From positions 1,620,295 to 1,684,294 of the forward strand of contig OY279575.1 of the NCBI GenBank assembly GCA_958267355.1: a stretch of DNA of 64,000 nucleotides, given 5' to 3'. Position numbers and translations under genes: made by a program. Positions 1 through 64,000 of this stretch are shown here, piece by piece (the first letter of the stretch is position 1; the number at the start of each line of letters is the position of its first letter). Below the pieces are notes generated by a model that saw only the letters and a list, made by a program, of their open reading frames with translations, was not told the DNA's origin and did no database searches. Source of the DNA: an uncultured Alphaproteobacteria bacterium (GTDB lineage: Bacteria > Pseudomonadota > Alphaproteobacteria > JALCBB01).

Positions 1-864
1 CAAGGTCGCAAGCTGCACCAAAAGCTCGTACTGCAAAGCAGGCGAGCGTTCAATGGTGCCACCATCAGCAAGCAAAGTCGCATTAAGCGTCGTAAAGAGT
101 CGCCGCCAAGTCGTGTCGTACAAGGCATCGCGTCTGCCATGGGTAAGAAACGCCAGCAAACACCCCGCCGAAACCCCAACCGCTTTCGTACCCAGCAAGC
201 CGCCTGTCCCTAAGTGGGCGAGCCACACCGCTTGGCGAGTCTGCGACTCTGCCAAGCGACGGCGAAAGCTGCTGTCGGCGGGGGTGGCAAAAAAACTCCA
301 CGCCAGACTCAAGTTTGCCAAACGCGCCGCCACCACTTCGGGCTGCCAAGCAAGCGGCGGAGTTGTTGGTGACTCCAGCCACGCCCGCACTTGGGCAACG
401 GCTCTTTGGCGTGCTGCCTGTCCGCCCAGGGTGCGTAGATCTAAGAGCCAGCGAAAATCGTGTCCTTGATGCGCACCCTGCGCAAGATAATTTGTGTCGC
501 GCTGTAGATCACTTTTTACATCACCCTTTACATCACTCTGTACATTACTCTGTACATCACCCTGTACATCATCCCGTAGATCACCCTGCCAACTTCTCCG
601 CCAAAAAGACTCTGCAGCTCCTTCTAGTAGCTCGGCTCCTGCCTGCGGGTCGCCCGGCAGGGCAGAAGACAAAAACACCGCCGCTTCCCCATCGCCCAAA
701 GCAGAACCACGCACAACCGCAGGAGCAGGCAAACCACCACGCACAGCTTTATCGCGGGCGCGTCGCCAAGCCTTGCGCTCTAGGCGGCATTCAAGGGGTA
801 GGGCACGGGTGGCTTGCAGACGGGCAACTGCACCCCGTGCCGCCCCGCGCTTCTTTGCCTTCAC
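1..864 (-). CDS. Heparinase II/III family protein (partial, 3' end outside window)
   Basis: This minus-strand reading frame is open for 288 codons from a GTG at 864 to the window edge, so only the N-terminal part is seen. The GTGA overlap with the rpe stop codon supports translational coupling and decides the start. Motifs such as FRWLLDLRTLGG, PLAWQPEVVAARLANL and DGGTIERSPALQYELL match the N-terminal alpha/alpha-toroid region of bacterial heparinase II/III-like proteins, which are predicted polysaccharide lyases of unproven substrate. A gene of this type beside rpe is common in alphaproteobacteria. A seven-unit 12-bp tandem repeat (504-587) adds an acidic stretch of GDVQ/SDVK-like units not expected in the family. 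The function assignment is by motif only; the catalytic part is not visible. Confidence 0.72.
   Translation of the reverse strand, partial: MKAKKRGAARGAVARLQATRALPLECRLERKAWRRARDKAVRGGLPAPAVVRGSALGDGEAAVFLSSALPGDPQAGAELLEGAAESFWRRSWQGDLRDDVQGDVQSNVQSDVKGDVKSDLQRDTNYLAQGAHQGHDFRWLLDLRTLGGQAARQRAVAQVRAWLESPTTPPLAWQPEVVAARLANLSLAWSFFATPADSSFRRRLAESQTRQAVWLAHLGTGGLLGTKAVGVSAGCLLAFLTHGRRDALYDTTWRRLFTTLNATLLADGGTIERSPALQYELLVQLATL
504..587 (-). repeat. 12-bp tandem repeat, 7 units, in-frame in the heparinase-like gene
   Basis: Seven consecutive degenerate units of the form GTACATCACCCT (plus-strand view) run from 504 to 587. Read on the coding strand each unit gives four residues such as GDVQ or SDVK. 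The period is a multiple of three, so copy-number changes would keep the frame. Confidence 0.85.
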
Positions 865-1634
865 GAATTCTGTACGGAGTCCTGACCCGCAAAGGCAGAG
901 TCCCGCCCTGCAAGCACGGCAAGCCGTTTGGCGTAGAGTGCCCGCAAAGCGTCTTCGCTCAAGCGGTCTGCACCCTTCGCTCCTTGGGGCTTATCAAAGA
1001 CTGCACTCCCCGCAACCAGCACCGTAGCCCCCGCCTTGGCAACGGCAGTAGCGTTTTCAGAGTTAATCCCGCCATCTACCACCAAGTCTAAACTCCGTCC
1101 GCTTGTCTGGGCGTAGGAATCAAGAATTTTACGCACAGCAGAAATCCGTGCCAGCGAGCCCGGTAAGAAAGCTTGTCCGCCAAAACCTGGATTTACGCTC
1201 ATCACCAAAACCAAATCAATCAAATCTAAGACAGGCGGCAGGGCTTCCAGCGGCGTTGCTGGGTTGAGTGCTATTCCCGCCTTTGCCCCTAAGTCGCGAA
1301 TCAAACCAAGGCTACGGTGTAGATGCGCTCCTGCTTCGGGGTGGATGGTAATCTGTGTCGCCCCTGCTTCCACGAAGGCCTGAATGTACGGGTCAGCAGG
1401 CGCAATCATCAAGTGCGCGTCAATGGGTAAGTCGCTATGCTCGGCAACAGCCCGTGCCGCCCGCGGGCCAAAAGTTAAGTTCGGAACAAAATGCCCGTCC
1501 ATAACATCAAGGTGAATCCAATCCGCCCCCGCGGCTTGGACAGCACGGACTTCTTCGCCCAAACGCGCCCAATCAGCAGACAGCAAAGACGGAGCAAGCC
1601 GCACAGAATTTGTTTTTGGCGTCCTGTCAGGCAT
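861..1634 (-). CDS. rpe: Ribulose-phosphate 3-epimerase
   Basis: A TIM-barrel epimerase that interconverts D-ribulose 5-phosphate and D-xylulose 5-phosphate in the pentose phosphate or Calvin pathways. Recognition rests on the N-terminal LAPSLLSADWARLG, the metal/active-site segment HLDVMDGHFVPN (about residues 41-52), DAHLMI, the VNPGFGGQ loop and VDGGIN near residue 190. The length of 257 residues is close to the family norm plus a short C-terminal tail. It starts 2 nt after the phoU stop and overlaps the downstream heparinase-like gene by 4 nt, so it is probably transcribed with the pst-phoU operon. The transketolase at 22396 acts in the same pathway. Confidence 0.96.
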   Translation of the reverse strand: MPDRTPKTNSVRLAPSLLSADWARLGEEVRAVQAAGADWIHLDVMDGHFVPNLTFGPRAARAVAEHSDLPIDAHLMIAPADPYIQAFVEAGATQITIHPEAGAHLHRSLGLIRDLGAKAGIALNPATPLEALPPVLDLIDLVLVMSVNPGFGGQAFLPGSLARISAVRKILDSYAQTSGRSLDLVVDGGINSENATAVAKAGATVLVAGSAVFDKPQGAKGADRLSEDALRALYAKRLAVLAGRDSAFAGQDSVQNS

Positions 1635-1636
1635 GG

Positions 1637-2398
1637 TTAATCTTCTTCGGCTTCGGCGGCGTATTGTCCGTGGCGGAAGAAATAGATCGCGTCAGCAACA
1701 TGGACAATATGGTCTCCCGCCCGTTCCAAGACTCGTGCCACCGAAAACCACCGCATAACATCATCCACCGAACAGTTGCCCGCTTCGTTTTCTTTACGCA
1801 GAAGTTCCATAAAATCGCGGAACAGAAGATTAATCTTTTCGTCTTCTTCTTCAGCTTGGGCTAAAATGAGCTCTGTGCCGTTTTGGTAATCTTCCATCAC
1901 CGCCCGCAAAAGCCGTGCTGTCGCCTGCGTCATTGTGCCAATTGCCGCCGTCAAGTCGGCACTCAAGGGACGCTGTAAGTGTCTGCCCCGCCGCGTCAGG
2001 CTGACCGAACAATCGGCAACTCGTTCTAGGTCACGGGCAATGCGAAACAGCGAAACCAAGAGACGCAAATCCTGTGCCATCGGTTGGCGCATCGCCATCG
2101 TTCGCACCACAGTGTCTGAAATCTCGTGGCTTAAGTTGTTGAGTGCTTGGTCTTCCTCGCGAAATGCCCGCAGTTTGGCTTCATCGTTTTCTTGAAACAA
2201 CACAAACCCCTCGCCCAAACGCCGCTCCGCCGCGTCAGCAAGCTCGGCTGTCATCTTGGTCAAACGCATCAGGGTGCGGTCAAAAGCCCCCGCAATATGC
2301 GCCGCCCCTTCAGACTCAAAGACGTTTTCTTCGTCTCTGGCTTCTGCGCTTTCTGCCACTTCTTTACTCACCGTTCTAACCAGCCATCTGCTCACCAT
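1637..2398 (-). CDS. phoU: Phosphate transport system regulator PhoU
   Basis: A cytoplasmic helical protein that damps Pho regulon signalling when phosphate is plentiful, acting with PstB and the PhoR kinase. The 253-residue product shows the two tandem PhoU three-helix domains, with conserved pieces such as FDRTLMRLTKMTAELAD, MRQPMAQDLRLLVSLFRIARDLERVAD and VARVLERAGDHIVHVADAI. The first roughly 25 residues are a non-conserved acidic extension. It lies 68 bp downstream of pstB in the usual pstSCAB-phoU order. phoB and phoR are not in this window. Confidence 0.96.
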   Translation of the reverse strand: MVSRWLVRTVSKEVAESAEARDEENVFESEGAAHIAGAFDRTLMRLTKMTAELADAAERRLGEGFVLFQENDEAKLRAFREEDQALNNLSHEISDTVVRTMAMRQPMAQDLRLLVSLFRIARDLERVADCSVSLTRRGRHLQRPLSADLTAAIGTMTQATARLLRAVMEDYQNGTELILAQAEEEDEKINLLFRDFMELLRKENEAGNCSVDDVMRWFSVARVLERAGDHIVHVADAIYFFRHGQYAAEAEED

Positions 2399-2466
2399 TC
2401 ACTTGCTTTCTTCCGCCCGTCTGTTTGTTTACGGTTTCACCCACCTGTGCGCCCGTTTCAGCTCGT

Positions 2467-3267
2467 CTAGCCCATTCTGCCCGTTACATAATTCAGTGTG
2501 CGCTCGTCCTGCGGATTCGTAAAGACCTCGCCTGTGGCTCCTTCTTCCACCAACTCACCCAACAAGAAAAACGCGGTTCGCTTAGAAACCCGCGCCGCCT
2601 GCTGCATAGAATGAGTGACAATCACAATCGTATAGCGCGCCCGTAACTCATCCATTAAGTCTTCAATCCGTGCTGTGGCAATTGGGTCAAGTGCCGAGCA
2701 AGGCTCATCCATCAAAACCACTTCAGGATCTGCCGCAATGGCTCGGGCAATACACAGCCGCTGTTGCTGTCCGCCCGATAGGCTTGTGCCCGACTCCTTC
2801 AAGCGGTCTTTGACTTCGTCCCACAAACCCGCACGGCGTAAAGACTTCTCCACCCGCTCGTCGGTCTCACGACGGTGCCGCACCAGCCCCTGAACCCGCG
2901 GACCATAGGCAACATTATTATAAATGCTCGTCGCAAAAGGATTCGGCTTCTGAAAGACCATACCAATCCGCGCCCGCAAGGCTTCAACTTCTACCGCAGG
3001 ATCGTAAATTTCGGTTTCTCCCAAACGCACCGAACCCTGGACCACACAAGTCGGAATCAAATCATTCATCCGATTAATCGCCCGCAGAAACGTAGACTTG
3101 CCACAGCCCGATGGGCCAATCAACGCTGTCACCTGCCGTGCCCGCACCACCAGCGAAATATCCTTGACCGCCTGGACCTTGCCGTAGCGCACAGACAAGT
3201 TACGGGCTTCCAAGCAGATTTCGTTGTCCGCGCCTTCTGTTGTTGCGGTGGTTTGCGTCTGAGTCAT
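2467..3267 (-). CDS. pstB: Phosphate ABC transporter ATP-binding protein PstB
   Basis: The ATPase subunit of the high-affinity phosphate importer. It has Walker [10 protein letters not shown] at residues 51-59, the ABC signature [15 protein letters not shown], Walker B VVLMDEP and the switch region [12 protein letters not shown], all in the form typical of PstB. The PstB-specific NRMNDLIP segment follows Walker A. The 266-residue length is normal. Its ATG start overlaps the pstA stop by 4 nt (ATGA), so the two genes are translationally coupled. Confidence 0.97.
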
Positions 3268-4568
3268 CGGCTCCGCCCCTTCTCCATCTTCTCACGGAGC
3301 AGAATAGCCGCCAAATTGACAAGCGTCAGCACAATCAACAAAGCCACAATCGCCGCACTGGCACGTGCCGCAAAGCCCCGCTCAGGCTGGTCTGCCCACA
3401 GGAAAATTTGTGCTGGCAAAGCCGTCGCAGGAGACGAAATCCCCTCAGGCACAGAAGTCAGAAACGCGGTCATACCAATCAACAACAAAGGTGCAGTTTC
3501 TCCGAAGGCACGGGCTAAGCCAATAATCGTACCCGTCAGAATCCCAGGCAAAGCATAGGGCAAAACATGGTGCAGGATCGCTTCTTGGCGGCTGGCTCCC
3601 AACGCCAGTGCTGCTTCCCGCAAGTTGCTCGGCACCGCCCGCAAGGCACTCGCCGAAACCACAATCACCGTCGGCAAGGTCATAAGAGCCAGCACCATCC
3701 CGCCAACAAGGGGCGCACCCCGCGGCATAGAGAAAAAGTTCAAAAACACCGCCAAACCCAACAAGCCAAAAATAATCGAAGGCACCGCCGCCAAGTTATA
3801 GACATTAATGCGGAATAAATCCGTGCGCCTACCCTCAGGAGCAAAATCTTCAAACCACACTGCCGCCGCAACACCAACAGGAAACGATAAAAACAAACAC
3901 ACCATAATCGCCAAAAGCGAGCCTTTGACAGCTCCGGCAATTCCCGCAAGGGCAGGAAAGCGACTATCCGCACGGACAAAAAAGCGCCAAGCAAATTTGC
4001 GTTGTACAACTCCTGCTTGGCGCAGTTGGTCAAACAGCTCTGCTGTTTTAGGCGAGACCAAAGCCCCATCCTGCGTACTTGGCACAAGCAAGCCCTTCGC
4101 ATACTGGTCTAGCGAGTCAGAAACAGGCAGAAAAACTGTCCGCGCACTTTCTGTACCTGTCTTGCCAAGCCAGCTCGGATTTTTGATGACAAGACTGCGC
4201 AACTCCGCCGCCGCCCCCTTGGATAGCAACAGCTTCGCCGCCACTCGCTCTGACGGAATTAACTCTGCGTCCAGTGTCTGTGCTTCTGCGTTTAGCAAAT
4301 CCGCCACCGCTTGTGCCAAGACACCCCGCCAGTTGCCCCGCCGCGGATTGTCAGGCGGAATCTGCTCTGGCTCCAACTGGACAGTCAGGGCGATTTCATA
4401 GGCCGTCATCGCTGGCAAAGCCCGTACCAGCAAAGAGGCAAACAAAAAGCCAATCCACAGAACCACCAAAAATACGGCTCCTGCTCCGCAGGCGGCAAAC
4501 AGGCGGTCTGCCCGCTTGCGTCTCGACAAAGAGCGACGCGGCTTGACAAGATCTAGCAAACCGCTCAT
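3264..4568 (-). CDS. pstA: Phosphate ABC transporter permease PstA
   Basis: A membrane permease subunit of the phosphate importer. The C-terminal half has the MetI-like permease fold with the coupling-helix segment [30 protein letters not shown] and transmembrane helices around it. The protein is longer than the E. coli subunit because of a periplasmic N-terminal region of about 200 residues (DUF3333-like), as is common in alphaproteobacterial PstA. I prefer the ATG at 4568 (MSGLLDLVK) because it overlaps the pstC stop as ATGA and has AAGGAG at good spacing; a GTG three codons upstream sits directly on that ribosome-binding site. Confidence 0.95.
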
Positions 4569-6001
4569 GCCGACCACTCCTTATGCCAGCGGCGGGAAAC
4601 CCGCAAGGCCAGCCAGTTCAAAAACAAAGTAATCACCAAAAGCAAAAGCCCAAGAGCAAATGCCGACAAAGTCTTCGGATTATCAAATTCCGTATCTCCT
4701 GTAAGCAGAGTGACAATCTGCACCGTGACAGTGGTGACCGAATCCAGCGGATTAATCGTCATCTTTGCCAGCAAGCCCGCCGCCATCAGGACAATCATCG
4801 TCTCGCCCAAAGCCCGACTAATCGCCAGCAAAAAGGCAGAGACAATTCCAGGGGCAGCGGTTGGCAAGACCACCCTTGAGGCAACTTCAAACGAAGTCGC
4901 GCCCAAGGCAAAAGCGCCTTCGCGCAAACTTTGCGGAACAGCGTAGAGCGCATCGTCAGTGAGCGACGATATGAACGGCAGAATCATCACGCCCATAACA
5001 AAGCCCGCCACCAAAGCACTATTCGGAGCAAGGGTAAAACCCAGCCACGCCCCGCCTTCGCGAAAGGCAGGAGCCAGTGCCACCACCGCAAAAAAGCCAT
5101 AGACCACGGTGGGAATCCCTGCGAGAATTTCCAAGACGGGCTTGCAGATGGAGCGGGTGCGCGGCGAAGCGTATTCCACCAGCCAGACCGCACTTAAGAT
5201 GCCAAGGGGTGCCGCAACCAAAAGGGCAACCAGCGAAATCACCGCTGTTCCGAGCAAGACGGGTACAGCTCCGAACGCACCCAAGCCCGCGACTTGGTCA
5301 GCCCGCAGAGCAATTTGTGGCTCCCAACGCAGACCAAAAAGAAATTCAGACAACGGCACCAAGCGAAAGAAACGCCAAGACTCAAAAATCAATGACAACA
5401 AAATGCCAACCGTCACGGCAAGGGCCGTGGCGGCAGAAAGAAGCAACAGGACAGCAATAATCCGCTCCGCCAGCTTGCGTGGATGCAACCCACGGCGTGG
5501 GGCTTGACTTCCTGCCAGCAAGCCTAGAAGTCCGCCCAAGACCACCAGTACAGGCAGAAGCCAAGCTTCCCGCTCTGTCGCTTGGCGTAAGACCAAAGCC
5601 GCACGGGCAACAGACGCCACCGAGTCGGACTCGTCTTTTAACGCTTCTACTTTTAAACTTTCTGTAGGCCTATCACCTGCCGCTAGGTTTTGTGCCTTGG
5701 TGCGAAGTAAATCTAAAGCCACGCGTTCTTGGCGGCTAGATGCACTCTGCGCTTCTGATGCAAGAAGGGCTTGCGTACTACGCTGGGCAATTACAGGTGG
5801 CTCAAGCAAGAGCCACAGCAACAAGACCAACAAGCCGCCGAGCAAGCTGGTTAGAAAAACCAGACGGGCAAGCTGGGCGGCAGTGCCTTGGGCGTGTTGT
5901 CCTTCCCCCGCCACAGGACTAAGCCACGCCACAGGACTCCACCTGCAAGCCATCCAGCCGCACGCCGCGACCAGCCACGGCAGGAGAAAGGCAAACCCCA
6001 T
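4565..6001 (-). CDS. pstC: Phosphate ABC transporter permease PstC
   Basis: The second permease subunit of the phosphate importer. The MetI-like domain includes the coupling segment SLREGAFALGATSFEVASRVVLP and several hydrophobic helices; a helix-rich N-terminal extension of about 200 residues precedes it, as in other alphaproteobacterial PstC proteins. The start at 6001 is firm because the preceding in-frame codon is a TAG. The start codon directly abuts an inverted repeat (6002-6030) whose loop holds the GGGGGAG ribosome-binding site, suggesting control of translation. It is followed by pstA with a 4-nt overlap. Confidence 0.95.
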   Translation of the reverse strand: MGFAFLLPWLVAACGWMACRWSPVAWLSPVAGEGQHAQGTAAQLARLVFLTSLLGGLLVLLLWLLLEPPVIAQRSTQALLASEAQSASSRQERVALDLLRTKAQNLAAGDRPTESLKVEALKDESDSVASVARAALVLRQATEREAWLLPVLVVLGGLLGLLAGSQAPRRGLHPRKLAERIIAVLLLLSAATALAVTVGILLSLIFESWRFFRLVPLSEFLFGLRWEPQIALRADQVAGLGAFGAVPVLLGTAVISLVALLVAAPLGILSAVWLVEYASPRTRSICKPVLEILAGIPTVVYGFFAVVALAPAFREGGAWLGFTLAPNSALVAGFVMGVMILPFISSLTDDALYAVPQSLREGAFALGATSFEVASRVVLPTAAPGIVSAFLLAISRALGETMIVLMAAGLLAKMTINPLDSVTTVTVQIVTLLTGDTEFDNPKTLSAFALGLLLLVITLFLNWLALRVSRRWHKEWSA

Positions 6002-6030
6002 CTAAGACTCCCCCGACCCGCAGGTCTTAG
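6002..6030 (-). promoter_or_regulatory. Inverted repeat enclosing the pstC ribosome-binding site
   Basis: On the transcribed strand CTAAGAC and GTCTTAG form perfect 7-bp arms (6024-6030 and 6002-6008) around a 15-nt loop. The loop contains the purine-rich GGGGGAG that should serve as the pstC ribosome-binding site, and the 3' arm ends one base before the ATG. The placement suggests a translation-modulating hairpin; no experiment is implied. Confidence 0.5.
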
Positions 6031-6048
6031 CGGTTGGTGCGGCACCTT

Positions 6049-6093
6049 GGCACTTTTGCTCTTGGCTCCAAGCTGTGAAGCCCCAAGAGTGCC
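6049..6093 (-). promoter_or_regulatory. Long stem-loop in the pstS-pstC intergenic gap
   Basis: The arms GGCACT...CTCTTGG (6049-6065) and CCAAGAGTGCC (6083-6093) pair with one 6-nt bulge. The structure sits between the pstS stop (6118) and pstC (6001). In this position such stems often protect the 3' end of the pstS message or attenuate the downstream genes, giving the binding protein in excess. There is no following U-run, so it is not a classic terminator. Confidence 0.5.
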
Positions 6094-6117
6094 AGCGGAT
6101 GTGTCTTCTTTATAGCC

Positions 6118-7251
6118 CTAAAACAGCGGTTTTGCAGAAAGCGCGACTTCTTGGGTTTCTGCCCGTGCCGTGGCTTCTAGGGGTACCAAGCCGCGTTCTA
6201 GCAGGTAGCCCGACTCGCCAATTGCCCATTCATCCACGAAAGCGGCAACGAAATCTTCCAAGCCTGGAATCACCTCGCGGTGGGCGTTCTTGACATAGAC
6301 CAACAAGGGACGCACCAAAGGATACGAACGATCGCGCACCGTTTCAAAGCTTGGCTCAACGCCATTCACTGCTACGCCGCGCAACTTGTCGCGGTTTTCT
6401 TCTAAGAAGGACAAGCCAAAGATTCCGACTGCTCGTGGGTCTGAAACCAGACGCTGAACAATCAAGTTGTCGTTTTCGCCCGCTTCAATAAAGGGACCAT
6501 CGCTCCGCAGACGATGGCACCGCTGTTTGCGGGTTTCCTTGTCAAGCGATTTGGTCTCGGCAAAGGAGTCACACCCCGGCACAACAGCAAGTTCTAAGAA
6601 GGCATCGCGGGTACCACTGGTCGGGGGCGGGCCGAAGACAATGATTTCTTCATTGGGTAGGCTTGCATCAACTTCGTTCCAACGGCTGAACGGATTGGCA
6701 ATCCAGTTTCCGTCTTGCGGAACTTCGGCGGCGAGTGCCAAAAAGATCTGCCGTGGAGTCAGAGCAAGCGGCTGGGCTTCTTGGCTGGTGGCGATAGACA
6801 AGCCATCAAATCCGAAGCGCACTTCGGTGACCGAAGCAACTCCGTTTTCTACGCAGAGCTCTTTCTCGGAGTCTTTCATTAGGCGGCTGGCTCCCGTTAC
6901 ATCAGGAGTCGCCGCCCCAATACCGCTACAAAACAATTTGAAACCCCCACCCGTGCCTGTGGACTCAACAACAGGAGCAGAAAATTCGGTCAAGCCTGTA
7001 AATTCTTCCGCCACCGCCTGACTAAACGGAAAGACCGTAGACGAGCCGACAATATGCACCGTATCGCGTGCCAAAGCAGGAGCAACAAGCACGAGTGCCA
7101 TAAGGGCAAAAGCCCAGACCAACGACAAGCCACAGGAGACAAGAAAGCCAAACCTTGTGCGGGGTTTTGGGCAGCGGGGGTTAAGGTTTTTCTTTTTGTT
7201 TGTCGCAGGGGGAGTTGTAGGGATGGTTCTAGGGGCGTGCAAAGTACCCAT
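6118..7251 (-). CDS. pstS: Periplasmic phosphate-binding protein PstS
   Basis: The substrate-binding subunit of the phosphate importer. After a basic stretch (KKKNLNPR), a hydrophobic export signal runs to about residue 62 (ALVLVAPALA-RD), and the mature protein begins with DTVHIVGSSTVFPFSQAVAEEF, a hallmark of this family. Later motifs include VVESTGTGGGFKLFC (phosphate loop), TGASRLMKDSE and GPPPTSGTRDAFLEL. The 377-residue length is normal. AAGGAAAC lies upstream of the ATG. It is the first gene of the pst operon and is read from the divergent region 7252-7842. Confidence 0.96.
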   Translation of the reverse strand: MGTLHAPRTIPTTPPATNKKKNLNPRCPKPRTRFGFLVSCGLSLVWAFALMALVLVAPALARDTVHIVGSSTVFPFSQAVAEEFTGLTEFSAPVVESTGTGGGFKLFCSGIGAATPDVTGASRLMKDSEKELCVENGVASVTEVRFGFDGLSIATSQEAQPLALTPRQIFLALAAEVPQDGNWIANPFSRWNEVDASLPNEEIIVFGPPPTSGTRDAFLELAVVPGCDSFAETKSLDKETRKQRCHRLRSDGPFIEAGENDNLIVQRLVSDPRAVGIFGLSFLEENRDKLRGVAVNGVEPSFETVRDRSYPLVRPLLVYVKNAHREVIPGLEDFVAAFVDEWAIGESGYLLERGLVPLEATARAETQEVALSAKPLF

Positions 7252-7419
7252 TGGAGAAGTTTCCTTGTTCTAGGTTTTTCTAGAGATAGAGCAAATGGTT
7301 TGCGAGTGCGGAAATGGCTTTCCACGCCCTTAACGCTGGAAGAATTCATCCCGCCCGACAAGGTAGAATCGCAGGAAATAGTGTCTCGGCACAGAATTTT
7401 TTTTTGCCCGCGGGTTTTT

Positions 7420-7475
7420 TGCCTGTGGCAAATCTGCCGACAAGGTGTGGTGGCAGATTCGGCTCCGCCAGAGCC
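7420..7475 (-). promoter_or_regulatory. Cluster of three hairpins upstream of pstS
   Basis: Three perfect inverted repeats follow one another: TTGCC-TGT-GGCAA (7420-7432), AATCTGCC with GGCAGATT (7431-7438 and 7452-7459), and GGCTC-CGCCA-GAGCC (7461-7475). T-rich tracts and the palindrome CCCGCGGG (7407-7414) lie beside them. If the pstS transcript begins upstream, this would be a structured 5' leader; it could equally be an operator or terminator cluster. Confidence 0.4.
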
Positions 7476-7674
7476 CTGCGTTACCCCCTGTTTTATAGCG
7501 ACTTAGTAGCGGTTGAAATCCGCCGTGGCTTTTGCAAGCGGCAAGAGCCACTGTCAAAAAAGAATAAAAACAAGATACAAAGCGTCACAAATTCCAGCCT
7601 GCCCCGCCCCGTTATGGCGATTCTTGCCATTCACCGAGGCTTGGGTTAATCTAGACTTTTACCCAGTACTTCTT

Positions 7675-7710
7675 GCTTGGTGCCTTCGCGGATCTAGCCA
7701 AGCACCAAGC
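7675..7710. promoter_or_regulatory. Inverted repeat upstream of the ABC transporter operon
   Basis: GCTTGGTGC (7675-7683) and GCACCAAGC (7702-7710) are perfect 9-bp arms separated by 18 nt. A TATAGT-like hexamer follows at about 7712. The element could be an operator or leader hairpin for the operon at 7843; no regulator can be named. Confidence 0.3.
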
Positions 7711-7842
7711 CTATAGTGCGCCATATCTATAACGACAGGTCTATTAAAGACAAGGCTAGGAAAAGACTCGTAACAGCAGGCACAGCACAAGAGCGTAGGC
7801 ACGAGCAGAGTCGCGGGGAGCAGAGTCGCGGGCAAGGGTATT

Positions 7843-9621
7843 ATGAAACAACTAAGACAAGACAGCACGGCTTGGTCTGTTTCCGTCTGGCGGGGCAGGG
7901 GGCAGGCAGGACAGCTGAATGCCTTGGCTTCTGTCTTGGTGTCTTTTTTTGTGTTTGTCTTTAAGTTTGATTTGAAGAAGTCTGATTTGAAGAAGTCTGG
8001 TTTGAAGAAGTCTGGTTTGCTTAGGCATGCTTTTGCTTTTTTGCTGGGGGCTTTTTGTGCCGCCATTGCGTTCAGTTACTTCGCGGACAACTTTGCTCCC
8101 GCTCGTGCCCAAGAGACAGAAAGCACCCTGCGGGTTATCGCCCACGCCGATCTGCGAAGCCTTGACCCCATCTGGACGACTGCCTACATCTCGCGCAATC
8201 ACGGCTATCTAGTCTATGACACACTTTTTGCTATGGATGCCAACTGGCAACCACAACCACAGATGGTTGAGGCATGGGAGGTATCAGAAGACAAGCTGAC
8301 TTGGACATTTCATTTGCGCGCAGGCTTGTTGTGGCACGATGCAACAGCTGTCACCGCCCAAGACTGCGTTGCCTCGCTCAAACGCTGGGGCAAACGCGAT
8401 AACTTAGGACAACAACTCTTTGCCCGCGTGGCTTCGGTGCAAGCTTTAGACGAAGACTCGTTTCGTTTGGTTTTGTCCGAGCCCTTTGGGTTGCTCTTGG
8501 AGTCGCTGGCGAAGATTAGCTCCAATGTGCCCTTTATGATGCCCGCCCGCATCGCCGCCACTTCACCCGACGAGCCAATTGAAGAAGCCATCGGCAGTGG
8601 TCCCTATCGCTTTTTAGACAGCGAATGGACTCCAGGGGTGCGGGCTGTCTATGAGCGCAACGAGTCCTACCTGCCCCGCGATGAGCCGCCCAGCAACGCC
8701 GCAGGCGGTAAGCAGGCCTACTTCCAACGCATTGAGTGGCACTATGTTCCCGACCCAAACACAGCCCTCAATGGTCTGCTCAACAACGAATACGACCTGT
8801 GGGAGCAAGTACCATCAGACTTCGCCCGCCGTTTGGAACGCCACGACAGCTTAGAGATGACTGTCCCTGACCAACTTGGCTATCAAGGAATGTTGCGCTT
8901 CAATCATCTCCACCCCCCCTTCAATGACCGCTTCGCCCGCCGTGCCGCCCTGCATGCCATCAAGCAGTCGGATTCGCTCATCGCCGCCGCTGGCAATCGT
9001 AAGTTCTGGCGTACCTGTGCTTCGTACTTTCCCTGCGATACGCCGCTTGCCTCCGCCGCGGCAATTGAGCATGTGGAATACAATCCCGCTCGTGCCCGCG
9101 AGCTTCTAGACGAAAGCGAATACGATGGAGAAGAAATTGTCCTTTTGCACCCCAGCGATATTCCGCAACTCTCAGCCTTCGCCCAAGTCGCCGCCGAAGA
9201 GCTGCGCGATGTCGGCTTCAAGGTAAAGCTGGAAACCCTAGATTGGGCCGCAGTCACCGAACGCCGCGCCAGCAAAGCCGCACCCGAAGATGGCGGCTGG
9301 CATCTTTTCCCCACGGCTTGGCTGGCAGTGGATGTGCTGAACCCTGCCCTTGCCGCTCCGCTTAATGCGTCAGGAGCAGACGCTTGGTTCGGCTGGCCCG
9401 AAGACGCAAAACTAGAAACCGCCCGCGCAGAGTTTCTGGTCGCCCAAACCGACAAAGAAAAGAAACGCGCCGCCGAAAAAGTACAAGAGCGGGCAATCCG
9501 CCACGCCACGCATATCAATTTGGGAATGTATTTTATTCCTATGGTCGCTCGCAAGGGAAGCTTCACCGATTGGGTGGAATCTTCAGTGCCGTTCTTCTGG
9601 GGCGTGAAACCCGCCCCTTAA
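7843..9621 (+). CDS. ABC transporter substrate-binding protein, family 5 (oligopeptide/nickel type)
   Basis: The binding protein of a DppA/OppA-type importer. After a long basic N-terminal region and a hydrophobic export segment ending APARA-QE (about residue 90), the mature protein begins TLRVIAHADLRSLDPIWTT, the family 5 signature start. Also diagnostic are LTWTFHLRAGLLWHD and IGSGPYRFLDSEW. At 592 residues it is slightly long because of the pre-signal extension, which contains 3.5 copies of a 15-bp repeat coding LKKSG/LKKSD. AAGGG sits 6 nt before the ATG. The ligand cannot be read from the sequence. The stop codon lies in the loop of a small terminator-like hairpin. Confidence 0.9.
   Translation: MKQLRQDSTAWSVSVWRGRGQAGQLNALASVLVSFFVFVFKFDLKKSDLKKSGLKKSGLLRHAFAFLLGAFCAAIAFSYFADNFAPARAQETESTLRVIAHADLRSLDPIWTTAYISRNHGYLVYDTLFAMDANWQPQPQMVEAWEVSEDKLTWTFHLRAGLLWHDATAVTAQDCVASLKRWGKRDNLGQQLFARVASVQALDEDSFRLVLSEPFGLLLESLAKISSNVPFMMPARIAATSPDEPIEEAIGSGPYRFLDSEWTPGVRAVYERNESYLPRDEPPSNAAGGKQAYFQRIEWHYVPDPNTALNGLLNNEYDLWEQVPSDFARRLERHDSLEMTVPDQLGYQGMLRFNHLHPPFNDRFARRAALHAIKQSDSLIAAAGNRKFWRTCASYFPCDTPLASAAAIEHVEYNPARARELLDESEYDGEEIVLLHPSDIPQLSAFAQVAAEELRDVGFKVKLETLDWAAVTERRASKAAPEDGGWHLFPTAWLAVDVLNPALAAPLNASGADAWFGWPEDAKLETARAEFLVAQTDKEKKRAAEKVQERAIRHATHINLGMYFIPMVARKGSFTDWVESSVPFFWGVKPAP
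7969..8022 (+). repeat. 15-bp tandem repeat, about 3.5 units, in the signal region of the binding protein
   Basis: Units of the form GATTTGAAGAAGTCT/GGTTTGAAGAAGTCT start at 7969, 7984 and 7999, with a partial fourth. They encode repeated DLKKS/GLKKS ahead of the hydrophobic signal segment, adding positive charges. Confidence 0.85.
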
Positions 9622-9631
9622 CGGGGCTTTT
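9613..9631 (+). terminator. Weak intrinsic terminator overlapping the stop codon
   Basis: GCCCC-TTAAC-GGGGC followed by TTTT forms a 5-bp GC stem with a short U-run. The stop codon of the binding-protein gene (TAA, 9619-9621) lies in the loop. Such an element could lower read-through into the permease genes, consistent with the 205-bp gap that follows. Confidence 0.5.
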
Positions 9632-9743
9632 GTCAGGGCTGGCTATGCGCGCGTGCGTATCGGTGATTTCTGGCGCATTTTGCGGCGTGGCTTCTGGAAA
9701 ATGCCTTGCCTATTCGTCCCGCCAAGAGCAACGACTTAATAAT

Positions 9744-9757
9744 TGATTCGTGAATCA
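9744..9757. promoter_or_regulatory. Short palindrome upstream of the permease genes
   Basis: TGATTC-GT-GAATCA is a near-perfect dyad 70 bp before the permease start, followed by a T-rich stretch (9772-9779). It has the size of a dimeric repressor site, but no regulator is indicated. Confidence 0.25.
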
Positions 9758-9826
9758 TTGCTTTGTGCCGTATTTTTTTAATCCCTCTTACCTGCTTTCT
9801 CCCCATAGAGCGTCTATCAATTGCCA

Positions 9827-10750
9827 ATGCTCGGATTCTTCGCCCGCCGCTTGGCACTCCTGCCACTGACCGCCCTGCTCGCAGTCGCCATCGCCTTTGC
9901 CCTTCTCCAACTGGCGGCAGGGGATCCAATTACCCTGCTCATAGGCGATCGGGCTTCGCCCGAGCAAATCGCCGCCGCCAAAAAAGCCCTTGGCTACGAC
10001 CAACCCTTGCCCATACAATTCTTTGCTTGGTGTCTGGCACTCCTGCGGCTTGACCTTGGTACTTCGCTGACAACGCAATTGCCTGTCTTAGAGCTTTTAG
10101 CCCAACGTTTGCCAACCAGCTTGGCATTGGCAGGTTTGGCGTTTTTCTTCTCCCTGCTTTTGGCAGTACCCTTTTTGCTCCTGACAAGCCGCCGTGCCTT
10201 AGACCTGCCCGTCGCCGCCGCGTCCGCTTTTTGTTTTTCCGTACCCGTCTTTTTGTGGGGCTATTTTTTTGTCGCGGTGTTTGCTCTCGGATTGGATTGG
10301 CTTCCCGCCCAAGGCTGGAACTACGATGGCGGAAACAATCTGCCGTATCTAATCCTGCCCGCGCTTTCTTTGGCACCGATTCAAGCGGCTCTGATTCTAC
10401 GACTCTCGCGTCCGACTTTTGCCCAGAGCGCAACCACAGCATTCGTAGAAGCCGCCTACGCCCGCGGCGAATCCACCCGAGCCATTCTTCTGCACTACCG
10501 TCTGCGTGCTGTCGCCCCCGCCCTGATTCCTGCCGCGGGCTTGTCGCTGACCACACTCCTTGGCGGCGTCGTGGTGACAGAAAGCGTCTTCTCCTTGCCT
10601 GGACTTGGTAGGCTTGCCGCCTCCGCCGCCTTGGCACGGGATTATCCCGTCGTTCAAGGCACGGTTTTGCTCTTCGCCGCTTTGGTGATCATTTTAAATC
10701 TGCTCTTGGATGGACTCCACGCCGCCCTTGACCCACGGCTTCGTCTCTAA
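9827..10750 (+). CDS. ABC transporter permease, DppB/OppB type
   Basis: The first membrane subunit of the peptide/nickel-type importer. It begins FFARRLALLPLTALLAVAIAF, then has the typical GDPITLLIGD and ASPEQIAAAKKALGYDQPL segment and the LDLGTSL motif before the permease domain. The coupling region TAFVEAAYARGESTRAILLHY and the ending DGLHAALDPRLRL are characteristic. About six hydrophobic helices are visible. I take ATG 9827 as start; a TTG two codons upstream (9821) is also possible. It forms an operon with the next two genes. Confidence 0.93.
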   Translation: MLGFFARRLALLPLTALLAVAIAFALLQLAAGDPITLLIGDRASPEQIAAAKKALGYDQPLPIQFFAWCLALLRLDLGTSLTTQLPVLELLAQRLPTSLALAGLAFFFSLLLAVPFLLLTSRRALDLPVAAASAFCFSVPVFLWGYFFVAVFALGLDWLPAQGWNYDGGNNLPYLILPALSLAPIQAALILRLSRPTFAQSATTAFVEAAYARGESTRAILLHYRLRAVAPALIPAAGLSLTTLLGGVVVTESVFSLPGLGRLAASAALARDYPVVQGTVLLFAALVIILNLLLDGLHAALDPRLRL

Positions 10751-10774
10751 AACACAAACGATGGAACATAGGCA

Positions 10775-11620
10775 ATGGCAGAATCCACAAGAGAGATAGA
10801 TCCAAGCCGCCAAGAAAACACCGCTTGGCGACTCACCTTCTGGTGCTTAGCGACCTGTCTAACCCTAACCCTAATCGCCCTTGCCCTCGCTCAACTCTTT
10901 CCAAGCTGGCTGGAAAGCGGTGCCCGACTCAACCCTGCCGCCCGCTTGCAATCGCCCAACCGCACCGCCTGGCTCGGCACAGATGGTTTAGGGCGTGATC
11001 TCTGCGCCCGCCTGTTTCTTGCCGCTCCGAACTCGCTGGGAGTCGCTGTCGCCGCCGCCTGCCTCGCCGTCATTCCAGGTGCCTTGCTCGGTGCCCTCGC
11101 CGCCACCTGGCGGCTTGCTGATGCTCCGCTGATGCGGCTTGCCGATGCACTCCTCACCCTGCCACCCCTTGTTCTCGCCCTTGCTTGCCTAACTCTCTTT
11201 GGAGCCAGTCCGCAGGGATTAATCTTTGCTCTGGCACTCCCCGAATTTCCGCGCAGTCTGCGGTTTGTCCGCGTCTTAGCACGGAGCCAAATCTCCGAGC
11301 CGTGGTTTCTCGCCTCACGCGGACTCGGCACCCGTGGCGTCGCCCTGTTCTGGATTCTGCTCCGCCCCCTTGCACCATCGCTGGCTGTGCTCTTCGCCCA
11401 AGTTGTCGCGGTCGCACTTCTGGTTGAAGGCCTACTCGGATTTCTCGGCTTGGGCTTGCCGCCAAGCCATCCAGGCTGGGGCAGTATGCTCGCCGAAGGC
11501 CGCGCTCTGCTTTTTGTCGCACCCCAAGTCATCTTGGTGCCAGGGGTCTGCATCGCCCTTTTCGCTTTTCTGGTTCAGCTCTTCGCCGACTCGCTCAACC
11601 CGTTTGCCGAACCACGATGA
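10775..11620 (+). CDS. ABC transporter permease, DppC/OppC type
   Basis: The second permease subunit. The periplasmic motif SPNRTAWLGTDGLGRDLCARL, typical of DppC/OppC, precedes the permease domain, and the coupling segment WFLASRGLGTRGVALFWILL is in place. The family motif LLGFLGLGLPPSHPGWGSML is clear, and the C-terminus DSLNPFAEPR resembles the usual ending. The 281 residues match the family. It begins 24 nt after the first permease and its stop overlaps the ATPase start as ATGA. Confidence 0.94.
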   Translation: MAESTREIDPSRQENTAWRLTFWCLATCLTLTLIALALAQLFPSWLESGARLNPAARLQSPNRTAWLGTDGLGRDLCARLFLAAPNSLGVAVAAACLAVIPGALLGALAATWRLADAPLMRLADALLTLPPLVLALACLTLFGASPQGLIFALALPEFPRSLRFVRVLARSQISEPWFLASRGLGTRGVALFWILLRPLAPSLAVLFAQVVAVALLVEGLLGFLGLGLPPSHPGWGSMLAEGRALLFVAPQVILVPGVCIALFAFLVQLFADSLNPFAEPR

Positions 11621-13224
11621 CTCCGCCGACTTCAGAACCGCTCATCGCCGCCCGCGGACTCTGCTTGTCGGCAGGGAAAAAACCTTTGCTCCGCGAGCTT
11701 TCCTGCACTCTTGCGGCGGGCGAAGTCTTGGTGGTCTTAGGACGCAGTGGTGCTGGCAAGTCGCTCCTGTTGCGGGCAATCGCAGGCTTCCTGCCCGAAG
11801 GTGTGCGCCAAACAGGCGGCAGAGTAGAAAGAACCGTCAAAGGAACAGGTGCCATCCGCTGGCTTGCCCAAGAACCCGATGCCGCCTTTTCTCCCTACCA
11901 CCGCGCAAGCAGACAGCTCTTAGCAGGGAAGCCACAAGTCAGCCCCCAAGAACAGGCGACACGATTCCACGCCTACTGCCAAGAACTCGCCTTGGCTCCC
12001 GATTTGGCGCAAGCCTTTCCGCACGAACTGTCAGGCGGCGAGCGGGCACGGCTTGCCCTCGCCGCCGCCCTTTCCGCCAAGCCGCAAGTCCTGCTCGCAG
12101 ACGAGCCAAGTGCCGCCATTGATCTGGCAACCGTTGCCGACTTACTCACCGTCTTGCGCCGTGCCACCCAAAACGAAGGCTTGGCTCTGATTCTTGTCAC
12201 CCACGACTTTGGTGTCGCCCATGGGCTCAGCAAAGATGGCACGAATGTCCGCGCCTTGGTCTTAGAAGCTGGGTCTCTTGTCGCTCAAGATTCGCTTGCC
12301 GCCCTAGCACACAGACCACAGGCCAGCGTACAAGCCCTCATCAAAGCCACAACAACAGCTCCAGAAAATCCCAGACAAACGAGTAGCCAGCCAACAAGCA
12401 CAACGACAAGAAAGACAGAGACAAGCCCAGACATCTTACAAGCCTCAGGACTTACCATCTCGCTTGCGCCCACGGCGCATTCGCGCCAAGCGAAAGCGAA
12501 GACAAAACAATTGCTCGCCGCCGAGCTTTCTTTACAACGCGGCAAAACCACTGCCCTAATCGGAGCGAGTGGCTCGGGCAAAAGCCTACTCGCCCGCACA
12601 GTCGGCGGACTTTCCGCTTGGCGCGATAGCAAGACGCGGCTGGTCGTTCAGGGAGAGCTCGCCACGAGCAATCTGCGGGCTTCGGCGGCGTGTCCTGTGC
12701 CACGGGCGTGGCATGGGCAAGTCCAGTATGTCGCTCAAGACCCGTGGCGCAGTTTGCATCCACGGCGGCGGGTGGCGGCAATTCTGCGCGAAGGAGCCAG
12801 TAATTTTTCTCTGCCCAAAAGTGCTACCCGAATTGCCGAACTGTTGGAAGAACTAGAACTCCCTGCCGCCTACGCCCAGAGATTTCCGCACCAACTGTCA
12901 GGCGGCGAGCGTCAGCGGGTGGCTCTGGCACGGGCTTTGGCGGTGTCGCCGCACTTCATCTTGGCGGACGAAATCACTTCCGCCTTGGATTCCGTCTCCG
13001 CCGCTCGCGTCTTGTCCGTACTGGCGCGTTTGGCACAAGAAAACGGCTTGGGCGTTCTGCTGGTGACCCACGACTTGCGGCAGGTAGCAGGACGCGCACA
13101 AGAAGTACAAATCCTAGAAGCAGGCAAGGTGGTTGAGTCGGGCACTGCCGCGCAAGTTTTACAGACTCCGCAAAGTCGGGCGGGGCAAAGACTCCGCACC
13201 GCCGCCCAAGCTGTGGCGTGGTGA
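11617..13224 (+). CDS. ABC transporter ATP-binding protein with two fused ATPase domains (DppD-DppF type)
   Basis: One polypeptide carries both nucleotide-binding domains that power the importer. The first domain has Walker A GRSGAGKS (near residue 47), signature LSGGERARLALAAAL and Walker B VLLADEPSAAID. A Gln/Thr/Ser-rich linker of about 60 residues follows. The second has Walker A GASGSGKS, LSGGERQRVALARAL and ILADEITSALDS. Both catalytic glutamates are present (DEPS and DEIT), so both sites look intact. Fused forms are well known in this family (YejF/GsiA type). The gene is the last of the operon. Confidence 0.95.
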   Translation: MTPPTSEPLIAARGLCLSAGKKPLLRELSCTLAAGEVLVVLGRSGAGKSLLLRAIAGFLPEGVRQTGGRVERTVKGTGAIRWLAQEPDAAFSPYHRASRQLLAGKPQVSPQEQATRFHAYCQELALAPDLAQAFPHELSGGERARLALAAALSAKPQVLLADEPSAAIDLATVADLLTVLRRATQNEGLALILVTHDFGVAHGLSKDGTNVRALVLEAGSLVAQDSLAALAHRPQASVQALIKATTTAPENPRQTSSQPTSTTTRKTETSPDILQASGLTISLAPTAHSRQAKAKTKQLLAAELSLQRGKTTALIGASGSGKSLLARTVGGLSAWRDSKTRLVVQGELATSNLRASAACPVPRAWHGQVQYVAQDPWRSLHPRRRVAAILREGASNFSLPKSATRIAELLEELELPAAYAQRFPHQLSGGERQRVALARALAVSPHFILADEITSALDSVSAARVLSVLARLAQENGLGVLLVTHDLRQVAGRAQEVQILEAGKVVESGTAAQVLQTPQSRAGQRLRTAAQAVAW

Positions 13225-13225
13225 A

Positions 13226-13290
13226 GCCCAAAAAGCACAACCAAGAAGCCAACCAAGAAGCACAAACAAGAAGCACAAAAAATGCAGGTT
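13226..13290 (+). repeat. Short degenerate repeat, GAAGC-ACAA type
   Basis: The gap between the ATPase and the glycosylase is mostly repeats of GAAGCCAACCAA/GAAGCACAAACAA-like units of 12-13 bp. No terminator hairpin is seen. Confidence 0.5.
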
Positions 13291-13295
13291 AGGGG

Positions 13296-14174
13296 GTGAA
13301 GTGCAAGAGTGAGAGGGGTAGGGTGTATGGGCGTGCCATCAGCACAGAACCAAAAGATGCATCCCAATCGGAAGACAAAACCCAACCAGAAAACAAAACC
13401 CAACCAGAAGACAAAACCCAACCAAAAACAAAACCCAACCAGAAAACAAAACCCAACCAGAAAACAAAATCCAACCAGAAAACAAAATCCAATCAGAAAA
13501 CAAAACCCAACCAGAAGACCAAGCCCGTGCCGACTGAAATCCGCCGCCTAGATGCAAAAAGCCTGCCGCTTGCTTGCAAGCGACTCGCCCGCCAAGAGCC
13601 AAAGTTTCGGGCTCTCTTGCAAGAAGCAGGAACACCGCCTTTGCGCTTCACCCGCCCTGGCTTTACAACTCTGACCCGTATCATTCTCGGACAGCAGGTC
13701 AGCCGTGCGGCGGCGCGTTCAGTCTATCTACGATTAGAAGAACAAGCAGGCGGTGCCATAACACCCGAAGCAATTCTACGTCTCTCTGAAAGCAAACTGC
13801 GAGCGGCGGGCTTGTCGCGCCAGAAAACCACTTACATCACGGGCTTGGCAGAAGCCATGACGAGCGGCAGATTCTCGCATCGCGGCTTGGCGCGCAAAAG
13901 CGACGAAGAAGTCATCGCAGAAATCACAGCCCTAAAAGGCTTCGGAGCTTGGTCAGCAGAAAACTATATGATCTTCGCTCTGGGTCGCCCCGATGTTATG
14001 CCCGCCGCTGACCTCGGGATTATGATCGGCTTGCAAGAATTAGATAACGCCCGCCGCCGTCCTGATGAAAAAACCTTGCGCCGCCGTGCTGAAGCTTGGC
14101 GCCCCTTGCGCTCTGCCGCCGCTTTAATGCTGTGGCATCTCCGTGATTATCGCCAGCGCAATTCCATAGCGTAA
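13296..14174 (+). CDS. DNA-3-methyladenine glycosylase II-like protein (HhH-GPD, AlkA type)
   Basis: A base-excision repair glycosylase removing alkylated purines. From about residue 85 the fold is clear: LTRIILGQQVSRAAARSVYLRL, the helix-hairpin-helix LKGFGAWSAENYMIFALG, and the catalytic-aspartate segment PDVMPAADLGIMIG. No Cys cluster for an Fe-S centre is seen, which favours AlkA over EndoIII/MutY. The first about 80 residues are low-complexity K/N/Q/T/P encoded by an 18-bp repeat array. One array unit is 17 bp, so the reading of the head depends on it. The start is uncertain: GTG 13296 keeps the frame open, while GTG 13527 just before the domain is an alternative that would leave the array untranslated. 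Confidence 0.86.
   Translation: MKCKSERGRVYGRAISTEPKDASQSEDKTQPENKTQPEDKTQPKTKPNQKTKPNQKTKSNQKTKSNQKTKPNQKTKPVPTEIRRLDAKSLPLACKRLARQEPKFRALLQEAGTPPLRFTRPGFTTLTRIILGQQVSRAAARSVYLRLEEQAGGAITPEAILRLSESKLRAAGLSRQKTTYITGLAEAMTSGRFSHRGLARKSDEEVIAEITALKGFGAWSAENYMIFALGRPDVMPAADLGIMIGLQELDNARRRPDEKTLRRRAEAWRPLRSAAALMLWHLRDYRQRNSIA
13363..13523 (+). repeat. 18-bp tandem repeat, 9 units (one of 17 bp)
   Basis: Units of the form CCCAACCAGAAAACAAAA start at 13363, 13381, 13399, 13417, 13434, 13452, 13470, 13488 and 13506. The fourth lacks one base, so the peptide changes from TQPEDK-type to TKPNQK-type units there. It lies at or just before the 5' end of the glycosylase gene. Confidence 0.9.
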
Positions 14175-14248
14175 TTACCGTCAAAGCAACATAATTACCG
14201 TCAAAGCAATGTAATTGCCGTTAAAACGATAATTGCCATCAAGGCAAG
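14171..14248 (+). repeat. About 20-bp tandem repeat, 4 units, over the glycosylase stop codon
   Basis: GTAATTACCGTCAAAGCAAC-like units start at 14171, 14191, 14211 and 14229 (20, 20, 18 and 20 bp). The first contains the glycosylase stop codon. The lengths are not all multiples of three, as expected for noncoding DNA. Confidence 0.75.
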
Positions 14249-14325
14249 TCGCCTAAGCGTTGCGCCCCCAAGCCCCGCCGACAAGTTTGCACCTACACCA
14301 CGGCGGTGCTACAAAAAAGCACGGG

Positions 14326-14883
14326 ATGATTGGAGCGCGACAATATCCATCTCTGGTGCTTAACGCCGATTTTCGGCCTTTGAGCTACTTCCCCCTGTCG
14401 CTTCTCTCTTGGCGCGAGGCGATTAAGGCAGTTTTTCTAGAACGCGTCTCGGTGGTTGCTGAATATCCACAAGTCGCCCACTCGCCCAGTCGGGCAATGG
14501 CTCTGCCGAGTGTTGTTTCCCTTCATCGCTATATTCCGCCGACTCCCCGCGCTGCCTTTACCCGCTTCAATGTTTTTCTCCGCGATGGTTTCACCTGCCA
14601 GTACTGCAAAACCCGTCTGCCTAGTGAGTCCCTGACCTTTGACCATGTGATTCCGCGCTCGCGGGGCGGCGTGTCTTCGTGGAGCAATGTCGTCACCGCC
14701 TGCCAAGACTGCAACCTGCTCAAAGGCAGCCGCCTACCCCAAGAATGCGGCATGGAGCCCAAGCAAAAGCCGTATCGTCCTTCCAGTGCGGATCTGCAAA
14801 AAGTGGGTCTGCGTCTCCCCCAGGGATATCTCCACGAGTCGTGGCGCGACTTTCTCTATTGGGATAGCGAACTAGAGAAATAG
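14326..14883 (+). CDS. HNH endonuclease family protein
   Basis: A stand-alone HNH-fold protein of the type found in most alphaproteobacteria. After the conserved opening [19 protein letters not shown], the nuclease domain shows FTCQYC (CxxC), the HNH core [13 protein letters not shown] and the second zinc pair CQDCN. All metal and zinc ligands are intact. The family is often annotated as a restriction-type endonuclease, but its role is not established and there is no methylase partner here. I chose ATG 14326 because homologues begin close to YPSLVLNAD; a TTG at 14260 would add 22 residues. Confidence 0.88.
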
Positions 14884-14894
14884 GCAGGGCAAAT

Positions 14895-16547
14895 ATGAGC
14901 GAAGCCTTACTGCCGCTCGGAAGTGACTCCAATCCATGGCACACAACGGCTTTTGACTCCGTTGCCTTTGGCGAGTCTCTAAACACAGCCGAGCTGTTTG
15001 GCGAGCCGTGGTTGCAAGTACCAACAACGGCTCTGACGACTCTTGCCGAAGAAGCCTTTTTTGCAATCAACCACTTTTTGCGTCCTTCGCACTTGGCACA
15101 GCTACGGACAATCCTTGACGACGAGCAAGCCAGTGCCAATGACCGTTTCGTTGCCTTTGAACTTTTGAAAAACGCCAATGTTGCGGCAGGCGGAATCCTG
15201 CCCATGTGCCAAGACACAGGCACGGCAATTGTCCATGCTTGGCGCGGACGAACTGTCCATACCGCAGGTGGCGATGAAGCAGCCCTAAGCGCAGGTATCA
15301 AAAACGCCTACGCCCGCCACAATCTGCGTTATTCGCAACTGGCTCCCCTGTCTATGTATAAGGAACGCAATACGCGCACCAATCTTCCTGCTGAAATTGA
15401 AATCCTTGCCGCCACCGACGACCACGGCGACAAGCCCGCAGGACACGAATATCGTTTGCTCTTTGTTGCCAAAGGCGGCGGCTCGGCGAATAAGTCGTAT
15501 TTCTTTCAAGCCACGCCTTCGCTCCTGCGCGCGGATGCACTTCTGCCCTTCTTGGAAGAAAAGATTCTGCAAATCGGCACGGCGGCTTGTCCGCCCTATC
15601 ATCTGTCGGTGGTTGTTGGCGGTCCGAGTGCTGAGTATTGTCTGCGTACGGTCAAGCTGGCTTCCACCCGCCTGTTGGATTCCCTGCCCACCACAGGAGA
15701 CGAGTCAGGCCACGGCTTTCGCGACTTGGCAAGCGAAGCCCATCTGCTAGAAGCCAGCCGCAAAAATGGAGTCGGAGCCCAGTTCGGCGGACGCTATTTC
15801 TGCCACGACCTGCGGGTCATCCGCCTGCCCCGCCATGGTGCCAGCCTGCCCATTGCCATCGGGGTTTCCTGCTCGGCAGACCGCCAAGCCCTCGCCAAGA
15901 TCAACCAAGATGGGCTGTTCTTAGAAAGGCTAGAACGCGACCCTGCCCGCTATCTGCCCGAAACCGACAAGGCTTTGACCCAAGAAGGCGAAGTCGTGGA
16001 AATCAATCTAAACCAACCCATGGATGAAATCTGTCGCACCCTGTCAAAGCATCCCATTCGCACCCGCCTATCGTTGAGCGGGACTCTAACGGTTGCTCGT
16101 GACTCCGCCCATGCCCGTATTCGCGAGTGGCTGGAAGCAGGTAAGCCCCTGCCCGACTATATGCGCAATCATCCGATCTATTATGCAGGACCCGCCAAGC
16201 AACCCGATGGCTATCCGTCAGGCAGTTTCGGACCAACAACAGCAGGGCGTATGGATTCCTTTGTTGAAGCCTTCCAAGCGGCGGGGGGGTCTAGGGTGAT
16301 GCTGGCAAAGGGCAATCGCTCGGCGGTGGTGCGCGAGTCGTGCAAAAAGCACGGCGGATTTCATTTGGGCTCCATTGGTGGTCCTGCCGCCATTCTGGCA
16401 CAAAACAATATCAAGTCCGTGCAAGTCGCCGATATGGAAGACTTAGGTATGGAAGCCGTCTGGCGCATTGAAGTGGAAAATTTTCCTGCCTTCGTGGTGA
16501 TTGACGATAAGGGCAATGATTTTTTCCAAGAGCTACGGATTGCTTGA
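14895..16547 (+). CDS. Class I fumarate hydratase (Fe-S dependent)
   Basis: Interconverts fumarate and L-malate in the TCA cycle using a [4Fe-4S] cluster. The 550-residue single chain has the FumA/FumB layout: an N-terminal catalytic domain with [37 protein letters not shown] and a C-terminal domain with [20 protein letters not shown]. Cys in MCQDTGT, in the GVSCSADR region and in a late segment could ligate the cluster. It follows the HNH gene by 11 nt. No class II (FumC) gene is present here. Confidence 0.93.
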
Positions 16548-16857
16548 AGCCACGCCAAGATCTGCGCCAAAGAAAAAGTGTGGAAGACAAAACCGCCAAG
16601 CCGTAGAAGACCAAGTCTTAGACCACCAAGTCTTAGACCAACAAGCTTTAGACCACCAAGCTTTAGACCACCAAGAGAAAAGATTTCTTAGCAGAGCAAG
16701 ACAGGGACAATTGCTGACTCACCCTTGATGGCTTATTCTTGAAGGACTTGCCCTTGATGACACGCGATTGTTGCTCCACCTTTGATGACTTATTCTTCAA
16801 TCGCTCGTCCTTGAATGGCTTGTTCTTGAATCACGCGCTCTTGATGAACCACGATCT
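16548..16857 (+). repeat. Intergenic region filled with two degenerate tandem repeats
   Basis: The 310-bp gap holds no gene. From 16609 to about 16678 there are 15-bp units (GACCACCAAGTCTTA/GACCACCAAGCTTTA at 16621, 16636, 16651 and 16666). From about 16722 to 16850 a second, more degenerate repeat of TTGATGGCTTATTC/TTGAATGGCTTGTTC type occurs. A promoter for the aminotransferase must lie here but is not obvious. Confidence 0.7.
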
Positions 16858-18084
16858 ATGACCCAAGAAACATTTCCCCAACTCGCCACCCGCCTTGCCA
16901 AGGTCAAGGAGTCGCCGACTCTGGCAATCACCAAACTTGCCTCCGAGTTACGGGCGGCGGGCAAGGATATTCTTTCCCTGTCAGCGGGTGAGCCTGATTT
17001 CCCCACGCCCGAACATATCTGCGAAGCCGCCTTCGCCGCCGTGCGGGCAGGCGAGACACGCTACACAGCCGTTGATGGCACTCCTGCTCTCAAAGCCGCC
17101 GTACAAGAAAAGTTTCGCCGCGATAACGGATTGGAATTTTCAAACGATGCAATCATCGTCTCCACGGGCGGCAAGCAGGTACTCTACAACGCCCTGATGG
17201 CAAGTCTTTCGCCTGGCGATGAAGTTGTGATCATTGCTCCCTATTGGGTGAGCTATTCCGATATGGTCTTGCTGGCAGAAGGCGAGCCTGTCTTTGTGGA
17301 AACAACCGCCCCTGACTTTTATCCCCGCCCCGAAGCCCTAGAAGCCGCCATCACGCCGCAGACCCGCTGGCTCATCATCAACAATCCGTCTAACCCCAGC
17401 GGTGCCTTTTGGAGCGAAGACCAACAAGCAGCCCTCGCCCAAGTCTTAGCCCGCCACCCGCAGGTTTCCGTCTTGAGCGACGAGATTTACGAAAAGATGA
17501 CCTACGACGGCAATCGCTTTGTCTCCTTTGCCAAAGCCGCCGAAAAAGTTTCACCAGAAGTCCGCGACCGTACCCTGACAGTCAATGGTGCATCCAAAGC
17601 CTATTCTATGACAGGCTGGCGCATCGGCTTTGCAGGTGGACCCCGCCATCTAGTACGCGCCATGGCAAAGATTCAATCGCAATCTACTTCTAATCCGTCT
17701 TCGGTCAGCCAAGCGGCTGTTCTTGCCGCTCTGACCCTGCCCGAAGATTTTCTCGCCGAGCGCAATATCGCCTTCAAAAGACGGCGCGACTTTGTTGTCG
17801 CCGCCTTAAACCAAATTGACGGACTTGAATGCCCAACGCCAGGCGGGGCTTTTTATGTCTATCCCTCTTGTGCTGGACTCATCGGCAAGACCACACCCGA
17901 GGGCAAAACAATTACCAGCGACGCTGATTTAGCAAAATACTTTTTGGAAGCCGCTGAAGTTGCTGTTGTTCCGGGCGTGGCGTTTGGTACTTCTCCGTAT
18001 TTTCGTATCTCGTACGCGACCAGCGATGAAATTTTGCACCAAGCCTGCCAACGGCTCAGCGAAGCCATCAACAAGCTAACTTGA
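16858..18084 (+). CDS. Pyridoxal phosphate-dependent aminotransferase, aspartate aminotransferase type (class I)
   Basis: A cytosolic transaminase, most likely aspartate/oxaloacetate:glutamate/2-oxoglutarate. The subfamily I-gamma signature is clear: LSLSAGEPDFPTPEHI, ETRYTAVDGTPALKAAV, NNPSNPSGA, LSDEIYEKMTYDG, and the PLP-binding lysine in NGASKAYSMTGWRIGF. The conserved arginine for the substrate carboxylate is in YFRISYATS near the C-terminus. The length of 408 is normal. The next gene starts at a TTG overlapping this stop, suggesting coupled expression in amino-acid metabolism. Prephenate/arogenate aminotransferases are close relatives and cannot be excluded. Confidence 0.92.
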   Translation: MTQETFPQLATRLAKVKESPTLAITKLASELRAAGKDILSLSAGEPDFPTPEHICEAAFAAVRAGETRYTAVDGTPALKAAVQEKFRRDNGLEFSNDAIIVSTGGKQVLYNALMASLSPGDEVVIIAPYWVSYSDMVLLAEGEPVFVETTAPDFYPRPEALEAAITPQTRWLIINNPSNPSGAFWSEDQQAALAQVLARHPQVSVLSDEIYEKMTYDGNRFVSFAKAAEKVSPEVRDRTLTVNGASKAYSMTGWRIGFAGGPRHLVRAMAKIQSQSTSNPSSVSQAAVLAALTLPEDFLAERNIAFKRRRDFVVAALNQIDGLECPTPGGAFYVYPSCAGLIGKTTPEGKTITSDADLAKYFLEAAEVAVVPGVAFGTSPYFRISYATSDEILHQACQRLSEAINKLT

Positions 18085-19184
18085 AAAGCCTGCCCTCCCT
18101 GCTTGCCAACCAAGAATATCTGTTGGCAGATGGCGCAACAGGCACCAGCCTGATGGCACTCGGTCTGCCTGCGGGGGAGTCACCCGAACGCCTAAACCTA
18201 ACCGAGCCACAACTGATCCGCCGCCACCATCGCGCCTTTTTGGAAACGCAAGCGCAAATTCTTCTCACCAATAGTTTTGGCGGCAATGGCGCACGACTCG
18301 CACTGCACAATTTAGAGTCACAAGTTGCCGCAGTGAACGAAGCCGCCGCTACACTCCTTGGCGAAGAAGCCCACGCCTGCGGACGTAGCGAAGTTGTCAT
18401 CGCGGGCAGTATGGGACCCACAGGCGAGCTGCTTGCACCCCTCGGCACCCTTGAACCACAAGCCGCCCAAGAGCTGTTTTGCGTCCAAGCGATGGCTTTA
18501 AAAGCAGGCGGAGCAGATTGCGCGTGGATTGAAACCTTGTCTTGTCCGCACGAAGCCCGTGCCGCCCTAGCAGGCGCACAGGAAGCAGGGCTTCCCGCCG
18601 TTCTAACCTTTTCGTTTGATACAGCAGGATGCACTATGATGGGCTTGCGTCCTGAAACCGTGCCGCAGTTGGCTCGCGATTGTGAGCAGACTTCTCCCGT
18701 CGCCTTCGGGAGCAACTGCGGTAGCGGCTTGGCAGACTTTTTACATTCGTTTCGCCAGCTTGCCGCCGCCGCCCGCCCAGACGATATTTTGGTCGCTCGT
18801 GCCAACTGCGGTGTGCCACGCCACACAGGAGACGGAATTGTCTGGCCTGCAGATACCGCCGATATGGCAGACTGGGCTTTATGGGTACGCGACTTGGGAG
18901 CAAAAATCATCGGCGGCTGTTGTGGCAATCAAGACGAGCATATCAAGGCAATGGCTCAAGCCTTGGCAAGTCGGGCAGCAAAACCTTTGTCGGCGGCTGA
19001 ACTTGTGAGCCATGAAACAGACATTGTGCTTGCCGAGCGGTTTGGTCTGCCCCTGACAATTCAGGGCCAGGAAAAACGCGAAGATGTTATTTCTCCGTTG
19101 CTCCCCAAGCCGAAAAATGGGCGGGGCAGAAAACGCCGCCGTCGCCCACAAACTTCGCACCAAGCCAAAGCCAGCGACAATTAA
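18081..19184 (+). CDS. Homocysteine S-methyltransferase family protein (betaine-homocysteine type)
   Basis: A zinc-dependent TIM-barrel enzyme transferring a methyl group to homocysteine to make methionine. The start LLADGATGTSLMALGLPAGESPE and the zinc cysteines in FGSNCG and GGCCGN are those of the BHMT/MetH N-terminal family. No cobalamin domain is present, so it is not full MetH; the donor may be betaine or a similar methyl compound. The last about 40 residues are a basic tail (RGRKRRRRPQ). The TTG start overlaps the aminotransferase stop as TTGA; the choice rests on this coupling and on homologue length. Confidence 0.86.
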   Translation: MKSLPSLLANQEYLLADGATGTSLMALGLPAGESPERLNLTEPQLIRRHHRAFLETQAQILLTNSFGGNGARLALHNLESQVAAVNEAAATLLGEEAHACGRSEVVIAGSMGPTGELLAPLGTLEPQAAQELFCVQAMALKAGGADCAWIETLSCPHEARAALAGAQEAGLPAVLTFSFDTAGCTMMGLRPETVPQLARDCEQTSPVAFGSNCGSGLADFLHSFRQLAAAARPDDILVARANCGVPRHTGDGIVWPADTADMADWALWVRDLGAKIIGGCCGNQDEHIKAMAQALASRAAKPLSAAELVSHETDIVLAERFGLPLTIQGQEKREDVISPLLPKPKNGRGRKRRRRPQTSHQAKASDN

Positions 19185-19279
19185 GTAAACCGCTCTATTC
19201 AAGCGGACAGGTTTATCCAAGCAAGCAGGTTTATTTAGTAGGCAGATTGATTCAAGCAGGTGTATTCAAGCAAACGGGT
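19185..19279. repeat. Degenerate repeat between two convergent genes
   Basis: The gap between the homocysteine methyltransferase and ymdB stop codons consists of degenerate units of about 16 bp resembling AAGCAGGTTTATTCAAGC. No clear hairpin terminator is visible. Confidence 0.5.
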
Positions 19280-20128
19280 CTATTCAGTCGGTAGAGAAAA
19301 TGCCAATCCTTCAGGACGCGCCTGGCGCAAGACTCCACCCAAAGCCAGACGATGAATGGCAGTTGCCCTTCCCGTTGCCGCATCGCTTTCAATGACCGCT
19401 CCGCATAGAGTGGCGGCACCACTCGCCGCTTCAGCAAACCCCGCCTGCACCCGATTGGTAAAACGCAAAACCGCCGCTTCTTTTTCTAAGCCAATGACCG
19501 AGTCATACGAGCCACACATACCAACATCACTTTGAAACGCTGTCCCGCCCGCTAAAATCCTCTCGTCACAAGTCGGCACATGGGTATGAGTACCCAAAAC
19601 CGCCGTAACCCTACCGTCTAAGTAATGCGCCAGAGCCGCCTTTTCACTGGTGGCTTCTCCATGGCAATCCACCAGAATTGCCGTGGCATCGCGCCCCAGT
19701 TTGTATTCCGCCAAAACAGCATCTACTGCCGCAAATAAGTTATCGCTTGGCTCCATAAACAGGCGCGTCATTACATTAATCACCAGAAGCACAGGTGTCG
19801 CCCTGTCGTCCTGTGGGGCTACGGCAATAGACCCCGCCCCAGGCGGACTGCCCGACAAGTTCAGGGGACGCAAAAGCCGCGGCGTCTGGCTGATGTACGA
19901 AATAATTTCTTGCCGATCCCACGAGTGATTGCCGCCCGTCAAAACATCCACGCCGGCGGCAAAAAGTTCATCAGCAATCTTGGGCGTAATCCCGCGTCCT
20001 GCCGCCGCGTTTTCGCCGTTGCTAACGATGAAGTCCAGACGCAATTCACGCCGTAAGGCAGGCAGGGCTGTCAGAACCGCCCGCCGCCCACTGCGTCCCA
20101 TAATGTCGCCCAAGAAAAGTGTGCGCAT
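19280..20128 (-). CDS. ymdB: TIGR00282 family metallophosphoesterase (YmdB-like)
   Basis: A dinuclear-metal phosphodiesterase; B. subtilis YmdB hydrolyses 2',3'-cyclic nucleotides. Characteristic segments are MRTLFLGDIMGRSGR at the start, SNGENAAAGRGIT, TGGNHSWDR, LVDCHGEATSEK and GTHTHVPTCDERIL, which supply the metal-binding Asp, Glu, Asn and His residues. The length of 282 fits the family. ATG 20128 is preferred to the TTG three codons upstream. It lies 12 nt downstream of fthC, in the same operon. The physiological substrate in alphaproteobacteria is not known. Confidence 0.92.
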   Translation of the reverse strand: MRTLFLGDIMGRSGRRAVLTALPALRRELRLDFIVSNGENAAAGRGITPKIADELFAAGVDVLTGGNHSWDRQEIISYISQTPRLLRPLNLSGSPPGAGSIAVAPQDDRATPVLLVINVMTRLFMEPSDNLFAAVDAVLAEYKLGRDATAILVDCHGEATSEKAALAHYLDGRVTAVLGTHTHVPTCDERILAGGTAFQSDVGMCGSYDSVIGLEKEAAVLRFTNRVQAGFAEAASGAATLCGAVIESDAATGRATAIHRLALGGVLRQARPEGLAFSLPTE

Positions 20129-20140
20129 CGGAGTCAAGCT

Positions 20141-20884
20141 TCAAGTCGCTCGCCGTGCCCGCAAGACTTCGCACTCGCTGACAATATAATCCAGCGGACG
20201 GTCAAAGGGCTCGTGCGGCAGAAAAGGTTTTTCTTCCTGTGCCGCATAGGCCAAACCAACCGAGACAACACGGTGTCCGTCTGCCGCCATTCCCGCCAAG
20301 GTGCGGTCGTAAAAGCCGCCGCCATAGCCCAAACGATAGCCGCCGCGATCAAACGCCAAGAGCGGCACCAGAAGCCAATCAGGACGCAAGACTTCAGAAG
20401 TTTCAGGTGGAGCCATCGTCGCAAACCTGCCTTCCTGCAAAACCAGATCAGGAGTCCAGTGGCGAAAGGTTAGGGGCTGGGCTTGCTTCCCAACCACAGG
20501 TAGAGCGATTCTGTGGCACCGCTCGTGGAGTGCCAGCAACAAAGGGCGCGGGTCTAGCTCATCGCGCATCGGCCAGTAGCCCGAGATGATCGCGCCTGCG
20601 GGGGGGTGGAGCGCATTCAGAAACAAATCACGGGCTTGGTGCGCCCCTGCGTTGTCGCTGTCAGTCGCGGCGCGTTGTTTGCGCAGGGCTCCCATCCGTG
20701 CCCGCAAGGCGCGCTTTTCCTGTGCCACCAGCTGGTGATTGGTCGCACCACGGCGAGGTGTTGCGTGAGGCGTGGCTTCGCTCGTTGTCGCTTCGGGGTG
20801 TGTCGCTTCGGGGTTTGGCACTTCTGTTCCTTCACGGGACTCCTGCCCGCTTTGTGGTTTGGTTAAGTCGGGTTGGTGACTCAC
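20141..20884 (-). CDS. 5-formyltetrahydrofolate cyclo-ligase
   Basis: Converts 5-formyl-THF to 5,10-methenyl-THF with ATP, recycling folate. The core begins EKRALRARMGALRKQRAA with the lysines/arginines of the ATP/folate site, then SGYWPMRDELDPRPL and the hallmark LLVPLLAFDRGGYRLGYGGGFYDRTL. The N-terminal about 45 residues are a T/P/E-rich low-complexity extension partly encoded by a short repeat (20750-20815). GTG at 20884 is the likely start, though translation could begin nearer the core. It sits in the usual alphaproteobacterial zapA-fthC neighbourhood. Confidence 0.92.
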   Translation of the reverse strand: MSHQPDLTKPQSGQESREGTEVPNPEATHPEATTSEATPHATPRRGATNHQLVAQEKRALRARMGALRKQRAATDSDNAGAHQARDLFLNALHPPAGAIISGYWPMRDELDPRPLLLALHERCHRIALPVVGKQAQPLTFRHWTPDLVLQEGRFATMAPPETSEVLRPDWLLVPLLAFDRGGYRLGYGGGFYDRTLAGMAADGHRVVSVGLAYAAQEEKPFLPHEPFDRPLDYIVSECEVLRARRAT

Positions 20885-20919
20885 AAGTTTCTGCCTTGTC
20901 TTAAGGTTTTCTGGGTTGT

Positions 20920-21014
20920 GAGTCTAAGTTTTGACTCTAAGTCTTGGCTCTAAGTCTTAACCCTAAGTCTTAACTCTGGTTTTTGATTCTGGGTCTTGAC
21001 GCTAAGTCTTGAAC
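20920..21014 (-). repeat. 12-bp degenerate tandem repeat between zapA and the cyclo-ligase gene
   Basis: About eight units of the type CTCTAAGTCTTG fill most of the 138-bp gap. In many proteobacteria the 6S RNA gene (ssrS) occupies this spot; no 6S-like long hairpin with a central bubble can be recognised here. Confidence 0.7.
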
Positions 21015-21022
21015 GCCGAACT

Positions 21023-21604
21023 TTAAGTTTGTGGCGGGTAAGTCTGTGACGGAGTTTTGTCAGAGAGCAGTGCCAGTAGATGCTCCAAACGTTGGCGCAA
21101 AGCCGCTTCGGCTTGTGCCCGTTTTTCTGCCTCCGCCGCATCGGACTGACTACGGGCTTCTGTCCGCGTCCGCTCCGCCGCCTGTAGCTGCTCAACTTCA
21201 CGCAGATGACCATCGCGCAACTCCCGCACTTCGGCTTCGTGCTCGCGATGGGTTTCGTACAATTCATCCGCCAACTGCAAAGCTGCGGCAATTAAAAATC
21301 GCGTCTTGTCAGAACTCTCAGCTTCACCCCCCAAAGCCACAAGCCGCTTTTCTAGCTCTCTGCTATGGGCGCGCAGACGCTCTTCTTCTCCCGCCCGACA
21401 AACAAAAGTCTGCTCGCTCCCAAGAATTTCTAAAGCAACTTTTACCGTCGGCGCAGAGTCTTCCGCCTTGGTGCCTGGCGTTTCAGAAGCACTTGTCTCG
21501 GATGCACCCATTTTTACGCTACCAGCTGTGCGCGGGGCAAAGGCAGTAGAAGTCGGCTCCTGCGCCGCCTGTTTTGCGGTCTCGGAAGGGGAATGATCGC
21601 TCAT
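21023..21604 (-). CDS. zapA: Cell division protein ZapA
   Basis: A cytoplasmic FtsZ-ring-associated protein that bundles FtsZ filaments. The family core spans about residues 53-118, with VKVALEILGSEQTFVCRAGEE, the REL-KRLVALGG helix and KTRFLIAAALQLADELYE. The 193 residues exceed the usual about 110: an S/T/A-rich N-terminal extension of 50 residues and a charged C-terminal coiled coil are added. Its ATG overlaps the stop of the upstream coiled-coil gene by 4 nt, which implies joint expression. Confidence 0.88.
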   Translation of the reverse strand: MSDHSPSETAKQAAQEPTSTAFAPRTAGSVKMGASETSASETPGTKAEDSAPTVKVALEILGSEQTFVCRAGEEERLRAHSRELEKRLVALGGEAESSDKTRFLIAAALQLADELYETHREHEAEVRELRDGHLREVEQLQAAERTRTEARSQSDAAEAEKRAQAEAALRQRLEHLLALLSDKTPSQTYPPQT

Positions 21605-21900
21605 AGAGTCTTTCCCTTTCCTTCTGTCTCTAACTCTGTCTCTGACGCTTTTTCTGATTCTGTTTCTGTTTGCGCCTTAATCGCCGACTCTTCCTGTCCT
21701 AAGTCGTGGGCAATTTCACGCAGACGGCGCACCAAATCTTGCGCCTCACGCTGTAAACGCTCGCGTGCCCGTCGCTCACCTTCTAAAGTGGCTGTGAGTT
21801 CGCGGGTCTTGGCTCCCTGCCCCATAGCGGCTCGTTCCAGCCTGCGTAGGACTTCTTCCAACGCCGCACTGCCCAGTTGCTTGTCAGCAGATTCGCTCAC
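21601..21900 (-). CDS. Small coiled-coil protein, DUF4164-like
   Basis: A 99-residue, highly charged protein predicted to be one long coiled coil (ALEEVLRRLERAAMGQG... with RELTATLEGERRARERLQRE). Position directly upstream of zapA and divergent from transketolase matches DUF4164 genes in other alphaproteobacteria, and its size and coiled-coil character resemble ZapB-type division factors. The function is not proven. The start is a GTG at 21900. The C-terminal 35 residues (T/E/S-rich) come from a degenerate repeat. Confidence 0.7.
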   Translation of the reverse strand: MSESADKQLGSAALEEVLRRLERAAMGQGAKTRELTATLEGERRARERLQREAQDLVRRLREIAHDLGQEESAIKAQTETESEKASETELETEGKGKTL

Positions 21901-22395
21901 GCTCTTTTATTCGCCTCCCGTATAGTCTCTATACTCTCTCCAAACGCGCCACGATGCATCGCCCCGCGATTATACTCTCCCGCGATGAGCCTTGCCCGAT
22001 TAGACCCGCCCCGACTAGATTTTCCCCAACGAAACTCACCCCGACCAGATTTGCCCCGCCGCGAACGCCTGTGCAGACTTCTTGCCTAGCTCTCCCGTAG
22101 TTCTGTAGCCTATCCGCCTATCGCTAGGTGCGTCAAATCACAGCAAACAGACCGCGAACCAATAGGCCCAAGCACCCACAAGCACTCCCACAAATGCCCC
22201 CATAAGTGCCGCCGCAAGTACCGCTATAAGTACCTAAGAGTCTAAACAATCGCACCACAGAGAAACCCACCACAGAACCCCCCCACAGAAATCCACCACA
22301 GAAAAAAATCACAAACCGCGCCAAGACAATTTGACCCCCGCCCAAGCCACGGGCAGTCTGGCTAAAACAAAACCGCACCCCTATTCCAAGCTGTT
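21901..22395. promoter_or_regulatory. Divergent region upstream of transketolase
   Basis: These 495 bases hold no gene I can support. An inverted repeat GTATAG-TCT-CTATAC at 21920-21934 contains TATACT/TATAGT hexamers on both strands and may include promoter elements. The rest is low-complexity: CCCGACTAGATTTG-like units (about 21995-22060), CAAGTACC-type 12-bp units (22160-22235) and CCACCACAGA-type units (22250-22310). Confidence 0.45.
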
Positions 22396-24468
22396 ATGCC
22401 TGTGCCGACTTCGCCACCCGACTCCACTCCGAACCCGAGCCTGACTCGGCAAGCCTCAGCCCTGCGTGCCCTCGCAATGGACGCAGTTGAAGCCGCAGGC
22501 AGCGGACATCCAGGCCTACCCCTCGGAATGGCAGATGCCGCGACTGTGCTCTTCTCGCGGGTTTTGAAATATGATGCAACGGCTCCTGAGTGGCCTGACC
22601 GCGACCGCTTCGTCCTGTCGGCAGGACACGGCTCGATGTTGCTTTACGGCTTGCTACACCTCACAGGCTACGACTTGGCACTCCAAGAGCTGCAAAACTT
22701 TCGCCAGTGGAACAGCAAAACTCCAGGTCATCCTGAATACCGCCACACCCCAGGCGTGGAAACCACCACCGGACCCCTCGGACAAGGACTCGCCAACGCA
22801 GTTGGTATGGCAATTGCCGAACGCTCGCTCGCCGCCGATTTTGGTACAGACCTAGTCGCACACCGTACCTTCGTTTTAGCGGGTGATGGCTGCCTAATGG
22901 AAGGAGTCGGCTACGAAGCCGCATCGCTGGCAGGACATCTTGGCTTGGGTAAGCTCATCGTCCTGTGGGACGACAATCGCATTTCAATTGATGGTGCAAC
23001 CCGTTTGTCCTTTAGTGAAGATGTTATCGCCCGCTTCGCCGCCAACGGCTGGCAGTGCATCACCACAGACGGACACAACCCAGCCGCCGTAGAAGCGGCT
23101 CTGGTGCAAGCTGACGCAGAGGTGAATTGTCCGTCTCTGATTGCCTGTCGCACGACAATTGGCTTTGGCGCTCCTTCTAAGGCAGGGACAGCGGCAAGCC
23201 ATGGAGCTCCCTTGGGGGCGGAAGAAGTTGCGGGCGTGCGCACGGCAATTGACTGGCACGAGCCGCCGTTTGTTATCCCTGACGAAGTCTATGCCGACTG
23301 GCGACAAGCAGGGAGTCGCGGCAAAGCAATCCGCCAAGCTTGGCAAGCACGGCTCGATGCGTCTCCACACAAAGAAGCCTTCACCCAGCGCATGAGCGGA
23401 CAAGTTCCCCCCGCCGCCATCACTGCCCTTACAGAAAAACGCCAAAGGTTTCTATCCGACAAACCGAAGATGGCTTCGCGCCAAGCCTCAGGAGAAGTCT
23501 TGGCAACAATTTCACCTGCCTGTCCGAGCCTTATCGGTGGCTCGGCAGATTTAACTGGCTCCAATCTTACGCGGGCACCCGACCAAGCGGCGTTCCACGA
23601 AGACGCAAGCGGACGCTACATCTTCTACGGTGTCCGCGAACACGCAATGGCGGCGGCAATGAACGGCTTAGCCCTCCACGGCGGATTCATTCCCTACGGC
23701 GGTACCTTCTTGGTGTTTTCTGATTATGCGCGTCCGTCAATTCGCCTAGCGGCTTTGATGGGTTTGCGAGCCATCTTCGTTATGACCCACGACTCAATTG
23801 GTCTGGGCGAAGATGGGCCAACGCACCAGCCGATAGAACACTTGGCGGCACTCAGAGCGATTCCGAACTTGCGGGTTTTTCGTCCCTGCGATGCAGTGGA
23901 AACCGCCGAAGCCTGGCACCTAGCACTCACCAGCGAAACCACGCCAAGCCTGCTTGCCCTCTCACGCCAAGGATTAGAAACCCTGCGCGAAGAAACAGCA
24001 GAAACCACAGCCAATCGCACAGGCGCCAATCGCACAGGTGCCAATCGCACAGGCGAAGGTGCCTATGTTTTGCGGCAGGCACAAGCGGGCAAGCGCGTGG
24101 TTACACTTCTTGCCACGGGAAGCGAAGTCGCTCTGGCTTGTGCCGCCCACGCCCAGCTGGAAAGCGAAGGAATTGCCACCGCTGTTGTCTCTATGCCCTG
24201 CTGGGAGCTCTTCGCTGAACGTACAGCCGCCGAACAACAAGCGGTCTTAGGAGCCAACACAGTGCGTCTTGCCATTGAAGCCGCGAGTCCCTTCGGTTGG
24301 CAAGAATGGCTGACAGGTGCTTCCGCCGCTGACACGATAACCCTCAACCGCTTTGGTGCCAGTGCGCCCGCCGCACGGCTCTTTGCCGAGCTTGGTTTTA
24401 CCGCCGAGGCAATTGTCGCCCGCGTTCATAGTCTGCTTGCCGAAGCCAAAGCCAAAACAAAAGAATAA
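22396..24468 (+). CDS. tkt: Transketolase
   Basis: A thiamine diphosphate enzyme of the pentose phosphate pathway that transfers two-carbon units between sugar phosphates. Key elements in order are [34 protein letters not shown], the ThDP/Mg motif [20 protein letters not shown]...[10 protein letters not shown], and the pyrimidine-domain motif [20 protein letters not shown] with the activating Glu. The 690 residues fit bacterial TktA. Three copies of a 15-bp repeat (24010-24054) insert NRTGA units between the middle and C-terminal domains. It is followed by GAPDH and aldolase, a carbon-metabolism cluster. Confidence 0.97.
24010..24054 (+). repeat. 15-bp tandem repeat, 3 units, in tkt
   Basis: GCCAATCGCACAGGC is repeated at 24010, 24025 and 24040 with one base difference. 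It codes for repeated ANRTG in a probable interdomain linker, so the insert is likely tolerated. Confidence 0.9.
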
Positions 24469-24556
24469 GCCGCAACATTCGGCACAACTTGTCCTGCCAG
24501 ACTCCACAAAATCTGTGTAGGATGGAAAACCACGAGCAGTAACCCTGAGAAGTACA

Positions 24557-25573
24557 GTGTCGTCCGCATGTCTTGCCATAAACGGATTCGGTCGCATCGG
24601 CCGCCTAACTCTGCGCGCCCTTGTTGAATCAGGGCGAACAGACCTGCGCGTCGTGGCAATCAACGGCACCAAAGACCCTGAAACCCTTGCTCACCTGTTG
24701 CGCTACGACTCAGTCCACGGACGCTTTGCCGCCGAAGTTGCCGTCAAGAAAAACGCGCTTGTTATCAATGGGGCAGAAATTGCTCTTACCGCCGAGCGCG
24801 AGATAAAAAATCTAAACTGGCACGCCGCAGGAGCGGAGCTTGTCTTAGAGTGTTCAGGTGCCTTTCGCACCCGCGAGACTCTAACTCCCCACTTGACGCA
24901 AGGTGCCAAGCGGGTTGTGCTTTCGGCTCCTGCGAAAAGTGCAGACGAAGTAGACCGCACAGTTGTCTGGGGCATTAATGACCAGACTCTGACCGCAGAA
25001 GATCGACTCATCTCGGCGGCTTCCTGTACGACCAATTGTCTGGCTCCGCTGGCGGCGGTGCTGGACGAAACCTTCGGTTTGCGGCGCGGGTTTATGACAA
25101 CAGTCCATGCCTATACCGCTGACCAGCGGCTGGTTGATGGCTCGCACAACGATTTAGCTCGCGGACGGGCGGCGGCGACTTCTATGATTCCAACCAGCTC
25201 AGGAGCGGCTTTGAGCATTGGTGCGATTCTTCCGAACTTGGCGGGCAAGCTGGACGGTGTCGCGGTGCGTGTCCCTGTGGCTTGCGTAAGCCTTACCGAG
25301 CTCGTGGCAGAGCTGGAAAAAAGCGCGACCGTAGAAGAAGTCAATCACGCCTTCCAACAAGCCGCAGAGGGAAAACACAAAGCCATCTTGGCAGTGGCTC
25401 CTGCTTCGCTGGTCTCGGCGGATTTCATCGGTGACCCGCATAGTGCTGTCCTTGACCCCCAAGCCACGCGGATTGTTGAAGACACGCTTGTACGGGTTGC
25501 GGCGTGGTATGACAACGAATGGGGCTTTGCCTGTCGGATGCTCGATCTGGCGGCGGCGGTGGCAAACCTTTAG
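24557..25573 (+). CDS. gap: Glyceraldehyde-3-phosphate dehydrogenase (possibly NADP-preferring)
   Basis: Phosphorylating GAPDH of glycolysis/gluconeogenesis. It has INGFGRIGRL at the N-terminus, the catalytic cysteine in SAASCTTNCLAPL (about residue 156) and WYDNEWGF near the C-terminus. Where NAD enzymes have Asp after VVAIN, this one has Gly-Thr (G37-T38), and the second cofactor-selectivity pair (Leu-Pro in NAD enzymes) reads G195-S196. Such changes are typical of NADP-using GapB/photosynthetic-type enzymes. The GTG start has GAGAAG upstream at good spacing. It is followed by class I aldolase. Confidence 0.94.
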   Translation: MSSACLAINGFGRIGRLTLRALVESGRTDLRVVAINGTKDPETLAHLLRYDSVHGRFAAEVAVKKNALVINGAEIALTAEREIKNLNWHAAGAELVLECSGAFRTRETLTPHLTQGAKRVVLSAPAKSADEVDRTVVWGINDQTLTAEDRLISAASCTTNCLAPLAAVLDETFGLRRGFMTTVHAYTADQRLVDGSHNDLARGRAAATSMIPTSSGAALSIGAILPNLAGKLDGVAVRVPVACVSLTELVAELEKSATVEEVNHAFQQAAEGKHKAILAVAPASLVSADFIGDPHSAVLDPQATRIVEDTLVRVAAWYDNEWGFACRMLDLAAAVANL

Positions 25574-25748
25574 AGCAACAGGCTGGGGCAACAGGGTAGG
25601 CAAAAGGCTAGGGCAACAGGCTAGGGCAACGGGGTAGGGCAACAGGGCAAGGCAACGGGTTAAGAAACAGGGTAGAGAAACAGGGTAAGAAACAGGGTAG
25701 AGAAACAGGGCAAAGAAACAGGATAAAGAAACGGGGCAAGCAACAGAG
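25574..25748 (+). repeat. 13-bp tandem repeat, about 13 degenerate units, between gap and the aldolase gene
   Basis: Units such as GGGCAACAGGCTA grade into AGAAACAGGGTAG along the array, mostly 13 bp with occasional 12 bp. The purine-rich strand is the coding strand. The period is not a multiple of three, as expected for a noncoding spacer. Confidence 0.85.
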
Positions 25749-25799
25749 TCAGTGCCACGAACTTCTGACACTTTCCGCACTCTGGGCTATCATGCAAAA

Positions 25800-26717
25800 A
25801 TGGCTTCTACGACTGACACAATTCTCAAAAACTACGCCTACGAAAGCGAGGCGGTACGCGGGCAGCTTGCGAAAATCCTAAATCACGGAGCCTTGGCAGG
25901 TACGGGCAAGCTTGTCATCCTGCCCGTGGATCAGGGCTTTGAACATGGGCCCGCACGGTCTTTTGCTCCCAACCCGAGTGCTTACGACCCGCTCTATCAT
26001 TGGCAGTTGGCAATTGACGCAAAGCTTTCTGCCCTTGCCGCTCCTTTGGGTTTGTTGGAAGCGGGGGTTGCAGAATTCGGCACCGACAAGATCCCGACCA
26101 TTTTGAAACTCAACAGCGCAAATAGCTTGAGCGATGTCAAAGACCAAGCGGTAACCGCTTCCCCTCAAGACGCAAAACGGCTTGGCTGTGCGGCAATTGG
26201 CTTGACCATCTATCCAGGAGCGGAAAATTCTTTGGCGATGTTTGAAGAAGCCCGCGCTTTGATTGCCGAAGCTCGCACCTTGGGTTTGGCTTCTGTGGTT
26301 TGGTCTTATCCGCGTGGTGGTGCCTTGTCTAAGGAAGGCGAAACCGCACTGGATGTAATTGCCTACGGAGCGCATATCGCCGCTTTGTTGGGTGCGCATA
26401 TTATTAAGGTCAAACCGCCCACGGAACATCTATGGCATCCAGAAGCCAAGAAAGTTTATGAAGAATATAAGATTCCACGGGCGACTCTCAAGGAGCGGGT
26501 GCAACATAGTATGCAATCGGCTTTTGCGGGGCGGCGTTTGGTGGTTTTTTCAGGCGGAGCCGCTCGCGGAACACAAGAGCTACTAGAAGAAGTCAAACAA
26601 ATAAAAGATGGCGGTGGCTCGGGTTCAATTGTCGGACGCAATGCTTTTCAACGCGACAAGGACTCGGCTCTAAAGCTATTGGCGGAAATTCAATCCATCT
26701 ACTCAATCCATCTGTAG
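25800..26717 (+). CDS. Class I fructose-bisphosphate aldolase (DhnA/FbaB type)
   Basis: A Schiff-base aldolase cleaving or forming fructose 1,6-bisphosphate. The archaeal/FbaB-type hallmarks are VILPVDQGFEHGP, GLTIYPGAENS, VVWSYPRGG and the lysine-bearing strand AHIIKVKPPT, followed by the phosphate-binding FSGGAARG and GSIVGRNAFQR. ATG 25800 (MASTTDTILKNYAYES) is preferred; a GTG at 25752 would add 16 residues read from the end of the repeat array. Together with GAPDH and transketolase it forms a central carbon block. Confidence 0.93.
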   Translation: MASTTDTILKNYAYESEAVRGQLAKILNHGALAGTGKLVILPVDQGFEHGPARSFAPNPSAYDPLYHWQLAIDAKLSALAAPLGLLEAGVAEFGTDKIPTILKLNSANSLSDVKDQAVTASPQDAKRLGCAAIGLTIYPGAENSLAMFEEARALIAEARTLGLASVVWSYPRGGALSKEGETALDVIAYGAHIAALLGAHIIKVKPPTEHLWHPEAKKVYEEYKIPRATLKERVQHSMQSAFAGRRLVVFSGGAARGTQELLEEVKQIKDGGGSGSIVGRNAFQRDKDSALKLLAEIQSIYSIHL

Positions 26718-26768
26718 GGGCAACTAGCCTAAAAAATCACAAATCAAAAACTACAACAGGTACGAAAG

Positions 26769-27335
26769 ATGAAGATTCAAGGAAACGCCATTCGCCCTGG
26801 CAATGTTCTGCTCCACGAGGGACGACTCTGGCGGGTGCATAAAATCCAGCATGTCAAACCCGGCAAGGGTGGAGCTTTCAATCAGGTAGAGCTCAAAGAC
26901 ATTGAAGACGGCACCAAACGCGGCGAACGTTTTCGCTCGGACGCAATCGTAGAACGCGCCCGCTTAGAAGAAAGCGCCTATCAATTTTTGTATAGCGAAG
27001 GCGATATGCTTGCCCTGATGCAGACCGAAACCTTTGAACAGATTTCTCTGCCCGCCGAGCTGGTGGGTGATTCCCTGCCCTTCTTGGCGGAAGGAATGGA
27101 AGTCACTGTCGAGTCGCACGAAGGGCGCGCTATTGCCGCGTCCCTGCCCGAGCAGGCGGTGGTGGTGGTCGCAGAAACCGAGCCCGTCATCAAAGGACAA
27201 ACCGCAACAGGTTCATACAAGCCCGCCACTCTAGAAAATGGCGTGCGGACAATGGTTCCGCCGCATGTGGATAGGGGGCAACGGGTTGTTGTCCGCACTG
27301 CCGATGGCGCGTATGTAGAACGCGCCCGCGATTGA
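26769..27335 (+). CDS. efp: Translation elongation factor P
   Basis: Rescues ribosomes stalled at polyproline stretches. The three beta-barrel domains are present in 188 residues. The loop HVKPGKGGAF carries the lysine that is post-translationally modified in many bacteria, and the C-terminal domain has the signature TGSYKPATLENGVRTMVPPHV. Many proteins here are proline-rich (for example the TolA linker), so the factor is likely needed. AAAG precedes the ATG. Confidence 0.97.
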   Translation: MKIQGNAIRPGNVLLHEGRLWRVHKIQHVKPGKGGAFNQVELKDIEDGTKRGERFRSDAIVERARLEESAYQFLYSEGDMLALMQTETFEQISLPAELVGDSLPFLAEGMEVTVESHEGRAIAASLPEQAVVVVAETEPVIKGQTATGSYKPATLENGVRTMVPPHVDRGQRVVVRTADGAYVERARD

Positions 27336-27529
27336 CCTGTGTGTTGCGGGCTTGGGTTTGCGTGTTGCCTGATAGATTTCTCAAACTGCGAGAGCGAATT
27401 GCGCGAGTAAATTTCTAGGGCGAATGGCGCGAGCAAATTGTCAATCTAGAAATTGTCTGTGGCAAATTTTCAACCTAGAAAATTTTCTGGAACAATTTCT
27501 AAAGCGAAGTTCTGAAAGGTGCATCTGCA
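27336..27529 (+). repeat. Degenerate repeat between efp and the IMPase gene
   Basis: The spacer has loosely repeated segments such as GCGCGAGCAAATT and CTAGAAAATTTTC about every 25-30 bp. No gene is seen. Confidence 0.35.
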
Positions 27530-28336
27530 ATGTTGCAAACTCCCCTTATCAATGTAATGCGCCGTGCCGCCGAAGCTGCTTCGCGGCATCTGCTCCGCGA
27601 TTTCGGAGAAGTCGCAGCGTTGCAAGTCTCGCGCAAGGGAGCGAGCGATTTTGTTTCCTCGGCGGATCTGCGGGCGCAAACCATTCTGCAAGAGTCCTTG
27701 AGCCAAGCCCGCCCCGACTATCTATTTATTGGCGAAGAATTAAACAGCACAGTGCCAAACGCCTTAGACGAAACCGCACGGGCTTGGGTGGTTGATCCGC
27801 TGGACGGCACGACAAATTTTCTCCACGGACTGCCGCAGTTTGCAATTTCAATTGCCTGCCTAGAAGGAAGCAAAATTCTTGCCTCCTTGGTCTATGCCCC
27901 CCTAAGCGACGAGTTCTATCTCGCCGAACGCGGGCAAGGAGCGTTCTGCAACAAAACCCGTCTGCGCGTTGCCGCCCGCACGATCCCCCCTGACTTTCTG
28001 CTTGGCACGGGCTTTCCCTTCCACGGACAAGAAGGCCACGAGCAAACCTTGGCTGATTTCGCGCGGGTGATTCCTGAAGTTGCGGGTTTGCGCCGCTATG
28101 GTGCCGCCGCTCTAGACCTAGCCTTCGTCGCCGCAGGACGCCTAGACGGCTTCTGGCAACGCGGCTTAAAGCCGTGGGATTATCTCGGTGGCACACTGCT
28201 AGTACAGGAAGCAGGGGGTTTTGCCACAGACCTTGCGGGCAAGCCCCTTGGCTTGGCAAGTCCGTCAGTTGTAGCAGGCAACGAAGCGGTTTATGCTTGG
28301 CTCGCCAAGCAACTCGGCGACTTGCCTGACCGCTAA
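27530..28336 (+). CDS. Inositol monophosphatase family protein (SuhB-like)
   Basis: A Mg-dependent sugar-phosphate phosphatase. Metal-site motifs are complete: FIGEE, the DPLDGTTNFLHGLPQFAISIA block, and GAAALDLAFVAAGRLDGFW with KPWDYLGGTLLVQEAGG near the C-terminus. The 268 residues match SuhB-type enzymes. It may hydrolyse inositol phosphates or act in rRNA processing and antitermination as SuhB does in E. coli; the sequence cannot decide. An efp-IMPase-MotA/OmpA neighbourhood is typical of alphaproteobacteria. Confidence 0.93.
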   Translation: MLQTPLINVMRRAAEAASRHLLRDFGEVAALQVSRKGASDFVSSADLRAQTILQESLSQARPDYLFIGEELNSTVPNALDETARAWVVDPLDGTTNFLHGLPQFAISIACLEGSKILASLVYAPLSDEFYLAERGQGAFCNKTRLRVAARTIPPDFLLGTGFPFHGQEGHEQTLADFARVIPEVAGLRRYGAAALDLAFVAAGRLDGFWQRGLKPWDYLGGTLLVQEAGGFATDLAGKPLGLASPSVVAGNEAVYAWLAKQLGDLPDR

Positions 28337-28429
28337 TCCGCGTCTGCTTCTCTAGGGCAACTTAACCTTAACGCCTGCAAGCCAATCCCTGCGTCTCAAC
28401 TTTTGCCTCTCTCCTAAAAGGACTCCGCC

Positions 28430-29683
28430 ATGCACGACCAACCACAACGCTACCTACAGCGTATGGTGCTGTTTCTGGGTTTTGTTGCCGTCGGTGCCGT
28501 TGCCCTCGGCGGACGATTAACCGAGCTCTTTGCCGCCAATCCGACTTTTAACGCGATTATTCTTTTGGTTTTGCTCTTCGGCGTAGTTCTAGACCTGCGC
28601 CGTGTTCTCTACCTGCGCCGCGAGCACAGTTTTCTCCATAGCCTACAGGAAGAGATGGAGCAAGCGACTCCCGCGTCAGCAGCCGCGTCTCTGCGTGCCG
28701 CCACCACCATGGACGAACCCCCCGAACCCGAAAGCCAATTTCAACCCCGTCTTTTGGCAGGAGTTGCAACCCTGTTACGCGAACGCAAGGGACGCACCAT
28801 CTCGGCTCTTTCTATGCGCACCCTGCAAGATTCAATTCAAGCTCGCGTAAATGAAAGCCATGAAATCTCGCGCTACCTTATCGGCTTGCTCATCTTTTTA
28901 GGTCTGCTTGGCACCTTTTGGGGACTCGCCGAAGCCACCGCTTCAGTCGGACAGGTAATCGGCGACTTGTCGGTGCAATCCAATGACGCGGCTGAACTCT
29001 TTGCTTCACTTAAAGAAGGCTTGCAAGCTCCCCTGTCAGGGATGGGTACTGCTTTTTCAACTTCGCTCTTTGGTCTGTCAGGCTCGCTGATTCTTGGCTT
29101 CTTAGAGCTACAATCCGCCCAAGCCCATAATCGCTTCTTGGAAGAACTGGAAGAATGGCTCACAGGTATGACCCGCCTGTCGGGTGCGGCTCTCGCCAGC
29201 GAAAGCGGTGAAGGGGGGGCAGGTGTTCCTGCCTATGTTCAAGCTCTGTTAGAGCAAACCGCCGACTCGCTAGACCGACTGCAACGCACCATCCAGCAAG
29301 GGGAAGGCGAGCGTCAGCAGGTAGAGCGAGCCTTGACCCAGCTTTCAGACCGTCTCTCGGTCTTGACCGACCGCCTAGCAAGCGAAGGGGAGGCAACGCG
29401 CAAGCAATACGAAGTCCAAGCGGGAATTCGCACCGCCTTAGAGCGTCTGGGCGAAGCAGGGTCTGGCGGTAGCACAGGCCTAGACAAAGCCAGCCGCGAA
29501 CACCTACGCAGTCTGGATACCACGCTACGCCAAGTGACCACCCAGCTGGTTGAAGGACACGAAACCATCACCCGCACAATGCGCGATGAGCTGCGTCTCT
29601 TCGCCCGCACCTTGGCAACAGCTCTGGACGAAGTGCGGGGCAGTAAAAAAGCCGACTCGGGCAAGTCCGCCAAACGCGACTAA
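28430..29683 (+). CDS. MotA/TolQ/ExbB-type proton channel protein with C-terminal coiled coil
   Basis: An inner-membrane channel-like protein of 417 residues. Two N-terminal transmembrane helices (residues 12-30 and 40-58), a cytoplasmic segment, and a second pair with GLLIFLGLLGTFWGLAEA and GMGTAFSTSLFGLSGSLILG match the MotA/TolQ/ExbB pore. The C-terminal 180 residues are charged and predicted coiled coil. The next gene encodes an OmpA-domain partner with a membrane aspartate, so the two probably form a stator-like complex. Its job is not known; it is distinct from TolQ at 37861, and no flagellar genes are nearby. Confidence 0.85.
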   Translation: MHDQPQRYLQRMVLFLGFVAVGAVALGGRLTELFAANPTFNAIILLVLLFGVVLDLRRVLYLRREHSFLHSLQEEMEQATPASAAASLRAATTMDEPPEPESQFQPRLLAGVATLLRERKGRTISALSMRTLQDSIQARVNESHEISRYLIGLLIFLGLLGTFWGLAEATASVGQVIGDLSVQSNDAAELFASLKEGLQAPLSGMGTAFSTSLFGLSGSLILGFLELQSAQAHNRFLEELEEWLTGMTRLSGAALASESGEGGAGVPAYVQALLEQTADSLDRLQRTIQQGEGERQQVERALTQLSDRLSVLTDRLASEGEATRKQYEVQAGIRTALERLGEAGSGGSTGLDKASREHLRSLDTTLRQVTTQLVEGHETITRTMRDELRLFARTLATALDEVRGSKKADSGKSAKRD

Positions 29684-29731
29684 AAGCCCACGCGTGCCAC
29701 AGGCGTTTAACCTGTAGAGAAAAGCTCCGCG

Positions 29732-30928
29732 ATGTATACGCTCAACCGCACCAGTGCCGCTCGTGCCACCAACATCTGGCCTGCCTTCGTGGATGGGCTG
29801 GCGACTCTAATCTTGGTGTTTATTTTTGTCCTGTTGTTTTTCACCTTTGCGCAGTTTTTTCTTTCCCTGTCGCTGACCGACAAGGAGCGCGAACTGACAA
29901 TTTTAGACAGGCGTTTGTCAGAGCTTTCAGAACTGCTCCAACTAGAGCAACAGAGCAACGAAGAACTCCGCCGCACCACCGCAACCTTACAAGAAGAACT
30001 TCGCGCCACCCTAGCAGAACGCGATGACTTGTCTGCCGAACTTGCCTCCCTGCGTTCCAGTGCTTCGCTTCTGCAAGATGACTTGTCCGCCAGCCAAGCA
30101 GGCTACGACGCACTAGAAGCCGAAGTTGTGGATCTACGCGAGCGACTGGCAGAATCCGACAGCAAGCGCGAACTGCTAGAAGCCTTGCGTCTGCGGCTGG
30201 AAGATGAACTTACCCGCACAAGTGCGAGCTTGGACTCCGAACGCGCCATCACCGAAGACCAAGAACGCACCGTCACACTTTTGAGCGAAGACAATGAGCG
30301 TCTGACCCGCGAAGCCGCTCTGCTAAATGCCCAACTGCGAGAAATCCGCGCCCAACTTGCAGCCCTAGAAGAAGCCTTAGACGCGAGCGAAGCCAAAAAC
30401 AAAGCCCAGCAGGTAGAAATTTTAACTCTGGGCAATCGCTTGAACGCGGCTTTGGCGGGGAAGGTGCAAGAACTTGCCGATTACCGCTCAGAGTTTTTCG
30501 GACGACTGCGCGAAGTCTTAGGCGATAATCCCAACCTACGGATTGTCGGTGACCGCTTCATCTTTCAATCGGAAGTGCTGTTTTCCAGCGGTTCGGCAGA
30601 CATTGCCCCCGAAGGCCGAGCCCGCATTAATCGCTTGGCGGAAGTCTTGCGCGATATCGCCACCCGTATCCCCGAAGATGTCAATTGGATTCTGCGGATT
30701 GACGGACACACCGATAAAAACCCAATTGCCACAGCTCGCTTTCCCTCCAACTGGGAGCTATCCGCCGCCCGTGCCATTGCCGTGGTGCGGGCTTTGGAAG
30801 AAGAAGGAATTCCTTCTTCCAGAATGGCGGCAACGGGGTTTGGCGAACACCAACCCATCTTGCTGGGCGACTCCCCCGCCGAGCTGGCACGCAATCGGCG
30901 GATTGAATTCAAGCTGACCGAGCGTTAA
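29732..30928 (+). CDS. MotB/OmpA-like peptidoglycan-binding protein
   Basis: The partner of the preceding channel protein, 398 residues. A single N-terminal membrane helix (WPAFVDGLATLILVFIFVLL) contains Asp21 at the position of the proton-carrying aspartate of MotB. About 190 residues of periplasmic coiled coil follow, then an OmpA-family domain with IDGHTDKNPI, FPSNWELSAARAIAVVRAL and RNRRIEFKL that should bind peptidoglycan. The pair is widespread in alphaproteobacteria but uncharacterised as far as I know. Its last codons overlap the convergent ABC exporter gene by 4 nt. Confidence 0.85.
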   Translation: MYTLNRTSAARATNIWPAFVDGLATLILVFIFVLLFFTFAQFFLSLSLTDKERELTILDRRLSELSELLQLEQQSNEELRRTTATLQEELRATLAERDDLSAELASLRSSASLLQDDLSASQAGYDALEAEVVDLRERLAESDSKRELLEALRLRLEDELTRTSASLDSERAITEDQERTVTLLSEDNERLTREAALLNAQLREIRAQLAALEEALDASEAKNKAQQVEILTLGNRLNAALAGKVQELADYRSEFFGRLREVLGDNPNLRIVGDRFIFQSEVLFSSGSADIAPEGRARINRLAEVLRDIATRIPEDVNWILRIDGHTDKNPIATARFPSNWELSAARAIAVVRALEEEGIPSSRMAATGFGEHQPILLGDSPAELARNRRIEFKLTER

Positions 30929-32748
30929 GCCAAGCTTTGCGCCCGCAAGAACTGGGCGTACGCTCCCTGTGCCTTGGCAAGCCGTTCAGGTGTGCCTGTT
31001 TCAATCACCTTCCCTGCGTCTAAGACCACCACCTGCTCGGCGGCTTGTACCGTAGAGAGACGATGCGCGATAACCAGCAGAGTCGTCTTCTCGCTGGCTA
31101 TCTGTTCTAAAGCTTGGCGAAACGCTTCTTCGCTGAGTGCATCCAAGCCTGCACTGGCTTCGTCTAGCAACAAAAGGGCAGGGTGCGTCAGGAGCGCACG
31201 GACAATCGCAACCCACTGCCGCTCACCGCCACTAAGCTCGGCTCCGCCGTTGTGTAGCTGTCCGTCTAAGCCCCCAGGCAAACGAGTCAGCAAAGAATCT
31301 GCCCCCAACCGCGTAAGCAAAGCACAAACTTCAGCATCGCTTGGCAGAGCACTTGGTAGAGTGTTCGGGGTTTCGTTGGCGGCTTCGTCTCTGCGTCCTG
31401 CGCAAGCCAGCAACAAATTTTCCCGCAGAGTCATAGAAAAGAGCACAGGGTCTTGCTCCACCACCGCAATCTGATTGCGCCAAGCATAGCGGGAGAAATT
31501 TTCTAGTGCTGTACCATTACACAAAATTCTTCCGCTCGTAGGCTCATACAACCGCCACAGCAAACGAAACAAAGTAGATTTTCCTGCCCCACTGGCTCCC
31601 ACCAGTGCGGTGAAAGAGCCCTTGCCCAAAGAAAAAGAAACAGAATCCAAAGCAGAGCGAGTCGCTTCTGGATAGGAAAAAGAAACTTCTTCCAAGGACA
31701 AAGCCAAGGGCGCAGAGATTAAGCCTTGTCCGCTCTGTGCCTTTGCCTCAGGAGTCTCCACCTGCAAAGACAGCAACGCCGCCAGTCGCCCCACCGCCAC
31801 CAAGCCGCGTTGTAGATCTCCTGCAACTTCGCCCAAAGCCCCCGCCGCCCCTGCCACCACCACGGCGTAGAAGACAAAAGCCGAAAGAGCCCCCGCCGAC
31901 AAACTACCCGCCACTACCGCCTGTCCGCCCAGCCAGAAGACTCCGACCGCCGCCGTCAGTGCCAAGGCCAGTGCCATAGCAATCAAATTCGCCCGCGCCC
32001 GACTATGGCGGCGGGCAACTTGTGCCACTGCGGCTAGCCGCGACTCGTTTTGGGCGTCAAAAACCCGCGTCAGGTTCAAGGCGCGCAAGGTGGAGACTCC
32101 GCTCCAAGCTTCGCTCAAGCCTTGGCTGAAAGTAGATGTTTCTTGGTCTAGGGCGCGATTTGCTTGGCGCAACCTACGTGCCAAGAGCAAAATCGGCACC
32201 AGAAACACAGGCAAGCTTGCCAAAAGAATTCCTGCCAAAAGCGGCTCGGTATGGACGGCAAGGACAATTCCGCCAACCAGTAGGACGCAGTGGCGTAGTG
32301 CCATCGGCAAAAACACAACCAGTGCAGTGTGCAGCTGCTCTGTGTCTGCCGCCAAATCAGAGACAACACGGCTTCGCGTCTGGCTCCATGCCTCGGGTGT
32401 GCTACGCAACAGGCGGTAGGCAGCTTGGCGGCGGACTTGCCCCACCACCTGGGTTGCTAGATCTGCCGAAAAATACAAGCGCACCCAAGCCGCCAAGCCC
32501 AAGCCCGCCACCAGTGCCAGTAGCAAGCAAGTCCAGAAGGTCAGGGCTTCGCCATTGCCTGTTGCTAAGCCTGAGTCCACGACACGGCGCAAGACTCCCC
32601 CCGCCGCCAAGACCAAGGCTGTAGAGATAAACAGCGGCACAAGTGCCGCCGCCACCAAAAGCCGATGGTGCAGAAGGCGTCTGCCGAGCCATTTCGCAGG
32701 TGCTGGCGGAGAAGCCGCAAGAGAAGAAGCCACAGGCGGAGAAGACAT
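30925..32748 (-). CDS. ABC exporter, fused membrane and ATPase domains (MsbA/lipid A exporter-like)
   Basis: A half-size ABC exporter of 607 residues: six N-terminal transmembrane helices, then an ATPase domain with Walker A GASGAGKS, Q-loop, signature ELSGGERQWVAIVRALL and Walker B LLLLDEASAGLD. It would act as a homodimer. The substrate (lipid, peptide or drug) cannot be deduced. ATG 32748 is preferred over the TTG at 32754. The upstream spacer has a GAGAGAACAAGT repeat. It is convergent with the OmpA-like gene with a 4-bp overlap. Confidence 0.92.
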   Translation of the reverse strand: MSSPPVASSLAASPPAPAKWLGRRLLHHRLLVAAALVPLFISTALVLAAGGVLRRVVDSGLATGNGEALTFWTCLLLALVAGLGLAAWVRLYFSADLATQVVGQVRRQAAYRLLRSTPEAWSQTRSRVVSDLAADTEQLHTALVVFLPMALRHCVLLVGGIVLAVHTEPLLAGILLASLPVFLVPILLLARRLRQANRALDQETSTFSQGLSEAWSGVSTLRALNLTRVFDAQNESRLAAVAQVARRHSRARANLIAMALALALTAAVGVFWLGGQAVVAGSLSAGALSAFVFYAVVVAGAAGALGEVAGDLQRGLVAVGRLAALLSLQVETPEAKAQSGQGLISAPLALSLEEVSFSYPEATRSALDSVSFSLGKGSFTALVGASGAGKSTLFRLLWRLYEPTSGRILCNGTALENFSRYAWRNQIAVVEQDPVLFSMTLRENLLLACAGRRDEAANETPNTLPSALPSDAEVCALLTRLGADSLLTRLPGGLDGQLHNGGAELSGGERQWVAIVRALLTHPALLLLDEASAGLDALSEEAFRQALEQIASEKTTLLVIAHRLSTVQAAEQVVVLDAGKVIETGTPERLAKAQGAYAQFLRAQSLA

Positions 32749-33250
32749 AGGCAAGAGAAAAGGCTAGAGAGCAAGTGAGAGAACAAGTGAGAGAACAAGC
32801 GAGAGAAAAAACAAGAGGCAAAAGGTGCAACAGGGGGTAAAGCCAGCGAAGAACAGGAATGGCGGCGTTTTGCTGGGTCTTGATAGGCTGGATTGTGCTG
32901 GGCTAGTATAAGCCCGTTAAGCGCTTCGTTGCTCTCTTTGTCTGCTCCTTGGTTTGCCTTTTGATTTTTCCGTGGCTTGGGGGGCTTTTGTTTCTGTGGT
33001 TTGTGCGTTTCCTTTCGCTTTTTCCCTTCGCTCTTGTCCTTCACTCTTTCCCTTCACTCTTTCCCTTCACTCTTTCCCTTCACTCTTTCCCTTCACTCTT
33101 TCCCTTCACTCTTTCCCTTCACTCTTTCCCTTCACTCTTTACCCTGTCCTTTACACCCTATCTTTTACACCCTATCTTTTACACCCTATCTTTTACACCC
33201 TATCCTTTACACCCTATCCTTTACACTCTGTCCTTGAGGGATTTTCTCTG
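32749..33250. other. Intergenic region dominated by repeats, upstream of rpmE and the ABC exporter
   Basis: No gene is supported in these 502 bases. A 12-bp GAGAGAACAAGT-type repeat lies at about 32767-32815 and the long pyrimidine-rich arrays (33040-33232) lead into rpmE. Between them (32820-33030) only a unique stretch is seen, which must hold two divergent promoters. Confidence 0.5.
33040..33232 (+). repeat. Pyrimidine-rich 13-bp array followed by a 14-bp array upstream of rpmE
   Basis: About eight units of CTTCACTCTTTCC (13 bp) run from about 33040 to 33138. They pass into TTACACCCTATCTT-type units (14 bp) starting at 33151, 33165, 33179, 33193, 33207 and 33221. The plus strand is almost all pyrimidine. 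The array ends just before the rpmE start and would form its 5' leader. Confidence 0.9.
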
Positions 33251-33481
33251 ATGAAGTCCGACATTCACCCCGCCTACCACGACATCAAAGTCGTCCTGAC
33301 CGATGGCAGTGAGTTGCCGATGCGCTCCACCTGGGGCAAGCCTGGCGAGACTCTGCGGCTGGATATTGATGTCAAAACCCATCCCGCCTGGACAGGGCAA
33401 AACAAAGTCATCGCCAGCGGCGGACAGATGGCAAAGTTTTCCAAGCGGTTTGGTAAGCTCGGCGGCGGACAAGAAGACTAG
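33251..33481 (+). CDS. rpmE: 50S ribosomal protein L31
   Basis: A small large-subunit protein of 76 residues. The sequence [18 protein letters not shown], then RSTWGK and [13 protein letters not shown], is that of alphaproteobacterial L31. It has no cysteines, so it is the zinc-free form. A strong intrinsic terminator lies 47 nt downstream. The leader is the pyrimidine-rich repeat described separately. Confidence 0.96.
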
Positions 33482-33527
33482 CCGCTACGCCCAAGAATTC
33501 TTCTGGCCTTATTCTTTGCTTGCCTTA

Positions 33528-33560
33528 AAGCCCCCCCCCCGCAGGGGGGCTTATTTTTTT
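33528..33560 (+). terminator. Strong intrinsic terminator after rpmE
   Basis: AAGCCCCCC pairs with GGGGGGCTT (33544-33552) around a C-rich/GCA loop, followed by ATTTTTTT. It contains a run of ten C (33531-33540). Read from rpmE it is a textbook terminator. Confidence 0.93.
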
Positions 33561-33997
33561 AAGCACAGCTCCGCGTCTAAAAGGCTAGGGCTTTCTTCTC
33601 TGCGGTTTCTTTAGGCGGGGGTTTGTTTTGGCTCCCTTGTCTCTTTGTTGTGTCCCTTTGTCTGATTGGCTTGTCTGGTTGGCTGGGCATTGCTGTCTGC
33701 CCTGTGAAGCCCGAATCGCCAGCTATGCTAGGCAAGTCTTGTGCGGGTGGTTTCCTGTGCTTTTCGCCTCGTGCCTGATAATTTGCTAAAAACATAGATA
33801 TTTAAAAGAATCGCGCACCGAATCAAACCGCCGAATCAAACCTATAGCAGTCGGATGGGGCGAATCGACCTAGACCAATCGGGACCAATCGGGACGAATC
33901 GGGGCGAAGCAAAAGAGACAAATCGGGCACAGGCACACGCCAGCCACGGCTGGGGTGCGCCACACAGGGCGCACCAGCCGCGCCACAAGGAGTCGCT
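33561..33997. other. Intergenic region between the rpmE terminator and yebC
   Basis: No coding region is convincing. The only structure seen is a 10-bp repeat of AATCGGGACC type at about 33863-33903. The yebC promoter should be here. AAGGAG is placed well before the yebC start. Confidence 0.4.
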
Positions 33998-34765
33998 ATG
34001 GCGGGTCATAGCCAGTTCAAGAACATCATGCACCGCAAGGGGGCGCAGGACAAAAAGCGTGCCGCTCTGTTTGCCCGCCTGACCCGCGAGATTATGGTGG
34101 CAACGCGGGCGGGCTTGCCTGACCCTGAGTCCAATGCCCGTCTTCGCACAGCGATGCAAGCTGCCCGCCAAGCCAATATGCCGAAGGACAATATCGCGCG
34201 GGCAATCCGCCGAGCGGCGGGGGGCGAAGATGGTACCCGCTTTGAAGAAGTGCGTTACGAAGGCTATGGCGCGGGTGGGGCGGCAATTTTGCTTGAAGCC
34301 TTGACCGACAATCGCAATCGCACGGCGGGGGAGATACGGATGCTGTTTTCTAAGCATGGCGGTACCTTGGGTGAGTCCAACTCTGTTGCGTATCTTTTTT
34401 CGCATTGTGGTGAAATTCGCCTAGAAGCCAAGGCGGTGGATGGCGACAAGCTGTTAGAGGTAGCAATTGATGCAGGAGCAGAAGATTGCGCCCTAGAAGA
34501 CCAAGAACAAGTTATCACCTGTGCCGCGTCTGACCTTGCCGCTGTAACCGATGCTTTAAGTCAGGATTTCGCTGAAGCCTTGCTTCGTAGTGGTTTGGTC
34601 TGGCGGACATTGACAGCACATCCAGTCGCAGACGAAGACCAAGCCAAATCGCTATTGTCTCTCTTGGAAGCCCTAGAAGAAAGCGAAGATGTGCGGGCGG
34701 TTTATAGCAACTGCGAAATTGCCGCTCCCCTGCTAGAGCGGCTGGGTCTTGTGGTCGGAGCTTGA
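33998..34765 (+). CDS. yebC: YebC/PmpR family protein (TACO1-like)
   Basis: A cytoplasmic protein of 255 residues starting MAGHSQFKNIMHRKGAQD, the family signature, with ANMPKDNIARAIRRAAG and YEGYGAGGAAILLEALTDN following. YebC-family members have been described both as transcriptional regulators and as factors helping ribosomes through proline stretches. The neighbouring ruvCAB block is the classical location. AAGGAG precedes the ATG by 7 nt. Confidence 0.96.
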   Translation: MAGHSQFKNIMHRKGAQDKKRAALFARLTREIMVATRAGLPDPESNARLRTAMQAARQANMPKDNIARAIRRAAGGEDGTRFEEVRYEGYGAGGAAILLEALTDNRNRTAGEIRMLFSKHGGTLGESNSVAYLFSHCGEIRLEAKAVDGDKLLEVAIDAGAEDCALEDQEQVITCAASDLAAVTDALSQDFAEALLRSGLVWRTLTAHPVADEDQAKSLLSLLEALEESEDVRAVYSNCEIAAPLLERLGLVVGA

Positions 34766-35451
34766 ACGGCGTGATTGCTCCTGCTCCAACTGCGCTTCTT
34801 GAGCGGGTCATCTTCGGCATAGACCCAGGCCTGCTACATACGGGGTGGGGCTTGGTGCGTATCGCCAGCGATGGAGCGTTAGGCTATTTGGATTGCGGAG
34901 TGATTTCTACGCTTCCCCGCGAGTCGGTAGCAAACCGCTTGGCACAGATTCATAGAGAGCTAACCGATAGGCTCAAAGAAGCACAGAAAGACCACACAGC
35001 TTTGGAAGTTGCGATTGAAGAAACTTTTGTCAATATCAATGCCAAGAGCTCTTTGGTCCTGGGAATGGCGCGCGGTGTGGCTTTGTTGGCAGTGGCGCAA
35101 GCAGAACTTGTCCCTGTGAGCTACGCCAACAACACAATCAAAAGCGCAGTCACAGGAAATGGTCAGGCACCCAAAGAACAAGTCGGAGAAATGGTGCGCT
35201 TGCTGTTGCCTGAACTTGCCGCCCGTACGGCGACTCCTCGCACGGTGCGTACAGGGGCGGACAAAAAAGTTTCGCAATTGCCTACCCCGCGTCATCGCTT
35301 GCGCCACGACACATTAGACGCACTTGCCGTTGCCATCTGCCACGCCCATACCCAGACCACAGATACGCACGCCGCAGATATATCCGCCACAGAAGTACAA
35401 GCAGCACCCGCACCCGCACCCGCATCAGCAAAAAGGGCAGTCGGAAAATGA
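34762..35451 (+). CDS. ruvC: Holliday junction resolvase RuvC
   Basis: The endonuclease that cuts Holliday junctions loaded with RuvAB. The four catalytic acidic residues are visible: FGIDPGL, IEETFVN, and the pair in HDTLDALAVA. At 229 residues it is longer than the usual about 175 because of an insertion before the last motif (TPRTVRTGADKK) and an A/P/T-rich C-terminal tail. The TTG start overlaps the yebC stop (TTGA); the stop overlaps ruvA (ATGA). Confidence 0.95.
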   Translation: MNGVIAPAPTALLERVIFGIDPGLLHTGWGLVRIASDGALGYLDCGVISTLPRESVANRLAQIHRELTDRLKEAQKDHTALEVAIEETFVNINAKSSLVLGMARGVALLAVAQAELVPVSYANNTIKSAVTGNGQAPKEQVGEMVRLLLPELAARTATPRTVRTGADKKVSQLPTPRHRLRHDTLDALAVAICHAHTQTTDTHAADISATEVQAAPAPAPASAKRAVGK

Positions 35452-36134
35452 TTGGTTTAATCCGCGGACAGGTGGCAGTGGTCACCGACAAAACCGTAAT
35501 CATTGATTGTGCGGGAGTCGGCTGGGAGCTAACCTGTGCGTCTGCGGTCTTGCGTTCGCTAGAAGTCGGTAGCGAAACCACGTTGTATTGTGAAGTCCGT
35601 GCCAGTGAAAAAGATCTGTCGCTTATTGGTTTTGCCACGCTCACAGCCCGCGAGATTTTTCGCAAGCTGCGAGCGGCTCCGGGAGTCGGCACAGCCCACG
35701 CGCTTTCCCTGCTGGATAGCTTTTCAGAGCAAAGCCTTGTCGGCTACATCTTGGCAGGAGACGCAGATGCGCTCACCGCCGCCCCTGGGATTGGCAAAAA
35801 ACGCGGCGAACAGATCATCGCCGCCGTCAAGGAAAACTTTGCCGAGCTGGAAAACCTGCCCGCCCAAGACGAGACAAGTTCTGGGCGGCGGATTAATCCG
35901 ACACTTCGCGGTGAAGCCCATAAAGCACTCTTGGCTCTGGGCTATACAAGTGCGCAAGCTGAACGCGCACTTCTGCAAACCGCCCCGCAGGTTCTGACAG
36001 CGGAGTCGTCTCTTGAAGCACAAACAGAAGCCCAAACAAATTCCCAAACTGATTCCCAAACAGATTCCCAAACTGATTCTGGCAATCCTGTTGCTCTCTG
36101 GGTGCGTGCCGCTCTGCAGGAGCTATCACCATGA
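35448..36134 (+). CDS. ruvA: Holliday junction branch migration protein RuvA
   Basis: The DNA-binding subunit that holds the four-way junction for RuvB. It has the OB-fold start MIGLIRGQVAVVTDKTVIID, the helix-hairpin-helix segments and APGIGKKRGEQII, and domain III (EAHKALLALGYTSAQAERAL) that contacts RuvB. A Q/T/S/D-rich tail before the end comes from a 12-bp repeat (about 36020-36079). It overlaps ruvB by 4 nt. Confidence 0.95.
   Translation: MIGLIRGQVAVVTDKTVIIDCAGVGWELTCASAVLRSLEVGSETTLYCEVRASEKDLSLIGFATLTAREIFRKLRAAPGVGTAHALSLLDSFSEQSLVGYILAGDADALTAAPGIGKKRGEQIIAAVKENFAELENLPAQDETSSGRRINPTLRGEAHKALLALGYTSAQAERALLQTAPQVLTAESSLEAQTEAQTNSQTDSQTDSQTDSGNPVALWVRAALQELSP
36020..36079 (+). repeat. 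12-bp tandem repeat, about 5 units, in the ruvA tail
   Basis: GATTCCCAAACT-like units encode repeated TDSQ after domain III of RuvA. The frame is kept by the 12-bp period. Confidence 0.85.
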
Positions 36135-37189
36135 CCGTGGCTTTGCGTCCGCAAACCTTGGCTGACTTCGGCGGTCAGGCACAGGTGTCGGGGAATCTAC
36201 GGGTCTTCGTTGATGCCGCTCGCACCCGTGGTGAAGCCCTAGACCATGTGTTGATTGTCGGGCCACCTGGTACGGGCAAGACCACGCTCGCCCAGATCAT
36301 CGCCCGCGAGCTGGACGCACAACTGCGGATTACTTCAGGGCCGATTCTGACTCGTCCAGGCGATTTAGCGGCAGTGCTAACCGCTCTGCCGCCCCGTGGT
36401 GTCCTGTTTATTGACGAAATTCATCGTATGACCACGAGCGTTGAAGAATTGCTCTACGCCGCCCTAGAAGATTTGCGCCTTGATATTATGCTTGGCGGGG
36501 GTGCGCAAGCCCGCACTATGCGGCTTACCCTAAATCCCTTTACGCTGATTGGTGCGACAACGCGTAGTGGCTTGTTGTCGCGTCCCTTGCGCGAGCGGTT
36601 TGGGATTCCCCTGCGCTTGGAGTTGTACGAAGCCGAAGATCTAGTGCCGATCATCCGTAGCTGGGCGGAGTCTTTTTCGCTGGCACTCGGCGAAGACGCG
36701 CTGCTTACCCTTGCCGCCCGTGCCCGTGGAACGCCGCGGACAGCCGTGCGTCTGTTGCGGCGGGTGCGCGATTTTGCCCTCACAGCAGACGGAGTCGCCC
36801 TTGAAGCTGTTGCCACCAAGCCGCGCAAGAATGGTCGTGCTGACAAAGCCACGGCAAATAGCCAAGCCGTTTCAAAACAACTCGTAGAACAAGCCCTGAC
36901 CGCACTTGAAGTTGATGCTCACGGCTTAGATGCTCTAGATCGGCGTTTGCTTACAACCATGGCAAAACAATTCGCAGGTGGTCCTGTTGGCATTGAAAGC
37001 CTTGCCGCCGCACTTGGTGAGCAACGCGATCTTTTAGAAGAAGTTGTAGAGCCCTTTCTGTTGCGCCAAGGATTTCTTGCCCGTACCCGTGGCGGACGGG
37101 TTTTGTCTCCTGCGGGGTTTGCCTATTTGGGCTTGGCGGTTCCGCCGTCTTTGGCGGTGGCGGAAACCCCACAGACCGCAAAACCATAA
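36131..37189 (+). CDS. ruvB: Holliday junction branch migration helicase RuvB
   Basis: The AAA+ motor of branch migration. It shows [13 protein letters not shown] (Walker A), LFIDEIHRM (Walker B), the sensor LIGATTRSGLLSRPLRERFG and the winged-helix C-terminal domain with FLLRQGFLARTRGGRVL. The 352-residue length is standard, and the arginine finger is present in the LRERFG segment. The ruvC-ruvA-ruvB genes are coupled by 4-nt overlaps. Confidence 0.97.
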   Translation: MTVALRPQTLADFGGQAQVSGNLRVFVDAARTRGEALDHVLIVGPPGTGKTTLAQIIARELDAQLRITSGPILTRPGDLAAVLTALPPRGVLFIDEIHRMTTSVEELLYAALEDLRLDIMLGGGAQARTMRLTLNPFTLIGATTRSGLLSRPLRERFGIPLRLELYEAEDLVPIIRSWAESFSLALGEDALLTLAARARGTPRTAVRLLRRVRDFALTADGVALEAVATKPRKNGRADKATANSQAVSKQLVEQALTALEVDAHGLDALDRRLLTTMAKQFAGGPVGIESLAAALGEQRDLLEEVVEPFLLRQGFLARTRGGRVLSPAGFAYLGLAVPPSLAVAETPQTAKP

Positions 37190-37197
37190 CTGCATCC

Positions 37198-37776
37198 GTG
37201 ATTTCAAGCGTGACTCCAAGCCTGACTGCAAGCGTGACTTCGCACTCTACAACCCGCCCTGTGGCTACAGCTGCGTCTGCTGCAGGTTCTTTCGGTCATT
37301 TTGACAAGGCGGGGGATTTTATTTTGCACCTGCGTCCCTATTATCAAGACACCGACGCAGGCGGAGTGGTCTATCACACCCGCTACTTAGAATTCGCCGA
37401 ACGCGCCCGTAATGAACTCTTGCGCCACTTCGCCCTGCCTACGACTTATCTTGCCGAACAGGATTCCGTGCTTTTTGCGCTCCGCTCCCTAGTCGCCGAA
37501 TGGCGCAAGCCTGCAACCCTAGAAAGCTTGCTGACCATCAAAACCCGTCCGCTTGCCCTCAGTGGTGCCCGCCTGACCTTCGCCCAAGAATTCTTCGCCC
37601 CCGAAGCAGAAAATCCATCTGAGCCACGAGTAATTTTGCATCCGACTTTGGTGTGCATGCATAAAGACACAGGCAAAGCCGCACGGATTCCCGCTTCCCT
37701 GACCAAGGCTTTGCGTCAGCACTGGCAAGACCTGCCACGCCACACCAGCCCTAGCCCCAATCAAGCAAATCCCTAA
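37198..37776 (+). CDS. ybgC: Acyl-CoA thioesterase YbgC, Tol-Pal associated
   Basis: A hot-dog-fold thioesterase that commonly opens the tol-pal cluster. The catalytic-aspartate region YYQDTDAGGVVYHTRYLEFAERAR is clear at about residue 48. The first about 35 residues (S/T/A/V-rich) are not part of the fold and are read from a degenerate 12-bp repeat (GTGACTCCAAGC-like), so translation may start inside. The GTG at 37198 is the start I list. Confidence 0.9.
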   Translation: MISSVTPSLTASVTSHSTTRPVATAASAAGSFGHFDKAGDFILHLRPYYQDTDAGGVVYHTRYLEFAERARNELLRHFALPTTYLAEQDSVLFALRSLVAEWRKPATLESLLTIKTRPLALSGARLTFAQEFFAPEAENPSEPRVILHPTLVCMHKDTGKAARIPASLTKALRQHWQDLPRHTSPSPNQANP

Positions 37777-37860
37777 TCAGTGCATCCTTGAAACCCGCAG
37801 ATTCCTAGCCAGTGAATTCCTAACCCGTAGATCCCTAACCCATCGCCAAGGAGAAAACCC

Positions 37861-38625
37861 GTGTTTCACAGTCTCGCTTCGTTTCCGCCTGCCCTCGTAC
37901 ATCGGCTGGAGCCATTCCTCGCCCAAACCGCCTTGGAGGTTAACCTGCCCGAAGGTGGGTTAAATGTTTTGCACCTCGCCCTTGACGCAGGCTTAGTCGT
38001 CAAGTCGGTAATTGTTGTGCTACTTCTCGCTAGCCTTTGGACTTGGGCAATTATTTTTTCCAAGCTCATCATCCTGCGACGGCGTAATGCCAAGTGCTCG
38101 GCTTTTGAACAAACCTTTTGGTCAGGCGTAGACCTAGAAAAACTCTACGACCAAGTCAAAGACAAGCCGACCAGCCCCTTCGCCGCTCTGTTTTTGTCGG
38201 CAATGCGCGAGTGGCAACGGGTGCAAGTTGTGCGCCCCGACTCGCGAGTCCTAGAGCGGATAGAACAAGTCACCCAGCTTTCCATCGGGCGCGAAACAGA
38301 CCGCCTAGAGCGCCAGCTCGGAATTTTGGCTTCCATTGGCTCAACGGCTCCGTTTGTTGGCTTGTTCGGGACGGTTTGGGGCATTATGAATTCCTTCGCC
38401 GCCATCGCCGCCGCCGCCAATACCTCGCTTGCAGTTGTAGCCCCTGGGATTGCCGAAGCACTCTTCGCCACTGCTCTTGGTTTGATTGCCGCCATTCCTG
38501 CCACTCTGGGCTACAACAAAATATCAGGAGACATTCAACGCTTTTCAAACCGTATGGAAGATTTTGCCCTTGAGCTTTCCACCATCTTGTCGCGCAACCT
38601 TGAAGGACGCGGGGAGCTACGCTGA
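37861..38625 (+). CDS. tolQ: Tol-Pal system proton channel subunit TolQ
   Basis: An inner-membrane component of the Tol-Pal motor for outer-membrane constriction. Three helices are visible (residues about 47-70, 150-175 and 185-215) with the family motifs LGILASIGSTAPFVGLFGTVWGIMNSF and GIAEALFATALGLIAAIPA. GTG start with AAGGAG 9-12 nt upstream. The stop overlaps the tolR start by 1 nt (TGATG). Confidence 0.96.
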   Translation: MFHSLASFPPALVHRLEPFLAQTALEVNLPEGGLNVLHLALDAGLVVKSVIVVLLLASLWTWAIIFSKLIILRRRNAKCSAFEQTFWSGVDLEKLYDQVKDKPTSPFAALFLSAMREWQRVQVVRPDSRVLERIEQVTQLSIGRETDRLERQLGILASIGSTAPFVGLFGTVWGIMNSFAAIAAAANTSLAVVAPGIAEALFATALGLIAAIPATLGYNKISGDIQRFSNRMEDFALELSTILSRNLEGRGELR

Positions 38626-39083
38626 TGGGCGCACACTTCACGAGCAACAGCGGCTCTGTCCGCCGCGGACGGCGCGGGCGTAGGGGGCACCGCCGCCCTA
38701 TGTCCGAGATTAATGTCACGCCCTTCGTTGATGTGATGCTGGTGCTGTTGGTGATCTTTATGGTTACGGCTCCGCTTTTGACTTCGGGTGTGCCTGTGGA
38801 TTTGCCGAAAAGCCAAGCCCGTCCGCTGTCAGAACCGATTGAGCCGCTGGTTATCTCGCTCAACGCTGAAGGGGTGTTGTATCTGCAAGAAACTGAAGTT
38901 CCGCCTGAAGCACTCATTGCTCGCCTAGAAGCTGTTGTCCGCAGTAAGAGCGATACGCGGATTTTTGTCCGTGCAGACGCAGGACTCGCCTACGGCAGGG
39001 TCTTAGCCCTGATGGGACAGATTCAATCCGCAGGGTTTGAACGGGTGGCTCTGGTGTCGGAGTGGGAGTCCGACTCGCAGTAG
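38625..39083 (+). CDS. tolR: Tol-Pal system protein TolR
   Basis: An ExbD/TolR-family subunit of 152 residues. The membrane helix [22 protein letters not shown] carries the proton-binding aspartate, and LPKSQARPL marks the periplasmic neck. The N-terminus is a basic [12 protein letters not shown] cytoplasmic segment. Translationally coupled to tolQ. Confidence 0.96.
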
Positions 39084-39087
39084 CGCG

Positions 39088-39936
39088 ATGAAGCGCAAGC
39101 CATCGTATTCTGCCGTTGTCACCCGCCGCTCCACCCGCTCGTGGTTTGTCGGCAGAGCAGGGTCAGCAGGCTTGCCTTCGTGGTTTGTCTCGGTTTCTCT
39201 CCACGCGGGATTCTTTGCCTTTGTTTGGCTGCTCCATATCAACGATGCGCCCGTGCCGCCGCCGCCGCCTGTTGCTGAAGTCATCTCGCTGGAGGAACTG
39301 CAAACCCTTTTAGAACCCGAACCCGAAGAACCCGAGCCAGAACCTGAACCCGAGCCAGAACCCGAACCAGAGCCCGAACCCGAGCCTGAACCCGAGCCAG
39401 AGCCTGAGCCCGAACCTGAACCCGAGCCTGAACCCGTGGCAGAGCCCGAGCCTGAACCTGTCCCCAGCCCGACCGTGATTGCCGCCCCTGATACACCTCC
39501 GCCGCCGAAGCCCGAGCCACCCAAGCCTGACCCTTTGAACTCAATTCTGCGCGATATCTTGGAGCGTCCTGAAACAGAGCGGCGGACAACAACACCTGTT
39601 GCCAGTGCGCCGCAGGTTTCCAACGCGGAGCTTTTAGCTCTGCAACGCGAAATTGCCCGTCGTGTTTCTTCCTGTTGGCGGCTTGACCCTGGAGCCCGCC
39701 AAGCCGAAAACCTACAGGTGCCTGTTTTGATGAAGCTCCGCCGCGATGGCACTTTGTCCGAGCCGCCGAAGCTCCTTGACCCTGCTCGTGCTACTCGCGA
39801 CCCTTTCTATCGCGGAGCTGCCGAACGCGCCTTGCGGGCTTTGCGGGAGTGTGCGCCTTATCCTTTACCTGTTGAACGCTACGAAATCTGGCGCGAAGTA
39901 GAATTTCACTTTAATCCTAGCCGCATTCTGCGGTAA
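39088..39936 (+). CDS. tolA: TolA-like protein with an EP-repeat periplasmic linker
   Basis: The third Tol motor component, spanning inner membrane to periplasm. A short basic N-terminus, one membrane helix (about residues 32-50), a proline-rich box and about 55 residues of EPEPEP repeat precede the C-terminal TolA/TonB-like domain ([20 protein letters not shown] ... [14 protein letters not shown]). The linker is (EP)n, as in TonB, rather than the A/K/E-rich helix of E. coli TolA. I chose ATG 39088; upstream TTG 39037 lies in tolR. Position between tolR and tolB supports the TolA call. Confidence 0.88.
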
Positions 39937-40059
39937 TCCAAGCTGTATTCTATAGTTGTCCGCGTTGGATTCTGCCTTGAGTCTGCGGTCTGCCTTAATC
40001 ACAAGAACTATGGTAGAGAAAGACATGCACTCCCTAGCAACAAGCAAGCAACAGGCATA

Positions 40060-41388
40060 ATGCTCCGATTTTTCTCTTTGGCTTTGGCTCTTCTGGTCGT
40101 GGCGGGGCTAAACGCCGCACTTCTTGCCCCTGCCAAGGCACAGCTGCGCGTGGATGTGCAACAGGGCTTCTTTGAGCCCCTGCCGATTGCCTTGCCTTCC
40201 TTTGCTGACCCCGACACCTTCGGGATTGGGCGCGAGCTGGCAGATGTCATCGCCGCCGACTTGGAGTCGTCGGGGTTATTTCGTCCTGTATCGCGCGATG
40301 CTTACATTCAAGACGCGGCTTCCTTGGCCCGCGGTCCGCGGTTTGGTGATTGGCGTTTAATTGACGCTCAGCTTCTGGTCTCAGGACGCATTGCCCGTGC
40401 GGGGGCAGGGCGTTTTCGTGCTGAATTTCGTCTCTACGACACCTTGAGTGAGAGTCAGATGCAAGCCCTTGCCTTTACGGGGAATGCAAACGAATGGCGG
40501 CGGATTGCCCATTTGATTGCCGATCGTATCTATGCGCGGGTTTTGGGTGAAGATGGCTATTTTGACTCGCGGATTGTCTATGTTGCTGAAAGTGGTCAGC
40601 AGGGTGCGCCCAACAAACGTTTGGCAATTATGGACTCCGATGGACACGGTCATCGTTTTTTGACCGATGGTTCGTTTTTGGTTTTGACTCCGCGCTTTTC
40701 GCCTGATGGTACGCGGCTGGTCTATTTGTCCTTTGCTGGGGGCTTACCCCGAGTTCACCTGTATGACCTGCGCACACGGCGGGAAACTTTGCTGGGTGAT
40801 TTTCCGGGTTTGAGTTTTGCGCCGCGTTTTTCTCCTGATGGTAGCGAAGTGATTATGTCTTTGGCGCGTGAGGGGAATACCGATATTTATCGGATGAACC
40901 TGCGCACCCAACAATTAACGCGGCTCACCAATCATCCAGCAATTGATACTTCGCCTGACTTTTCGCCTGATGGCAAAAGTGTGGTCTTCAATTCCGACAG
41001 GGGTGGTACGCAACAGATCTATATGATGGAGTCCGATGGCAGTGCTGTCCGCCGCCTATCGTTTGGCATCGGACGCTATGCGACTCCTGTTTGGTCTCCG
41101 CGTGGGGATTTGTTGGCGTTCACGCGGATCCACAAAGGCGTTTTTTATGTTGGCGTAATGCGCAAAGACGGAAGCGGCGAGCGTATGCTCTCGCGTGGCT
41201 TTTCCGTGGAAGCACCAACTTGGTCGCCCAACGGACGCGTCTTGCTGTTCTTCAAAGAAGAACGCGCCACCAACGATGGCTATCAAAAAAGCCGACTCTA
41301 TTCCATTGATGTCAGCGGCTATAACGAACGCCAGCTACCTACGCCGCTTGAAGCTTCTGACCCTGCTTGGTCGCCGCTCAACCCTTGA
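40060..41388 (+). CDS. tolB: Tol-Pal system beta-propeller protein TolB
   Basis: A periplasmic protein with an export signal ending PAKA-Q (about residue 27). An N-terminal domain of 130 residues is followed by a six-bladed propeller with repeated FSPDG/WSPNG motifs ([46 protein letters not shown]). The length of 442 is normal. A 102-bp repeat array begins 1 nt after its stop codon. Confidence 0.96.
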
Positions 41389-41389
41389 A

Positions 41390-41797
41390 GGAGTGTTCGT
41401 GCGCGTTGGCTCAATTAGCCCTTTACTAAAATTGTGGGGCTTAGCGGTTGGGGGAAGCAACAAGGCTTGGCATAGACACCGCACCGCAAAAGGAGTGTTC
41501 GTGCGTGTTGGCTCAATTAGCCCTTTGCTAAAATTGTGGGGCTTGGCGGTTGGAGGAAGCAACAAGGCTTGGCATAGATGCCGCACCGCAAAAGGAGTGT
41601 TTGTGCGCGTTGGCTCAATTAGCCCTTTGCTAAAATTGTGGGGCTTGGCGGTTGGGGGAAGCAACAAGGCTTGGCATAGACGCGGCACCGCAAAAGGAGT
41701 GTTCGTGTGCGTTGGCTCAATTAGCCCTTTACTAAAATTATGGGGCTTGGCGGTTGGGGGAAGCAACAAGGCTTGGCATAGATGCCGCACCGCAAGG
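41390..41797 (+). repeat. 102-bp tandem repeat, 4 units, between tolB and pal
   Basis: Units start at 41390, 41492, 41594 and 41696, each exactly 102 bp and at least 90% alike. Every unit begins with AAGGAG-TGTTC-GTG, a plausible ribosome-binding site and start, and carries a TTAGC-CCTTT-GCTAA type hairpin. In the frame of that GTG the array is open (34 residues per unit, GVFVRVGSISPLLKLWGLAV then GGSNKAWHRHRTAK). Six of about nine substitutions between copies are synonymous in that frame. It lies out of frame with tolB. Confidence 0.95.
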
Positions 41798-41875
41798 TGC
41801 ATATGTCGCAGAAAACTGCCGAATTTCTGCCCTTTGCCACTTTTTTTCGTCTCTCTTGGCAGTCCGAGTCAGTAG
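41399..41875 (+). CDS. Possible repeat-encoded protein (hypothetical)
   Basis: If translation starts at GTG 41399, which has AAGGAG 5 nt upstream, a 158-residue basic, partly hydrophobic protein results: four 34-residue repeats (core VGSISPLLKLWGLAVGGSNKAWHR) and a 26-residue tail. Differences between copies fall mostly at third positions of this frame, which is the only reason to list it. No homologous family is recognised. It may instead be noncoding, with the repeat acting as an RNA element; confidence is low. Confidence 0.25.
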   Translation: MRVGSISPLLKLWGLAVGGSNKAWHRHRTAKGVFVRVGSISPLLKLWGLAVGGSNKAWHRCRTAKGVFVRVGSISPLLKLWGLAVGGSNKAWHRRGTAKGVFVCVGSISPLLKLWGLAVGGSNKAWHRCRTARCICRRKLPNFCPLPLFFVSLGSPSQ

Positions 41876-41911
41876 GCGTAGAGCCAATTTCCCCCTAATC
41901 CCTTGCTTTTT

Positions 41912-41940
41912 GCCATCTTTATCGCTAGCCTAAAGATGGC
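41912..41940 (+). promoter_or_regulatory. Perfect 10-bp hairpin between the 102-bp array and pal
   Basis: GCCATCTTTA (41912-41921) and TAAAGATGGC (41931-41940) pair perfectly around a 9-nt loop. No U-run follows on the plus strand, so a simple terminator is unlikely; an mRNA processing or protective stem, or a protein site, fits better. Confidence 0.55.
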
Positions 41941-42114
41941 GGAAAGGCACCGCTCCGTTTGGGCTTGGCAGTAGTGTTTTTGCGCTCTGCTCCTCGGCGT
42001 TGATGGGAGGATCCGCAACCTGTGAAGCAGCTTCGGCTCGCGCATCTTGGGAAGCACGAACAAAGCTGAGTGCAAACAAAGCTGAGTACAAACAAAAAAC
42101 ACGGAGATTTAATC

Positions 42115-42615
42115 ATGCCTTCTTGGAAAATTTTAAGCATCGCATTGCTGTCCTTGTCCTTGACCGCCGCCTGTGCCAAGAAGGAAGGCGCAGACGCCAC
42201 TTCTTCTGCGTCTGATGATGCGCGCAATAGTCCTGAAGCTGTAGTTGTCAAAGCTGTGCCAGGCTCGCAGAAAGACCTTGTTGTCTCGGTCGGCGATCGT
42301 GTCTTCTTTGATTTTAACTCAAGCTCTGTGCGTCCAGACCAAAGTGCGCCCCTAGATAAGCTTGTCGTCTGGATGGGACAAAACGACCAAGTCCGCTTGC
42401 TCATCTCAGGACACGCCGACGAACGCGGCACCACCGAGTACAACCTTGCCCTCGGCGAGCGTCGCGCTAACTCTGTCCGCGAATATCTCATCGCTGGTGG
42501 CGTTTCTGCCGCTCGTCTGCAGACTGTTTCCTACGGCGAAGAACGCCCTGCAGTCCTTGGCTCCAACGAAAACTCTTGGCGGCAAAACCGTCGCGCCCAG
42601 TTCCACGTCCGCTAG
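42115..42615 (+). CDS. pal: Peptidoglycan-associated lipoprotein Pal
   Basis: An outer-membrane lipoprotein that binds peptidoglycan and TolB. The export signal MPSWKILSIALLSLSLTAAC ends at a lipid-attachment cysteine (residue 20), with Thr rather than Leu at -3, a slightly atypical lipobox. The OmpA-family domain has FFDFNSSSVRP, SGHADERGTTEYNLALGERRA and WRQNRRAQF. ATG 42115 has GGAGA upstream. The 166-residue length is typical. Confidence 0.96.
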   Translation: MPSWKILSIALLSLSLTAACAKKEGADATSSASDDARNSPEAVVVKAVPGSQKDLVVSVGDRVFFDFNSSSVRPDQSAPLDKLVVWMGQNDQVRLLISGHADERGTTEYNLALGERRANSVREYLIAGGVSAARLQTVSYGEERPAVLGSNENSWRQNRRAQFHVR

Positions 42616-43008
42616 ACTCACCACCCAAGCCCCAAGCCCGAAGGGTTAGGCACACAAACGCTCTGGGTTGAGTCAGATACGCAAGTATTGCGGGTTAAGT
42701 CAGGCAAGCAGACACGCTGGGTTGAGTCAGGTACGCAAGCATTGCGGGTTGAGTTAGACAAGCAGACACACTGAGTTGAGTCAGGTGCGCAAGCATTGCG
42801 GGTTGAGTTAGACAAGCAGACACGCTGGGTTGAGTCAGGTACGCAAGCATTGCGGGTTAAGTCAGACAAGCAGACACGCTGGGTTGAGTTGGGCAAGCAA
42901 GCACAAAACGCCGTGGCTTGACTCTCTACTCGGAGCAGACAAACAGGTCAGGCAAACCAAGCCCAATACGCCCGCGTGCGTGCAACTCCGCCTTTAGGAA
43001 TTCATCCC
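42616..43008 (+). repeat. 54-bp tandem repeat (4 units) in the pal-cpoB spacer
   Basis: Repeats lie at about 42660-42895, with GGGTTGAG landmarks at 42665, 42719, 42773 (as GAGTTGAG), 42827 and 42881, exactly 54 bp apart. Each unit is itself two degenerate 27-bp halves sharing GGGTTGAGT. The minus strand has an open Cys-rich frame (42618-42896), but changes between copies are not biased to synonymous sites. The remaining spacer has no gene. Confidence 0.88.
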
Positions 43009-44337
43009 GTGCGCCTTGCCCTCCTTGCCTCCCTTATCATCGCCCTTGCTCTCGGCGTTGCACCGCTCCCCGCCCACGCCCAAAGCGTGGACGATGAACT
43101 CACCCTGCTCCGCTCACGCCTAGAAGCCCTAGAAAACGATTTCGGTACCCTGCTCCGTGCCCACCAAGAACTGGTCAAGCTACAACAAGACCAACGCCAA
43201 GACCTAACCAAAGCCCAAGAAGAACTCCGCAAAGCCCGCGAAAGCCAAGCCACGCAAACTTCTACCCGCCTGTCCGCCGCCGACCAGCAAGCCCTTGTCC
43301 AAACCGAACGCACCAGCCAAGCCGCCGCCCAAACCGCACAAGAAGCCGCTACCGCCAGCCAAGAAGCCGCAGATGCCTTGGCAAGCCTACGCACTGAGCT
43401 TATCGCCCTGACCGACGAGACAAAATCCGCACTCGCTGACGCCACCCGCCAAGCCGCAGAGTCAGCCAGCGAAGCCCAAGAAATCCTTGCCGCCATCCGC
43501 GAAGCCCAGCAGACAGAGCCACAAACCGCCGACACAGAAAGCGAAGCCGAGACAAGCGAAGCCCAAAGCACTCTTGCCAACAGCAATTCGCCTGAAGTGC
43601 GACTCCTGCTCGGACGCTTAGAAGAACTGGAAGGCTTACAACGCGCCACCACAGGCTCGCTAGAACAACTGGAATACCGCCTACGCACCCTAGAACAAGC
43701 CCTGCAGTCCGCCTTTTCGGCAGCCCCGCCCGATAGCGGCGTACAAAGCGAAGCCCTAGACGAATTCTCCAGCTCTGCCCTCACCCCCGAACAAGCAGGA
43801 GAAGACACAACAAGCACCGTACAAACCTTAGGCGAAGTTTCCGACTCAAGTCTGCAACAAGCCGCCCGCGAAGCCGCCGCATCGGCTTCGGTCTCGCTCG
43901 CCACCCTTGCCCCCAGCGAAACCGCAGAGACAGCAAGCCCCCGTGCCGCCGCCACACCGCAAGAGCAATACGCCATCGCCTTCGCTCTTCTACGCTCAAA
44001 CCAATACGCTGAAGCCGAAAGCGAACTTCGCACCTTCCTAGAGCAGTGGCCCGAAGATGCACTCGCCGACAATGCCCGCTACTGGCTGGGCGAAACGCTC
44101 TATGTCCGCAAAGAATACCAAGCCGCCGCCCGTGTCTTCGCCGAAGGATTAGACCGCGCTCCCGATGGTGCAAAAGCCCCCGACAACTTGCTCAAACTTG
44201 GCTTGTCGTTTTCTTCCCTGGGCGACAACGAAAAAGCCTGCCAAGTACTCTTAAGCCTAGCAACCCGCTATGTGGAAGCTCCTGAAACCATCCTGCGACG
44301 GGGTGAAGCGGAGAGAAACCGACTTGCCTGTCCCTGA
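43009..44337 (+). CDS. cpoB: Cell division coordinator CpoB / YbgF-like TPR protein
   Basis: A periplasmic protein that links Tol-Pal to peptidoglycan synthesis. From GTG 43009 a normal export signal runs to PAHA-Q. A long A/E/Q-rich coiled coil (residues about 30-240) and a low-complexity linker follow, then C-terminal TPR repeats starting TPQEQYAIAFALLRSNQYAEAESEL, with DALADNARYWLGETLYVRKEYQAAARVFAEG. At about 440 residues it is longer than E. coli CpoB because of the coiled coil. An upstream GTG at 42976 is less likely as it lacks a ribosome-binding site. The end overlaps tilS. Confidence 0.92.
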   Translation: MRLALLASLIIALALGVAPLPAHAQSVDDELTLLRSRLEALENDFGTLLRAHQELVKLQQDQRQDLTKAQEELRKARESQATQTSTRLSAADQQALVQTERTSQAAAQTAQEAATASQEAADALASLRTELIALTDETKSALADATRQAAESASEAQEILAAIREAQQTEPQTADTESEAETSEAQSTLANSNSPEVRLLLGRLEELEGLQRATTGSLEQLEYRLRTLEQALQSAFSAAPPDSGVQSEALDEFSSSALTPEQAGEDTTSTVQTLGEVSDSSLQQAAREAAASASVSLATLAPSETAETASPRAAATPQEQYAIAFALLRSNQYAEAESELRTFLEQWPEDALADNARYWLGETLYVRKEYQAAARVFAEGLDRAPDGAKAPDNLLKLGLSFSSLGDNEKACQVLLSLATRYVEAPETILRRGEAERNRLACP

Positions 44338-46258
44338 ACTCTTTCGTGAACAGTTTCGCGAACCCTGTCGCGAACAGCTTCGCGAACCCTTTCGCGAAAA
44401 TTTTCCTGTCCCGCTCGCCCTAGCCACTCATCTAGGGATGCACCCAAACAGCCCGCCCAATACAACAGCACTGCCGTCGCTGACACATCTTTTTGATTCA
44501 GCCCTTGCCCGTCTGCTGGCTCTGCCTGCCCATCCCGCCCATAGCCAGCGTACGCTCAATAGCCTTGCCCCTAGCTTAGGGCAGGGCTTTTCTCTGCCAC
44601 GGCTGGCAGTGGCTTTTTCAGGCGGCACCGATAGTCTCGCACTCTTGGCACTCACCGCAGACTGGGCACAGCGCAAGCATGCCCCGCCCCCCTTGGCACT
44701 TGTGGTCAATCATTCCTTGACTGCTGACTCCGCCCATCGTGCCACCCAAGCCCAAGAACTTGCCCGCACTTTAGGTGTGGCGGCGAAGGTTTTATCCAGC
44801 ACAGACTCTACGGACTCTATTAAGCCCAAGGCAGAACCAGCACACGGCGAAGCCGCGTTACACAAACACGGCGAAGCCGCGTTACACAAACACGGCGAAG
44901 CCGTGTTGCGCCGCCATCGCTACGCTTTGTTAGAGTCTGCTTGTCGCCAAGAAGGCTTGTTGTTCCTGCTCCTTGCCCACCAGCAGGATGACCTGCTGGA
45001 AACCTACCGCTTGCGTGTCGCTCGTGGCAGTAGCCCCTTCGGCTTGGCGGGAATTTCTGCTGTCCGTGACCTCGCCGAACTGCGACTTTTGCGTCCGCTC
45101 CTTGCCACGCCACGGACTGCTCTGGAAGACCATCTTGTCCAGACAGGGCTACAAGCCGTTGAAGACCCCACCAATGCCGCCCTTGTGCCAAATCCAAGGA
45201 ACACAAAAGGCACAAGCGAGACAAAAAACACAAAAAACACAAATAGGAATCAACGGGTACAACTGCGGATCAACTTGGCTCGCCTTCCCGCCTATGAGCG
45301 CAAGCGGATTTTAAACCACGAGCGCAAGGCAGTCCATTGCGCGGCGCAAGTCCGCGCCCAGAGAGAACAGCAAGCCGCTGATCTAGGCAGGCACCTTGCC
45401 AAGCTTTCGCCCTACGGATTTGCCACCCTTGAAAATGTTTCTGCTCTTACCTCTGCTCAAGCTGATATCCGTGTCTTAGTTTTGCGCGCGCTCTTTCAGG
45501 CGATTGGTGGCACTGCACCGACCCCAGAAGCCTTGCGTCCTTTGGCGACTCTCCTTGCCGCTTCTGCCCAAGGAGACAGCGAAGAAAACAAGGGCGAAGA
45601 AAACAAGGGGGAAGAAAATAAGGGGGAAGAAAATAAGGGGAAAGAAAATAAGGGGAAAGAAAATAAGGGGGAAGAAACCAAGGGGGAAAAGGTGGAAAAA
45701 GGCGGGAAAACACGAAAGAACAAGACAAGCAGAGGAAACAAGATGGGTAGCGAGGAAAAGCCTGCGCCTTCAATGCCAACCTGCCTTGCAGGCTGTCGGC
45801 TCATTCTGCCCGTCAGGCAAAACGCTCCTTTTTTGGTGGTGCGCGAGTCGGCGCGTCTGGCTCCTGCGCCCGCCCAAGCAGGATACCAAGTCTGGGACAA
45901 GCGGTTTGCCATTACCTTGCCCCACTCTAACCCCTACACGCAGATTGCCCCCTACACGGGCACGGCAAAAGCTGTGCGCCAACTTGTCCGCCAGCAGAAG
46001 AACGCAGACCTGCACCCAACTGCCGCACTTCCTGCTGTTGTGTTAAACAGCCTGCCCGTGCTTCTCAAAGCAGACGACTCGCCAAGCGACCCGCAGTTGC
46101 TTGTCCAAACGCTTCTTATGTTAACGGAAAATTTGGAGCTAACAAAAAATTCAAAAGACAAAAAAAGCACTACCACAAGACAAATTCGCTTCTTGCCCAG
46201 CCCCCCGCCTTTTTCAGCTCCCTTTGTGCCATTTTTTGTCTGCCGCTTTTTGCCCTAG
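44270..46258 (+). CDS. tilS: tRNA(Ile)-lysidine synthase TilS with low-complexity inserts
   Basis: Converts the wobble C of tRNA-Ile(CAU) to lysidine, essential for reading AUA. The N-type ATP pyrophosphatase domain has AVAFSGGTDSLALLAL (near residue 117), VVNHSLT and AHQQDDLLETYRLR, followed by GLAGI...LLRPLLATPR. At 662 residues it is far above the usual about 430-450. The excess comes from three repeats: FREQ/FREP (44342-44401), HGEAALHK (44843-44914) and EENKG (45581-45685), plus a K/T/N stretch. The start is uncertain: ATG 44270 overlaps cpoB by 68 nt, and ATG 44438 would skip the first repeat. Confidence 0.9.
   Translation: MWKLLKPSCDGVKRRETDLPVPELFREQFREPCREQLREPFRENFPVPLALATHLGMHPNSPPNTTALPSLTHLFDSALARLLALPAHPAHSQRTLNSLAPSLGQGFSLPRLAVAFSGGTDSLALLALTADWAQRKHAPPPLALVVNHSLTADSAHRATQAQELARTLGVAAKVLSSTDSTDSIKPKAEPAHGEAALHKHGEAALHKHGEAVLRRHRYALLESACRQEGLLFLLLAHQQDDLLETYRLRVARGSSPFGLAGISAVRDLAELRLLRPLLATPRTALEDHLVQTGLQAVEDPTNAALVPNPRNTKGTSETKNTKNTNRNQRVQLRINLARLPAYERKRILNHERKAVHCAAQVRAQREQQAADLGRHLAKLSPYGFATLENVSALTSAQADIRVLVLRALFQAIGGTAPTPEALRPLATLLAASAQGDSEENKGEENKGEENKGEENKGKENKGKENKGEETKGEKVEKGGKTRKNKTSRGNKMGSEEKPAPSMPTCLAGCRLILPVRQNAPFLVVRESARLAPAPAQAGYQVWDKRFAITLPHSNPYTQIAPYTGTAKAVRQLVRQQKNADLHPTAALPAVVLNSLPVLLKADDSPSDPQLLVQTLLMLTENLELTKNSKDKKSTTTRQIRFLPSPPPFSAPFVPFFVCRFLP
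44342..44401 (+). repeat. 12-bp tandem repeat, 5 units, near the 5' end of tilS
   Basis: Units such as TTTCGCGAACCC alternate with TTTCGTGAACAG from 44342. Several contain the palindrome TTCGCGAA. If translated they give FREQ/FREP. The array starts right after the cpoB stop codon. Confidence 0.85.
44843..44914 (+). repeat. 24-bp tandem repeat, 3 units, in tilS
   Basis: CACGGCGAAGCCGCGTTACA plus CAAA repeats at 44843 and 44867, with a diverged third copy at 44891. It encodes HGEAALHK units between the signature motifs of the ATPase domain. Confidence 0.9.
45581..45685 (+). repeat. 15-bp tandem repeat, 7 units, in tilS
   Basis: Purine-rich units of the form GAAGAAAATAAGGGG occur at 45581, 45596, 45611, 45626, 45641, 45656 and 45671. 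They encode EENKG/KENKG and sit between the catalytic and C-terminal domains. Confidence 0.92.
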
Positions 46259-46361
46259 AAAAAGAAGAAGAAACACAGAAAACAGAAAACAAAAGCCAAA
46301 AACAAAAAGCCGCAGAAACTTGCCCTCGTAAAATTCCGCAGTATTTACCGCAAAATTTCCC

Positions 46362-46391
46362 CTTGCACCCCGCCCCGCCAGTGCCTAAATT
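46362..46391 (+). promoter_or_regulatory. Candidate heat-shock (RpoH-type) promoter of ftsH
   Basis: CTTGCAC and CCTAAAT, 15 nt apart, resemble a sigma-32-type -35/-10 pair and lie about 120 nt before the ftsH start. ftsH is a known RpoH target in several proteobacteria. The match is partial. Confidence 0.3.
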
Positions 46392-46514
46392 AGATATAGA
46401 CCCTATACAGACCCCACACAGCCCCCTGCGACTGACTGCGCCCTGTCTCTCAACAGCGTTTCCTGACAGTGCCTACCAACAGCGACTCTCAACAGCGACT
46501 TCTGACAACGGCTT

Positions 46515-48464
46515 ATGAAATCTCGTCCGAATATCATCTTCTGGATCATCCTGCTCTTTCTGGGCTTGGCACTCTTCAACCTGTTTCGGGGTGAGCTACC
46601 CGATGCCGCCCGCGAGCGGATGAGCTACACCGAGTTTCTAGCCGCCGTAGATGGCAATCGCATTTCGGCGGTGACTCTGCGGGGTAATTCCATCAGCGGA
46701 CACTTGAACGATGGTCGCGCTTTTCAAACCTATGCTCCTGACGACCCAGGGTTGATTCCGCGCCTGACCGCGAGCGGAGTCGCCATTGAAGCCCGTCCGT
46801 CAGAAGGCGGAAATCCGTTGCTGTCAATCTTTATTTCGTGGTTTCCGATGCTACTGCTTATTGGCATTTGGATCTTCTTCTTGCGCCAGATGCAGTCAGG
46901 TGGCGGACGCGCCCTTGGCTTCGGCAAATCCCGTGCCCGCTTGCTTAACGAACGCACAGGACGAGTCACCTTCGCCGATGTCGCAGGAATTGAAGAAGCC
47001 AAGGAAGAGTTAGAAGAAGTCGTAGATTTCTTGCGCGACCCGCAAAAGTTTCAACGTTTGGGCGGACGGATTCCGAAAGGAGTCTTGCTGGTTGGCCCAC
47101 CAGGTACAGGAAAAACTTTGCTGGCGCGTGCCATCGCGGGTGAAGCGGGTGTGCCTTTCTTTACCATCTCAGGCTCGGACTTTGTTGAGATGTTCGTCGG
47201 AGTCGGTGCCAGCCGTGTCCGCGATATGTTTGAGCAGGGCAAGAAAAGTGCGCCCTGCATCATCTTCGTCGATGAAATAGATGCTGTCGGACGACACCGT
47301 GGCGCAGGCTTGGGCGGGGGCAATGACGAACGCGAACAAACGCTCAATCAGCTCCTTGTGGAAATGGATGGGTTTGAAGCCAACGAAGGGGTAATCCTAA
47401 TTGCCGCGACCAACCGCCCCGATGTGCTAGACCCTGCACTTCTGCGTCCTGGACGGTTTGACCGTCAGGTGGTCGTGCCAAACCCCGATATTGACGGGCG
47501 CGAAAAAATCTTGCGGGTGCATACCCGCAAAGTGCCTTTGGCTCCGAATGTGGAGCTACGGGTCTTGGCGCGTGGCACACCGGGCTTTTCAGGCGCAGAC
47601 CTTGCCAATCTTGCCAACGAAGCCGCTCTGCTGGCAGCACGGGCGGGGAAACGCTATGTCACCCAAGCCGACTTTGAACGCGCCAAAGATAAGGTGCTGA
47701 TGGGTGCCGAACGCCGTTCGCTGGCGATGACCGAAGAAGAAAAAGAACTCACCGCCTACCACGAAGCAGGACACGCCTTAGTCGGATTGCATGTGGAAGG
47801 AAATGATCCTTTGCACAAGGTTACGATTATTCCGCGCGGACGGGCACTGGGCGTGACGATGAATCTGCCCGAACACGATCGCTACGGCTTGAAGCACTCG
47901 GAAATTTTAGCCCGTCTGGCGATGATGTACGGCGGGCGAGTCGCCGAAGAAATCATCTACGGAGCCGAAAATGTTACCACGGGGGCGGGGAATGATATCC
48001 AACAAGCTACCGACTTAGTCCGCCGTGCCATCACCGAATGGGGAATGAGCGAAGAGCTGGGTGCCATTCGCTTCAACGAAAACCAAGAAGAAATTTTCTT
48101 AGGCCATTCGGTAGCACGGCAACAGGGAATATCAGAAGAAACGGCAAAACGTATTGACGCAGAAATTGCCCGCGTTTTGAAAGAAGCCGAAGACCGCGCC
48201 CGCTCCGTGTTGCTGGAACACCGCGAAGAGCTAGAAAAACTCGCCCGCGGCCTTTTGGAATACGAAACCTTGAATGCAGAAGAAGTTCAAGCTGTTTTGC
48301 GCGGTGAGTCGCTTGCTCGCCACGGCGAAATGCGTGCGGCTCCTGAAGCCAAAAGCACCCTGCCAACCACCGAGCCCAAAAGCGACAGCCAAGACGAAGA
48401 CTCAGACACAGCAGAACGCAAAAGCCGACTCGGTGGCGGACTCGCACCCGAAGGCGTGCATTGA
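46515..48464 (+). CDS. ftsH: ATP-dependent zinc metalloprotease FtsH
   Basis: A membrane-bound AAA+ protease that degrades misfolded membrane proteins and regulators. Two N-terminal transmembrane helices (residues 7-23 and 103-123) flank a periplasmic domain; the AAA+ module has GPPGTGKT at 194-201, the pore motif [17 protein letters not shown] and the SRH region [20 protein letters not shown]. The zinc site HEAGH lies at about residue 417. The 649 residues fit the family. The spacer of 256 bp upstream contains degenerate CAACAGCGACT repeats (46448-46510). Confidence 0.97.
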
Positions 48465-49318
48465 GCACAGATCAGCCCCGCAGTTGGGCGGGGCTTAGGC
48501 TGGCGACAGAAATGCCCCTGATTATGGGGGTGGTGAATCTGACTCCCGACTCGTTTTTTGATGGCGGAGCTTTTGCAGATAGCGCGTCAGGACTCCGCCA
48601 CGCCGAACAACTCCTAGAAGACGGAGCTGATATTTTGGATCTGGGGGCTGAGTCCAGCCGTCCAGGAGCCACAGCCGTACCCCTCGAAGAAGAGTGGGCA
48701 AGGCTTGCCCCTGTGCTGAGCGCACTTGCCAAACGGACACCCCGCCCCGTTATCTCTGTAGATACCAGCAAGCCCGAGCTCTTCCTGCGGGCGTGGCAAG
48801 AAGGCGCGCAAGTGCTTAACGACATCAACGGCTTTCGTAGCCCACAGGCTTGGCAGGTGGCAGGACAAACCGATGCGGCTTTGATTGCCATGCATATGCA
48901 AGGTACGCCGCAGACGATGCAGAAAGCTCCGCGGTACGAAGATGTGATTGGCGAGATCAGCGCGTTTTTCGCCCAACAGATCAGTCACGCCGAAAGTCAC
49001 GGAATTGCCAAAAGCCGACTCGCCCTAGACCCCGGAATTGGCTTTGGCAAAACCCTGCACCATAATTTAGAAATTCTGCAAAACCTTGACGCTTTTTTGC
49101 CTCTTGCCTGTCCGTTGGTCATCGGGGTTTCGCGCAAATCGTGGATTGCCGAACTGGATGGAGAGCCAAGAGCCAAAGACCCAGAAGCCCGTTTGCCAGG
49201 CTCGCTGGCAGGAGCCCTTGCCGCCGCTCGCAAGGGGGCTGGGGTTTTGCGTGTCCATGATGTGCGCGAAACCCTTCAAGCCCTGCGGATTGCCCGCGGG
49301 CTGGGCTTGCTGCAATAG
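48461..49318 (+). CDS. folP: Dihydropteroate synthase
   Basis: Joins p-aminobenzoate to the pterin pyrophosphate in folate synthesis; the target of sulfonamides. The TIM-barrel motifs are [30 protein letters not shown], the [10 protein letters not shown] loop and [10 protein letters not shown]. The length of 285 is typical. TTG start overlapping the ftsH stop (TTGA); an ATG at 48512 is the fallback. The ftsH-folP-glmM order is well conserved in proteobacteria. Confidence 0.94.
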
Positions 49319-49495
49319 AGTCCCCCACAGAAAATACCACGGCAAATGGCACAGAAAATACCACGGCAAACACCACAGAAAACGCCACGGAAAACACCCA
49401 ACAAACACCACGGCAAACCCCACAACAAATCGCCATAATCGATTGGCACACCTTCAATTTCCCTCCTGTTGTTCTTGCCTTATAGTTAGCCCTCT
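49319..49495 (+). repeat. Degenerate repeat in the folP-glmM spacer
   Basis: Units of the kind CACAGAAAATACCACGGCAAA recur every 12-24 bp between about 49325 and 49432. No gene or terminator is evident. Confidence 0.6.
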
Positions 49496-51253
49496 ATGTC
49501 TGCTGTGCGCTCCACTTCTACGACTCGCCCGCCGCGTCTCTTCGGCACCGACGGAATGCGCGGTGCTGTCAATCAAGAGCCGATTACCGCCGCCACAGTG
49601 CTTGCCGTGGCAATGGCGGCGGCGGCAAGCCTACGCCGCACCAATCGCCACAGCCATACCCCGCGAGTCGTCATCGGCAAGGACACGCGCCTTGGCAACT
49701 ATATGCTGGAGTCAGCACTAGAAGCAGGCTTCACCTCTATGGGTATGGAAGTTGTGCTTTTGGGCCCTGCACCGACTCCTGCGGTTTCAATGTTAACCCG
49801 CTCCATGCGGGCAGATTTGGGAGTGATGATTTCTGCGTCGCACAATCCGTATCACGACAGCGGCTTGAAGTTTTTCGGCTCCGACGGATACAAGCTTCCC
49901 GACAGCAAAGAAAAAGAAATCGCCAGCAAAGCTCAAGCCGCACGACGCGGCACCTTGCCGCTGGCAGCAGGTGAAGATCTAGGGCGTGCCCGCCGCTTGG
50001 ATGATGCCATCGGGCGGTACATTGAATACGCCAAGAATTCCTTTCCGAGTCATCTAAGCCTAGAGGGTTGTCGCTTGGTTTTAGATTGCGCCAATGGTGC
50101 TGCCTATAAAGTCGCGCCTACAGTCTTTCGTGAGTTGGGAGCAGAAGTGCGCTTGCTCTCGGCGACTCCTGATGGACGCAACATTAATGCCGATTGTGGA
50201 GCGGTACATCCGCAGGCAATGTGCCGTGAGACGCGGCGTGTCGGTGCCCGCTTGGGTATTGCTCTTGATGGCGATGCAGACCGCGTTATTTTTTCTGACG
50301 AACGCGGACAGCGGGTTGATGGCGACCAAGTCCTAGCACTGGTTGCTCGTTCGTGGGCGCAAGCGGGGCGGCTCAAGGGCAAGGCGATTGTTGCGACTGA
50401 TATGTCCAATCTTGGGCTGGAACAGTACTTGGACGAGCTAGGGCTTGCCCTAAAACGCGCTCCTGTCGGTGACCGCTATGTGCTGGAAGCCATGCGCCGC
50501 CACGGGTGCAACCTTGGCGGCGAGGAGTCGGGGCATGTCATCTTGTCAGATCTCGCCACCACAGGAGACGGAGTCATTGCCGCTCTGCAGGTCTTGGCGG
50601 TCTTGCTCGGCAATCGCCGCCACAAAGCGTCAGAAGCCTTTCGCTTGTTTGACCCTGTGCCGCAAGTGCGGCGTGATATTGTCTTTGCCTCGCAAGCGGC
50701 GGCAGAAGCCTGTCTGGCAAGTGCGCAGTTGCGTTCTGTGCGTACTCGTGTTGATGGGTTGTTGAAGTCTGTGCCGCATCGGGTCTTGGTGCGGGCTTCG
50801 GGCACTGAGCCTTTGCTCCGCGTTATGGTGGAGTGTCAGGACAAAGCCCGTGGCGCACGGGCGGCAAGTCTGTTGCAACAGGAAGCCCAAAGCCAAGCAA
50901 AGACAAAATCTAAGGGAACAAAAGCCAAGGGAATAAAAGCCAAGGGAACAAAATCCACAGGCAAGGCGAAAGCTCCAGTAGGGACAAAAGCCACGGGAAA
51001 GGCGAAAGCCAAGGGAAAAGCGAAAGCCAAAGGAAAGGCGAAAGCCAAGGGCAGGGCGAAAGCCGAGGGAAAAGGAAAATCTACGCTAAGGGCAAAAGCT
51101 AAGGCAGGGGCGCATACCAAGAAAAGTACCAAGAAAAGTCCCGAGAAAAGTGCCAAGAAAAGTGCCAAGAAAAGCGTTAAGAAAAGCACCAAGAAGAAAA
51201 GCACCAAGAAAAGAGCGAAAGTGAAAAAGTCAAAGCCGAAAAAGCAATCCTAA
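49496..51253 (+). CDS. glmM: Phosphoglucosamine mutase with a lysine-rich C-terminal tail
   Basis: Converts glucosamine 6-phosphate to the 1-phosphate for peptidoglycan and LPS synthesis. Motifs are FGTDGMRGAVN, the phosphoserine loop MISASHNPYHDSGLKFFG (near residue 114), the metal loop DGDADRVIFSDERG and the sugar/phosphate motifs GGEESGH and RASGTEPLLRVMVE. The enzyme ends by about residue 462, as usual; another about 120 residues of K/A/G/S/T repeats follow, encoded by 18-bp and 12-bp arrays. The tail resembles histone H1-like bacterial tails, and no such extension is known to me for GlmM. Confidence 0.95.
   Translation: MSAVRSTSTTRPPRLFGTDGMRGAVNQEPITAATVLAVAMAAAASLRRTNRHSHTPRVVIGKDTRLGNYMLESALEAGFTSMGMEVVLLGPAPTPAVSMLTRSMRADLGVMISASHNPYHDSGLKFFGSDGYKLPDSKEKEIASKAQAARRGTLPLAAGEDLGRARRLDDAIGRYIEYAKNSFPSHLSLEGCRLVLDCANGAAYKVAPTVFRELGAEVRLLSATPDGRNINADCGAVHPQAMCRETRRVGARLGIALDGDADRVIFSDERGQRVDGDQVLALVARSWAQAGRLKGKAIVATDMSNLGLEQYLDELGLALKRAPVGDRYVLEAMRRHGCNLGGEESGHVILSDLATTGDGVIAALQVLAVLLGNRRHKASEAFRLFDPVPQVRRDIVFASQAAAEACLASAQLRSVRTRVDGLLKSVPHRVLVRASGTEPLLRVMVECQDKARGARAASLLQQEAQSQAKTKSKGTKAKGIKAKGTKSTGKAKAPVGTKATGKAKAKGKAKAKGKAKAKGRAKAEGKGKSTLRAKAKAGAHTKKSTKKSPEKSAKKSAKKSVKKSTKKKSTKKRAKVKKSKPKKQS
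50887..51250 (+). repeat. Lysine-rich coding repeats in the glmM tail (18-bp and 12-bp arrays)
   Basis: AAAGCCAAGGGAAAAGCG-type 18-bp units start at 51005, 51023, 51041 and 51059; AGTGCCAAGAAA-type 12-bp units start at 51125, 51137, 51149, 51161, 51173 and 51185. Earlier degenerate units (50905-50960) encode KGTKAKG. All keep the frame open to the glmM stop. Confidence 0.92.
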
Positions 51254-51271
51254 ACCCACACTCCGATTCTT

Positions 51272-52168
51272 ATGGCAGACCTAAAACAAGCCCCCGTCTC
51301 GCGCCGTCTTTCCGCCAAGGGTACAGCCCACGGCGGCGAAGGCTTGGGGCGGGTCTTGATCATCGCAGGCTCCGACTCAGGGGGTGGAGCGGGAATTCAA
51401 GCCGATATCAAAGCCGTGACTGCACTCGCAGGCTATGCGGCAACAGCGGTGACAGCCCTGACAGCACAAGACACGAAGCGGGTGGCGGCGATTCATGCCC
51501 CGCCGCCTGATTTTTTGCGTCTGCAGATGGCAATGGTCTTGGACGACATCGGTGCCGACGCAATCAAGCTGGGTATGCTCCACGACGCGGCAACGGTGGA
51601 GCTGGTCGCAGACTTTTTGAGCGAACAGGCACGCGATATCCCTACCGTTGCTGACCCTGTACTAATCTCGGCAGGCGGAGACAGATTGCTCGCCCACAAC
51701 GCCGAACAGCTTTTGATTAAACGCATCTTGCCTTTGGCAACGGTGCTGACTCCGAACCTGCCCGAAGCCGAAACGCTTTTGGGCAGACCGATTGTCCACG
51801 AAGAAGCGGCTCTGCGCGAGGCGGCAAGTACCCTGCGCCAACTTGGTAGCTATGCAGTCTTGCTCAAGGGCGGACATCTACGCAAAAGCGATGGTAGCCC
51901 GACTCACCAAGTCCTAGATGTTTTGGCACTGCCCGAACGCACCGAGTGCTATCGCACCAGCCGTATAGAAGTCCGCGGTGAGCCCCACGGCACAGGATGC
52001 ACTCTGGCAAGTGCTGTGGCTTGTGGCTTGGCTCGCGGCTTGTCGGTGGTGGAAGCCGTAGAAGCCGCTCGTGCCTATCTGTTGGGAGCTTTGCGCACCG
52101 CCCAAGGCTTTGGCAGTGGCAATACGCCGCTTAAGCACTCTTGGCGGGTGGCTCCTGAGTATCCTTAA
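51272..52168 (+). CDS. thiD: Hydroxymethylpyrimidine/phosphomethylpyrimidine kinase
   Basis: Phosphorylates HMP twice on the way to thiamine diphosphate, the cofactor of the transketolase in this window. The ribokinase-like motifs IAGSDSGGGAGIQADIKA, VTALTAQ, DPVLISAGGDRLL and the anion-hole motif GTGCTLASAVACGLA are all present. ATG 51272; the 25 residues before the domain are variable. It is placed 18 nt after glmM. Confidence 0.94.
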   Translation: MADLKQAPVSRRLSAKGTAHGGEGLGRVLIIAGSDSGGGAGIQADIKAVTALAGYAATAVTALTAQDTKRVAAIHAPPPDFLRLQMAMVLDDIGADAIKLGMLHDAATVELVADFLSEQARDIPTVADPVLISAGGDRLLAHNAEQLLIKRILPLATVLTPNLPEAETLLGRPIVHEEAALREAASTLRQLGSYAVLLKGGHLRKSDGSPTHQVLDVLALPERTECYRTSRIEVRGEPHGTGCTLASAVACGLARGLSVVEAVEAARAYLLGALRTAQGFGSGNTPLKHSWRVAPEYP

Positions 52169-52408
52169 AGAAGCGAACGACAAGCAGACGACAAGGGGAG
52201 GGCAAAGCCGCACAAAGCCGCGCAAAGCCGTAAGGCGAACAAACGACAAGGGAACAAACGACAAGGGAACAGATGACAAAGCAACAGATGACAAAGCAAC
52301 AGATGACAAGGCGAAGGGCAAAGCCGCTTGGTTATTTGCTCTCTCTATTCTCTCTATTATTTTGTGGCTCAATTCTTGTGGCACAGTTTTCAGGCAAACG
52401 CAGTTTCT
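52169..52408. repeat. 15-bp degenerate repeat between convergent genes
   Basis: From about 52175 to 52312 GACAAGGGAACAAAC and GACAAAGCAACAGAT units of 15 bp dominate, after looser GCACAAAGCC units. It separates thiD from the convergent transporter. No hairpin terminator is recognised. Confidence 0.75.
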
Positions 52409-54322
52409 TCACGCGGGGTTGAGCGGCCAGAAGTACGGAATCGCAAACCACGAAATCGTCAGGACAATCCCGTCTAATAAAAGCCCCACCCGCCAGTAAT
52501 CGCTAAAGCGATAGCCGCCAGGACCCATAACAATCAAGTTGGATTGATGACCAATTGGAGTCAGGAACGTACTGCTCGCGGCAACAGCTACCGCCATTAA
52601 GAACGGGTCAGGATCCACACCCAAAGTGCGGGCAAGTCCGAGTGCCACCGATGCCATCAGAACCGCAGTCGCGGCGTTGTTTAAAATATCCGAGAGCAAC
52701 ATAGTCACTGCCATCATAATCAAGAGTGCCAACTGCGGACTTGAATTCTGCAAGGGCACTTCCAAAAAGCCGACCAAAGCCCCGCTCGCACCACTGGTCT
52801 CAAAAGCCGCACCCACAGGCAACATCGCGGCAATAAAGATGACAACAGGCCAATCAATCGCTTCATAGACTTCGCGGGCTTGAATCTGACGAAGCAGAAT
52901 GGCTCCCATAATCACCCCCGGAAAAGCAAAGTGCGGCGGCACCCAGCCAAAGCCAACAGGAAAAAGTGCCAGCAAAAACAACAAGGGTAAGCCCAAACCC
53001 CGTCCCCGCCGCATCAGGGTAGAAAGCTCTCCGCGTAGGGGTACGCAGGCGGCGATTTCCATGGCTTGTTCCAAGGCTGAAGGCGGGCCTTGCAACAACA
53101 AAACATCACCCGTGCGTATCGGCAATTCACGCACCCGCTCAACAATTGTTTCCCCCCGCCTTGATACGCCAATTAGATTAACGCCAAGCCGCTGACGCAT
53201 ACGCCAGTTCGCCGCCGAATGGCCGACCAGCCGCGAGCCACTGGTTACCACCGCTTCCAAAATATCGCTCTCGCGGAGCTTCTGTCCGCCTTTCTCGCCG
53301 CTTTCAAGAACCAAACCCGATTGCCCCATCGTCTCAGACAAAGCCCCGCTGTCGGCTTCGGCAAGGACAACATCACCTTCCGCCAACATAAAGTAGCCTG
53401 GGGGAGCCAAAAACTTATGGCCACTCCGCACCACCGCCAAAACCGAAAAGGCGTTGTCGGTGAATTTCTCCAAGTCAGATAGGCGCATCCCCGCCGCCCG
53501 TATGCCACGCCCCACCCGCAACTCGGTGACATAGGCTTGCAAGCCCGCTCGTTCTACGGCTCCCCGCCCGCCCCGTGGTGTGCTGGGTAAGAAACGCCAG
53601 CCCAGCAGAGTAAGGTAGGTAATCCCCGCAAGAGCAATGCAAATCCCTACAGGAAAAAAATCAAACAGCCCGAAAGCTTCCCCGAAAGTCCGCTCGCGCA
53701 CACCTGCAATAATTAGATTGGGCGGTGTGCCAATCAAGGTAATCATCCCGCCCAATAGGGAGGCAAAACTTGCGGGCATTAACAGGCGGCTCGCAGGGAC
53801 TCCTGTGCGTTCGCCACTCCGCAGAGCCATCGGCATCATCATGGTCAAGGCTCCAACATTATTCATAAAGCCCGACAAAGCCGCGGTCATCGCCGACAAA
53901 GAAAATACCTGCCCTGTGCCACTGCGTACCTTGCGCCGCAATAAAAGTTCTAGCGAGAGCAAAATCCGCGTATCACTCAACGGACGCGATAAAACCAAAA
54001 TCGCCGCCACCGTAATCACCGCAGGATGCGAAAAACCCAAAAACGCTTCCGCCGATGGCACCAAGCCAAAGGCAACACACAAAAACAAACACAACAAACC
54101 AATAAAATCATAACGCAACTTTCCGCGCATCAAGAGAATTAAAGTCAGAAGCAAAATCCCTGCAAAAACCGTCTTGTCAGAAAATTGCGGCAAACCGCTC
54201 GCGAAAGACTCCGCCTGACTTGAGAAGGCGGTGACTCCGTCTCGTCCTGTCTGCCAAAGGCTTTGCCAATTCACTGCTATTTCCTCAAGTCGTTCTGCCA
54301 AGGCGAGTATATCAAAGCCCAA
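52409..54322 (-). CDS. SLC13/DASS-type anion transporter with two TrkA-C domains
   Basis: A membrane permease of 637 residues related to bacterial SLC13-family (sulfate, dicarboxylate or phosphate:sodium) transporters. Many hydrophobic helices flank two central RCK_C/TrkA-C domains (for example YFMLAEGDVVLAEA and IRTGDVLLLQGP). The hairpin motif LIGTPPNLIIAGV and the C-terminal SDILNNAATAVLMASVALGL and FLTPIGHQSNLIVMGPGGY are hallmarks. The substrate cannot be named. The start is TTG at 54322; the first about 45 residues are poorly conserved. Confidence 0.9.
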   Translation of the reverse strand: MGFDILALAERLEEIAVNWQSLWQTGRDGVTAFSSQAESFASGLPQFSDKTVFAGILLLTLILLMRGKLRYDFIGLLCLFLCVAFGLVPSAEAFLGFSHPAVITVAAILVLSRPLSDTRILLSLELLLRRKVRSGTGQVFSLSAMTAALSGFMNNVGALTMMMPMALRSGERTGVPASRLLMPASFASLLGGMITLIGTPPNLIIAGVRERTFGEAFGLFDFFPVGICIALAGITYLTLLGWRFLPSTPRGGRGAVERAGLQAYVTELRVGRGIRAAGMRLSDLEKFTDNAFSVLAVVRSGHKFLAPPGYFMLAEGDVVLAEADSGALSETMGQSGLVLESGEKGGQKLRESDILEAVVTSGSRLVGHSAANWRMRQRLGVNLIGVSRRGETIVERVRELPIRTGDVLLLQGPPSALEQAMEIAACVPLRGELSTLMRRGRGLGLPLLFLLALFPVGFGWVPPHFAFPGVIMGAILLRQIQAREVYEAIDWPVVIFIAAMLPVGAAFETSGASGALVGFLEVPLQNSSPQLALLIMMAVTMLLSDILNNAATAVLMASVALGLARTLGVDPDPFLMAVAVAASSTFLTPIGHQSNLIVMGPGGYRFSDYWRVGLLLDGIVLTISWFAIPYFWPLNPA

Positions 54323-54421
54323 GAATCGCGTTTTCCCCCGTTTGAAGCCTAAGCATAAAGCGGCTAGGCTCGTCTCTGCCGCAATTTTGCAAACCTTCCT
54401 GCCAACTTTTTTGCCCTAGAA

Positions 54422-55594
54422 ATGCAAGACTCCCGCCTGTCTGACTCGGCACTCCTGCCGTCGGGCTTTGCTGACCTCCTGCGCCGCCAAGCCAGCACCG
54501 AATTCACCCTGCGGACAACAATTCTCTCCCGCTGTGCGGCGTGGGGCTACGCCTTGGTGCGCCCCCCCCTTTGCGAATTCGCCGACAAGCCGCCAAGCCC
54601 GCCAGAAGATGGCTCGGCTGAAGTTTCTGCCTTTCGCTTTCTTGACCCCGTAAGCCACCGTATCTTGGCTTTGCGCGAAGATATGACTCCGCAAGTTGCT
54701 CGCCTTGCTGATAGCCGCCTGAAACAAGCCCCGCGTCCTTTGCGGCTCTGCTACGCAGGAGAAGTCTTACGCACCAACGCCCGCCAAATTGACCACGAAC
54801 GCCAGCGTCTGCAAATCGGAGCAGAGCTCATCGGCGATGACTCGCTTGCCGCCCAAGTGGAAATTATCCTGCTTACCAGCGAATGCCTTGCCGCCGCAGG
54901 AGTCAAAACTTTGTCCGTGGATCTGGCTTGGTCGCGCTTGAGTCATTTGTGGTTGGACTCCTTGTCTTTGAGTCCTGCCGAAGAAGCAAACGCCCGCACC
55001 GCTCTAGCCGCCCGCGATGAAGCAACGCTCGGACAAATCGCCAAGGGAGCTTTGCTCCCCCTGCTACAAGCCGCAGGAACTGCCCGCGAAGTTTTAGCCC
55101 AAGCCCAAGCCGCCTTTCCGAAAGTTTTGGCAGAGCCACTTGCCGCCCTAGAACAACTGGTCGCGCGTTTGGAAGGCGAATCCGACTCCCTGCCGCCAGA
55201 GACACGTCTAACCGCTGACCTTGCCGAAAGTCGCGACTTTTCGTACCAGACAGGCCCTGCCTTCAGCATCTTCGCTCCCGCCGCCCGCACAGAAGTTGGC
55301 CGCGGCGGAGTCTATCGCACCGCCCAAGGCGAAGCCGCCTGTGGCTTTTCAGTCTATGGACACCAACTCCGCCGTGCCTTGGGGGTACAAGACGAAGTCC
55401 AAACCCTTGAGGCAAATCCGAATGCAGTCTATGCCGCCGCCGCGGTATCCTTTGCTCGTTGTGCAGAACTTAGAGCCGAAGGCTGGTCTGTTGTCCGTGG
55501 CTTAGACAAGCCGCCTGACCCTGTCGCCGAAGCAAAACGCTTAAACTGTGCCCACTATCTTCTGTCTGATAAAGACAAACCGCGTCCGCTTTGA
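54422..55594 (+). CDS. hisZ: ATP phosphoribosyltransferase regulatory subunit HisZ
   Basis: A histidyl-tRNA synthetase paralogue that activates short-form HisG in histidine synthesis. It starts PSGFADLLRRQASTEFTLRTTIL and has the class II synthetase-like segments LDPVSHRILALREDMTPQVARLAD and PRPLRLCYAGEVLR, but lacks the anticodon-binding domain of HisRS. The 390 residues fit HisZ. The hisZ-purA order is seen in other alphaproteobacteria. Confidence 0.93.
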   Translation: MQDSRLSDSALLPSGFADLLRRQASTEFTLRTTILSRCAAWGYALVRPPLCEFADKPPSPPEDGSAEVSAFRFLDPVSHRILALREDMTPQVARLADSRLKQAPRPLRLCYAGEVLRTNARQIDHERQRLQIGAELIGDDSLAAQVEIILLTSECLAAAGVKTLSVDLAWSRLSHLWLDSLSLSPAEEANARTALAARDEATLGQIAKGALLPLLQAAGTAREVLAQAQAAFPKVLAEPLAALEQLVARLEGESDSLPPETRLTADLAESRDFSYQTGPAFSIFAPAARTEVGRGGVYRTAQGEAACGFSVYGHQLRRALGVQDEVQTLEANPNAVYAAAAVSFARCAELRAEGWSVVRGLDKPPDPVAEAKRLNCAHYLLSDKDKPRPL

Positions 55595-55642
55595 TGGGCG
55601 GTGGTGCACTTCCAAGCAATCCGAACCACAAGAGCCACATCC

Positions 55643-56938
55643 GTGCAGACACAAAATGTGACCGTCGTCGGAGCCCAGTGGGGCGACGAGGGTAAGGGCA
55701 AGGTCGTAGATTGGCTTTCCGCCCGCGCTGACCTAGTTGTCCGCTTTCAGGGCGGCAACAACGCAGGACATACATTGGTCGTTGATGGCGTAGAACACCG
55801 CCTATCGCTCTTGCCGTCGGCTGTAGTGCGCGAAGACAAGCAGGCAGTTATTGGCAGTGGTGTTGTTCTCAATCCGTGGGCGTTTCTGGAAGAAATAGAA
55901 ACCCTAACCCGCCACGGAATTTCTCTCAGCCCTGACCGTCTAGCAATTGCCGAAACTGCGTCTTTGGTTCTGCCCCTCCACGCCCGCGTGGATGCCGCTC
56001 GCGAGTCCGCCCGTGGAGCGCAAGCCATCGGCACAACAGGGCGGGGAATTGGTCCCGCCTACGAAGACCGTGTCGGCAGACGGGCTTTGCGTTTGGCTGA
56101 CCTGCGCGATGAAAATACTTTGCGCGAGCGTTTGCGTCATCTGTTGCATCACAATAATGCACTGCTGGTTGCTTTCGGTGAGTCCCCCGAAGACGAAAGC
56201 AAGTTGTGCCAAGCAATCCTAGAAGTTGCGCCTAAGATTTTGCCGTACGCCGCTGATGTTCCTGGGCTCTTGGCGCAAGCCCAAGCCGAGGGCAAGCGAA
56301 TTCTTTTTGAAGGCGCACAGGGTGCCATGCTGGATTTGGCAAGTGGTACCTATCCTTATGTGACTTCTTCGCATACCCTTGCCGCCCAAGCCGCTCTGGG
56401 AAGTGGCGCACCGCTGGCTTCTTTGGGCACGGTGCTAGGGATTGCCAAAGCCTACGCCACACGGGTTGGGGCAGGGCCTTTCCCCACCGAAGACACAGGA
56501 AAGCTCGGGCAGCTGCTCGGTGAGCGTGGAGCAGAGTTTGGTACCGTGACGGGCAGACGGCGACGCTGTGGCTGGCTGGATGCTGTCGCCTTGCGCCATG
56601 CGGCGGCGGTATCGGATCTGGCGGGAATTGTCCTGACCAAGCTGGATGTGCTTGACGGGCTGGAGACGCTGAAAATTGCCACTGCCTATGAAGGGCAGGA
56701 GACGAATAGATCTCCCTTTGCCTGTGCTAGCGAACTGCAACCTGTACGCCCTGTCTATGAAACCCTAGAGGGCTGGCAAGAGACCACACACGGACTTACC
56801 AACGAAGCCGAGCTACCCGCCGCCGCGCAAGCGTTTATTGCCCGCCTAGAAGAACTTATTGCTGTCCCTGTGCTTTTGGTTTCAACAGGAGCCGAGCGCG
56901 AAGCCATGATTGTCCGCGATGAAATCTTCGCTGTCTAA
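55643..56938 (+). CDS. purA: Adenylosuccinate synthetase
   Basis: Makes adenylosuccinate from IMP, aspartate and GTP in AMP synthesis. The P-loop VVGAQWGDEGKGKVVDWLS lies at the very N-terminus, followed by FQGGNNAGHTLV, GTTGRGIGPAYEDRVGRRALRLADL, GAQGAMLDLASGTYPYVTSSHT and VTGRRRRCGWLDAVALRHAA. GTG 55643 gives the usual short N-terminus; an in-frame GTG at 55601 would add 14 residues. The length of 431 is standard. Confidence 0.95.
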   Translation: MQTQNVTVVGAQWGDEGKGKVVDWLSARADLVVRFQGGNNAGHTLVVDGVEHRLSLLPSAVVREDKQAVIGSGVVLNPWAFLEEIETLTRHGISLSPDRLAIAETASLVLPLHARVDAARESARGAQAIGTTGRGIGPAYEDRVGRRALRLADLRDENTLRERLRHLLHHNNALLVAFGESPEDESKLCQAILEVAPKILPYAADVPGLLAQAQAEGKRILFEGAQGAMLDLASGTYPYVTSSHTLAAQAALGSGAPLASLGTVLGIAKAYATRVGAGPFPTEDTGKLGQLLGERGAEFGTVTGRRRRCGWLDAVALRHAAAVSDLAGIVLTKLDVLDGLETLKIATAYEGQETNRSPFACASELQPVRPVYETLEGWQETTHGLTNEAELPAAAQAFIARLEELIAVPVLLVSTGAEREAMIVRDEIFAV

Positions 56939-57002
56939 AGGCGTGCAACCCGCTAAAGCTTTAATCGCGTTTCGGCTTGTCCTGCCGTAGCCCAGATGGC
57001 TT

Positions 57003-58442
57003 CTAGCCAGACGCAGTCCCGCCCACGGTCAGAGACGAAATCAACATAGACGGCTGACCCACGCCGACGGGTACCCATTGTCCGTTCTTGCCACACGAGC
57101 CAATGCCAGGGTCAAGGGCAAAGTCATTTCCGACTCCTTCAATCTTCAACAGAGCCTTGGCACCATTGCCAATCAAAGATGCACCCTTCAAGGGCTCTGC
57201 AACTTTGCCGCCACGAATGCGGTAGGCTTCTGTACAGGCAAAAGTAAAATCGCCGTTGGTGATATTGACCTGTCCGCCGCCAAAGGACACAGCGTAGATT
57301 CCATCTTTGACGCGGGCGATGAGCTCTTCGCGTGGCTCACGCCCTGCCCGCATATAGGTGTTGGTCATCCGCACCATTGGCGCACAAGAAAATGACTCTC
57401 TGCGCCCGTTGCCTGTCGGAGCGACTCCCATCAGACGAGCAGAAGTGCGGTCTTGCATATAGCTGCGTAAGACTCCGTCTTCTACCAAGACAGTCGCTTG
57501 CGGCGGTGTGCCTTCATCATCCACCGACAGCGAGCCACGCCGCCCCTGCAAGGTGCCATCGTCTAAGATGGTAACTTCGGGTGCGGCAATTTTCTCGCCC
57601 ATCAATTGCGAAAATGCTGATAAACCCTTGCGGTTAAAATCCCCTTCTAACCCGTGTCCGATTGCTTCGTGCAGAAGAATTCCGGGCCAGCCCCCGCCCA
57701 AGACCACAGGCCATTGCCCCGCAGGAGCCGCGACGGACTCCAAGTTCACGCGGGCTTGGCGCAAAGCTTCTGCGCCTGCGTGGTGTAAATTTTCTTCTGT
57801 CAAAATTTCTTCAATCACACCGCGTCCGCCGAAGCCATAGCTACCCGACTCGCGTCTGCCGTTGCGTTCCATTACCACCGAAACCGATAGACGCACGAGC
57901 GGACGCAAATCCGCATAGCGCGCACCCCCCGCCCGAATACCTTGAATCGCCTGATACGAACGCGCACACGAAATTGTCACCTGCCGTACCTGCTCGTCGG
58001 CTTCGCGGATGCGCTTGTCCAAGCCCGCCACCAAATCACGCGCACGGGCAAAGCTCAAAGCTTCAGTCGGATCTTCATCCGCGTACAGGGCGCGGTTGCG
58101 TCTATCAGAAGAAGGTGTCGCTTTCGTCTGTGGCGTATCTTTAGGGGCAATCACCGACAAACGCTCCGCCGCCCGTTTCACCGCCCGCTCGGAAATCTCG
58201 TTGGCGTGGGCAAACCCTACTTCTTCTCCTTGCACAACCCGCAAGCCAAATCCCTCGCGGGTGTCAAACGAAGTTGTGCGCAAGCGCCCATCGTCCCAAA
58301 CCAACGATTGCGCTCGGTGGTGTTCCAAGAACAGCTCGCCGTCGTCGTAGCCTGCCAAGGTTGCAACCGCCCGCCGCACAATCGGGTCGCGTTCGGAGTC
58401 CTCGCCGCCGTAAAAAAGCCTATCGGTTTCAGGTAAGTGCAT
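57003..58442 (-). CDS. tldD: Metalloprotease TldD
   Basis: Part of the TldD/TldE heterodimer that trims peptides such as microcins and CcdA. The zinc-binding helix LLHEAIGHGLEGD (HExxxH) is intact, with the family segments GGGWPGILLHEAIGHG and GGGQVNITNGDFTFACTEAYRI. The 479 residues match TldD. Location next to the cytochrome oxidase genes, divergently transcribed, is typical of alphaproteobacteria. TldE is not in this window. The purA-tldD convergent gap has no strong terminator. Confidence 0.95.
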   Translation of the reverse strand: MHLPETDRLFYGGEDSERDPIVRRAVATLAGYDDGELFLEHHRAQSLVWDDGRLRTTSFDTREGFGLRVVQGEEVGFAHANEISERAVKRAAERLSVIAPKDTPQTKATPSSDRRNRALYADEDPTEALSFARARDLVAGLDKRIREADEQVRQVTISCARSYQAIQGIRAGGARYADLRPLVRLSVSVVMERNGRRESGSYGFGGRGVIEEILTEENLHHAGAEALRQARVNLESVAAPAGQWPVVLGGGWPGILLHEAIGHGLEGDFNRKGLSAFSQLMGEKIAAPEVTILDDGTLQGRRGSLSVDDEGTPPQATVLVEDGVLRSYMQDRTSARLMGVAPTGNGRRESFSCAPMVRMTNTYMRAGREPREELIARVKDGIYAVSFGGGQVNITNGDFTFACTEAYRIRGGKVAEPLKGASLIGNGAKALLKIEGVGNDFALDPGIGSCGKNGQWVPVGVGQPSMLISSLTVGGTASG

Positions 58443-58646
58443 TGCCCGTCAAAGCCTTATCTCCTACGCAGTTCTAACCGCAGTTCCAACCACGAGCCTA
58501 GCACAAGCCGCGCACCGCCCAATTACCGCCAGTTTAAGCCTTTCATTGTGTAGCTTCTATTCTGCGGCTTCCCTTGCGAGTAGCAGTGAGCGGGGCTATG
58601 CTGGACGGGTGGCGAATCCCCCGAGCAAAACTTAGGTCTCTAAAAG
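58443..58646. promoter_or_regulatory. Divergent tldD-coxB promoter region
   Basis: The 204-bp gap between divergent genes must carry both promoters. A twofold 13-bp repeat (GCAGTTCTAACCG/GCAGTTCCAACCA) lies at 58471-58496. No operator can be named. Confidence 0.35.
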
Positions 58647-62221
<3,575 letters not shown>

Positions 62222-62294
62222 ATCGGTTAGGAAAATCTGCCCTAAAATCTATGGGGGAATCTTAAGGGGAAACCTGCTAGGAAAAATCACGCCT

Positions 62295-62492
62295 ATGAGC
62301 TCTGATCCGAATCAAAACCTGCCCCCGCCAGAAAGCGAAGGCGAAAACACGGGCGAATCCGCTCGCCCTTCAGGACGCGATTGGGTAGCAGGAAGACGCA
62401 AGCACAATCGCTTGCTTCTAGCGTTGCTCGTTTTTTTCGTCTTCCTGATTTACTATGTAACCATCGCCCGCCAAGGCGGCTTTGACAACTGA
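62295..62492 (+). CDS. Small single-pass membrane protein of the cox cluster
   Basis: A 65-residue protein with a P/E/S-rich N-terminus, a basic stretch (GRRKHNR) and one hydrophobic helix (LLLALLVFFVFLIYYVTIA). A small protein of this type between ctaB and ctaG is common in alphaproteobacteria and has been called CoxF, an assembly factor. ATG 62295 gives the compact form; an upstream start at 62199 would overlap ctaB. Confidence 0.7.
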   Translation: MSSDPNQNLPPPESEGENTGESARPSGRDWVAGRRKHNRLLLALLVFFVFLIYYVTIARQGGFDN

Positions 62493-62516
62493 TGGGGTGC
62501 AAAACCCGTTAGGACA

Positions 62517-63221
62517 ATGCTCCAAGAAGACCCAAGACCCCAAACAGAAACCCCGCCCACTACACCCACAGGGGCGCATTCCGCACAGGACGAAGCAGGG
62601 GCAAGCACAGGGGCAAACACAGAGGGGAATGCAGGACGCAATCGCCGCCTAGTTATCTGGTTGGTCTCAGGGGCTTGCGGAATGCTGCTCCTGTCGTATG
62701 CCAGTGTGCCGCTCTATCGCGTCTTCTGTCAGGTGACAGGCTATGGCGGTACACCTTCACGGGTGGAAACTGTCGCCAAGACCGACTCCGTGGACTCTAC
62801 CACTCTGCCATCGCTGACCGTGCGCTTTAACGCTGATATCGCAAATGACCTTGCTTGGGAATTCGCTCCTGAAAAACGCCGTATGGAAGTGCGACCTGGT
62901 GAGCCTTACTTGGCGTGGTTTGCTGCCACCAACACAGGCTCGCAAGGCGTCGTCGGACAAGCAACTTTTAATGTTACTCCTGCCAAGGTTGGTAAGTACT
63001 TTCACAAAGTCCAGTGCTTTTGCTTCAACGAACAGCCCTTGCAAGCAGGCGAAAGTGCCCGCTTAGATGTTCAGTTTTTCGTAGATCCGCAACTTTTGCG
63101 TGACCCTGAGACGAGCGAAGTCCGCACCATCACCCTGTCGTATACTTTCCACCACTACGAAGATTTGCCCAGCCATACCGCCGTGGCAGGGGAGAGCAAA
63201 GCCGCACACAGCGAACATTGA
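62517..63221 (+). CDS. ctaG: Cytochrome c oxidase assembly protein CtaG (Cox11)
   Basis: A periplasm-facing copper chaperone that delivers copper to Cu-B of subunit I. A single membrane helix (about residues 44-64, VIWLVSGACGMLLLSYASVPL) leads to YRVFCQVTGYGG and the Ig-like domain with the copper motif VQCFCFNEQ. The N-terminal 40 residues are T/A/G/E-rich. The length of 234 is near normal (about 190-200 plus the extension). coxC follows after 180 nt. Confidence 0.95.
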   Translation: MLQEDPRPQTETPPTTPTGAHSAQDEAGASTGANTEGNAGRNRRLVIWLVSGACGMLLLSYASVPLYRVFCQVTGYGGTPSRVETVAKTDSVDSTTLPSLTVRFNADIANDLAWEFAPEKRRMEVRPGEPYLAWFAATNTGSQGVVGQATFNVTPAKVGKYFHKVQCFCFNEQPLQAGESARLDVQFFVDPQLLRDPETSEVRTITLSYTFHHYEDLPSHTAVAGESKAAHSEH

Positions 63222-63401
63222 GCGAAACCTAAGCGAAAACCAAACGCAGAGCAAAAAAATTCGTTATACTCCGCATAGCAGAGCCATAGAGCGCAGGGCG
63301 AACCGAAGACGCAACACAGAGTGCTAAAGAGTTCTAACCAGCAATCGCGGCACAGAAGGCAATGGGGAATCGCAACAAGGAATCAGGCGAGGAATTCAAC
63401 T
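63222..63401 (+). promoter_or_regulatory. ctaG-coxC spacer
   Basis: A 180-nt gap without a gene. A TATACT hexamer lies at about 63265, but no matching -35 is evident. GAGG precedes the coxC ATG by a good distance. Confidence 0.25.
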
Positions 63402-64000
63402 ATGTCAGGCAATCATCCCTACCACTTGGTTAATCCCAGCCCCTGGCCGCTGGTAGGCGCGGGCGCGGCTTTGTTAACCGCAGTCGGATTAATTCTGCTG
63501 ATGCACGAAGTCACGCCGTGGCTCGTGCCACTCGGAATCTTGGGCGTGCTGGTCACCATGTTTCTCTGGTGGCGTGATGTCATCGCCGAAGCCGAAGGCA
63601 AGCACGACCACACGCCGATTGTTGTTCTTGGTTTGCGCTACGGAATGCTGCTTTTCATCTTGTCGGAGGTAATGTTCTTCTTCGCCTTCTTCTGGGCATG
63701 GTTTGATGCTGCTTTCATGTATGACGATCCGCGCCAAGTCCTGCGCCTAGAAGCCACAGGCGGACACTGGCCGCCCGACTCAATCCAAACCTTTGACCCC
63801 TTTGATGTGCCGTTTTTGAATACGATGATCCTGCTACTTTCAGGCACGACTGTCACTTGGGCACACCACGCACTGCGCGAAGGCAATCGCCAAGATTTCA
63901 TTCGTGGCTTGGCGGCGACTGTTGGTCTTGGCGTTTGCTTTACAGGCTTTCAAGCTTACGAATACATCCACGCCGCCTTTGGCTTCACCGACACGATCTA
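63402..64000 (+). CDS. coxC: Cytochrome c oxidase subunit III (partial, 3' end outside window)
   Basis: The third core subunit of the oxidase. From ATG 63402 the frame is open for 199 codons to the window edge. It begins HPYHLVNPSPWPLVGAGAAL, then WWRDVIAEAEG, FILSEVMFFFAFFWAWF and LNTMILLLSGTTVTWAHHAL, all diagnostic of subunit III, with a lipid-binding helix V-shape expected. The C-terminal about 80 residues are missing. Confidence 0.96.
   Translation, partial: MSGNHPYHLVNPSPWPLVGAGAALLTAVGLILLMHEVTPWLVPLGILGVLVTMFLWWRDVIAEAEGKHDHTPIVVLGLRYGMLLFILSEVMFFFAFFWAWFDAAFMYDDPRQVLRLEATGGHWPPDSIQTFDPFDVPFLNTMILLLSGTTVTWAHHALREGNRQDFIRGLAATVGLGVCFTGFQAYEYIHAAFGFTDTI

Follow-up and report, generated by a model that had tools for sequence, protein, structure and literature searches.

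H1-like lysine tails of bacteria are known mainly from proteins that act on DNA and from granule proteins. In actinobacterial topoisomerase I (TopA) the lysine repeats make the enzyme-DNA complex more stable and the enzyme more processive (PMC7398561), the C-terminal domain of AlgP comprises 154 amino acids of KPAA repeats and has been likened to histone H1 (PMC9239181), and in Hc2 from Chlamydia and in H1-like proteins of the Bordetella type the number of lysine-rich repeats sets the length (PMC2848022). Our literature searches returned nothing relevant on a C-terminal extension of phosphoglucosamine mutase (GlmM) and no paper on lysine-rich tails of metabolic enzymes. The window analysed here, i.e. 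the whole stretch of 64,000 nucleotides from the genome of an uncultured alphaproteobacterium, encodes a GlmM that carries a tail of this kind.

The glmM gene is one unbroken open reading frame on the forward strand (49496-51253) that encodes 585 residues and lies in the gene order tilS-ftsH-folP-glmM-thiD. Its product scores 535.6 bits against TIGR01455 (cut-off 447.55), residues 16-456 covering positions 1-432 of the 442 profile positions, and stays under the cut-off of the Arch_GlmM model. All four Pfam PGM/PMM domains (PGM_PMM I-IV) are detected and solved GlmM structures align to residues 14-458. In the alignment the motifs that form the catalytic serine, metal, sugar and phosphate loops are intact, i.e. 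SASHNP (residues 113-118), DGDADR (258-263), GEESGH (342-347; the GE(E/Q)SGH motif of GlmM, which allows Glu or Gln at one place) and R-x-SGTEP (433-439), and AlphaFold predicts the core mostly with pLDDT values of 80-97. In the alignment the GlmM-like part extends to about residue 468 (49496-50899); with a net charge of +11 it is unusually basic. The core is GlmM by all criteria tested, length excepted, and the tail is an addition to a complete core.

The tail itself (50900-51250, forward strand) comprises 117 amino acids, residues 469-585, with a net charge of +48 and the composition K47 A20 S12 G12 T11 R3 E2 D0. Residues 473-581 are predicted by AlphaFold with pLDDT values below 50 and without secondary structure. 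Three tandem arrays identified by TRF are stacked in it: a period-15 array with the unit ACAAAAGCCAAGGGA (TKAKG; 3.7 copies, 50903-50957), a period-18 array with the unit AAAGCCAAGGGAAAGGCG (KAKGKA; 4.8 copies, 50987-51072), for which TRF gives 54 as an alternative period, and a period-12 array (KKS[TAVP]; 8 copies, 51115-51213) with a terminal period-15 part (51179-51210). All these periods (15, 18 and 12/15) are multiples of 3. The first-pass annotation had described an H1-like lysine tail of roughly 120 residues that begins at 50887; size, in-frame fusion and H1-like composition are borne out and the tail indeed runs on in frame to the stop codon, but its true start is at 50900, about four codons later. 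Like H1-like tails, it is long, predicted to be disordered, built from Lys/Ala-rich tandem repeats and almost free of acidic residues. Its host, though, is neither a nucleoid protein nor a protein acting on nucleic acids. As GlmM is a sugar-phosphate mutase, the tail falls outside the nucleoid-protein families and would at most work like an H1-like lysine tail.

Relatives were checked for the tail and it is missing from all other GlmM proteins examined. From R-x-SGTEP to the end of the chain there are 153 residues here vs. 36-49 in 66 GlmM proteins from other genomes. In the sister genus, represented by one genome, the only further one from this family, GlmM ends 42 residues after this motif with the short basic sequence AAASRKK, i.e. 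with a few extra residues (RKK) and no tail. A search of 385 genomes with the C-terminal 183 amino acids recovered only the gene itself, but this search was insensitive, as few candidates were scored per genome and even the core of the sister-genus GlmM was missed, so that it is not counted as a negative; likewise, a search of the own genome with the tail alone was insensitive and missed the tails of PyrH and SucC described below. The core of GlmM is basic in both genera, with net charges of +8 and +14, whereas those of 49 other GlmM proteins range from -19 to +1 with a mean of -5.4. FtsH, FolP and ThiD exhibit no basic shift like that of the GlmM core; in the comparison with these proteins one outlying GlmM charge (+16, L052) was left out as its alignment ran past a stop.

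The genome as a whole is laden with tandem repeats. In 824 kb of its 1.86 Mb we found 578 arrays, corresponding to 70 arrays per 100 kb and 5.6% of bases, which is about ten times denser than in loci of other Alphaproteobacteria (6-7 arrays per 100 kb, 0.2-0.3% of bases); the sister genus is intermediate with 25 arrays per 100 kb. Altogether, the stretches covered add up to 1.22 Mb for this genome and 0.84 Mb for that of the sister genus, with genes called by a crude, purpose-made dicodon ORF caller. Array density is four times as high in intergenic regions as within genes, where arrays concentrate in the first and last tenths. The period is divisible by 3 in 240 of 253 coding vs. 109 of 280 intergenic arrays (p 4e-47), with peaks at 13 and 14 for the intergenic and at 12, 15 and 24 for the coding arrays. 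The clean reading of this contrast is that slippage acts everywhere and that frame-breaking events are purged from genes. The composition of the arrays is varied (e.g. EP, TQ, DS and KENG), and some non-coding arrays would be lysine-rich as well if they were translated. Given this genome-wide habit and the period bias inside genes, the GlmM tail with its multiple-of-3 periods is best read as the expansion of a translated minisatellite, and the earlier proposal of a slippage product held in frame describes it well.

Similar repeats surround the gene. A period-12/24 minisatellite lies between folP and glmM (49325-49429, forward strand), and a period-15 minisatellite with the unit AAGGGAACAGATGAC follows thiD (52232-52311, forward strand); the latter is a non-coding counterpart of the repeat habit seen in the GlmM tail. 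TRF reports 60 rows for the window, e.g. 41388-41795 (102 bp x 4), 42663-42903 (54 bp x 4.5) and 33008-33235. The tilS gene (44270-46258) contains at least three in-frame arrays, including a charged EENKG-type insert (45581-45688), and a protein of 299 amino acids (39037-39936) has a stretch (39312-39458) that consists almost purely of Glu-Pro repeats. Loss of mismatch repair was considered as the cause of the repeats and rejected: mutS and mutL are both present as open frames, so a simple absence of this pathway is not the cause. The profile matches of MutS and MutL (L139, L141) are split by additional in-frame sequence.

The tail is no peculiarity of GlmM, as might have been gathered from the first-pass annotation. 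In the same genome PyrH has a C-terminal tail of about 100 residues with KKTGKKVS-type repeats (L079 13132-14205), SucC a lysine-rich tail of about 60 residues (L092 61-1260) and SucD an R/S/T/K-rich C-terminal end (L092 1262-2263), and C-terminal tails like that of GlmM are also found on AroQ (L228 17309-18007), DnaJ, MutY and ArgH. In the sister genus basic C-terminal ends occur on PyrH (L149), SucC, SucD (L159 2672-3670) and GroES (L206 11195-11581). The basic extensions of PyrH, SucC and SucD are unrelated in sequence between the two genera. PyrH and SucC of the other Alphaproteobacteria examined have normal ends without a basic tail, and 276 genes from other Alphaproteobacteria yielded no tail by the same C-terminal criterion. 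Lysine-rich extensions also occur at N-termini, as in ParC and PurM. ParC has a long lysine-rich N-terminal extension in both genera (L223 6933-9614; L158 8451-10868), the sequences being unrelated, and the same holds for the lysine-rich N-terminal extension of a further protein (L081 4044-4781; L169 12042-12887). Two proteins of 943 and 951 amino acids (L119 8988-11819 and L120 1560-4415) share near-identical basic C-termini (EAKPKRARRRRLKS); the former has no match in NCBIfam at 1e-8.

Whether the charge of such ends is kept can be approached by comparing the two genera. Among 283 orthologue pairs a strongly basic C-terminus in one genus goes along with a basic C-terminus in the other (4 of 4 vs. 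11 of 279), also if GlmM is left out (3 of 3 vs. 11 of 279), with p values not exceeding 1e-4 whichever threshold was used, in a test that is post hoc and based on three to four strong loci (SucC and SucD being neighbours), a single draft genome of the sister genus and crudely called genes. Unaligned extensions of orthologues are also correlated in charge (rho 0.52, n=81), and part of this cross-genus correlation may reflect ordinary homology of the C-termini. Purifying selection between the repeat copies of the GlmM tail was looked for and not seen, the mismatches being spread evenly across codon positions 1-3 (13, 15 and 15 of about 68 each). Lysine codons in lysine-rich arrays are only slightly better kept than others and C-terminal arrays overall are acidic as often as basic, both of which speak against a function of the tail. 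Lysine-rich stretches favour termini and acidic stretches are mostly internal.

Based on these findings we consider it most plausible, with a probability of roughly 50%, that the tail arose by repeat growth with retention of positive charge and confers weak polyanion binding, most plausibly to nucleic acid. Replication slippage would time and again have copied short units near the stop codon of glmM, and those copies that keep the frame and bring in no stop would survive, the outcome being a GlmM that is normal except for a disordered polycation at its C-terminus. To judge by PyrH, SucC and SucD, and less clearly by GlmM, the family may tolerate or even favour basic termini, so that length and sequence of the tail would turn over fast by slippage with the positive charge being retained; the basic ends of the former three proteins and the basic GlmM core in both genera point to retained charge. 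The likely effect would be a weak, sequence-independent electrostatic binding to polyanions of the cell, most plausibly nucleic acid (the nucleoid or ribosomes/mRNA), which would concentrate the enzyme there and leave catalysis unchanged. From the features computed here, i.e. the fused tail, its predicted disorder and repeat structure, the repeat load of the genome, the similar tails and the basic termini in two genera, we infer that the tail grew by slippage, is selected for its charge and binds nucleic acid; the origin by slippage is better supported than any function of the tail. A more far-reaching version, in which fast-evolving cationic tails on GlmM, PyrH, SucC, SucD, AroQ, GroES and others anchor or condense metabolism with the nucleoid or RNA, selection acting on charge only and slippage supplying the sequence, appears rather unlikely.

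Retention of charge has to be weighed against a tail that is a mere passenger, an explanation that we regard as a strong competitor of somewhat less than even weight. Tandem duplication would simply be frequent, disordered residues at the 3' end of glmM would be harmless, and lysine richness would reflect nothing but the A-rich seed that happened to be duplicated and its frame. The high density of arrays (about 70 in 100 kb, with a fourfold higher value between genes than inside them), the piling-up of coding arrays in the outermost tenths of genes, their diverse composition with some non-coding arrays that would read lysine-rich, the lack of a codon-position bias inside the tail and the tailless GlmM of the sister genus are all consistent with such a passenger. 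It accounts less well for the basic ends of PyrH, SucC and SucD, which occur in both genera despite unrelated repeats, for the preference of lysine-rich stretches for termini with acidic ones being mostly internal, and for a GlmM core that is basic in both genera.

The remaining explanations fare worse. As GlmM acts on the path to cell-wall precursors and a polycation of net +48 could bind anionic lipids, the tail might anchor the enzyme to the membrane near the cell-wall synthesis machinery, but similar tails are found on PyrH, SucCD, AroQ and DnaJ, which have no common membrane role, and AlphaFold predicts no amphipathic helix in the tail, making an anchor improbable. Even less credible is polyphosphate, which the first-pass annotation had named as a possible partner and whose binding has been proposed for AlgP of Pseudomonas: the tail resembles the AlgP C-terminus in composition (PMC9239181), but neither PPK1 (TIGR03705) nor PPK2 (PF03976) has a match in this genome or that of the sister genus, whereas control genomes match both, so that polyphosphate is disfavoured as a partner and was rejected. 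Finally, the tail might not be fused at all, true GlmM ending 8 to 15 codons on in a different frame and the rest being joined to it by a misassembly or a wrong base. Assembly of long arrays is prone to error, and as stops follow shortly after 50887 in the two other frames, a single indel would yield a GlmM of normal length. The tail region contains no stop in the used frame, and three and four stops in the other two forward frames; in sequences of the same dinucleotide make-up a stop-free frame arises by chance with p of about 0.05, so the open frame alone is weak evidence, to which the multiple-of-3 periods, typical of coding arrays genome-wide, add. With similar tails on several other genes and a single-contig genome of low contamination, such an error is very improbable, and a read-through or frameshift artefact as the source of the tail is likewise disfavoured by frame and array periods.

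Tails of this kind on metabolic enzymes, in a genome so rich in minisatellites, constitute a natural test of slippage alone against retention for charge, and the unrelated basic tails on PyrH, SucC and SucD in two genera make it possible to test this directly. Were selection to act on charge, methods that rely on sequence would overlook it.

Compared with the described systems, the GlmM tail shares with TopA the H1-like, degenerate lysine repeats added at the C-terminus of an enzyme, but TopA acts on DNA, whereas the substrate of GlmM is a small sugar phosphate and no nucleic-acid substrate is known for it. With AlgP and PhaF from Pseudomonas it has in common a lysine-rich tandem-repeat C-terminal domain that is disordered, in GlmM by prediction; those are putative DNA-binding, granule-associated proteins with KPAA repeats, whereas GlmM is a metabolic enzyme with TKAKG, KAKGKA and KKS[TAV] repeats from a genome without PPK. 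As in Hc2 and the Bordetella-type proteins, lysine-rich repeat units set the length, but these are stand-alone DNA-binding proteins and the GlmM tail is fused to an enzyme. By analogy with the TopA lysine repeats, AlgP and Hc2, nucleic acid would be the favoured ligand. Coding minisatellites (VNTR), in turn, resemble the tail in their in-gene tandem units with periods that are multiples of 3, and differ in that here such units are unusually dense (5.6% of bases) and sit on essential housekeeping enzymes.
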